A stretch of DNA of 33,945 nucleotides from a virus, in IMG/VR virus record IMGVR_UViG_3300038548_000128, positions 1 to 33,945 of that record; one strand, 5' to 3'. Shown one piece after another: positions 1 to 33,945 of the stretch (positions are counted from its first letter, which is position 1; every line of letters starts with the position of its first letter). Below the pieces are notes generated by a model, which saw nothing but the letters and a program-made list of their open reading frames with translations, had not been told where the DNA came from and did no database searches. A program made the translations under genes and the position numbers.

Positions 1-127
1 ATAGCAAACGGTAAACTTTCGCCTATAACCGCCGAACAAATAGACACCAAAAAGAAACAATCCGCCGAGGATAAAAAGGCTTGGAAAGAGATTTTTTCTT
101 TTATCCACGCTATGAACCGAGCCGGCC
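1..127. repeat. Direct terminal repeat, left copy (circularity mark)
   Basis: Bases 1-127 are identical to 33819-33945. The repeat lies inside an open reading frame that continues in phase from the right end to the left end. It is therefore best read as overlap left when a circular genome was assembled, not as a biological terminal repeat. A length of 127 is a common assembler word size, which fits this. The true circle is 33,818 bp. Confidence 0.93.
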
Positions 128-1413
128 GGGACTGGACTAAAACCGACGTATTAAACTTATGCGAGATACATTTAATATCTGACATAAAAGTAACTAACGC
201 TTTTACTAAAATCTACAAAGAAAATATAGAGGAGTTTGGGATAGACGATAAACCGGAGATCTACAAAGTTGAGGTTTGGCTACGTAAAAACTGGGACTTT
301 GCTAAGAATGAAATAACACAAACTACGGAGGCCAAAACTAAAGAGGAGAAAAATTTTGAGACTATAAACATAGACTCGATCTACAGGAAACTACAGCACG
401 TAGGTTTTAAATTTCCTTTCGACAAATTAAAGAGTTTATTTAAATCGGACTTTGTATCCCGGTATAATCCTTTTATAAATTATTTCGAGGGGCTCCCGGT
501 TTGGGACGGTAAAAAAGATTATATAGCGGAGTTGGCCGGTTACGTTACTGTAGAGGATCAAGACTTTTTTTTAACCCAGTTTAAAAAGGCGCTAGTACGC
601 TGTATAGGTTGCGGGCTGTATAGTCGAGAGAATCGTATAGTATTCGTATTAGTAGGGGAGAAACAATCTACAGGAAAAAGTACCTTTATCCGTTTCCTTA
701 ATCCTTTCGGCGCTAAATATTATACCGAGGCGCCGCTACACAATAATAAGGACTCCTCGTTTTCATTGGCTGAAAACTTTATCTATAACCTAGAGGAGTT
801 AGCCAGCCTAACAAACGTAGACGTTAATAGGTTAAAATCTATTATCTCGACGGCCAGCATAAAGGAGCGAAAGGCTTACGCTACGGACGCCTTAGAACAG
901 CCCCGGAGGGTTAATTTTTGGGGCTCCACTAATAAAAACGAATTTCTAACCGATACCGAAAATACGCGCTGGCTATGTTTTAACTTGTTAGATATGGACT
1001 GGGGCTATACTAAAAATGTAGATATACATAAGGTATGGGCTCAGGCCTTTGCACTTTATAAGGATCCAAAGTTTAGCGATCAGTTAACGAAATCGGAGGC
1101 CGAGGATCGAGATAGAAAAAATAAAGGATACGAGATTAACGATTACGAAAAAGAGTTAATTAAACGTCATTTTAAATATTGTGAAAGTAACGAGGGGGAG
1201 TTTTTCTCTAACGCCGATATACTGGAAATTTTAGAGGACGGTACCAAAAAATTAAACTCTAGATTTATCGGTAAAAATATGATACAATTAGGATTTGAGA
1301 GAGGAGTACGGAAAATAAATAATCATACCGTAAGGGGTTATTTCGCCAAAAGGACGGCCGAAAGTTATAAGGTAGATGATACAATAGTAAAGAAAAAAGT
1401 AAAACCTTTTTAA
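1..1413 (+). CDS. Primase-helicase, C-terminal part (VirE/D5-like), continued from 33051
   Basis: This is the distal 470 residues of a 726-residue protein whose start is at 33051, across the circle junction. The apparent ATG at 112 is internal. A helicase core of the VirE/D5-like superfamily III type is visible. The Walker A reads GEKQSTGKST (about residues 475-484 of the whole protein), an acidic Walker B region reads NLEEL, and GSTNKNEFLTD follows in the sensor position. The last 80 residues look like a winged-helix domain. With the primase-like N-terminal half it should open and prime the phage origin; no phage DNA polymerase is seen, so the host enzyme would extend. The gene ends just before the 59-residue gene at 1416 and the origin-like block at 1596. 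Family assignment is strong; origin recognition by this protein is inference. Confidence 0.9.
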   Translation: MANGKLSPITAEQIDTKKKQSAEDKKAWKEIFSFIHAMNRAGRDWTKTDVLNLCEIHLISDIKVTNAFTKIYKENIEEFGIDDKPEIYKVEVWLRKNWDFAKNEITQTTEAKTKEEKNFETINIDSIYRKLQHVGFKFPFDKLKSLFKSDFVSRYNPFINYFEGLPVWDGKKDYIAELAGYVTVEDQDFFLTQFKKALVRCIGCGLYSRENRIVFVLVGEKQSTGKSTFIRFLNPFGAKYYTEAPLHNNKDSSFSLAENFIYNLEELASLTNVDVNRLKSIISTASIKERKAYATDALEQPRRVNFWGSTNKNEFLTDTENTRWLCFNLLDMDWGYTKNVDIHKVWAQAFALYKDPKFSDQLTKSEAEDRDRKNKGYEINDYEKELIKRHFKYCESNEGEFFSNADILEILEDGTKKLNSRFIGKNMIQLGFERGVRKINNHTVRGYFAKRTAESYKVDDTIVKKKVKPF

Positions 1414-1415
1414 TA

Positions 1416-1595
1416 ATGGCTAAAAAAATAAAATTAGAATTAACGGAGCCTCAGTTTATTTGTTTAATAGACGTAATAGACACGGTTAGCGCTCTCGGAG
1501 GTACAGGCCGAGAGTTTACAATAGAACAAAATAAAAATGTTTTATTGCTAGACCGAATGTTAAAAAAGAACGGATACAAAAGAACGCATACCTAA
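1416..1595 (+). CDS. Small unknown protein, 59 aa
   Basis: The ATG follows the primase-helicase stop by two bases, so the two genes are almost certainly co-transcribed and translationally coupled. The product begins MAKKIKLELTEPQFICLIDV and ends in a basic KKNGYKRTHT tail. It is probably mostly helical with one Cys. I do not recognise a family. Its position between the replicative helicase and the repeat-rich non-coding block makes a replication accessory or DNA-binding role possible, but nothing in the sequence proves it. Confidence 0.7.
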   Translation: MAKKIKLELTEPQFICLIDVIDTVSALGGTGREFTIEQNKNVLLLDRMLKKNGYKRTHT

Positions 1596-1898
1596 ATGTA
1601 ACCCGGTTACGTTAAAAGTTACATTAAAAACGGATCTAACGTAACCGCTAAAGACTATATAGACACTATGAAAAATACCCCGGTTACATCAGTTACACTA
1701 AAAACGCTAAAACACTTTGTCTACAGTCTACAGCCTATACTATATACTATATATAATAATAATATTAATGTTTAATATTTAATGTAACTAATGTAACCTT
1801 AGTCCCTAGGTACTATAAAACCTACAAAAAAAGGTTACATTAGATAACGTAACCTAATGTAACTTAATGTAACTTTTAACTATTTAAAATCTAAATCA
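1596..1898. other. Candidate replication origin: GTAAC iterons flanking an AT-rich tract
   Basis: This 303-bp gap has no convincing ORF. It holds 12 copies of the 5-mer GTAAC or its complement, starting at 1598, 1606(-), 1618(-), 1641, 1683(-), 1692(-), 1784, 1793, 1834(-), 1849, 1859 and 1869. Many sit in a longer TAATGTAACC context. Six copies lie left and six right of an almost pure A/T stretch at about 1739-1783, which resembles a DNA-unwinding element. Iterons plus an AT-rich segment beside the replicative primase-helicase is the usual build of an iteron origin. A multi-site operator for the late genes that follow is the main alternative. Confidence 0.6.
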
Positions 1899-2543
1899 AT
1901 GGATAACAGCACTTTAACAGAATCGGAGGCAAAAATACAGGCGGATTGCTACTTATGGTTTCATAATAACTACGAGCATTTACGAGGGCTCCTTTATCAC
2001 GTACCAAACGGAGAAAAAAGAGACATACGTACAGCGATGAAATTAAAAGCTATGGGCGTCGTCCCGGGAGTCCCTGACGTACCGTTTCACTATAAAGGAA
2101 AATCCTATTTTTTCGAATTCAAAAAGCCTAAATCCGGTAAGGCCTCCAAAGAACAAAAGGCAATACACGACCGTTTGAGAGATCATAACTTTATAGTATG
2201 GATCCCGGAGACGCTAGAGACTTTCCAAAAAATAATTAAATCTATCATAGAGTACAAAGATCCTCTCTTTACAAATGGTACCACAAAGGAGGACTTTTAC
2301 TACAGATATAAAATTTTTGATTATCTTTATAAACTCGGAGACGCTGAGTTAGTTTTAATCTCCGATATTTGCGAGGAGGATAGCCGGCCTCGTTTTATAA
2401 ATATAGTATCCGAGTTTATGGACGAGAATTACGATTTATTAAATAAATTTGATTTACTCTTTACTCCGGACTTTAAAGCAATTTATAAACGAGTATACGG
2501 ATCGACTCAGGACATATTTTACAATGGAAAAAGAACAATCTAA
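1899..2543 (+). CDS. VRR-NUC domain nuclease
   Basis: Residues 1-110 match the VRR-NUC (PD-(D/E)xK) nuclease pattern. It has E10 in a TESEAKIQ helix, HVPNGEKRD at 34-42, a KAMGVVPGVPD motif ending at D60, then E73-F-K75 and Q86. D60, E73 and K75 are the expected metal-binding and catalytic residues. Phage members of this family are structure-specific endonucleases, thought to resolve branched DNA during replication or packaging. The roughly 100-residue C-terminal extension is acidic and helical, and I do not recognise it. The gene opens the packaging block directly after the origin-like region and precedes the small terminase. The ATG sits in an A/T-rich leader (AAATCTAAATCAATG). Confidence 0.88.
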   Translation: MDNSTLTESEAKIQADCYLWFHNNYEHLRGLLYHVPNGEKRDIRTAMKLKAMGVVPGVPDVPFHYKGKSYFFEFKKPKSGKASKEQKAIHDRLRDHNFIVWIPETLETFQKIIKSIIEYKDPLFTNGTTKEDFYYRYKIFDYLYKLGDAELVLISDICEEDSRPRFINIVSEFMDENYDLLNKFDLLFTPDFKAIYKRVYGSTQDIFYNGKRTI

Positions 2544-2558
2544 AGTAGACTTTTATAG

Positions 2559-2906
2559 ATGGATAGCGAGGGTAAGAAAACAGGAGGACGCCAAAAAGGC
2601 ACACCTAACAAAGATACTAAAGACATACGGGCTCTATTTAAAAACCTAGTAGAGGGTAATTTAAATAAACTACAGGGAGACATAGACGGACTGAAAGGAG
2701 TAGAGCGCGTAAAATATACGCTCGAAATGGCTAAATTTTGTATCCCTACTTTAAAAAGCGTAGACTATAAAGGAGACGTAGTAATAGAGGCTAAGCGCCG
2801 TATATCTTTCGTAGACAAAACAAAGGAACCGATTAAACCAATAATTAAAATAATTCAAAATGAAGAAATTAATTTTATCCCTCCTAGTAACGAGCCTATT
2901 TTTTAG
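2559..2906 (+). CDS. terS: Putative terminase small subunit
   Basis: The 115-residue protein begins MDSEGKKTGGRQKGTPNKDT. The GGRQKGTPNK stretch is typical of small terminase-like DNA-binding proteins in phages of Bacteroidetes and others. A helical region follows (about 25-75), then a C-terminal tail rich in Ile and Pro. TerS recognises phage DNA and recruits the large terminase to start packaging. The call rests on that motif and on the large terminase gene two positions downstream. The end overlaps the lipoprotein gene by 47 bases. An ATG at 2524 in another frame gives only 41 residues and is rejected. Confidence 0.72.
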   Translation: MDSEGKKTGGRQKGTPNKDTKDIRALFKNLVEGNLNKLQGDIDGLKGVERVKYTLEMAKFCIPTLKSVDYKGDVVIEAKRRISFVDKTKEPIKPIIKIIQNEEINFIPPSNEPIF

Positions 2907-3069
2907 TAGTTGCTCAGACGACGACTCCCCGGAATGTACGGAGATTACAGGACGCTCCGTTTTACACGGCCGGCCTAATACTTATTATTTCAGATTGAAC
3001 GGCGTAGAGGTCGAAATATCGGAGGAGGATTATTTAGCGTATAGGATCGGATCTACTTACTGTTATTAA
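2860..3069 (+). CDS. Phage-encoded lipoprotein with surface-export-like signal
   Basis: The product has 69 residues. It starts with a basic MKK and a hydrophobic stretch to residue 15, then FSSC as the lipobox with C18 as the lipidated Cys. The mature end is C-S-D-D-D-S. An S-D-D-D type sequence after the Cys resembles the lipoprotein export signal described in Flavobacterium and Bacteroides, which sends lipoproteins to the cell surface. The remaining 50 residues are polar and include C26 and C68. The gene starts inside terS (47-bp overlap) and ends just before terL. Small phage lipoproteins in other systems block receptors or superinfection, so that is the leading guess. The lipoprotein call is strong; the role is inference. 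Confidence 0.8.
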   Translation: MKKLILSLLVTSLFFSSCSDDDSPECTEITGRSVLHGRPNTYYFRLNGVEVEISEEDYLAYRIGSTYCY

Positions 3070-3073
3070 AAAT

Positions 3074-4393
3074 ATGGACGACGTAGAATTTTCCGATAAA
3101 TATAAACCTTTATTCGATTTATTACGCGCTAGAGAGGAGGTAGAGTCCGGGAGTAAAGATCCGTACTTTATAGCGCTCTCTAAAGTCGATACGGTTTTAG
3201 TATCCGGAGGGCGGGACTCCGGTAAGACTTTCGGCCTAGGTTGTTTCTCAGCCGTAGCGGCCTCGGACTATAACCATAGAATACTGTATACTCGTCAAAC
3301 TATGGCTAGTACGTCTAACTCTATAACGAAAGGTCTAAACAATAGGCTAGAGTTATTAGATCTAAAGTCTGAGTTTTCCTTTGCAAATAACGAGTATAAC
3401 TCTAAAGACTCGGACGGCTGTATATCCATTACAGGACAAAAAACCTCGACCGGTACAGATACCGCTAAGTTAAAATCTATCGAAAACTACTCTATATTTC
3501 TAACTGAGGAGGGGGAGGAGTTAAACGATTTCGACGCTTGGAAAAAGATAAAGAGATCTATACGGGCTCAGGACGTACAATGTATATCTATAATAGTTTT
3601 TAACCCGCCGTCTAAAATACATTTTCTCTACAAAGAATTTTATACTAATGTACCTCCCGGCTTTAACGGCGTTATAGGGAGTACGCTTTATATACATACT
3701 ACCTACTTAGATAACGGCCGCGAAAATATGGCCGCTCACAACTGGAACGAGTACGAGGAGTTACGTAAGGCCTACGAGTATTACGTATCTCTCTCGGAGG
3801 AGGAGAAAGACTTAGCGCCTAGGACTCTATTTAAAAAGTATCGAGAATATAAGACGACGATACTAGGAGGATTTAGAGACGTAGCGGAGGGTATAATATT
3901 CGAGTACACTATAGGCGAATACGTAGCCCCGGAGTACGGCGAAGTTATCGGAGGAGATCAAGGCTGGACACACCCTAGCGCATTTATAAAAGTTAACGTA
4001 GATAAAAAACGAAAGCGGATTTATCTAAAACAGCTTTTCTATAAAACCAATTCGACGGAGGCCGAGATATACCCTAAGATAAAAGACGAGGCCGGCTTTC
4101 TCCGTATATGGTGCGATAACGCGGCGCCGTTATTTATTCGTAATTTGCGGGATATGGGCTTAAATATTAAAGGCTGTAAAAAACCAAAGATAAAAGATAG
4201 CATTATAACGCTGTTAGGTTACGAGTTAATAGTAGATCCGGAGTCTACGGATTTACAAACTGAATTAGATAATTACCGCTGGGCTGACAAAAAGAAAAAG
4301 GAGGAGCCTATAGACGATTATAACCACGCTATAGACGCTTTTAGATACGCGGCTATTATGAAAATAAAAGAGCGAACGGCTCAGGCATTATAA
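3074..4393 (+). CDS. terL: Terminase large subunit
   Basis: The 439-residue packaging motor has both expected domains. In the ATPase, Walker A is GGRDSGKT (45-52), Walker B is IFLTEEGEE (141-149, with E145/E146) and a coupling motif IIVFNPPS spans 173-180. In the RNase H-like nuclease, acidic residues are at D295 (GGDQGWTHPSAF), D348 (IWCDNA) and D421 (HAIDAFRYA). The pattern is closest to the PBSX/Terminase_3 group, and the length is normal. It pumps DNA into the prohead through the portal and cuts the concatemer. Unusually, the portal gene is more than 11 kb downstream rather than adjacent. Start is at ATG 3074, four bases after the lipoprotein stop. Confidence 0.95.
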   Translation: MDDVEFSDKYKPLFDLLRAREEVESGSKDPYFIALSKVDTVLVSGGRDSGKTFGLGCFSAVAASDYNHRILYTRQTMASTSNSITKGLNNRLELLDLKSEFSFANNEYNSKDSDGCISITGQKTSTGTDTAKLKSIENYSIFLTEEGEELNDFDAWKKIKRSIRAQDVQCISIIVFNPPSKIHFLYKEFYTNVPPGFNGVIGSTLYIHTTYLDNGRENMAAHNWNEYEELRKAYEYYVSLSEEEKDLAPRTLFKKYREYKTTILGGFRDVAEGIIFEYTIGEYVAPEYGEVIGGDQGWTHPSAFIKVNVDKKRKRIYLKQLFYKTNSTEAEIYPKIKDEAGFLRIWCDNAAPLFIRNLRDMGLNIKGCKKPKIKDSIITLLGYELIVDPESTDLQTELDNYRWADKKKKEEPIDDYNHAIDAFRYAAIMKIKERTAQAL

Positions 4394-4483
4394 ATAATAC
4401 AGGTACCGGGAGGAGTATAACCCGGGCTAAACGTCGTAGGAGGATCCGGACGGCCTGTTAATTTTAAACTAAATTTTAATATT

Positions 4484-4687
4484 ATGGAGAAACAAAAAAT
4501 TAAGATTAAAGACATTAAGCGGGATAACCTCCGCCAAAATTTAAAAATGGTACACCCCTTTTTGAGCCGAGAATTTCGCTCGATCAAAAAGACGGACTTA
4601 AATAGTAGGAAAGTTTATAAAGAGTTTTTCGGAGACGAGGAGTTTAAGGCTTTTAAATTACGCGCTATTTATGAGTATCAATTATAA
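4484..4687 (+). CDS. Small basic protein, 67 aa, unknown
   Basis: The ATG sits in the usual A/T-rich context (TTTTAATATTATG) after a 90-bp gap that contains a short CCGGG/CCCGG hairpin but no clear terminator. The product is very basic, with Lys and Arg through the first 45 residues, then EFFGDEEFKAFKLRAIYEYQ. I recognise no family. It overlaps the next gene by 17 bases in another frame, so the two are probably translated together. A role in neck or tail assembly is suggested only by position. Confidence 0.65.
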   Translation: MEKQKIKIKDIKRDNLRQNLKMVHPFLSREFRSIKKTDLNSRKVYKEFFGDEEFKAFKLRAIYEYQL

Positions 4688-5288
4688 AAGTAAAAACGAT
4701 ATATCCTATATTAAGTTTCTAGAATTCTCTACTATAATCGAGTCGAGATCTCCGGCCTTTGTGGCCTCAGAAACTTATAGGATATTTGATCCGATTAGCC
4801 TAGAGAATTTTTCTAGGGCTATAAAGACGGACGCTCCCTGTAGACTCAGTTTTAAACTGGATCTAAACTTTAAAACGGCCGGGAGGTTTATAGACGCGGA
4901 TACCTTTTTTAGCGAGCGGGATTATAAAGAGTTTTTTAAATTCGTATTAAAGCCCCGTTATTTATTTAAAAAGGTTAATTTTGATAAAATAACTCTAGCG
5001 GAGTACGAGTATATTATAGGAAAATTCGCGGAGTTAAAAAACGATCTTAAAAAAAGTTACGAGTATTTGTATAATCCTCCTATTAGAAACGTAGGCGGGG
5101 CTATAACTCCGGGGAGTATGGAGCGGGACGCTTTCGCCGAGCATTACGGAGCATATATAGAAATGGTTTACGTACTTTGTAAAGGAGATTTTACTAAATT
5201 CGAGGAGGTTATAGGCTGGGATCTAGACCGGTTTTTATTTCAAGCGGAGTATTTAATAAGGAAAAAAGATATAGAAAATTTAAAATAA
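4671..5288 (+). CDS. Unknown protein of neck/tail block, 205 aa
   Basis: This soluble, mostly helical protein has no signal peptide or membrane segment. Residues about 85-125 look like a charged helical region, and the C-terminus (GWDLDRFLFQAEYLIRKKDI) resembles the helical ends of some tail-assembly proteins. I cannot name a family. Its stop shares bases with the next ATG (TAATG), which is typical of a tightly coupled structural operon. It could be a tail-assembly chaperone or a connector protein. I prefer unknown. Confidence 0.7.
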   Translation: MSINYKSKNDISYIKFLEFSTIIESRSPAFVASETYRIFDPISLENFSRAIKTDAPCRLSFKLDLNFKTAGRFIDADTFFSERDYKEFFKFVLKPRYLFKKVNFDKITLAEYEYIIGKFAELKNDLKKSYEYLYNPPIRNVGGAITPGSMERDAFAEHYGAYIEMVYVLCKGDFTKFEEVIGWDLDRFLFQAEYLIRKKDIENLK

Positions 5289-5743
5289 TGGCTAACGAAA
5301 TATCTAAAATAAACGATTTTATTATAGCGCATTACAGCGCTAACAAGTTGGTAAACACTATAACTATAGTCCCTACTTTAACTATAGATTTAAATAAAGA
5401 GAATATCTACCCGCTCGTTAATGTCGATATGACTAATACGGAGATAGACGACCAAGTAATAACCGTATATTTTACAATGACTATAATAACCGAGAGGGAT
5501 AAAAGGCCGGTAAAAACGGACTCTAAGTTATTGTCAGACGATAATTATATAGACAATATTAACGAAACTAACTCGATAGCCCAGCGCTTTATTAATGTTT
5601 TGTTAATGCAAAATAACGACGATCTAATAGAAATAGATACTATGTCTAACTTAACAATTTTAAAAGAGTGGAGGGCTGGAAATTGCGACGGCGTACAGTT
5701 TACTATACAGTTAACAATACCTAACCGGGGCGAAAGTTGTTAG
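5288..5743 (+). CDS. Putative tail-terminator/neck protein, 151 aa
   Basis: The product is rich in beta strands with alternating hydrophobic residues (ITIVPTLTIDL, VITVYFTMTIITERD, VQFTIQLTIPN). It has a central polar loop, DDNYIDNINETNSIAQRF. Size and pattern fit tail-terminator or tail-completion proteins, which cap the tail tube and join it to the head. The next two genes look like HK97 gp10-type neck proteins, which supports the call. Evidence is fold-like pattern and context only, with no diagnostic motif. Confidence 0.5.
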   Translation: MANEISKINDFIIAHYSANKLVNTITIVPTLTIDLNKENIYPLVNVDMTNTEIDDQVITVYFTMTIITERDKRPVKTDSKLLSDDNYIDNINETNSIAQRFINVLLMQNNDDLIEIDTMSNLTILKEWRAGNCDGVQFTIQLTIPNRGESC

Positions 5744-5746
5744 GCT

Positions 5747-6148
5747 ATGGCTGAGTTAACCGAGTTAGAAATTAGAGCCGTAGGCGCTAAGATCGTAAAA
5801 AAATCTAAGGGCTCCGCTAGAGTAGATACCGGAGCGTTAAAGCGCTCTATATCATTCTCTTACGTTAAAAAGATAATGATATTTAGGGAGTTAGTTTACG
5901 GCCAGTTTGGGACTAATTCGAAGTTAGAGAAAAACGCGGCCGCTATGGTACCTAAGGGCGTAAAGTGGAAATTAATAAGGACTAAATTTGGGGGCGGAGG
6001 TATAGAGATTAGCCGAACTAAAAACGGCCGAGCGACTCAGAGGAGTATTTTAAAAGGCCTACCTAAAACGACGACGTTAAACATACGGGCGCTAATAGCC
6101 CGGAATAAATTAAAGAAAAAAAAGGCGGCTGAAAATGGCGAGACGTAG
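5747..6148 (+). CDS. HK97 gp10-like neck/tail-completion protein
   Basis: A helical N-terminus leads into SARVDTGALKRSISFSY (about 22-38), the typical gp10-family turn in which an (x)VDTGxL(K/R)xS segment precedes a beta sheet. VYGQFGTNS follows, similar to the family's Y-x-E/Q-x-GT element. The C-terminal 40 residues are strongly basic. gp10-type proteins form part of the head-tail joint. It overlaps the next gene by 14 bases. Confidence 0.65.
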   Translation: MAELTELEIRAVGAKIVKKSKGSARVDTGALKRSISFSYVKKIMIFRELVYGQFGTNSKLEKNAAAMVPKGVKWKLIRTKFGGGGIEISRTKNGRATQRSILKGLPKTTTLNIRALIARNKLKKKKAAENGET

Positions 6149-6458
6149 CAAACAGCAAATAAACGCGGATAAGATTATAAAAAAAGAGCTTAATATACTG
6201 GGCGAAAAAATTTATAATCAGGCCGTATCTACGTCCCGGAGATTAACCGGAGTACTACAGGATACGCAAAACTTTAGAGTACAGCCGGATACTGTTTTAA
6301 CCGTCGCTCAGGTTTACTACGGAGCCTTTAACTATCCGGCCGGAGTAACCAGCGGAGAGAAAAACGCTTTATTAATTGCTGTTAAAGAGCATATCCCGGA
6401 GAGTACTAAAATAATCGTAACCGAGATTACAGACGAACTATTAAAAAACTTTAAATAA
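6135..6458 (+). CDS. Second gp10-like neck protein, 107 aa
   Basis: The layout resembles the preceding protein: a basic helix (MARRSKQQINADKIIKKELN), then RRLTGVLQDTQNF in place of VDTGALKRS, then a strand and VYYGAFNYPAG where the first has VYGQFGTNS. The two neighbours may be distant paralogues or two separate joint proteins with related folds. The start lies within the end of the upstream gene, a sign of coupling. Confidence 0.55.
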   Translation: MARRSKQQINADKIIKKELNILGEKIYNQAVSTSRRLTGVLQDTQNFRVQPDTVLTVAQVYYGAFNYPAGVTSGEKNALLIAVKEHIPESTKIIVTEITDELLKNFK

Positions 6459-6459
6459 A

Positions 6460-7656
6460 ATGAGCGTACCGATAGAACTACCTACAGGAGACCGGACTAT
6501 AATTAATACGGAGGATCAAATATCCTTTGTAAATTCTCCGATACATTTAAGGCTACAAAACGCCGCCGGGAATACCGCTATAGTATCCGTAGCCGTTTAT
6601 ATTTGGATTTGGAACGGATCACAAAATAAGACGTTAGGAAAACCTAACCACGTATTAGAAAAAGATAAAGTTAGCATACTCGACGACTATATACAGTTAG
6701 AGGTAGCGGATTTAATTAAGTCTTTTCTACAGAATCCGTCTAACGGGGCTAATACGTTTCAGCCTAATTTTTATTATAATGAAGTAGAGCCGCCTGTAAT
6801 AACAGGACAGGGCGTTTTTTGGCAAATCGTAACCGATATAACGGACTCAGCCGGGACGGTTAGAAATAACTATCTAACTAATTTCGCTACGCTGGGCTAT
6901 CGCTGGAACTACGAGCAAAATAGCGGCTTAGGTAATAACGGGACGACGCCTAACGGCTCCCTAGGGTTTACCGGTACCGTTAATAAGTGGTATAATCCGC
7001 TTATACATAACTATATTACTCAGGCTTTCAATTTAACGAACGCTATAAACGTCGCTACGGCGGCTAATATGATTACTCAGACTCCTGTAGTACCGTCGGC
7101 CGAGTGGTCGAGGTGTGCCCGGGATCCCTCGTTAATCGTATTTTTAAACAAATTAGGCCTTTGGGAAATGTTTACGCCTCACGGAAAATTTACGGCCTCC
7201 GCTACAATGAAAGCCGAGACCTCTAACAGATCTTACCGGGATCCCTCTAGAGTAGATAACGCCTACGCTCACTCAAAACAGCGCGGCGCTGTAGACGTAT
7301 CCCAGTCTTACGTAATTAATACGGGATCCTTAACCGAGGATATGGCCGCTACTATCGAGGAGTTAGTATACAGTCCTAAGGTTTATTTAATCCGATTTAA
7401 GGGAGATATACGAACTACGGAGGAGATCGGAATAACTGTAGATAGCACGTTAATAACTGTAGACGACACTAATATAACCGTAGATAGCGCTACAGTCGGC
7501 GCCGAGGATATAGGGTTTTTTAAGACTCATCAACAAATACCCGTTACTATTACGGACTCGGATTTTTTACGAAAGTCTAGAGTAAACGATAAAAACGAAA
7601 TAAACTATAATGTTATGTTAGGGGAGACTAACAACAAAATAAATAATATTAGATAA
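6460..7656 (+). CDS. Structural protein, probable tail/baseplate component, 398 aa
   Basis: The protein is large, with beta-rich segments and many Asn, Thr and Tyr, no signal peptide and no membrane segment. Residues 325-345 hold three heptads of the form ITVD(S/D)(T/A)x, encoded by a 21-bp tandem repeat. It directly precedes a 743-residue protein that looks like a tail-tip component and is probably part of the same tail substructure. I do not recognise a named family. Its size, composition and operon position are the only support for the structural call. Confidence 0.6.
   Translation: MSVPIELPTGDRTIINTEDQISFVNSPIHLRLQNAAGNTAIVSVAVYIWIWNGSQNKTLGKPNHVLEKDKVSILDDYIQLEVADLIKSFLQNPSNGANTFQPNFYYNEVEPPVITGQGVFWQIVTDITDSAGTVRNNYLTNFATLGYRWNYEQNSGLGNNGTTPNGSLGFTGTVNKWYNPLIHNYITQAFNLTNAINVATAANMITQTPVVPSAEWSRCARDPSLIVFLNKLGLWEMFTPHGKFTASATMKAETSNRSYRDPSRVDNAYAHSKQRGAVDVSQSYVINTGSLTEDMAATIEELVYSPKVYLIRFKGDIRTTEEIGITVDSTLITVDDTNITVDSATVGAEDIGFFKTHQQIPVTITDSDFLRKSRVNDKNEINYNVMLGETNNKINNIR
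7432..7494 (+). repeat. Three tandem 21-bp repeats inside the structural gene
   Basis: Three adjacent in-frame 21-bp units start at 7432, 7453 and 7474. Each begins ATAAC(T/C)GTAGA and encodes ITVDSTL, ITVDDTN and ITVDSAT. The protein effect is a short run of beta-like heptads near the C-terminus. Copy number could vary between related phages. Confidence 0.85.
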
Positions 7657-9888
7657 ATGGTTTTAATTACTGAGGTTTGGGTATCTATAGACGGGCTAGA
7701 ATTTATTAAATTAAATCTACATAAGGACGAAAGTATACCTATGAAATATACTACAAAGGATCTACAAAATTTAAGTAAGATTTTCTCTCCTTATTCGCTA
7801 TCCTTTACGTTTCCGGCTGACTCTAAAAATAGGGCGGCCTTTGGATTTTTCGGAGATACGGACGTAATAAAAATTAACCCGGATAACAAATTTATAACGA
7901 AAATATACACTAACGGAAATATAAACCTACAGGGATTTATACAGTTAGAGGATCTCGACTACGATAACTTTAGGCCTACAGATTTTACGGGGAGTTTCGC
8001 TACGTCTATGAGTAATTTAGCGGAGCGCATAGGAGACGATCTAATAGCGGATCTACCGGAGGATAGGGTAGGTATCGACTGGACGCCGGCTAACGTCTTT
8101 AGCCTAATGAGTAGTAAGCGGAGTACGACCGTAGACGGAGTACCTCTTACTTATTTCGTCCCTCTAATCTCAAATAATAGGGTTTGGAATTTTGATTTAA
8201 ATTTTGAAAGCGCTTTAAAAGATAACGTAGCCTACGACGCGTTAGTAGATCCACTATCTACAGGCGTAATAAAAAGTAGCGAGTTACGGCCTGTTATGAG
8301 TTTCTCGACGATTATAGAACTTATAAAAAAGAAATATAACCTCGACGTAGTAGCGCCTCTAGACGACCGTAAGGAGTATACGGAGTTAGTAGTACTATGT
8401 AGTAATGAGTCTATGTACAGCCCGGAGGATACCCAGTTAACTATTAAAACTAATATGGGCGGCCGCTTTCATTACGACGATAAACACGAGGGCGGAGTAG
8501 GGACTAAAAAATATACGCCTACTACGGATCTAATTAATAATAGTTTTCACGTTACAAAAAATACAAATAATAATAACTGGACTAAATATTTTACGCTTAG
8601 GACGACGTTTACGGGCGTAATAATTACGGGGGGCTCTACGGAGCCTAAGGTAAATTTAAAGATAAAGCGAGTAGGTACGGACGAAGTATTAGCCTCTAAA
8701 AGTTTCGACTTAAACGGTACGGAATTCTTTTGCGAATTGCAAATATTAGACGAGTTTTTAATAAACGACGAGATAGACTTTTACGTAACCGCTCAATTTA
8801 ACCAGCCTACAGTTTGGTCTAATTGCGAGTTTCGTATATGGTATAGATATTACGACGGAAAAACGGGAGCCTTTAGTAGGAGGGTTTACGCTACATACGC
8901 TAACGAGTCTAAACCTAACGATAACTCCGCCGACGTATCCGGGACGGCTGTAGATCTTTTTAGAAGTTTACCGGAGATAAAGGTAGTAGATTTTTTAACG
9001 TCCTATTTCAAATTATTTAATTTATCCGTTTTCGATACGTCGCCTAAAGATGATCGCTTATACTGGCTAACTCCGGGAGACGTAAAAACAAACGGCCTAG
9101 TATATTCTAGAGCGGAGGTAGATTATACGCCGTATATAAGTAGTAGTAAATTTAAAAAGTCAGTACCTAACGAGTTTAACTATTACAATTTTAAACACGC
9201 TGAAAGCGAGTATAGGAGTAATATAGATTTTTTAGCCGCTACAGGATTAGAGTACGGCCAAGTAAAACACCCTTTAATAAAACCGGCTAAGCCTATCGAG
9301 TTTAGCGTAGAGACTATTTTTAGTTTAATGGTACCCGTATTACTAGCGGGTAGTAATGAGATTATAACTTATTACGGTTTCGACGGAGACGCGCCGGAGA
9401 TCCTCGATACTGGGGAGAGTCGATACGCTCCGAACTATGGAGAGTTAGCGATATTTTACAGCGTAGGGAATACGTCTTTAAATGATGTTTTAGGCGTACA
9501 GTCCTCTCCTCCGGGAGGCGGAGTAATAAACGCTCCTCTAAGTAGTTATATGAAACTACAGCCAATTAATACGGAGGCCAATACTATAGCGTTTTCAATA
9601 TTAAAGGAGTTAGGGATAGAATATCCGGAGAGCCTTTTTAAAAGATACTATCAGGCTCAGACGGAGCGCCTATTAGATCCTAACGTACTCTCTCAGGAGT
9701 TTACTTTAGAGTTACCACCGGACGAGATCTACTTAAACGAGGCTACGACTATACAGGGATCCGGGGAGACTCCTAAAGGCTTTCGATTACAAAACGACGT
9801 TATATTAAAGGAGGATAAATTTAGTATCTTAGACGCTACTATAGATATAACTACAGGAAAAACGAAAATAATACTTTTAAATTATTAA
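7657..9888 (+). CDS. Tail-tip/baseplate-like structural protein, 743 aa
   Basis: The N-terminus (VWVSIDGLEFIKLNLHKDES, then a KDLQNLSKIFSPYSLSFTFPA element) resembles a structural protein often found in phages of Bacteroidetes, where an (S)KIFS-x-(F/Y)S-x-(S/T)FT(F/I)PA motif is usual. The rest alternates beta-rich domains, with no membrane segment. It is likely a tail-tip or baseplate hub that contacts the cell surface. It lies before the tape measure rather than after it, which is the reverse of most siphovirus operons. The start ATG follows the previous stop directly. Confidence 0.65.
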   Translation: MVLITEVWVSIDGLEFIKLNLHKDESIPMKYTTKDLQNLSKIFSPYSLSFTFPADSKNRAAFGFFGDTDVIKINPDNKFITKIYTNGNINLQGFIQLEDLDYDNFRPTDFTGSFATSMSNLAERIGDDLIADLPEDRVGIDWTPANVFSLMSSKRSTTVDGVPLTYFVPLISNNRVWNFDLNFESALKDNVAYDALVDPLSTGVIKSSELRPVMSFSTIIELIKKKYNLDVVAPLDDRKEYTELVVLCSNESMYSPEDTQLTIKTNMGGRFHYDDKHEGGVGTKKYTPTTDLINNSFHVTKNTNNNNWTKYFTLRTTFTGVIITGGSTEPKVNLKIKRVGTDEVLASKSFDLNGTEFFCELQILDEFLINDEIDFYVTAQFNQPTVWSNCEFRIWYRYYDGKTGAFSRRVYATYANESKPNDNSADVSGTAVDLFRSLPEIKVVDFLTSYFKLFNLSVFDTSPKDDRLYWLTPGDVKTNGLVYSRAEVDYTPYISSSKFKKSVPNEFNYYNFKHAESEYRSNIDFLAATGLEYGQVKHPLIKPAKPIEFSVETIFSLMVPVLLAGSNEIITYYGFDGDAPEILDTGESRYAPNYGELAIFYSVGNTSLNDVLGVQSSPPGGGVINAPLSSYMKLQPINTEANTIAFSILKELGIEYPESLFKRYYQAQTERLLDPNVLSQEFTLELPPDEIYLNEATTIQGSGETPKGFRLQNDVILKEDKFSILDATIDITTGKTKIILLNY

Positions 9889-9891
9889 ATA

Positions 9892-11622
9892 ATGGCCGAT
9901 AATAACAAAGATATAGAGCAAAAGGTTAAAATAACCTACGACACTAACGCCGGGGAGACCGCTAAAGAGGTTAATAAACTGGACGACTCTATAGAGGACG
10001 TAAACGACTCCCAAAAAAAGGTAATAAAGACTCAGAAAAAAGTAAATAAATCACAAAAAGACACTACTAAAAGTACTAAGGATCAGAAAAAAGGCCTAGA
10101 GGATTTAGGCGGAGGTATCGGCTCGGCTATAAAAGGGTTTAAAGGCCTAATAAAACAAATGTGGTTAGTAGTTGCTAACCCTGTAGGGCTAATTATACTC
10201 GCTATAGTAGGAGGTTTAGCCTTATTATTTAAAGCCTTTACCTCGACAAAGGGAGGCGCCGAAAAATTCGAGCAAATTATGTCCGGGATCGGAGCGACTA
10301 TAGACGTACTCCGGGATAGGGTTTTAAAAATCGCTACGGCTATAGGTAAGTTTTTTAGCGGAGATTTTAAAGGCGCTATAGCCGTAGGCCGGGAGGCCGT
10401 CTCCGGTTTTGGGGCTGAGGTAGCGGAGGAGTTTAGGAAAGCGGCCGAGGCTACGAAATCTCTACAGGAGGTAGCCGACGCTATGAGGGATCTAGGAGTA
10501 ACCCGCGCTAAATTAAACAGAGATTTAGCCAAGGCCGAGTTTATTTTAACAGACATTAACGCTACTTATGAGGAAAAATTAAAGGCTCTAGAGTTAGTCT
10601 CTAAGGCTGAGAAAAAGCAAACGGACGCCGAGTTAGCCGCCGCCGAGAAAAAGTTAGCGGCTATAAGGGCTCAAAATGCTTTATCCGACTCTAGCGCCGA
10701 GTCTTTACAGGCTGAGGCCGACGCTCAAATAGCTGTTTTTGATCTACAGAAAAAGAGCGCCGAGGATAAACGTAAAGTAGCCGAGTTTACTAAGAAGATA
10801 GACGGGGAGGAATCCGCTAGGCTAAAAGGTTTAAGCGATCAGAAAAAACAGGAGGCCGCCGATCAGGAAAAAATACAGGCTCAAAAATGGGCGGATTATC
10901 TAAAGGAGGACGAGTTAATAAAAAAGAAACGGGAGGACGAGGAGAAAAAGAGAGAGGACGATAAACGCATAGCCGAGGAGGACGCGCAATTTTTACAGGA
11001 CGTACTAGACGAGGAGGAGCGCTTACAAATGGAGGCCGAGGATCTCAGGTTAGAGAACGCTCAAAAGGCGGCGGATAAAGAGGCCGCAATAGAACAGGCT
11101 AAACTAGATCAGAAAAAGGCTATACAGGCCGCTACTTTTGGTTTATTGGCCGACGGGCTAAACGCTTTAAAAGGTATTTTTTCCAAAAATAAAAAAGTAC
11201 AAAAAGGAATATTAATAGCGGAGAACGCCGTAGCGCTTTCTAAATTAACTATGAATACTATAACCGCCGTAACGGCGGATAACGCGGCCAGTCCTCTAAC
11301 TTTCGGTATGCCTTGGGCTGGGATCCATATTGCTCAGGGAGCAATAGGAGCGGCTAATATTATCGCCTCCACGGCCAAAGGTTTAAAGGAGTTAGGCGGA
11401 GGCTCAGCCGGGACGGCTCCTAATCTTGGCGGAGGATCTAGAGGCGGAGGGAGCGCGGCTCCTAACGTAGGTTTTCAGACCTCGGCCGAGAATCAAATAG
11501 CGACGACTATAGCCGATAATACTAACGCCTTACCGCCTCAGGAGGCTTTTGTAGTTAGTCATAGTATGACCTCTCAGCAAGCGCTAGACAGAAATAAACA
11601 GACTAGCAATAGTTTAGGATAA
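9892..11622 (+). CDS. Tape measure-like protein
   Basis: The 576-residue protein has the tape-measure pattern. A polar, Lys-rich N-terminal helix region (1-80) leads into a hydrophobic segment (about 94-120, LVVANPVGLIILAIVGGLAL). Glycine/alanine helices and a long charged coiled coil (about 180-400, rich in Ala, Glu, Lys) follow, then Gly/Ser-rich low-complexity sequence near 498-520. Tape measures set tail length and are ejected with the DNA, so the hydrophobic segment could help cross the membrane. Residue number suggests a short to medium tail if this is the only tape gene. The NPVGL segment is frequent in this family. It ends the tail operon. Confidence 0.78.
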   Translation: MADNNKDIEQKVKITYDTNAGETAKEVNKLDDSIEDVNDSQKKVIKTQKKVNKSQKDTTKSTKDQKKGLEDLGGGIGSAIKGFKGLIKQMWLVVANPVGLIILAIVGGLALLFKAFTSTKGGAEKFEQIMSGIGATIDVLRDRVLKIATAIGKFFSGDFKGAIAVGREAVSGFGAEVAEEFRKAAEATKSLQEVADAMRDLGVTRAKLNRDLAKAEFILTDINATYEEKLKALELVSKAEKKQTDAELAAAEKKLAAIRAQNALSDSSAESLQAEADAQIAVFDLQKKSAEDKRKVAEFTKKIDGEESARLKGLSDQKKQEAADQEKIQAQKWADYLKEDELIKKKREDEEKKREDDKRIAEEDAQFLQDVLDEEERLQMEAEDLRLENAQKAADKEAAIEQAKLDQKKAIQAATFGLLADGLNALKGIFSKNKKVQKGILIAENAVALSKLTMNTITAVTADNAASPLTFGMPWAGIHIAQGAIGAANIIASTAKGLKELGGGSAGTAPNLGGGSRGGGSAAPNVGFQTSAENQIATTIADNTNALPPQEAFVVSHSMTSQQALDRNKQTSNSLG

Positions 11623-11641
11623 AAAAAATTTACTATATTTG
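11613..11641 (+). promoter_or_regulatory. Candidate promoter for the secreted-protein gene
   Basis: TATATTTG (11634-11641) matches the Bacteroidetes -7 box TAnnTTTG. The expected -33 TTTG is only approximate (TTTA at 11613-11616, spacer 17). It lies 31 bp before the ATG at 11673, giving a plausible short leader. A gene with its own terminator follows, which supports independent transcription. Confidence 0.5.
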
Positions 11642-11672
11642 AGTCAAATTAAAAACAAATAAATATTTTATT

Positions 11673-12023
11673 ATGAAAAAACTTTTAACTTTATTGTTAG
11701 TATTTTCTTTTTGTTTTGTTTTCGCCGGGGACTCCCCGCCTAACGAAACTAAAAAAGATCGAGTCGAAAAATCCTTTAACTTAGAATCTCAGACGGATCT
11801 AGTATCTGTTATAGAGATCGAGTTTAAAGCCTTGGACTTAAATTGTATTTCCTTTAAAAGTATGTATATAAATACGAGAGGAGAAAAATTAAACCTTTTA
11901 AAAAATCAGACTTACGCTAAATACGCTTATAGGAATTTGTCAAACTTTTATAATTATAAGGTTACGAATAAAGTAAAACTACATAAATATACTTTTACGT
12001 CCGGGGGGTTATCTCGAATATAG
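11673..12023 (+). CDS. Secreted protein of unknown function, 116 aa (moron-like)
   Basis: A classic signal peptide, MKKLLTLLLVFSFCFVFAG, has likely cleavage after FA at residues 17-18, with no lipobox at the cleavage site. The mature part is polar, with basic residues toward the C-terminus and one Cys (C60). I recognise no family. It sits alone between the tail and head operons, with a candidate promoter before it and a strong terminator 19 bases after its stop. That arrangement is typical of a moron, a gene expressed apart from the phage programme. Roles such as altering the host envelope or excluding other phages are possible but unproven. Confidence 0.72.
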   Translation: MKKLLTLLLVFSFCFVFAGDSPPNETKKDRVEKSFNLESQTDLVSVIEIEFKALDLNCISFKSMYINTRGEKLNLLKNQTYAKYAYRNLSNFYNYKVTNKVKLHKYTFTSGGLSRI

Positions 12024-12042
12024 TAAGACTAAAAAAATAAAT

Positions 12043-12075
12043 AAAAAGCGTATCTATTAACGATACGCTTTTTTT
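12043..12075 (+). terminator. Rho-independent terminator after the secreted-protein gene
   Basis: A perfect 12-bp stem, AAAAAGCGTATC with GATACGCTTTTT, has a 7-base loop and is followed by a T run to 12075. It cleanly ends the 11673 gene and may also stop read-through from the tail operon. Confidence 0.92.
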
Positions 12076-12148
12076 ATTCAATAATAATTTATACTTTTAT
12101 CTCGATTTTGATATATTGTTTTAAATTTATTGGTTAATTTATTCTTAA

Positions 12149-12186
12149 AGGCCGTTAGTATTTTCCTAAATTCTAGCGGTTTTTAT
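12149..12186 (+). terminator. Second terminator-like hairpin before the head operon
   Basis: CCGTTAG (about 12152-12158) can pair with CTAGCGG (12173-12179, one G-T pair) across a 14-base loop, followed by TTTTT. It is weaker than the hairpin at 12043. It would reinforce insulation between the tail and head transcription units. The rest of the 12076-12227 gap is A/T-rich, with no ORF seen. Confidence 0.5.
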
Positions 12187-12190
12187 TATT

Positions 12191-12223
12191 TTTGTGATAT
12201 ATTAAAAAAAAATACTACATTTA
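12191..12223 (+). promoter_or_regulatory. Candidate promoter of the head operon
   Basis: TTTG (12191-12194) and TACATTTA (12216-12223, one mismatch to TAnnTTTG) are 21 bp apart, within the spacing used by the Bacteroidetes primary sigma factor. The ATG of the protease gene is at 12228, so the start of transcription would almost coincide with the start codon. The mRNA would then be leaderless or nearly so. Confidence 0.45.
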
Positions 12224-12227
12224 CAGT

Positions 12228-13493
12228 ATGAAGTTATACGAGCTTAAATTAAAAAAAGGAGGTAAAGGCGTATTTAGAGTTAGTCTCGTAAAGGGAGCGG
12301 CTGTAAATACTACTCTAATGAAATTTAAAAAGGAGTCTGAGGAGATTTTAACTTTTGCCGACGACGAGAAACGTATACTCTACTCCGTCGCTATGAGGCC
12401 TAATATAGAAATATTTAGGAAAGACATAAACGGGGAGCCGGCTAATGTAACCTATGACGAGGACTTTGTAGAGGAGGCACAAATAAACTACTTTAGAAAT
12501 AACGGTAATAAAGACACCAATATAGACCACGACGACGAAAATACGACTGGGATTTTTCCTTTTGAGAGTTGGATAGTTAAAGACGCTAAAAAAGATAAAT
12601 CTACAGTTATGGGTATGGAGACTATAGACGGAGACTGGATCTTAGGCTATAAGGTAGATAATGACAAGATTTGGAAAAAGGTAAAAGAGGGCAAATTAGA
12701 CGGCCTATCTATCGAGGCTACAAACTTAGACAGAATTTTAAAAGAAGATACAAAAATGAAAACCGAAAAAAAAGAACAAAAAGGCGTTTTAGCTTTCGTA
12801 AAAGAAAAATTTAACGAAATGCTAGAGGGCGCTGAAAAAATGGAGGGCGAAGTAGCCGAGGTTTCTAAATGGTGGACGACCGTTACAAATGATACGTTTG
12901 CTTTAGGAGATACGGTAACGCGTAAACCTTTCGACGACGAGGGAGAACCTCAGCCAGTAAGAGCCGGAGAGTACGAGTTAAAGGACGGCCGTAAGATCTT
13001 AACCGATAGCGAGGGCGTTATACGTTTTATCTTTGACGATAAAGCCGACGACGATACCGAGGAGCAAAAGGACGAGGACGACGACTCTAAAGACGACTCT
13101 AAAGACGACGCCGAAAAAATGGAGGACGAAAAAGACGACGACAATAAGGACGACGATAAGGACGAGGACGACGACTCTAAGGACGACTCTAAAGACGACG
13201 ATACCGAGGAGCAAAAAGACGAGGACGACGACGAGGAGCCTACAGAAAAAGAGAAAAAATTACTAGACGAGATCGTAGATCTTAAACAAACTATAGCGGA
13301 GTTAAAGGCTGACAAGATTAAGGACGACGAGGACTTAGAAGTAATGAAAGCCGAAGTAGTGAAAATGAAAAAACAAACTCCGGGCGCTAAAAAAATCCCT
13401 CTTACTCCGACGATCGTAAAGCATAGCGACGAGGCTAAGCCTTACGATAAAATGAGTAATTTAGAAAAATTAAAATTTAATAGAGAAAACTAA
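12228..13493 (+). CDS. Prohead protease (XkdF-like) fused to an acidic scaffold-like domain
   Basis: Residues 1-175 fit the XkdF-type phage serine protease pattern. They include a His at H101 in DHDDENTTG, the ESWIVKD element (113-119), GDWILGYKVDNDKIWKKVKEG and then LSIEA with S161. H101 and S161 are the likely catalytic residues. Residues about 270-343 are a repetitive Asp/Glu/Lys/Ser tract, followed by a helical stretch (345-390) that should form a coiled coil. Such a C-terminal part acts as internal scaffold in other phages and is destroyed by the protease once the prohead has formed. It lies two genes ahead of the major capsid gene. The protease family call is good; the scaffold role is inference from layout. 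Confidence 0.82.
   Translation: MKLYELKLKKGGKGVFRVSLVKGAAVNTTLMKFKKESEEILTFADDEKRILYSVAMRPNIEIFRKDINGEPANVTYDEDFVEEAQINYFRNNGNKDTNIDHDDENTTGIFPFESWIVKDAKKDKSTVMGMETIDGDWILGYKVDNDKIWKKVKEGKLDGLSIEATNLDRILKEDTKMKTEKKEQKGVLAFVKEKFNEMLEGAEKMEGEVAEVSKWWTTVTNDTFALGDTVTRKPFDDEGEPQPVRAGEYELKDGRKILTDSEGVIRFIFDDKADDDTEEQKDEDDDSKDDSKDDAEKMEDEKDDDNKDDDKDEDDDSKDDSKDDDTEEQKDEDDDEEPTEKEKKLLDEIVDLKQTIAELKADKIKDDEDLEVMKAEVVKMKKQTPGAKKIPLTPTIVKHSDEAKPYDKMSNLEKLKFNREN
13036..13254 (+). repeat. Acidic low-complexity repeat tract in the protease/scaffold gene
   Basis: In-frame repeats made mainly of GAC, GAG and AAG/AAA codons. DDDTEEQKDEDDD is encoded at 13047-13085 and again at 13194-13232. DEDDDSKDDSKDD is encoded at 13071-13109 and 13161-13199. 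The near-exact DNA copies suggest slippage or recombination. The tract also creates long spurious ORFs in other frames on both strands. Confidence 0.88.
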
Positions 13494-13510
13494 TCCAAAA
13501 TAAAAATATT

Positions 13511-13744
13511 ATGTCAGACGACAAAACGAAAAAAGTAAAAACTAAAGCCCAAATCCAAACGGAAAAAAACGCGGCGGAGAAAAAAGCAAACGGTTTTTTA
13601 AATCCATTTAGCCCGGGAGTAACTTACGAGGCGTTTCTAAAAACGCTAGGTAAGGACGAAACTGTAGCCGGTCTTTTGAAAGGTAAAATTTCAGACGATC
13701 AGTTAGAGTGGTTGTTAAATGATTTACAACACACAAAAAATTAA
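13511..13744 (+). CDS. Small head-operon protein, 77 aa, unknown
   Basis: It lies between the protease/scaffold and major capsid genes. The N-terminal 30 residues are very rich in Lys, Ala and Thr (KKVKTKAQIQTEKNAAEKK). The rest looks like a small folded helical domain (GVTYEAFLKTLGKDETVAGL, then DDQLEWLLNDL). The basic N-terminus could bind DNA or the acidic scaffold tract. No family recognised. The ATG has the usual A/T-rich context (AAAAATATTATG). Confidence 0.7.
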   Translation: MSDDKTKKVKTKAQIQTEKNAAEKKANGFLNPFSPGVTYEAFLKTLGKDETVAGLLKGKISDDQLEWLLNDLQHTKN

Positions 13745-13762
13745 ATTAAAAAAATTTTAAAA

Positions 13763-14806
13763 ATGGCAGGAATTAATTTCAGCGGGACGAAATTACCGCA
13801 AACAGAATTAAAAGACATTCAGCACGAGCTTTATAGCGACTGGGGGACTTTTAGAGAGAGAGACGTAAATATACAGGAAAAGCACAAGTCCGGTACTGAG
13901 GTTTACGAGAGTATCGTAACAGTAAGAAATAAAGCGTATGATAGCGGAGAGGTTACGGCCGACGGTACAGCGGAGTATAAAGTAGATCGCTCAGCGGTTA
14001 CTTTGGTTAAGACTCAGTTTTCTGACTTGATCGACTATAATACTTTGTTAGATACTAGATTTGAAAACTCTATGAAAGCGGGAGCTTTTAATACGGTTTC
14101 TACGGAATTCGATAACGCTATATTACAGTTTATTACTCCGGCTATTTCTCAGTCAATGGAGGAGATCACTTGGGACGGGGCTACAACAGCTCAAAAAGTT
14201 TCTATAGCGGCCTTAACTCCGGGAGCGGGACAAGGTAATATTTCAGCGGCTACACAAACTTTAGTAGCGGCTATGCCGGTTAACTTGGTAAATAGTTTAG
14301 TAGCGACTATCCTATATAACGACTCTCAGAGTAAAGACACTCCGGGCGCTGGATTAGGGGATTACCAAAAAGTAGCGGCTACGTCTTATACTGAGGCTAC
14401 AATAGCCGACGAGTACGCTAAAATGTACGCTAAGATCGAGGCGAAAGTATTAAACGATAAGTTAAACCCTCCTATTATTTACGCTCCGTTAGGAGATCGT
14501 CAATTAATGAGGATAGCGAATAACGCAAAGGGAGCGGCTCAGCAAATAAATTTCTTATTTGATAGCCCGGCTGTAGATGCTAAATGTACTTATAACGGGG
14601 TAGCGGTTCACTTTAAGCCTTTAGTTACTTTCCATATTATTAGCCCAGCGGTTTACTTAATCTTATTATTTGATCTAATCAATGATATGAATATTTTAGA
14701 GACTGGAAAACAGGCGAACGGATCAGATAAATATTTCTATAAAAACGTACAATCGTTTACGACTTGGGTAACAAATCAGAGATATATTATTTTATACGGA
14801 GGATAA
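13763..14806 (+). CDS. Major capsid protein
   Basis: The 347-residue protein has the position and shape of an HK97-fold capsid protein that follows a protease/scaffold. It has an N-terminal region, an extended charged loop (RERDVNIQEKHKSGTEVYES), an alternating beta and helical body, and PPIIYAPLGDRQLMRIANNA-like sequence in the middle. Codon choice is unlike most of the genome (more GTT, TTG and GAA), as expected for the most abundant product. A hairpin right after the stop could set expression relative to the next gene. The name rests on context and general pattern, not on a signature motif. Confidence 0.8.
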   Translation: MAGINFSGTKLPQTELKDIQHELYSDWGTFRERDVNIQEKHKSGTEVYESIVTVRNKAYDSGEVTADGTAEYKVDRSAVTLVKTQFSDLIDYNTLLDTRFENSMKAGAFNTVSTEFDNAILQFITPAISQSMEEITWDGATTAQKVSIAALTPGAGQGNISAATQTLVAAMPVNLVNSLVATILYNDSQSKDTPGAGLGDYQKVAATSYTEATIADEYAKMYAKIEAKVLNDKLNPPIIYAPLGDRQLMRIANNAKGAAQQINFLFDSPAVDAKCTYNGVAVHFKPLVTFHIISPAVYLILLFDLINDMNILETGKQANGSDKYFYKNVQSFTTWVTNQRYIILYGG

Positions 14807-14817
14807 AAAATAACCTT

Positions 14818-14848
14818 TAACCTCCTCGTACTCCGGGGAGGTTATTTA
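14818..14848 (+). terminator. Hairpin after the capsid gene (attenuator or partial terminator)
   Basis: TAACCTCC (14818-14825) pairs with GGAGGTTA (14837-14844) across an 11-base loop, followed by only a short TTT. The 3' run is weak, so it probably stabilises the capsid mRNA or ends some transcripts while allowing read-through to the tail-tube and portal genes. Confidence 0.6.
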
Positions 14849-14863
14849 AAAAATATATATATT

Positions 14864-15415
14864 ATGCCTAATGTAACATTAACAAAAAGTAGAAAACTTA
14901 ACTGTATTTCTAAAATGCCCGGGATTAGGGCTATAGGTATCGGAGCCTTTGACGGGACTAACCGAGTAGTAAAAACGCCGGCGGGAGTTATCGAATTAGC
15001 TACGGCTTTCGGAGCGACTACTATAGCGCGTTTTGAACTTAAAAATACTACTACGAATTTCTTAGAAAACGGTATCTCCGGAGGAGATAGTAGATCTACG
15101 GGGGTTACTGGAAACGTACCCTGTATTTTTAACGTACCGGAGGGCGGAGACGCTGAGTTAAACTTAATCGTAGAGGAGTTATTAAAAGGAGAAACGGTTT
15201 TATTTTTAGAAAAAAACGACGGTACTATAATAGTAGCGGGATCCCAGTTAGGAGCGTTAGCTATTACGGCCGACGATCAGACCGGGGGGACTATCGGAGA
15301 TCTAAACGGATATACTGTAACCTTTAATACTATGGAGCCGGACTATGCTAGGGGTTATATCCTTTCCGGAGACGCTCTAACAGATTACGCGGCGGCTTTA
15401 ATGCCTTACGTATAA
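14864..15415 (+). CDS. Putative major tail (tube) protein, 183 aa
   Basis: The beta-rich protein is rich in Gly and Thr. It begins MPNVTLTKSRKLNCISKMPG and has a C-terminal part GTIGDLNGYTVTFNTMEPDY. The NGYT(V/L)TF segment close to the C-terminus recurs in small structural proteins beside capsid genes in phages of Bacteroidetes and suits a tail-tube or head-decoration protein. It has hairpins on both sides, consistent with high and separately set expression like the capsid. A decoration protein is the alternative. Confidence 0.5.
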   Translation: MPNVTLTKSRKLNCISKMPGIRAIGIGAFDGTNRVVKTPAGVIELATAFGATTIARFELKNTTTNFLENGISGGDSRSTGVTGNVPCIFNVPEGGDAELNLIVEELLKGETVLFLEKNDGTIIVAGSQLGALAITADDQTGGTIGDLNGYTVTFNTMEPDYARGYILSGDALTDYAAALMPYV

Positions 15416-15438
15416 AAACATACAGTAAATAATTTTTA

Positions 15439-15467
15439 AAAACCTCTCTATTATGAGGGGTTTTTTT
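15439..15467 (+). terminator. Rho-independent terminator
   Basis: AAAACCTCTC (15439-15448) pairs with GAGGGGTTTT (15455-15464, one G-T pair) around the 6-base loop TATTAT, and the T run reaches 15467. It lies 14 bases before the ATG at 15481, so the portal genes must depend on read-through or on a promoter I could not find. Confidence 0.85.
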
Positions 15468-15480
15468 GTAAATTCAAAAA

Positions 15481-15813
15481 ATGAAAGTACTATTTTTAGA
15501 CGCTGTTTTAGATATTTACCTAATCCCTCAGGACTACCCTATAAATACGGATACCCTGACTTTAGAACTACGTAGAGAACAAACGGACGTTATTATATCT
15601 CCGGCCGTTACTTTTACGACGGGATCCGAACAGTTAAAAGTTACTATTACAGACCAGCCGGACGATTTTAAAACTAAGAATAAATACGAATTCGAATTAA
15701 AAAACGGAGCGTCTACTATTTTCCGGGGAAAAATTATTATCTTAGCCCAAGGTACCGACGTACAAAACTACGAGTATAACTCTCAACCTAATAAACGATA
15801 TGACTACAAATAA
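15481..15813 (+). CDS. Small beta-rich structural protein, 110 aa
   Basis: Alternating strands (VLFLDAVLDIYLI, TDTLTLELRRE, KYEFELKNGASTIFRGKIII) suggest an Ig-like or jelly-roll fold. It overlaps the portal start by 14 bases and has no membrane or signal segment. It is likely a minor virion or head-decoration protein by position. No family recognised. Confidence 0.6.
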   Translation: MKVLFLDAVLDIYLIPQDYPINTDTLTLELRREQTDVIISPAVTFTTGSEQLKVTITDQPDDFKTKNKYEFELKNGASTIFRGKIIILAQGTDVQNYEYNSQPNKRYDYK

Positions 15814-16987
15814 AGAGGAAAATAACGAGGTACACGTATTTAGAGGAGAGGTTATAAAAATGTCGGCCTTTCAGCCTATAGATATTAAACCTACTTTCGG
15901 TAGAAATTGGATCTTAAACGGAGACAACGGTATAAACTTTAAAACGTATAAGGACGCCTACGACGACTCCCCTACAAATGCCTCTATAATTAACGCCTTT
16001 GTTAATTACATTTACGGAGAGGGCTTAATAGATACAGCCGAGGAGCCGCAAGATCTAAGCGTATACATATCCGAGGAGGATACTTTATTAATGTGCCAAG
16101 ATTACAAAATTTACGGCGGTTACTCCGGTCAGGTTATTTGGGACGATAACGACGGAGACAAAAAACCCCTAAGGATCGAGTATTTACCTATATATAAATT
16201 AGGCGTTAACTATGATTTTTTAACGGCCGTTATTGACGGTTATTGGTATAGTTGGAACTGGGATAAGCTTTATACTTATAGGCCTGTAATGTATCCAATA
16301 TTTACAGGAGCCTATAAAGGAAACGACTTAGAATTATTAGTAATTAGACGACCTACAGCGGAGGCGTTTTTTCCTGTACCGGATTATTTAAGCGGTATTC
16401 CTTGGGCTCAGGTCGAGGGAGAATTAGGAAACGCCGGAAAACAGCACTTTAAAAACGCTATGTCAGATATTACGGTTATAAATTATAACCAAGGTAGACA
16501 GGCTACGGCTGAGTTAGCGAGAGAGGAGGCCGCTAAGGTTAGGGCTAAAGTAGTAGGAACGGATAACCAGTCTAGCGTAATAGTTTCCTTTAACGAGGGA
16601 GCGGAGGAGGCTGTAGTAGTGGATCGGATCTCTCCTCCGGAACTAAACCAGCAAAACGTATTTTATAGCGAGGAGGCGGAGCGTAAATTAATCGTAGCCC
16701 ACTCCGCGCCGCCTATATTGTTTCAAGGATCTAGCGCCGGGAGCGGTTTTAGTTCTAACGCCGACGAGATAAAGGTAGCGACTAACTCCCTATACCGTAG
16801 AAATATTAACCCTAGTAGGAAAGTAATTTTAAACGGTTTCTCCTCAGTATTTAAACTAATCGACAAGGCTATAAAATTAGACTTTGCCGATTTTGAGGAG
16901 GAAAAATTAGAGGAGAAAAAAGAGGAGGTAAAAGAGACCGTATCCGAGGAGCAAAAATTTAAATTCTTTAAAAATCTGTTTAAATAA
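15800..16987 (+). CDS. Portal protein
   Basis: The 395-residue protein has the portal-like order. A helical N-terminus contains YDDSPTNASIINAFVNYIYGEGL (about 53-75), a beta-rich wing follows (YWYSWNWDKLYTYRPVMYP), and then a long helix and clip region. Late on come the ERKLIVAHSAPPILFQGSSAG segment and a SNADEIKVATNSLYRRNINPS helix, as in many portals. The C-terminal tail is very charged (EEEKLEEKKEEVKETV). It forms the dodecameric ring for DNA entry and exit and would dock the terminase. The final A of its stop is the first base of the next ATG. Confidence 0.82.
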   Translation: MTTNKEENNEVHVFRGEVIKMSAFQPIDIKPTFGRNWILNGDNGINFKTYKDAYDDSPTNASIINAFVNYIYGEGLIDTAEEPQDLSVYISEEDTLLMCQDYKIYGGYSGQVIWDDNDGDKKPLRIEYLPIYKLGVNYDFLTAVIDGYWYSWNWDKLYTYRPVMYPIFTGAYKGNDLELLVIRRPTAEAFFPVPDYLSGIPWAQVEGELGNAGKQHFKNAMSDITVINYNQGRQATAELAREEAAKVRAKVVGTDNQSSVIVSFNEGAEEAVVVDRISPPELNQQNVFYSEEAERKLIVAHSAPPILFQGSSAGSGFSSNADEIKVATNSLYRRNINPSRKVILNGFSSVFKLIDKAIKLDFADFEEEKLEEKKEEVKETVSEEQKFKFFKNLFK

Positions 16988-17466
16988 TGGTAACTTTATT
17001 CTTAAACGAAAACGATATACCGGAGTTAACCGCTTTTAGTGGTAACATAGACGCGGATAGCCTAAAGCCTCATATCTTTACGGCTCAAACTAACGACATA
17101 AAACGTATTTTAGGATCCGAACTATACGACAAAATATTAGCGGAGTATATAGCGGGCTCTTTGGCCGGATTATATAAGACGATCTACGAGGATTACGTAG
17201 TACCTATAGAGGTTTATTTTGCCTGTATGTACTATATGACTTTCGGAGGTACTAAAACCTCTAATAACGGAGTAGTTAAAGTATCATTTGCCGGGGGAGA
17301 GGCTCTAAGCGAGTCGGAAACTAATAGACTTATAGGAGTTTATAGACAGTTAGGAAACAATAACGAAAAATTTTTTTATGACTATATCGAGGCTAACCCA
17401 GTCCCGGAGTATGATAGATCTAAAGAGGACGAAAGCAAAAATAATCCTGTAATACCTTGGTATTAA
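16987..17466 (+). CDS. Head-tail adaptor-like protein, 159 aa
   Basis: A helical protein directly after the portal, with SLKPHIFTAQTNDIKRILGSELYDKILAEY (about 25-54). This matches the shape of connector/adaptor proteins of phages of Bacteroidetes (DUF6712-like as I remember it), which start with a KP-x-(I/F)-x-x-AQ...ILG-x-ELYD helix pair. A CMYYMTFGGTKTSNNGVV turn follows. It would form the ring under the portal. It is coupled to the portal by a one-base overlap. Confidence 0.65.
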   Translation: MVTLFLNENDIPELTAFSGNIDADSLKPHIFTAQTNDIKRILGSELYDKILAEYIAGSLAGLYKTIYEDYVVPIEVYFACMYYMTFGGTKTSNNGVVKVSFAGGEALSESETNRLIGVYRQLGNNNEKFFYDYIEANPVPEYDRSKEDESKNNPVIPWY

Positions 17467-17478
17467 AAAACTTAAAAA

Positions 17479-20400
17479 ATGAGTCAACAAAATATAAATA
17501 CCTCCTTTCCTAATGACGGCCTAGGAGACGCATTAAGGGACGCTTTCAATAAAACGGAGGCTAATTTTACCGAACTTTTTAGCAATAAAGTAGACAAGGT
17601 ACCCGGAAAGGATCTCTCCGACAATAATTTAACGGACGATCTATTACAAAAAATAAACGATATAGACGACGACGCGGCGGAAAACGTACAATCAGACTGG
17701 GCGCAAAACGATAACGCGGAGGACGACTATATAAAAAATAAACCTACTTTAGTTAGCGCTTTCGCGCCGAGTAAAGTAAATATCTCTTTTGATTTTCCTG
17801 TAAATTCTAAAACGGAGTTAGATAGTTTACACGGTACCTACTTACGTAACGACTCCGAGGACGGTATTATACTAAACTCAGGGACTCCTATTGTAGGAGA
17901 CGGCGGATTATCTAAAGTAATGTTTAGCGTATTGGCTGGATCTGTATTAACGGGAGAGGTAATTATAACAGGAACCTCTATAGATACGGAGACGGCCGTA
18001 GAGACTCCGGGAGATACTGAGACGATCCCTGTAGACGGATTATCTATAGATAACTCTACTACGGACTCTAACGGCAATAACGTACACGCTTTTATAGATA
18101 ATTATATAAGCGCTAAATTTTGGACGGGTACTTTAACCTTTAGTACGCCGGATCTAGATTTAACAGAGATTAGATTTGGACAATGCGCTTTCGAGCAATT
18201 CGACGCCGTAGAGGATCTAACTATAAATAGTTTATCCGCTACTTATCAAATATCTAACACGGCCTCTATAATGGACGCTTACTTATACGCTGTAGAGGTA
18301 ATAGGATCTAAGGCCAGTTTAACTAAAATAGCCGAAATACACCACGGTACGGGCGAAATAACGGACTCAGTATTTAAGCGTAGACAGGGAGCCCTAGACA
18401 AACAGTTAGACGGGACTACGGACGGAGTATTTATAGATATGTTTTTAGCGCCGACTAATCAGGAGTATTTTAATAACTTTACTATAAAAGTTTGGGCTAC
18501 TATACTCTCCCCTATGTCCTTATTTATAGATAATAGCGCTATGAATGAGTCGATAGTATACGGAGAGACTTTAACGGCCGGAGAGATAGCCTATTTAGCC
18601 CTAGACGGTAAATACTATATAGCGGATAATACGGACGTACTAACCTCTACGACTCAATTAAGATTAATAACCGTTAGCGGTATATTAGACGACGAAAAAT
18701 TAGCCCTTAAAGAGGGAAAATATACGACCTCAGGACTAACGGCCGGGAATGAATATCTAGGAGTTAGCGGAGGAGTACTTATAGAGGCTCCTACAGATCC
18801 CGCGCATATAGTACGTATACTATCTACGGCGATCTCTACAAATGCTAGATATTTTAACCCCTCGGCTACTTGGTTATTAGGGGACGGGAGTAGTATAAAC
18901 GGAGTAGATATTAACCCTACAGGCCTAACTACTATCGCCGACGCTTGGAGCGTAGGAGGATTAGACGTTAGAGCCTACGCTACTAACGCGCCTATACTCG
19001 ATCAGTTTTATACTGGGGCGGCTCAGACTATAACGGTAAATCCGGCTCCGGTTACTCCGGGGGACTTGCGCTATATCGCTATAGTAATGGACGTAAACGG
19101 AATTATAACGGCTCAGGACGGAGCCGAGGGAGCGGCTGTTTTGCCTCCCGGAGTCGATACGGATAACTACTATTTAATTAGATATTTATTGATCTCTTTT
19201 GGAGATACCAGCCCTACAGACGAGGACGGTAACGGCGTCGTAGAATTCGATGTACTTTATAAAGAGTTTGGAACCGAGGCCGGAGGAGAGAGCGACGTAA
19301 CGACTACGGACGGGACTATAGTAGTAAATACGGCCGGCTCTCCTTTTGGAGGAGTAGGTATCCGGGGCTTAAATGTACCGAGTAACGGGACTAGGAAAGT
19401 AGATTTTACGCATACAACAAAAAGAAATTTTAGCGATCTTACCGGGCTATACTTTAACTTTAGTTTAGACGAGGTAGTAAAAAGAACGCGGCTATATGTA
19501 CAATTTTATAACGAGTCTGTTAGAGTCGCTAGGATTTCGATACGAAACGGCCAGCACGGATTTAGCGATAGAACTACGAACGGCCAAAATATAGGAGTGC
19601 CTAAAGAATTTTTGAGTATTATAGATACTCAGTACGACCGAGTTAGAATATACGTAGGCGCTCCCGTAGTGGCTCCTATCGCTGGATTTTGGTTAGACGA
19701 CGTATTATTAAATAACGCCTTTAACTCTAATCCTAATACTCCGGAGCCTGTACAGTTACAATCTGACTGGGATCAAACGGACAACACTACAGCGGATTAT
19801 ATTAAAAATAAACCGACTATCCCAGCCGCTCAGGTACAATCTGACTGGGATCAAACGGACAACGGAGAAACGGACTTTATTAAAAATAAACCAGCCGTAG
19901 GCGCCGGAGATATGATTTTAGCCGCCGTACAAACAGTTACGGGCTTAAAGACTTTCCGGGATCTAAAGTTAGGTTTAAGAAATGTAGCGGAGACGTTTAC
20001 TAGCTTTTTTACTAATGTAAATACGGCTAGCCGAACTTACACCCTACAGGATAAAAGCGGTACGGTAGCGCATTTAGACGACATTACAGGAGGCGGAGGT
20101 ATTTTGTCCTTTGGGTATGAGTCCGACACCTCAGGAGATACTAGCCCGGCTAGCGGGAAAATAACTTGGAATAATGCGACACAAATAAACGCTACTAAAT
20201 TATACGTATCCTTTACGGATCGAAACGGTACAGATATAAAGGCTATAGTACAGGAGGTAGTAAACGTAGGAGATAATTTATTTCTACAAGAGCGTACAAA
20301 CTCTAACAACTTTCAAAAATGGGAGATAACAGGCTCTACAGATCAGGGTACTTATTCGGAGGTAGACGTAGTATTAGTATCCGGAGCGGCTCAATATGGT

Positions 20401-20793
20401 AATCAGTTACAACTACAGTTAACTGTAGGCTCAGCCGCCGGAGGAGTTACGGCCGACTCCGTAGGATTAGCCGAGGTAAAAGATATATTTAAAAAAGTAT
20501 TAACAGACGCTACAGCCGGAGGCGCTCAAACGATCGACTGGGAGGCCTACAGCGGATTTATATTTACGTTAACTAGCGCTATAACATTTACGGACGATAA
20601 CTTACCGGCGGCTCCTAACGAGACTCAAATAAGTTTTTTAATGACTGGGGAGGAGACTTTTACGCCTCCGTCTTATTGGAAATTTGGAGGAGACGACTAC
20701 GACGGTACAGTCTGGAATTACTTTGCTATAGAATGTAAAGACAATACAGGAGCGGCGGAGCAAGTCGTATGTATAATTACTAATCTATCGTAA
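17479..20793 (+). CDS. Tail fibre / receptor-binding structural protein, 1104 aa
   Basis: The modular fibre begins NTSFPNDGLGDALRDAFNK, a common virion-anchoring start. Three copies of a linker of the type VQSDWxQxDNxxxDYIKNKP follow, near residues 70-89, 760-780 and 785-805. The last part holds TGLKTFRDLKLGLRN and TYTLQDKSGTVAHLDDITGG, both usual tail-fibre elements. Beta-rich domains lie between. It most likely makes a trimeric side or tip fibre, and the next gene supplies the adhesin. Codon and dinucleotide use match the rest of the genome. Its last base overlaps the next ATG. Confidence 0.85.
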   Translation: MSQQNINTSFPNDGLGDALRDAFNKTEANFTELFSNKVDKVPGKDLSDNNLTDDLLQKINDIDDDAAENVQSDWAQNDNAEDDYIKNKPTLVSAFAPSKVNISFDFPVNSKTELDSLHGTYLRNDSEDGIILNSGTPIVGDGGLSKVMFSVLAGSVLTGEVIITGTSIDTETAVETPGDTETIPVDGLSIDNSTTDSNGNNVHAFIDNYISAKFWTGTLTFSTPDLDLTEIRFGQCAFEQFDAVEDLTINSLSATYQISNTASIMDAYLYAVEVIGSKASLTKIAEIHHGTGEITDSVFKRRQGALDKQLDGTTDGVFIDMFLAPTNQEYFNNFTIKVWATILSPMSLFIDNSAMNESIVYGETLTAGEIAYLALDGKYYIADNTDVLTSTTQLRLITVSGILDDEKLALKEGKYTTSGLTAGNEYLGVSGGVLIEAPTDPAHIVRILSTAISTNARYFNPSATWLLGDGSSINGVDINPTGLTTIADAWSVGGLDVRAYATNAPILDQFYTGAAQTITVNPAPVTPGDLRYIAIVMDVNGIITAQDGAEGAAVLPPGVDTDNYYLIRYLLISFGDTSPTDEDGNGVVEFDVLYKEFGTEAGGESDVTTTDGTIVVNTAGSPFGGVGIRGLNVPSNGTRKVDFTHTTKRNFSDLTGLYFNFSLDEVVKRTRLYVQFYNESVRVARISIRNGQHGFSDRTTNGQNIGVPKEFLSIIDTQYDRVRIYVGAPVVAPIAGFWLDDVLLNNAFNSNPNTPEPVQLQSDWDQTDNTTADYIKNKPTIPAAQVQSDWDQTDNGETDFIKNKPAVGAGDMILAAVQTVTGLKTFRDLKLGLRNVAETFTSFFTNVNTASRTYTLQDKSGTVAHLDDITGGGGILSFGYESDTSGDTSPASGKITWNNATQINATKLYVSFTDRNGTDIKAIVQEVVNVGDNLFLQERTNSNNFQKWEITGSTDQGTYSEVDVVLVSGAAQYGNQLQLQLTVGSAAGGVTADSVGLAEVKDIFKKVLTDATAGGAQTIDWEAYSGFIFTLTSAITFTDDNLPAAPNETQISFLMTGEETFTPPSYWKFGGDDYDGTVWNYFAIECKDNTGAAEQVVCIITNLS
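19758..19863 (+). repeat. 28-bp direct repeats encoding fibre linkers
   Basis: The same 28 bases occur at 19758-19785 and 19836-19863 and encode QSDWDQTDN. A diverged third copy lies near 17688-17745. The pair could recombine to swap or delete the intervening 78 bp in frame. Confidence 0.88.
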
Positions 20794-22373
20794 TGAATAA
20801 AAAGAAAATGTTTACTAAGGGATCCGGCGGCGGCGGCGGAATTTTACCGGAGTCTTTTGTACTTGAAATAGTTGTAGGAGCCGGCCAAGAAATTACATTA
20901 CCATTGCATAATGATAATAGTTATACCTACGACTTTAATGTTGATTTTGGAGCCGGAGACGGAGAATTATTAATATCATCTTGGAACGACGCTAATAGAG
21001 TTTACACTTACACCGACGCCGGAACCTATCAAATAATAATGACCGGTATAATTAACGGATTTACAGTTAATACCGCCGCTCCTTTTGATCTTTTAATTAC
21101 TAAGGTCGTACAATGGGGCGCGCCTAGTTTTATAGAGTTAAATTTACGAGGCTGTACTAATTTAACGACTTTGCCGCTAGGTAGTGGAGAATTTACTAGC
21201 CTAGTAAATGCTGATAGATTATTTCAAGACGCTAAAATAGGCACTATCCCGGCCGGACTTTTTGACAATGCTACTAATATCACGAGCTTAAGCTATGCTT
21301 TTGATAATTCAAATTTAACCTCTATCCCCAGCGGTTTATTTGATTATTGCGTACTTAACAAGTCTTTCTTTGAAATCTTTAGAGATAATGGAGGGATAAC
21401 AACGATCCCTAGCGGGCTTTTCGATAATAATACCGTAGCTACTACTTTTTGGGGGGCTTTTCAAAATGGTAACATAACCGCAATACCAGCGGGCTTATTT
21501 GATAATAACGTGTTAGTAAATACTTTTAGAAGTACTTTTGTAAGTTGTGATTTTACAACGATCCCAACAGATTTATTTAAGTTTAATACTCTAGTTACCA
21601 ATTTTCAAAGTTGTTTTAGTGGTGTACCTCTAACCGCTATTCCTAGCGGTTTATTTGATACTAATACTTTAGTTACTCTGTTTTCATCTACTTTCTCAGG
21701 TACAGATTTTACGACTATACCTGATGACTTATTTAAGTTTACTACTAAGGTTACTACTTTTGCAAGTGTTTTTTCGGGTAGCGATTTAACTACAATACCT
21801 ATTGACTTATTTAAATATAATGTGCTTGTTACTTCTTTTTCAAGTGTTTTTGCAAGTACAGACGTAGCCGTAATACCAACGGGAATGTTTGACACTAATA
21901 TAAAAAATACTTCTTTTTTCAATGCTTTTGATAATTGCCCTATTAGTACAATACCAACAGATTTATTTAAATTTAATGTTTTAGCTTCTCAATTTTGGGG
22001 ATGTTTTGACAGTACAAATGTAACAGCCATACCGGTTGATTTATTTAGATATACTGTTCTCGCGAATACTTTTAGAAATACTTTTGCGAATACGCCTATA
22101 ACAAGCATACCAACAGATATGTTTAGATATACGGCCGCGTCTAATGTTCAGGGGTGCTTTGGGAGTACAGATATAACGGCTATTCCTTTAGCTATTTTCG
22201 ACTTCAATACAATAACAATTTTATCTAACACTTTTAATGGTTGCGTTTTAGTTGTATCGGAGGTGCCTGATTTATGGAATGATTTTCCGGCCGCCTCTCA
22301 CGTAAATTGTTTTAATAATGTAACAGGCGCCACAAATTACGGAGATATTCCGGACGACTGGAAAGGATTATAA
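20793..22373 (+). CDS. Leucine-rich-repeat (BspA-type) tail-tip adhesin
   Basis: The 526-residue protein starts with a Gly-rich leader (GSGGGGGILPESF). A PKD-like beta domain follows (about 25-100, with DFGAGDGEL and a TYTDAGTYQI segment). Then come 13 repeats of roughly 24 residues with an (T/S)xIPxxLF(D/K)xN core, from GTIPAGLF near residue 150 to TAIPLAIF near 470. These are BspA/DUF285-type leucine-rich repeats, usually seen in bacterial surface adhesins. Next to the fibre gene, it is the best candidate for the receptor-binding tip. The DNA is richer in CA and TG dinucleotides than its neighbours, pointing to recent acquisition. No signal peptide is present, which fits a virion protein. 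Confidence 0.85.
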   Translation: MNKKKMFTKGSGGGGGILPESFVLEIVVGAGQEITLPLHNDNSYTYDFNVDFGAGDGELLISSWNDANRVYTYTDAGTYQIIMTGIINGFTVNTAAPFDLLITKVVQWGAPSFIELNLRGCTNLTTLPLGSGEFTSLVNADRLFQDAKIGTIPAGLFDNATNITSLSYAFDNSNLTSIPSGLFDYCVLNKSFFEIFRDNGGITTIPSGLFDNNTVATTFWGAFQNGNITAIPAGLFDNNVLVNTFRSTFVSCDFTTIPTDLFKFNTLVTNFQSCFSGVPLTAIPSGLFDTNTLVTLFSSTFSGTDFTTIPDDLFKFTTKVTTFASVFSGSDLTTIPIDLFKYNVLVTSFSSVFASTDVAVIPTGMFDTNIKNTSFFNAFDNCPISTIPTDLFKFNVLASQFWGCFDSTNVTAIPVDLFRYTVLANTFRNTFANTPITSIPTDMFRYTAASNVQGCFGSTDITAIPLAIFDFNTITILSNTFNGCVLVVSEVPDLWNDFPAASHVNCFNNVTGATNYGDIPDDWKGL

Positions 22374-22389
22374 TATAATAAATAAAAAT

Positions 22390-22920
22390 ATGAAATACGC
22401 AAAAATAGAAAACGGAGCCGTAAAAAGATATAACCGACTCCCTAAGGTATACGGAATTACTAGAAATTTTAGAGACGCCTCTATAATTGTTATAAATAGT
22501 AAAGGCTTTTTTAAAGTCGTAGAGCCTCCCGTAGGAAAACACGAGCGCCTAGAGCCTTTAGAGCCGTCGGATCTCGTAGGGGACGAGTTTCTAGCGAGAG
22601 TCGTTAGTAAAACTCCGGAGGATATAGCCGCTATAGAATTAAACGAGGATTTAGACAATAAAGAGGAGGACGGATTAGAATACTTTAAAACGATCCGTAA
22701 CCTAGTACAGAAAAATTATAACTCCGGAAATATAACGGAGGCTCAGTTTAAAGGGATCCGGAAAGTATTAGCGCCGGCGTTAACTCCTTTAAGGGTGGGC
22801 GCTTGGGACGAGGCTAAAGATAACGTAGAGGACATAGACGAGCCTGTAAATCCTAAAATGTTATTACTATATAATAAAGTAAAAGACGATATTAACGACT
22901 ATATTATAAATAATTACTAA
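22390..22920 (+). CDS. Putative tail-fibre accessory protein, 176 aa
   Basis: The N-terminal half (MKYAKIENGAVKRYNRLPKV, then KGFFKVVEPPVG and VVSKTPEDIAAIE) resembles small proteins encoded beside tail fibres that start Y-x-x-(I/V)-x-NGxV and contain a (F/Y)xxVxEPP element. The C-terminal half is helical and acidic. It may assist fibre assembly or be a minor virion component. Codon use returns to the genome norm here, unlike the adhesin just upstream. Confidence 0.5.
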   Translation: MKYAKIENGAVKRYNRLPKVYGITRNFRDASIIVINSKGFFKVVEPPVGKHERLEPLEPSDLVGDEFLARVVSKTPEDIAAIELNEDLDNKEEDGLEYFKTIRNLVQKNYNSGNITEAQFKGIRKVLAPALTPLRVGAWDEAKDNVEDIDEPVNPKMLLLYNKVKDDINDYIINNY

Positions 22921-22929
22921 CTTTATCTT

Positions 22930-23187
22930 ATGATAAAAAACATAAAAAAAGGGATTATTACTACGATCCTAGGAGTACTTTTAATTTTAGTAGGAGTATT
23001 TTATACGGTTTATCCGTTAATTAGAGAGGTTACTATAGATATATCCTCTACGATTTTAACTATAGTTTTCGTTTTCGGCGCTGGATTATTAATAGCCCCG
23101 GATAATTTTTTATCCATTATAAAGGATAAAATTAATATACAAAACATAACCGGCGGCCAGCCCAAGGCACCCAAAGAACAAAAATAA
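22930..23187 (+). CDS. Holin-like membrane protein, 85 aa
   Basis: Two membrane segments (about 9-30, GIITTILGVLLILVGVFYTV, and 40-60, TILTIVFVFGAGLLIAP) are separated by a short polar turn. A basic N-terminus (MIKNIKKG) and a charged C-terminus (QPKAPKEQK) complete it. The size and topology are those of a class II holin, and it opens the block that holds the peptidase and spanin-like genes. Holins form the membrane lesion that releases endolysin. No sequence motif defines holins, so the call rests on topology and place. Confidence 0.65.
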   Translation: MIKNIKKGIITTILGVLLILVGVFYTVYPLIREVTIDISSTILTIVFVFGAGLLIAPDNFLSIIKDKINIQNITGGQPKAPKEQK

Positions 23188-23538
23188 ATGAAAGCCCAGT
23201 ATCTAAAATATTACATAGGTATCTTTTTAATATTTGCGATAGACTCTCTACATTATTTTTTTTATGAAAGTGAGAAAATGTACGACGTCTATTTTTTATA
23301 TGATTATGATAGATATTTAGTTAATATTATTTACGACGTCTCTAATTTATTTAGGTTTTCGATCCTTTGTTATTGGCTTATAAATCTAAATAAAAGGATA
23401 TTTAAACCTTTATTTTATACGTCTCTTTTTATTTGGCTCTCTTATTTTTTAACCTATAATCAGTCTACAAGTTTATTAATAATACCTATTTATATAATAT
23501 CAGTACTAACCCACAATAGAGAACTATTTAAAAGATGA
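23188..23538 (+). CDS. Multi-span membrane protein of the lysis block, 116 aa
   Basis: Very hydrophobic and aromatic, with about three membrane segments (near 8-24, 48-70 and 75-110). It starts with no gap after the holin-like gene and its end overlaps the next gene. It could be a second holin, an antiholin or an inner-membrane exclusion protein. No family recognised. Confidence 0.55.
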   Translation: MKAQYLKYYIGIFLIFAIDSLHYFFYESEKMYDVYFLYDYDRYLVNIIYDVSNLFRFSILCYWLINLNKRIFKPLFYTSLFIWLSYFLTYNQSTSLLIIPIYIISVLTHNRELFKR

Positions 23539-23792
23539 AAAAACAAGTAACTTTCGGACATATACTAACGATACTCGCTATAATTATCCTCCCGCTATTG
23601 GCTTGGGGTATAAATACAGAGCGGCGTTTTGAGAAAGTAATAGAAAACTCTAAAGAGATCCTAGAAATGACTACGGATATAGAGGCTTTAGAAAATAAGG
23701 ACGAGGATATAATAAACCTTATACACGATAACCAAATAAAAGTAATAGAGGGTATATCTGAGGTTAAAGTACTAATAGCCAAAAAAAAATAA
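23535..23792 (+). CDS. Single-span membrane protein with coiled coil, 85 aa
   Basis: One membrane segment (about 9-26, HILTILAIIILPLLAWGI) is followed by a charged helix to the end, giving a bitopic protein like XhlA-type or other lysis-associated membrane proteins. It overlaps the upstream gene by four bases and is immediately followed by the peptidase gene. A holin partner is the likeliest role. Confidence 0.55.
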   Translation: MKKQVTFGHILTILAIIILPLLAWGINTERRFEKVIENSKEILEMTTDIEALENKDEDIINLIHDNQIKVIEGISEVKVLIAKKK

Positions 23793-24227
23793 ATGTATAA
23801 ATGTAAATACTTTTCGCTTTCAGAATTAGCACACCCGCAAATTATAGCGGCTATAGGATCGGTTAATACTTGGCGCCGGTTAGATGCTGAGGTATTACAG
23901 GATCTAGACTATATCCGGGAGGAGTGGTATTTAATACACCGCTCAGGGATCTATATTAATAGATTAAACCTAGGGCTAGACTCTAGGGGCTTACGACCTC
24001 CTAACGATCCGGACGGCTCGTTTTACTCTACACATAAAGAGGGTAATACTTTCGACTTAGAGCCGGTAAACGGCCAAAACGAAAGCCTATATAATTTTAT
24101 AGCCGGATTAATTAAAGCCGGGAAACTAAAGGCGCTAAATACGCTAGAGGCTTTCGAATGTACCGGAGGCTGGATCCACGCCGGAAAAATGAATACCGAG
24201 GAGAGACCGTTAATTATATACGTTTAA
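23793..24227 (+). CDS. Endolysin-type M15 peptidase
   Basis: The 144-residue protein matches the small M15 peptidases used as endolysins. LGLDSRGLRPP (60-70) carries the conserved Arg. STHKEGNTFDLEP (79-91) gives zinc ligands H81 and D88, and GGWIHAG (125-131) gives the third, H129. E119 or E122 is the likely catalytic acid. It would cut peptide crosslinks in peptidoglycan. It has no signal peptide, so it depends on the holin-like proteins just upstream. The length is normal for a stand-alone catalytic domain with no wall-binding module. Confidence 0.88.
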   Translation: MYKCKYFSLSELAHPQIIAAIGSVNTWRRLDAEVLQDLDYIREEWYLIHRSGIYINRLNLGLDSRGLRPPNDPDGSFYSTHKEGNTFDLEPVNGQNESLYNFIAGLIKAGKLKALNTLEAFECTGGWIHAGKMNTEERPLIIYV

Positions 24228-24228
24228 A

Positions 24229-24588
24229 ATGCTGTTAAAATACTGGACGACTCAGACCGCTAAGGAAAAATTATTTATAGTTATTATAGCCGGCCTTTTA
24301 GGTTTTGGCGCTTTTACTTATGTAAAATATACTATAGCCCGGGGGAGATTAATTAAGACTCAAAAAGTACAGTTAGACGTATATAAAGATAGCCTCGATA
24401 TAACTAAGCAATTATTAAAAGATAATATCGACTTAGGTAAAGCCGCTAATAAAGCCGCTAAAGTAAACTCTAATAAGATTAATTCTAAATTAAAAAATGA
24501 TACGGACGACATTAATAACAGCCCTGTTACTGATAGCGAGTTACTCCGCCTTATCTCAGACTACGAGAAAAAAGCTCGAAATAAGTAG
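24229..24588 (+). CDS. Inner-membrane spanin-like protein (i-spanin candidate)
   Basis: It has a short cytoplasmic start, one membrane segment (about 15-33, KLFIVIIAGLLGFGAFTYV), then a periplasmic helix rich in Lys, Asp and Asn, ending NSPVTDSELLRLISDYEKKARNK. That layout, and a final DSxLLRLI helix, is like Rz-type i-spanins. It follows the peptidase by one base and contains the start of the next gene in another frame, as Rz/Rz1 pairs often do. It would help disrupt the outer membrane. Confidence 0.6.
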   Translation: MLLKYWTTQTAKEKLFIVIIAGLLGFGAFTYVKYTIARGRLIKTQKVQLDVYKDSLDITKQLLKDNIDLGKAANKAAKVNSNKINSKLKNDTDDINNSPVTDSELLRLISDYEKKARNK

Positions 24589-24868
24589 AGCGGCCTTAAT
24601 TCTAATTAAAAAGGATTTACAAATTTGCGATAGTTTGGCCGTAGCATACGAAAAACAAAAAGCCGAACTTATAAGCCTAGCCGACTCAAACTTAACGCTA
24701 TTTAATAAAATAGACGGGATTAATAAAAAGGCTCAATTTTGGGAGGATCAAGTAAACAAACAGGAGGCCGAGATACATAAACTACAGCGACGTAAAAAAA
24801 ATAATACTATTTGGTTAGGCGCCGGAGTTTTGGCCGGGCTTATTACCGGCGTAGTTATTTCTAACTAA
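24497..24868 (+). CDS. Secreted coiled-coil protein with C-terminal membrane anchor, spanin partner candidate
   Basis: The gene starts 92 bases inside the i-spanin-like gene. It has a signal peptide (MIRTTLITALLLIASYSALS), a long coiled coil (about 25-95) and a C-terminal hydrophobic segment (WLGAGVLAGLITGVVIS, about 105-122) after a basic RRKK stop. The signal ends ALSQ with no Cys, so it is not a standard Rz1-type lipoprotein. An anchored periplasmic rod that pairs with or replaces the usual o-spanin is the simplest reading. Confidence 0.6.
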   Translation: MIRTTLITALLLIASYSALSQTTRKKLEISRAALILIKKDLQICDSLAVAYEKQKAELISLADSNLTLFNKIDGINKKAQFWEDQVNKQEAEIHKLQRRKKNNTIWLGAGVLAGLITGVVISN

Positions 24869-24892
24869 AAAACCCTCCGGAGAGGGCTTTAG
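24869..24892. terminator. Bidirectional terminator between converging operons
   Basis: CCCTC (24873-24877), loop CGGA, GAGGG (24882-24886). Read leftward, the stem is followed by a six-T run and can be extended by A-T pairs, so it is a strong terminator for the minus-strand operon. Read rightward, the T run is broken (CTTTAGTCTT), so it is weaker there. It lies one base past the late-operon stop and just beyond the stop of the minus-strand 46-residue gene. Confidence 0.82.
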
Positions 24893-24894
24893 TC

Positions 24895-25035
24895 TTATAG
24901 GGTTATATCTAGATCGAAAGTATTTTTAAACTCCTCTAAAACGGGGTTTTTCTTTTTTAATAGTTCGTATTTTTCTAGTACCGTCCGGGGCTTATTTTTA
25001 GACTTAAAAAAAATATTATTGCTTTTTATATCCAT
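24895..25035 (-). CDS. Small unknown protein, 46 aa
   Basis: The minus-strand ATG at 25035 reads a Lys-rich start (MDIKSNNIFFKSKNKPRTVL), then EKYELLKKKNPVLEEFKN and a TFDLDITL end. The NPxLxxF/L...FDL(D/E) ending is frequent in short phage proteins of unknown role. Its start overlaps the end of the upstream 30-residue ORF by 10 bases. It is the last gene before the terminator, which supports it as real. Function unknown. Confidence 0.6.
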   Translation of the reverse strand: MDIKSNNIFFKSKNKPRTVLEKYELLKKKNPVLEEFKNTFDLDITL

Positions 25036-25118
25036 AATATAAAACGGTAAATAATGTAGCAAAATATAAATAAACCTATTACAAATCTAGCCCTTTTTAG
25101 TTTTCTCGTTTCTTTCAT
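25026..25118 (-). CDS. Membrane mini-protein, 30 aa
   Basis: It begins four bases after the ATPase stop. The sequence is a strongly basic head (MKETRKLKRAR) followed by one hydrophobic helix (FVIGLFIFCYIIYRFILWI), so it should insert with the head in the cytoplasm. It is too short for usual gene finders. The clear charge-plus-helix form and the tight junctions on both sides suggest it is translated. Role unknown. Confidence 0.5.
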   Translation of the reverse strand: MKETRKLKRARFVIGLFIFCYIIYRFILWI

Positions 25119-25122
25119 AATA

Positions 25123-26397
25123 TTAGTTATCGGCGTCTATATGGATCTCTAATTTACCGGACTCCCGGTTAACTAGCTCTATAAATAACTCGATTTTTTC
25201 AGACTCAGCCCACGCTAAAACCTCCTCGAAATTATCTTTATCTATTAACGAGGCGTCTACTTTAAGTATCTTTAAATCCTTTAAGGTAGAGGCTCCGATT
25301 TTCATACCGGCGATTAACTGGGCGGCTGTATTAATTTGCGTTTTATCGAAAGGTAAGCCCTCGTATAAGAAACGCTCCCCGGCTATGTCGTAAGTCAGTC
25401 CCTCGACTCCTATAAGGTCGGAGATCCTCGTAGCCTTATCGCTTTTAAGTTGCTCTAGGTTGTCGTTATTCTCGTTAATACAGGTCTCTAGAGTCTCTAT
25501 TTTCTCGTCCTCTATTTTACCTTTTTTAGCCGTCGTTATTTTTTCGTTATCCTCGGTTACAGTTTCTAGAGAGGCCGTTAGATCTTGGGACTCCTCGTCC
25601 GTTAGAGGTACGTTATCCGCGTCTAGTAACCACGCCTTGCCGCCGGAGATCTCTTTAGATAATCCTACTATAGTTATAGTCCCGTCCGTACTTGTACCGC
25701 CGTCCCGCTCTAATATTAGAGCCGCTATCTCTTTATTTATCTCGTCTACTTTTTTTATACGGTCGGCTACTCCGGTCTCTACATTAGTAAAAGTTTCCTG
25801 TTTTGTCTTAGCGGCCGCTATCTTTTTAGATAATTCTACTACGTCTACTAATTCTTTTTCGGCGTCCTTTATGTCGTAGAATTCCTGAGCGTCTATTAAA
25901 GATTTTAATTTTTTCTTATCGAATTTACGGCTCTCTACATTTTCCTCTATTTCGGAGTCTATGTCTGTAAAATCCTCGTCCATTATTTTAGCGAAATATT
26001 TTAACTGTTCAGCGTCCGACTTGTTAAAAAACTCGTCTATACTAAAGTTTAAAATACCTATTTTACTCTCCATAAAAGAGCGCGGAGACTTTACAAATTT
26101 GTCCGTTTCTTTGGTAGCGTTTTTATTTTCGATCTCGAAAACTGTAGGCTTTCCTTTAGTTAATTTAGTCCGGGCTATATAGTCCCCTAAATCTAACTCG
26201 ATTAATCCTTTTTTAGCGCCGTCCTTAGTTGGCTCCGGAGGGCAATTTTTACCCGTTAGACCGAACCAAACAGCGTCAATAAATGAGGTTTTACCGGTAC
26301 CGTTACCTCCGATTAGGTAGACGTTACGTCCGTTAATCTCTCCTTTAAAGGAGTCTATACCTTTGAAATTTTTTATATTAATACTTTCGATTTTCAT
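25123..26397 (-). CDS. SbcC/RecF-like AAA ATPase
   Basis: The 424-residue protein has an N-terminal ABC/SMC-type head: MKIESINIKNFKGI, then Walker A GGNGTGKTS (30-38). A long coiled coil of about 300 residues, rich in Lys and Glu, follows. The C-terminal head has a signature-like INTAAQLIAG (355-364) and a degenerate Walker B region, KILKVDASLID (376-386), instead of a classic hhhhDE. This short form is known from phage ATPases that act in recombination or replication. No SbcD-type nuclease gene is present, so a partner could be the DEDDy exonuclease at 29336, the VRR-NUC protein or a host enzyme. The start carries the shared leader motif (26392-26410). Confidence 0.83.
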   Translation of the reverse strand: MKIESINIKNFKGIDSFKGEINGRNVYLIGGNGTGKTSFIDAVWFGLTGKNCPPEPTKDGAKKGLIELDLGDYIARTKLTKGKPTVFEIENKNATKETDKFVKSPRSFMESKIGILNFSIDEFFNKSDAEQLKYFAKIMDEDFTDIDSEIEENVESRKFDKKKLKSLIDAQEFYDIKDAEKELVDVVELSKKIAAAKTKQETFTNVETGVADRIKKVDEINKEIAALILERDGGTSTDGTITIVGLSKEISGGKAWLLDADNVPLTDEESQDLTASLETVTEDNEKITTAKKGKIEDEKIETLETCINENNDNLEQLKSDKATRISDLIGVEGLTYDIAGERFLYEGLPFDKTQINTAAQLIAGMKIGASTLKDLKILKVDASLIDKDNFEEVLAWAESEKIELFIELVNRESGKLEIHIDADN

Positions 26398-26412
26398 ACT
26401 ATTGATTTTAAA

Positions 26413-26529
26413 TTATTCTTTTAATTTATCTACTGTAGCCTCGATTATCCTAATAACCGTTTTAACCTCTAGCCCGTTTTTAGTCTCTAGTTTTAAGCTA
26501 TTGTCTTTAATTTTTATTGTAAGTATCAC
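26413..26529 (-). CDS. Possible small protein, 38 aa, GTG start
   Basis: The reading frame on the minus strand starts at GTG 26529 and gives (M)ILTIKIKDNSLKLETKNG, then LEVKTVIRIIEATVDKLKE. The pattern of a short strand pair plus an amphipathic helix looks like a real peptide. It fills the gap between the ssDNA-binding gene terminator and the ATPase start. There is no ATG, so confidence is limited. Confidence 0.4.
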   Translation of the reverse strand: MILTIKIKDNSLKLETKNGLEVKTVIRIIEATVDKLKE

Positions 26530-26550
26530 TTTATTTTAATTTATTGGTTT

Positions 26551-26586
26551 AAAAAAGCCCCTCTCTATTATGGAGAGAGGCTTTAA
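26551..26586 (-). terminator. Terminator after the ssDNA-binding gene (minus strand)
   Basis: Read leftward, CCTCTCT and AGAGAGG pair around a 7-base loop. The stem is extended by AAAG/CTTT with a two-base bulge, and six T follow. It lies 12 bases past the stop of the 26598-27242 gene. It would make the ssDNA-binding protein mRNA more abundant than the downstream ATPase message. Confidence 0.8.
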
Positions 26587-26597
26587 GGAAAAATCTA

Positions 26598-27242
26598 CTA
26601 AAATGGTAATGCTTTCTTTTTAATTGCGTCTCCGTCGGCTACATATCCGTCCGGGATAGCGTCTCCTTTAGCCCAGTTATCCGGGGTTACGACTTTCTCA
26701 GCCGCCGCCGCTGGGGCTGTAGAGGCCTGAGATCCGCCGTTACTTAAAAATACGTTTCCGTTTTCTACTAATAATTGTTTTAAGTCTACAGGAGTCTCTA
26801 AAAACGCGTCTACTATAGCCTGAGCCGGAGCCTTTTTAGGTTTAGCGATAAAGCTATACTCCGTATCCATACCGGAGCCGGATTTATTTATAACTATATC
26901 GTAGTGTTTAGGGTGCCCCCAGTCCTCGTCAGCCGCATACTTATAAAGATCGGCTATTACGCTTTGTTTATCTAATTCGAAAACCTCTATAACCTCCGTT
27001 TTGTAATTCCAAACAACTAAGCCCCACGCGTGTTTTACAGAGTCTTTTTCTCGGGCTCCTTTGGCCGGTTTATTTTCTCGGTCGAATTTTACGCGCTTAG
27101 GTTTTCCGTCGTCCCAAATTAACCACATCATTAAAGGGCTCGATAAAATTCTAAATTTGTTATCTCCCGGCTCTAATTTTGTAAATCCTCCGCCGCTCGT
27201 CGGTACTTCGTAGCCGTCCGGTAAAAATGCTAATTCACTCAT
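26598..27242 (-). CDS. Single-stranded DNA-binding protein (phage type)
   Basis: The 214-residue protein has GDNKFRILSSPLMMWLIWDD (about 27-46), then a VVWNYKTEVIEVFELDKQSV stretch. ADEDWGHPKHYDIVINKSGSGMDTEYSF follows, a pattern typical of phage OB-fold ssDNA-binding proteins. A low-complexity linker with AAAA/Pro precedes a short tail KKKALPF. Bacterial SSB proteins end in an acidic D-x-(I/L)PF peptide that recruits partners. This tail keeps LPF but has Lys in front, so partner choice may differ. The protein would coat phage ssDNA for the primase-helicase and recombination ATPase. The terminator follows directly. Confidence 0.8.
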   Translation of the reverse strand: MSELAFLPDGYEVPTSGGGFTKLEPGDNKFRILSSPLMMWLIWDDGKPKRVKFDRENKPAKGAREKDSVKHAWGLVVWNYKTEVIEVFELDKQSVIADLYKYAADEDWGHPKHYDIVINKSGSGMDTEYSFIAKPKKAPAQAIVDAFLETPVDLKQLLVENGNVFLSNGGSQASTAPAAAAEKVVTPDNWAKGDAIPDGYVADGDAIKKKALPF

Positions 27243-27272
27243 AATTTTAATTTTAAATTTAATTGATTATTA

Positions 27273-27500
27273 TTAATATTTATTTTTGTTATTACTCAAT
27301 AGATCTACTAAGGACTCTAACTTATTAGTTATATCCTCGTCGGTCGTCCTCGTCTGTAGGACGTTATTTAATTTAGACTTATTTTTATCCGTCTCCGGAT
27401 ATTCCTTTTTAAAGTAGTGAAAAAATAAAGAGGTTATCCCACTTTTAGGGAGATCCTTTTTAGCGTTTAATACTCTTATTTTTAACTGGCTATTATCCAT
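27273..27500 (-). CDS. Small charged protein of the leftward operon, 75 aa
   Basis: A Lys- and Asp/Asn-rich, probably helical protein (MDNSQLKIRVLNAKKDLPKSG ... TDEDITNKLESLVDLLSNNK), with no membrane segment. Its early position next to the divergent promoter would suit a regulator or an early host-takeover protein, but no helix-turn-helix is clear. Its ATG overlaps the stop of the upstream 25-residue ORF, so the two are coupled. Confidence 0.65.
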   Translation of the reverse strand: MDNSQLKIRVLNAKKDLPKSGITSLFFHYFKKEYPETDKNKSKLNNVLQTRTTDEDITNKLESLVDLLSNNKNKY

Positions 27501-27570
27501 TTCTAAAAGATTTAAAGCCCTCTATAGTTACGTATAGAAATCCTAAGGCTATTAATATTAATGTAGACAT
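27493..27570 (-). CDS. Membrane mini-protein, 25 aa, first gene of the leftward operon
   Basis: ATG at 27570. It is a single hydrophobic stretch (LILIALGFLYVTIEG) with a polar FKSFRNG end. Its stop TAA lies within the first codons of the next gene, an overlap usual for coupled genes. It begins about 18 bp after the -7 box of the leftward promoter. It may be a leader peptide that controls translation of the downstream gene, or a true membrane peptide. Confidence 0.5.
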   Translation of the reverse strand: MSTLILIALGFLYVTIEGFKSFRNG

Positions 27571-27587
27571 AATGTATTTATTTTTGA

Positions 27588-27617
27588 CAAAGTTACAAAC
27601 CTTTTTTAATTATGCAA
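27588..27617 (-). promoter_or_regulatory. Leftward early promoter
   Basis: Read on the minus strand: TTG (27617-27615), 19-bp spacer, TAACTTTG (27595-27588). This is an exact fit to the Bacteroidetes -33/-7 pattern TTG/TAnnTTTG with preferred spacing. It would drive the operon from 27570 to 24895. Confidence 0.82.
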
Positions 27618-27622
27618 GTTTT

Positions 27623-27644
27623 TTTGTATATTTTTTTATACAAA
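27623..27644. promoter_or_regulatory. Inverted repeat between the divergent promoters (operator candidate)
   Basis: TTTGTATA (27623-27630), six T, TATACAAA (27637-27644): a perfect 8-bp inverted repeat. It lies between the leftward -33 element and the rightward -7 box, where a bound dimer could regulate both. Very similar half-sites recur at 31287-31308. A hairpin role is less likely because the arms are so A/T-rich. Confidence 0.6.
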
Positions 27645-27654
27645 TAATTTTTAC

Positions 27655-27662
27655 TATATTTG
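27655..27662 (+). promoter_or_regulatory. Rightward early promoter (-7 box only)
   Basis: TATATTTG matches TAnnTTTG and lies 33 bp before the helicase ATG at 27696. No TTTG or TTG is seen at 17-23 bp upstream. The nearest TTTG is 28 bp away and forms part of the inverted repeat, so this promoter may need an activator or be weak. Confidence 0.5.
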
Positions 27663-27695
27663 TACCTATATTTAATCAAAATCAAAAATCAATAA

Positions 27696-29201
27696 ATGAG
27701 CGTATTTAAATTACGGCCTTATCAGGTCGAGGGAAAAACAGAAATAAGGAGCCTATTTAAAAAGGATATAAAGAGAGTAATTTTCTGTAGTCCTACAGGA
27801 TCCGGAAAAACTGTAACCTTTGCGGATATATCCCGGGAGGCTGTTAAAAATGGTTATAAAGTATTAATTATAGTAGACCGTAAAGAGCTGTTAGATCAGG
27901 CGCGGAGTAAATTAATATCCTACGGCCTAAACCCGTCTATAATAACCGCCGGCCGTACTGGGAGATCTAATAATAACTCCTTTATAGCGACGGTACAGAC
28001 TTTAGTTAGGCGCCAAACGCCGCAATTTGACTATATACCTAACCTATTAATAGTAGTAGACGAGGCACATAAACAAATTTTCGATAAAGTCGTATTAAAG
28101 GACGAGTATAAAGACGCTCTAGTAATAGGGGCTACGGCTACTCCATACCGTACCGGAAAAATGACGCAATTAAGCGACGTATATAACGAGATCGTAGAGA
28201 CCGTTAGCATAGGCCAACTAATACAGGACGGATTTTTAGTCCCGGCTATTACCTACGGGGCTAAAGTGGATACCTCTAAAATAAAGATAAAGCGCGGGGA
28301 CTACGATACTCAGGAACTTTATAAAGCATTTGATAAACAGCGGCTCTACGCCGGGGTTATCGACAAATATAACAAATTCGCCGCCGGGACTAAAGCCGTA
28401 TGTTTTAATATAAACGTAGAACACTCGAAAAAAGTAGCGGCCTCTTTTAACGCCGCCGGGATCTCAGCCGTACACCTCGACGGAAAAACGCCGAAAGCGG
28501 AGCGGGAGCGGATCTTAGATAGTTTCGCTAAAGGATATTTTAAAGTCCTATGTAACGTAGACGTATTAACGGCCGGCTTTGACGAGTGGACTATAGAGAC
28601 TATAATAGTAAATCTAGCGACTAAATCCCTTACAAAATGGCTACAAATGAACGGCCGAGGATCCCGGATAACTCCTTTTGAGTTTAAAAATAATCCGAGG
28701 TACTTACAAAAAGAACATTTTAATATTATAGATATGGGCGGGAATGTCTTTAGCCTTGGCTTTTGGGAACAGGAGCGGGAGTTTTCCTTAACTCATAAAA
28801 CTAAAACCAGCATAGATCCGGCGCCGGTTAAAACTTGTAACGAGGATAAAGAGGACATTAATAAAAAATTAGGGTGCGGGGCTCTCGTACATTTATCCGC
28901 TCCCCTTTGTAAAATTTGCGGCTATATTTTTCCTAAGGAAATTAAAAAGGAGGTAGAGTCTGAGTTTATACAGTTAGAAAATAACCAATACTTACCGCCG
29001 GAGTTAATCGGTAAAGGCTGGGGCTCTATGAATGTCGAGGAGTTAGAAAAAGTCCGGGAGATTAAAGGTTATAAAACGGGCTGGATAGTTAGACAAATCC
29101 TCCTAAATAAGGATCTAGAGTTAATCGACTACGCTAGAATGAAAAAATATAAAAGCGCGGCTCTATGGGTTGAACGTATGGAAAGTATGTATATTAAATA
29201 A
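27696..29201 (+). CDS. DEAD/DEAH-box helicase with C-terminal zinc motif
   Basis: The 501-residue superfamily II helicase starts LRPYQVEG (Q-like motif). Walker A is SPTGSGKT (32-39), the DEAH box is at 122-125, motif III GATATP is at 145-150, and a motif VI-like MNGRGSRI is present. The region after residue 370 carries a CNED...GCG...CKICG cysteine set likely to bind zinc. It is related to UvsW/RecG-type phage helicases that remodel branched DNA or start recombination-linked replication. It is the first rightward early gene. Length and motifs are complete. Confidence 0.92.
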   Translation: MSVFKLRPYQVEGKTEIRSLFKKDIKRVIFCSPTGSGKTVTFADISREAVKNGYKVLIIVDRKELLDQARSKLISYGLNPSIITAGRTGRSNNNSFIATVQTLVRRQTPQFDYIPNLLIVVDEAHKQIFDKVVLKDEYKDALVIGATATPYRTGKMTQLSDVYNEIVETVSIGQLIQDGFLVPAITYGAKVDTSKIKIKRGDYDTQELYKAFDKQRLYAGVIDKYNKFAAGTKAVCFNINVEHSKKVAASFNAAGISAVHLDGKTPKAERERILDSFAKGYFKVLCNVDVLTAGFDEWTIETIIVNLATKSLTKWLQMNGRGSRITPFEFKNNPRYLQKEHFNIIDMGGNVFSLGFWEQEREFSLTHKTKTSIDPAPVKTCNEDKEDINKKLGCGALVHLSAPLCKICGYIFPKEIKKEVESEFIQLENNQYLPPELIGKGWGSMNVEELEKVREIKGYKTGWIVRQILLNKDLELIDYARMKKYKSAALWVERMESMYIK

Positions 29202-29217
29202 AATCAATATTATGAAA
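29199..29217 (+). promoter_or_regulatory. Shared translation-leader motif
   Basis: TAAAATCAATATTATGAAA spans the start codon of the 29212 gene. An identical 19-mer lies at 32526-32544 around the ATG of the 32539 gene. One-mismatch forms lie at 29323-29341 (exonuclease) and on the minus strand at 26392-26410 (ATPase). It is probably the preferred ribosome-entry context of this phage in a host that makes little use of Shine-Dalgarno pairing. Confidence 0.6.
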
Positions 29218-29325
29218 GACAAAATTATAAAAATTGCTACTTGGGTTATAGTTCTTTTAGTTTCGGCTATTTGGGCTAAGTCTTTTGTAGAGGTTGTAAA
29301 AAATGTATTTTTAAATAATTATTAA
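29212..29325 (+). CDS. Membrane mini-protein, 37 aa
   Basis: A basic start (MKDKIIKIA), one membrane helix (TWVIVLLVSAIWA) and a polar tail (KSFVEVVKNVFLNNY). It has the same 19-base leader as the 32539 gene, which argues strongly that it is translated. It lies between the helicase and exonuclease genes. Function unknown. Confidence 0.62.
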   Translation: MKDKIIKIATWVIVLLVSAIWAKSFVEVVKNVFLNNY

Positions 29326-29335
29326 AATCAAAATT

Positions 29336-30112
29336 ATGAAACTATTAAAATTAGAAAACATCAATAATATAATGTTTATTGATATAGAGACGGCGCCACA
29401 ATGGGAGACGCTAACGGAGACTCCGGCCGACGTTCGTAAGGAATGGGTATATAAATTTAAATTTGCTGAGGGAGCGCCTAAAAAGCCGACCGAAAAAGAT
29501 AACCCGGGGACGTTTGAACACCTGACAAAAAAGTATAACGAGTATTTTTCTAACCTTTGGGAGAGTAAGGCCGGCTTATTTCCGGAATTCTCTAAAGTTA
29601 TTTGTATCTCCGCCGGATATATGGACGGATATAATTTTAAATTAAAGTCCTACTCTCAGGAAAACGAGGCCGACTTATTAAAAAGATTTGCCGAGGATCT
29701 AACAGCATTTAATAACTTTAACAAGTATTTAAAATTATGCGCTCACTATGGTAAAGGTTTCGATTATCCCTTTTTAGCGAAACGGTTACTAATCCATAGG
29801 CAAAAATTACCCTACTTACTGGATAACTACGGGCTAAAGCCTTGGGAGTCTACTAACCTCGATACTCAGGAGATATGGAAAATAGGTAGTTTCGGAGGAT
29901 CCGGTACGCTTAGCGCTATCGCTATGGCTTTCGGAATACCCAGCCCTAAAGATGATATAGAGGGAGCCGACGTAGCCGCCGCTTATTATAGAGGAGAGTT
30001 AGCGCGTATAGTTGTTTATTGTGATAAAGACGTATTTACCTTACTGAATGTATTTAAGGCTATGCGCGGGGAGGAGCTGTTAGATTTTGGAGCCGTTCAA
30101 AAAGTTATTTAA
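29336..30112 (+). CDS. DEDDy 3'-5' exonuclease
   Basis: A 258-residue RNase H-like exonuclease. Exo I is FIDIET with D16 and E18, Exo II is CAHYGKGFDYPFL with D143, and Exo III is YCDKD with Y228 and D232 (Y-x3-D, the DEDDy form). It resembles the proofreading domain of family B polymerases but stands alone with no polymerase domain. It could trim ends for recombination or work with the ATPase on the other strand. ATG 29336 has a close copy of the shared leader. Confidence 0.85.
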   Translation: MKLLKLENINNIMFIDIETAPQWETLTETPADVRKEWVYKFKFAEGAPKKPTEKDNPGTFEHLTKKYNEYFSNLWESKAGLFPEFSKVICISAGYMDGYNFKLKSYSQENEADLLKRFAEDLTAFNNFNKYLKLCAHYGKGFDYPFLAKRLLIHRQKLPYLLDNYGLKPWESTNLDTQEIWKIGSFGGSGTLSAIAMAFGIPSPKDDIEGADVAAAYYRGELARIVVYCDKDVFTLLNVFKAMRGEELLDFGAVQKVI

Positions 30113-30244
30113 ATGGAGGCACAAAAAAAAGTTATTTGTAAATGTAAAAATGATAAATTCGATTTAGTGGGTTTTGTAGTTGTAAAAGGAATACATACCC
30201 GAGAAATAAAATGTACTAAATGTAACTCTATAATATGGATTTAA
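30113..30244 (+). CDS. Small zinc-ribbon protein, 43 aa (Com-like)
   Basis: The ATG directly follows the exonuclease stop. The product has C9-x-C11 and C34-x2-C37 about 22 residues apart (VICKCKN...IKCTKCNS), a compact zinc-ribbon layout similar to Mu Com-type proteins, which act on translation. Here the first pair is C-x-C rather than C-x2-C. It overlaps the next gene by 10 bases. Confidence 0.6.
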   Translation: MEAQKKVICKCKNDKFDLVGFVVVKGIHTREIKCTKCNSIIWI

Positions 30245-30507
30245 TAGAAAATAGATCTCCTATATATTTCGTAAACCTTACCGGACATATTACTACAGGC
30301 ACCTCTAAAAAGGTTACTGTAGTCAAGGTAAAAAAAGTAGTAGTAAAAGGAACCGACGAGCAAATAAAAAACGACGAGTCTACTAAGAAACGATTTTTAA
30401 AAGACTATTTGAAAACATATAAAAAAGTAGCGGCTTTCGATCTCCGTAGATTAAAAATAGTTAATATAGAAAAATTAGAAAGTTTAGGCTATGGTAAAAA
30501 AATTTAG
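30235..30507 (+). CDS. Unknown basic protein, 90 aa
   Basis: The protein has a beta-rich Thr/Val/Lys segment in the first half (TGTSKKVTVVKVKKVVVKGT) and a basic helical second half ending in GYGKKI. No family recognised. The start is inside the zinc-ribbon gene and the end overlaps the next gene by 17 bases, so it is part of a compact early operon. Confidence 0.62.
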   Translation: MDLIENRSPIYFVNLTGHITTGTSKKVTVVKVKKVVVKGTDEQIKNDESTKKRFLKDYLKTYKKVAAFDLRRLKIVNIEKLESLGYGKKI

Positions 30508-30883
30508 AATAAGCCTAACTAAAAAACTCCTCGGCCGTTATTGTTGCGCGTATGGCTGTACCAATAACCCGGAGGAGAAAAAAGCCGGCCTATGTCATAA
30601 ACACTATAACAGGAAACGCCGGCTAGTAGATCCGATCTATACGCGCTATAGCCAGTTTAAAGGAAACGCTAAAAAAAGAGGAGTACCCTTTTTTGTTACT
30701 TTCGATCAGTTTAAATGGTTTTGCAAAAAGAATAATTATCTAACTAAAGGACGCCGAGGACAAAACGCTACTATAGATAGGCGCTGTAATTTATGGGGTT
30801 ATTATATTTGGAATATGCAAATTTTAACCAATAGACAAAACGCCTCTAAAGGCTCTAGACCGTCGGCGGATTGTCCTTTTTAA
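30491..30883 (+). CDS. HNH-like protein with N-terminal zinc finger, 130 aa
   Basis: Residues 18-39 (CCAYGCTNN...GLCHKHY) form a C-x-x-x-C ... C-x2-H zinc finger. The rest follows the phage HNH pattern: YSQFKGNAKKRGVPFFVTFDQF, WFCKKNNYL, then TIDRRCNLWGYYIWNMQILTNRQNASK, which aligns with the usual (S/T)IDRID-x-x-x-GY-x-x-x-N-x-x-x-LT-x-x-x-N-x-x-K. The leading His of a canonical HNH motif is not visible, so it may be a diverged or inactive endonuclease. It could be a free-standing homing-type gene or a packaging cofactor. Confidence 0.68.
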   Translation: MVKKFRISLTKKLLGRYCCAYGCTNNPEEKKAGLCHKHYNRKRRLVDPIYTRYSQFKGNAKKRGVPFFVTFDQFKWFCKKNNYLTKGRRGQNATIDRRCNLWGYYIWNMQILTNRQNASKGSRPSADCPF

Positions 30884-30894
30884 AAAATTATATT

Positions 30895-31281
30895 ATGAGT
30901 TTTTACGATAAAATAAAAGTAGAGGAGTACGATATAAAATCTATTTTAAATAATAGGTATTTAGATCTTAACGAATTCGAGGCCGGATTTATGGAGAGCG
31001 TATATACTCAATGTAAATTTAGGAGCGCTTACTATTTAAGCAAAAAACAAAAAGGAGTATTCGATAGGATCTTAGCCAAGTCATACGCGGCGGATCCCGG
31101 TAAAGACTCCGTAGGAGAAAAATATAGGACTATATTTAAACGGCTTAATAAAAAGTTATCCGTTATAGACTCCGAGCATTTGGCCGCCTACAATCACGTT
31201 TATACAGAAAATACTAATATTAAAATAGGTTTCGAATTAATGTTAAATAAATACGGGATCTCCATAAAGGAAAAAAAGTAA
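30895..31281 (+). CDS. Unknown soluble protein, 128 aa
   Basis: I chose ATG 30895 over an upstream TTG because it has the usual ATTATG context. It is a helical, Lys- and Tyr-rich protein (SFYDKIKVEEYDIKSILNNRYLDL ... GFELMLNKYGISIKEKK) without membrane or zinc motifs. A central KKQKGVFDRILAKSYA helix is visible. No family recognised. Confidence 0.65.
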   Translation: MSFYDKIKVEEYDIKSILNNRYLDLNEFEAGFMESVYTQCKFRSAYYLSKKQKGVFDRILAKSYAADPGKDSVGEKYRTIFKRLNKKLSVIDSEHLAAYNHVYTENTNIKIGFELMLNKYGISIKEKK

Positions 31282-31286
31282 ATTAT

Positions 31287-31330
31287 TTTTGTACAAAAGT
31301 TTTGTATATTGAATAAATAGTATATCTTTG
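31287..31330 (+). promoter_or_regulatory. Early promoter with overlapping palindrome
   Basis: TTTG (31301-31304), 18-bp spacer, TATCTTTG (31323-31330): close to the best Bacteroidetes promoter form. The odd palindrome TACAAAAGTTTTGTA (31292-31306) covers the -33 box, and TTTTGTACAAAA (31287-31298) overlaps it. The half-sites match the inverted repeat at 27623-27644, so one regulator may act at both. Confidence 0.8.
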
Positions 31331-31365
31331 ACGTATCGAAATTAATAACTTTTAAATTTTAGATT

Positions 31366-31572
31366 ATGGATACTATCTTATATTGCGAAAACAGGAATAA
31401 ATTTTACAAAGGGGAAACAAAAAACGCCGTTACTAAATGGACTACGAAAAACGAGGACGCTAAAAAATTTTACATTTGGGAGGCTAACGAAACTATAGAC
31501 CATTTAAAGAGGTTAATCTTCGATCACAAATATATAAAAGCTGTAGGTTTAGATTTTAAAAGATACAAATAA
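31366..31572 (+). CDS. Small protein with its own promoter and terminator, 68 aa
   Basis: A short charged protein (MDTILYCENRNKFYKGETKN ... GLDFKRYK), rich in Lys, Trp and Tyr, with no membrane segment. It has a strong promoter about 36 bp upstream and a terminator right after it, so it forms a single-gene unit that can be made in large amounts early. Candidate host-takeover or anti-defence protein on that basis. No family recognised. Confidence 0.68.
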   Translation: MDTILYCENRNKFYKGETKNAVTKWTTKNEDAKKFYIWEANETIDHLKRLIFDHKYIKAVGLDFKRYK

Positions 31573-31576
31573 CATT

Positions 31577-31595
31577 AAACCCCTCCGGGGGTTTT
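31577..31595 (+). terminator. Rho-independent terminator
   Basis: AAACCCC (31577-31583), loop TCCG, GGGGTTT then T to 31595. A compact stem and a short T run, directly after the 68-residue gene. Confidence 0.78.
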
Positions 31596-31602
31596 AACTT
31601 TG
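31595..31602 (+). promoter_or_regulatory. Possible -7 box after the terminator
   Basis: TAACTTTG is an exact TAnnTTTG match and starts at the last T of the terminator. No TTG is found at the correct distance upstream, where the terminator stem lies. It could restart transcription for the 31633 gene, but the evidence is one box only. Confidence 0.35.
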
Positions 31603-31632
31603 AATAATAATTAATAAATAAATATTTTTAAA

Positions 31633-31998
31633 ATGGAAAAAAAGAAAAAAGTAAGTAAAGCCGTAAGAGATCTAAACGTAAAAGCGGAGATCGTAGTAGT
31701 AGAGACGGTATCTCTAGAGAACGGTATAAAAGAGCATTACAATAATGTAGAGGTAAGGCCAGCCGGGAACCGTAACGAGGTATACCCTCCTAACGGATAC
31801 TCTAAATATATGGAGCGTTGGACGGCGGTACAGGACGGAAAGTTAAAGGAGCCGGCTTACGGAGTATCTCAGGCTCTAGAGCATATCGAGGAGTTACGTA
31901 GATCTATCGTAAAGGGTAAATATCCCTTAGCAAATAAGAAATTTGAAATAGTAGAGACTACTATTATTAAGACGGCCTACAAAACTAAAAAGGGTTAG
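31633..31998 (+). CDS. Unknown protein, 121 aa
   Basis: A basic Lys-rich start (MEKKKKVSKAVRDLNVKAE), then a beta-rich part (EIVVVETVSLENG) and a polar middle with VRPAGNRNEVYPPNGYSKYMERW. A helix (QALEHIEELRRSI) and a final strand with a Lys tail complete it. It may be a small nucleic-acid-binding protein. No family recognised. It ends two bases before the next ATG. Confidence 0.65.
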   Translation: MEKKKKVSKAVRDLNVKAEIVVVETVSLENGIKEHYNNVEVRPAGNRNEVYPPNGYSKYMERWTAVQDGKLKEPAYGVSQALEHIEELRRSIVKGKYPLANKKFEIVETTIIKTAYKTKKG

Positions 31999-32000
31999 TA

Positions 32001-32219
32001 ATGGCTAAGCAAACTAAAACTAAAAAAGAGTCTCCCGGGAGGCTCTTTTATACGGACGAGGGAGTAAATGTTAACTCCCGTATTAAAAAAGGAACTACTA
32101 AAGCGTTTTGTAGTTCAGAGAGAGAGGCCGCGAGAATTCACGCGGATAGTATTAGATCATACGTATACGACTTATTTAACGATAAATCTAAATTTTGCGG
32201 CTATGCGGTACCTAATTAA
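32001..32219 (+). CDS. Unknown protein, 72 aa, with terminator-like hairpin inside its start
   Basis: A basic N-terminus (MAKQTKTKKESPGRLFYTDE) and a helical centre (SSEREAARIHADSIRSYVYD). There is no later in-frame Met, so this start is the only choice. Codons 8-17 coincide with a 13-bp self-complementary hairpin (32024-32049) that looks like an intrinsic terminator. Its end overlaps a 37-residue membrane gene. No family recognised. Confidence 0.58.
   Translation: MAKQTKTKKESPGRLFYTDEGVNVNSRIKKGTTKAFCSSEREAARIHADSIRSYVYDLFNDKSKFCGYAVPN
32024..32049. terminator. Terminator-like hairpin inside a coding sequence
   Basis: AAAAGAGTCTCCC (32024-32036) is complementary to GGGAGGCTCTTTT (32037-32049) with one G-T pair. 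Folded with a CCGG loop it gives an 11-bp stem ending in four T rightward and six T leftward. It lies 24 bases into the 32001 gene. It could attenuate the downstream genes or stop leftward transcripts. Confidence 0.6.
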
Positions 32220-32316
32220 AATTTTTAAAGTACTAGCCTTAGCCGGGCTTTTATTAGCGGCTTTTATCGCTGTATTTTTATTAATCGTAAATCTAATATA
32301 TTATCTAAATGCCTAA
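32203..32316 (+). CDS. Membrane mini-protein, 37 aa
   Basis: ATG 32203 gives MRYLIKIFKV then a long hydrophobic helix (LALAGLLLAAFIAVFLLIVNLIYYL). It overlaps the ends of both neighbours (17 bases upstream, 8 downstream), which is typical of coupled phage genes. The first ATG of the longer open frame (32068) would add 45 unlikely residues. Function unknown. Confidence 0.6.
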   Translation: MRYLIKIFKVLALAGLLLAAFIAVFLLIVNLIYYLNA

Positions 32317-32521
32317 TCTATATCACGTAAATTTTACTAATTTCGGTATGATTACCTTTATATTAGAGTACAATATTATTAAAGAGAAAATAGTAATAGT
32401 ACGACATTATAAAGCGACGGAGTACGTAAAAAAAGAGGGCGTTACTTATATTAGAGATCAGGATATACTAGAGGCCGTTTATAATGAAACAAAAAGAAAT
32501 AACATATTTAACTTATATTAA
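32309..32521 (+). CDS. Unknown small protein, 70 aa
   Basis: A compact protein with a beta-rich start (NLYHVNFTNFGMITFILEY), basic strands (KIVIVRHYKATEYVKKEG) and a C-terminal helix (DQDILEAVYNETK). No membrane segment or metal motif. It lies between two membrane-protein genes. No family recognised. Confidence 0.6.
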   Translation: MPNLYHVNFTNFGMITFILEYNIIKEKIVIVRHYKATEYVKKEGVTYIRDQDILEAVYNETKRNNIFNLY

Positions 32522-32538
32522 AATTTAAAATCAATATT

Positions 32539-32895
32539 ATGAAAACTCAAATTATTTTTTTAATTACAATAAACTTTTTATTTTTCCTTTTTTTATTATT
32601 CCTTATTATAAGGGTAGACCGTAAAGAAAGGAAATTATTAAAGGCTATGGATCACTTTAAACCGGAGGACGCTAATACGGCCGGCTTTATAGATACGATC
32701 AACTTTAAACAGGAATACGCTAAGGACGTAGAATTATTTAAAGCGCTTAAAAATGGTAAGGAATACTTTACGGAGGAGGTAGTAAAATTATTAGCTCAGG
32801 AACTAATTAAAAATAAGGCTGTTAACGTAGAATTTATCGAGGGAGAAAAAGTAGACACTATAAAAGCCTCAATAAAATATGTAGTCGAGGATTAA
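32539..32895 (+). CDS. Membrane-anchored protein, 118 aa
   Basis: One N-terminal membrane segment (about 4-24, QIIFLITINFLFFLFLLFLII) is followed by RVDRKER, so the soluble part should lie in the cytoplasm. A charged helical domain of 90 residues follows (LLAQELIKNKAVNVEFIEGE). The start has the exact shared 19-base leader. No family recognised. It may tether an early process to the membrane. Confidence 0.65.
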   Translation: MKTQIIFLITINFLFFLFLLFLIIRVDRKERKLLKAMDHFKPEDANTAGFIDTINFKQEYAKDVELFKALKNGKEYFTEEVVKLLAQELIKNKAVNVEFIEGEKVDTIKASIKYVVED

Positions 32896-32943
32896 TTTTG
32901 TAATTTTAATACCCCTATATTTTAACCTATCAAAATCAAAAAT

Positions 32944-33054
32944 ATGAAACTTTTTAAATCCGATAAACAGGAGATTAGATTTTATGTCATAGCGACGCCT
33001 ATAATATTAGTAGCGTATATAGTCCTAAGCGTTTTAAATAATATTGTATTATGA
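32944..33054 (+). CDS. Membrane mini-protein, 36 aa, coupled to the primase-helicase
   Basis: A basic/acidic start (MKLFKSDKQEIRF) and one membrane helix (YVIATPIILVAYIVLSVL). The stop TGA shares bases with the next ATG (ATGA at 33051), the classic mark of translational coupling. Coupling to the replication initiator suggests a dosage or membrane-location role, though nothing shows it directly. A weak TTTG plus TATATTTT promoter-like pair precedes it (32897-32923). Confidence 0.62.
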   Translation: MKLFKSDKQEIRFYVIATPIILVAYIVLSVLNNIVL

Positions 33055-33945
33055 GTAACAGCGTTACAGTATTCAAAAATATTAAACAGACTGAGGGAGG
33101 AGAGGACTTTTTATTATCCGACGTAATGGACGCCGTAAAGGGCGGGCATTGGAAAAAGAAAATAAATTATTATAGATCCCTACCGGAAAATAACGAGTCC
33201 GAAATAAAGGCAAAGAAAACCGCTAAAACGAGTCTACCTTATTTTACAGGATCCGGTACATTTTCGAAACGAAAGGACACCGGATTAAAAGCCCACTCCG
33301 GGAGACTTATACTGGATATAGATTACGTAGAGGATCCGGAGGAGGTTAAAAAAATGGTGGGCGCCGATCCGTTTACAGAGTACTGTTTTACCTCAGTCGG
33401 AGGGGAGGGAGTCGCTGTTATCGTAAAAATAGATCCGACTAGGCACCTCGAAAGCTGGAAAGCCCTTAGCGTATATTATAAAAATGCTTTCGGCCTCCCA
33501 GTCGATAAGGCTACAAAGGATCTAAGCCGGGCTCGTTTCGTATCCTACGATCCTAAATTAATCTATAACGAGAATTCTAGAGTATTTATATTACAGTCTA
33601 AAGCCGATACTATAAAAAACCGGTGCAAAAAATTAATAGTAGACGCTCCGTCCGGGGAGGTACATAATAATCTTATTAAATCCTCTCGACTTATGGGAGG
33701 TTACATAGCCGGAGGACTTATAGACGAGGCCGAGGCTGAGGAGTTTTTAGTAGATATAATGTCTAAAAAGGAGGGCGTAGTATCTATAGATATAGAGCGT
33801 AAGAAAATACAGGACGGAATAGCAAACGGTAAACTTTCGCCTATAACCGCCGAACAAATAGACACCAAAAAGAAACAATCCGCCGAGGATAAAAAGGCTT
33901 GGAAAGAGATTTTTTCTTTTATCCACGCTATGAACCGAGCCGGCC
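33051..33945 (+). CDS. Primase-helicase, N-terminal part (BT4734-like), continued at 1
   Basis: The 5' part of the 726-residue protein that continues at base 1. Residues 1-190 match the BT4734-like N-terminal domain found before VirE-type helicases: a SLPYFTGSGTF segment, LILDIDY (D-x-D, the archaeo-eukaryotic-type primase metal site), SVGGEGVAV, and LSRARFVSYDPKLIYN. The domain probably makes primers. The last 127 bases duplicate 1-127. The start ATG overlaps the stop of the 36-residue membrane gene. One protein carrying both priming and unwinding is usual for plasmid-like phage replication. Confidence 0.9.
   Translation, partial: MSNSVTVFKNIKQTEGGEDFLLSDVMDAVKGGHWKKKINYYRSLPENNESEIKAKKTAKTSLPYFTGSGTFSKRKDTGLKAHSGRLILDIDYVEDPEEVKKMVGADPFTEYCFTSVGGEGVAVIVKIDPTRHLESWKALSVYYKNAFGLPVDKATKDLSRARFVSYDPKLIYNENSRVFILQSKADTIKNRCKKLIVDAPSGEVHNNLIKSSRLMGGYIAGGLIDEAEAEEFLVDIMSKKEGVVSIDIERKKIQDGIANGKLSPITAEQIDTKKKQSAEDKKAWKEIFSFIHAMNRAG
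33819..33945. repeat. Direct terminal repeat, right copy
   Basis: Identical to 1-127. Removing one copy closes the circle at 33,818 bp with the primase-helicase frame intact (768 bases from 33051 to 33818, divisible by three). Confidence 0.93.

Follow-up and report, generated by a model that had tools for sequence, protein, structure and literature searches.

A putative replication origin of SaPI/PICI type, with two mirrored iteron arms, beside the primase-helicase gene of a tailed phage of Bacteroidota

We detected twelve short repeats, arranged as two six-site arms around an A/T-rich spacer, downstream of the primase-helicase gene in IMG/VR record IMGVR_UViG_3300038548_000128, whose full length of 33,945 nucleotides is referred to here as the window. 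This repeat region (Table 1) is very probably the replication origin of a phage, of the SaPI/PICI rep-ori type with a self-loading helicase. At the level of sequence, this reading is carried by the array itself, its mirror symmetry, a layout that is kept while the repeated word changes, the array's linkage to a helicase gene and the fact that this helicase is a homologue of SaPI Rep. Origins of this kind are already known, and the carriers of the array are best read as full-length tailed phages of Bacteroidota, i.e., Winoviridae and relatives. The preliminary description had proposed an iteron-type origin candidate with an unwinding tract beside the initiator gene, which fits all comparative evidence obtained here, both the unique density of the repeats and the layout kept in relatives.

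The preliminary description counted twelve GTAAC/GTTAC words flanking an A/T tract in a gap with no ORF, and we recovered the same twelve, six at 1598-1696 and six at 1784-1873, with no ORF of at least 50 amino acids within 1596-1898. Over the whole genome these words show no enrichment (91 found vs 80.6 expected), and their density at the array is unique, the next densest stretch elsewhere holding 4 in about 300 bp. Dinucleotide shuffles of the whole genome never gave more than 6 words in 303 bp vs the 12 at the array, and 5000 shuffles of the gap gave a mean of 1.79 and a maximum of 8. Since 11 of the 12 sites extend to a match of GTTAC[A/G][T/C][T/C]A, the true repeat unit is the 9-mer GTTACATTA and not a 5-bp word.

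Table 1. Coordinates of the array and of the surrounding genes in the window
Feature	Position	Strand	Remarks
Primase-helicase gene, 5' part, with BT4734-like N-terminal primase domain	33052..33818	+	PF08800, E 1e-19; runs across the circular join
VapE/D5-type SF3 helicase part of the initiator	1..1413	+	PF05272, E 7.4e-29
Helicase C-terminal winged-helix-like domain, proposed iteron reader	1126..1368	+	Model and covariation with the word
Origin region, two six-site iteron arms around an A/T-rich spacer	1596..1898	.	Putative
Left arm site 6, outermost, AAATGTAAC	1594..1602	-	
Left arm site 5, GTTACGTTA	1606..1614	+	
Left arm site 4, GTTACATTA	1618..1626	+	
Left arm reversed site	1637..1645	-	About 51 bp from the inner site
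Left inner pair, outer member, GTTACATCA	1683..1691	+	
Left inner pair, inner member, GTTACACTA	1692..1700	+	
Spacer between inner cores	1697..1783	.	87 bp, 79% A+T, A/T core 1741-1783; proposed unwinding element
Right inner pair, inner member, TAATGTAAC	1780..1788	-	
Right inner pair, outer member, TAATGTAAC	1789..1797	-	
Right arm reversed site	1834..1842	+	50 bp from the inner site
Right arm site 4, TAACGTAAC	1845..1853	-	
Right arm site 5, TAATGTAAC	1855..1863	-	
Right arm site 6, outermost, TAATGTAAC	1865..1873	-	
VRR-NUC-type nuclease gene adjoining the array	1899..2543	+	phrog_824/phrog_93; homologues annotated VRR-NUC
Presumed TerS	2559-2906		By position alone; adjoins TerL

The A/T-only tract and the mixed orientations described earlier held in part. 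The spacer between the arms is indeed A/T-rich, but its longest run of A and T alone is just 22 bp (1748-1769). Both orientations of the repeat occur, but not at random, as the arms are mirror images of each other and form a two-fold symmetric pair of six sites each. In each arm, an inner direct-repeat pair is aimed at the A/T tract, a single reversed site follows about 50 bp further out, and the outer sites come at steps of about 10 bp. Counted outward from the inner site, with GTTACATTA as forward, the offsets are 0+, 9+, 51-, 74+, 86+ and 94- in the left arm and, mirrored, 0+, 9+, 50-, 65+, 75+ and 85+ in the right arm, and sites within a group are spaced by about 8-12 bp in both arms. The left inner pair points right and the right one points left, so that they face each other across the spacer, and the mirror symmetry is broken solely by the outermost left site. 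Two other signals in the region were rejected, namely a match to Rfam fstAT, which at 20.5 bits lies below the cut-off of 72 and is taken as chance, and two terminator-like matches on the minus strand, which are a product of the inverted iterons and a T run. On the minus strand, the reversed right-arm site and the sites next to it (1834-1863) make up a hairpin with a T run behind it, a terminator-like element that is probably a side effect of the inverted iterons.

The first and last 127 bp of the record are identical, and the genome is therefore circular or circularly permuted, with a length of about 33,818 bp. After circularization, the initiator is a single primase-helicase ORF of 726 amino acids (33052-33818 joined to 1-1413). 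The array had been placed directly downstream of this gene, which is true for the close relatives examined, where it starts at the helicase stop, but in the window an ORF of 59 amino acids (1416-1595) intervenes. This ORF matches phrog_21778 (function unknown) and resembles an insertion between helicase and origin. We consider the 59-residue protein, which had been suggested as a binder of the repeats, improbable in that role because it has no homologue in any relative examined. The adjacent genes tested did not match any plasmid Rep family (WH1-WH2 initiators of the Rep_3/RepA type included) and matched VapE instead, and an iteron plasmid origin of the Rep_3/RepA type was rejected, there being no such initiator gene beside the iterons. 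The GC skew, to which the preliminary description had looked for a switch, was computed both overall and at third codon positions and does not switch at the array; by third-position skew, the best origin falls at 28.5-31.5 kb, with position 1750 in 19th place of 68. Since the skew follows gene direction, it is uninformative on the origin.

The homologous gap was examined in the Flavobacterium phages FPSV-S1, lotta8-1 and pippi8-1 and in IMG/VR contigs, and the helicases of the relatives carrying the array are 36-79% identical to that of the window. Close relatives keep the repeats as a layout, while the word itself differs in some and can be quite different, e.g., GGAACATTA, on the same metric. 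It is uniform inside each phage and varies between groups, being GTTAC in the window, L008, L009, L028, L004, L018 and L023, GGAAC in L005, L006, L011-L014, L016 and L017, GGACC in L015, TGACC in L007 and L082, GTTGCC in L086, GTGAAC in L088, L090 and L095, GTTGAC in L085, and TAGACA in L020 and L021. Chromosomal loci of Cyclobacterium, Algoriphagus, Dyadobacter, Larkinella and others carry TACTAC or TACTCG arrays, which begin at or just inside the 3' end of the helicase gene. When the arms of GTTAC phages were compared with those of GGAAC phages, 57% of the sites coincided (within 2 bp and in orientation), vs 11% for random arms (maximum 24%) and a mean of 10% for common shifts. We conclude from this coincidence that the scaffold is conserved while the word is replaced as a set, and this fixed scaffold with an exchangeable word is the most interesting part of our findings.

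Some arrays depart from this pattern. In L010 (1684-2022), two related words are mixed, GTTAC and GTATAC (GTTACATGA, GTATACATGA), possibly an origin caught between two specificities. The arrays of L020 and L021 have no inverted inner pair, and a small DnaA domain IV-like protein (PF08299) is encoded directly after the TAGACA array in both (L020 6875-7333, L021 5950-6366), which suggests that a second protein binds the origin or that there is a connection with the DnaA boxes of the host. Two chromosomal elements, of Algoriphagus (L042 5965-11087) and Larkinella (L060 4642-8275), carry a DnaG-like Toprim primase in addition to VapE and a TACTAC/TACTCG array. L042 also encodes a relaxase and L060 an integrase, and both elements are apparently mobile islands with the same replicon type.

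Of 76 non-identical VapE loci, 57 have their strongest 6-mer cluster between positions -80 and +400 relative to the helicase stop, vs 3.5 expected by position, in a scan that took in 8 of the 12 window sites given the stretch chosen. The link between array and VapE is not universal, because several VapE loci, including more distant ones, show no nearby array as their top cluster (L022, L025, L026, L091, L092, L094 and L102), and L007, L020, L082 and L095 have it several hundred bases farther downstream. Judged from these sequences, VapE is nevertheless the constant neighbour of the array, which follows the helicase and not the terminase. A VRR-NUC gene is, in the loci compared, a usual but not constant neighbour, as L023 has the array between VapE and a GP3-type small terminase, with no VRR-NUC beside it.

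Since the terminase genes sit 0.7-1.5 kb downstream, the array might instead be a packaging site (pac or cos) read by the small terminase. Packaging sites of tailed phages are often near terS and can hold repeats, and the presumed TerS gene of the window adjoins that of TerL (PF04466/PF17288). However, array and word do not track the terminase. Among the loci compared, only L008 and L009 have homologues of the window TerS and TerL, whereas the array is much more widespread among phages; the same word is found despite different terminases (window vs L010 and L004); L106, with a 47% identical TerL and without VapE, has no array; and no terminase was detected among the flanking genes examined of the chromosomal arrays beside VapE. 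These observations make a packaging site highly improbable. We give just as little weight to the array being an operator for a phage regulator, which would control the downstream nuclease-packaging operon or repress the helicase gene. The array does lie upstream of a transcribed block, its sites are phased direct repeats, and autoregulation of initiators at iterons is common in plasmids; yet promoter-like matches are at chance level (4 found vs 2.6 expected from shuffles), the downstream genes vary (VRR-NUC, TerS or Toprim primase) while array and layout stay with VapE, and no regulator gene was seen travelling with the array, the 59-residue ORF included. An additional regulatory role of the array beside its putative origin function may exist.

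The match to PF05272 and both the profile and the structure comparisons support that the initiator is an SF3 helicase of the D5/VapE type and a homologue of SaPI Rep. The model of helicase residues 1-470 (pLDDT 87.8) has as its best PDB match 7pds, PriRep1 (Foldseek E 6.9e-17; VIA Z 25.4), with an alignment over 374 residues, spanning 74 to 457, at an rmsd of 5.0, and scores well above NrS-1 (Z 15.4) and SaPI5 (Z 13.7). In a profile search of the PDB, 7pds_A was the sole sequence match (E 8.8e-12). The entry, which we take to be the SaPI1 protein, is titled "The structure of PriRep1 with dsDNA". In the C-terminal part of the model (376-456), three helices are followed by a hairpin, as in a winged helix; a Foldseek search with this domain alone gave nothing with E below 0.1, and winged-helix proteins and the P4 origin-binding domain appeared weakly.

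The same domain is the candidate reader of the repeats. Within the phage clade, sharing a word predicts extra identity of the C-terminal domain (32 of 2000 permutations, with words assigned by eye and phylogeny ignored), and the same test gave no effect for the ATPase (643/2000) or the middle domain (950/2000). L085, which has a different word, is 71% identical to the window in the ATPase and 28% in the C-terminal domain. Over all 57 arrays, on the other hand, the C-terminal domain and the ATPase correlate with the word about equally in a partial Mantel test (both about 0.25). The covariation within the phage clade is thus suggestive of a reader role for this domain, and not proof of it. An origin as proposed that is bound by something else, be it the primase domain, DnaA or another host factor, or a small protein, seems unlikely to us. 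The DnaA domain IV-like protein beside the array in L020 and L021 and the fusion of primase to helicase in the window point to such a binder, whereas the covariation with the word, confined in the phage clade to the C-terminal domain, argues for the helicase, and SaPI Rep and SCCmec Cch2 bind DNA through their C-terminal domains, according to the part of PMC7581432 on these proteins.

Reading the array as an origin bound by the helicase, we compared it with known replicons. Classical iteron plasmid and lambda-type origins likewise have direct-repeat binding sites beside an A/T-rich melting region. Their initiators are not helicases and load a separate helicase, unlike the initiator of the window, which is itself presumed to be a ring helicase, and it is the SaPI/PICI rep-ori replicon, not the classical iteron plasmid, that comes closest as a precedent. 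In SaPI/PICI origins, two iteron sets flank an A/T region immediately 3' of rep (PMC6092414 and, in the part concerned with these origins, PMC7581432), an organization that PMC6092414 stated to be found in no other known bacterial replicon. The same part of PMC7581432 describes the SaPI Rep helicase as acting, apparently in the form of two hexamers, on an iteron origin that directly follows its gene and is recognized by its C-terminal domain. The window resembles the pri-rep-ori modules of SaPI1 (PriRep1), SaPIbov1, SaPI5 and EcCICFT073 in combining a primase with a D5/VapE-type helicase, fused here as in some PICIs, in having repeats 3' of the helicase gene, immediately so in the 57 loci and after the 59-residue ORF in the window, and, following the definition in PMC6092414, in having six sites on each side of the spacer. 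It differs in its carrier, a full-length tailed phage of Bacteroidota with its own terminase and a BT4734-like primase domain. The window itself is therefore not a PICI, a possibility ruled out by its own large terminase in a 33.8-kb self-closing record, and kin such as lotta8-1 are autonomous lytic phages (PMC7077304). The comparison with SaPI/PICI covers layout and helicase.

Two further systems share parts of this organization. The noncoding origin of the Streptococcus thermophilus phage Sfi21 presumably adjoins a D5-like gene. This PER element is a 302-bp noncoding phage origin in the replication module (PMC6356513), comparable to the array region by description, and belongs to a Firmicute phage; noncoding origins of about 300 bp are known in S. 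thermophilus phages (PMC6356513). At the putative origin of SCCmec Cch2, downstream repeats with a 5-nt iteron core are specifically bound by the C-terminal domain of the helicase, as is proposed here, but the site consists of three direct iterons with a PolA-type primase and, in the part of PMC7581432 concerned, no two-arm layout is reported.

Because the window matches sequence features of the SaPI/PICI and Cch2 origins, we propose a theoretical scheme for initiation at this origin. The primase-helicase would bind the 9-bp iterons GTTACATTA via its C-terminal winged-helix domain, and the six sites of each arm would probably seat one helicase ring, a hexamer. The inner pairs would direct the rings towards the A/T-rich spacer, the presumed site of duplex melting, and the two rings would be loaded opposite each other and unwind bidirectionally, with the fused or neighbouring primase laying the first primers, so that replication in vivo would start here. 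Going further, we hypothesize, as a possibility of nearly even weight, that lytic phages and mobilizable islands of Bacteroidota share one type of replicon, with a fixed, helically phased scaffold of about 6+6 sites, a hexamer per arm and an exchangeable word. The winged helix would read a variable core (GTTAC, GGAAC, GTTGCC, GTGAAC or GTTGAC) before a constant ATTA tail, and word and reader would co-evolve and set replicon identity and incompatibility.

We found no description of a SaPI/PICI-type origin in Bacteroidota phages in the open-licence literature, and the terms "origin of replication" and "repeats" do not occur in the main text of the publication on lotta8-1 and pippi8-1 (PMC7077304). 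The layout occurs in full-length tailed phages, including the cultured lytic Flavobacterium phages lotta8-1 and pippi8-1 as well as FPSV-S1, and in chromosomal elements of Bacteroidota. The dozens of natural helicase/origin pairs with a common layout and differing words form a set for studying how a self-loading ring helicase recognizes its origin, and are also suited to the study of two-ring placement, while the arrays offer origins for vectors in Flavobacteriia.

Nearly all of the phage helicases, besides, end in Phe, in many cases in a Pro-Phe that polar or acidic residues precede (22 of the first 23 listed; e.g., ...EGDNPPF, ...NEENLPF and ...PPDQDPF). This tail is present in the window (1396-1413), L008-L023, L086 and L088, and most of the listed chromosomal homologues are without it. 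It resembles the tip of bacterial SSB, which docks host replication proteins, and may recruit host factors to the origin.
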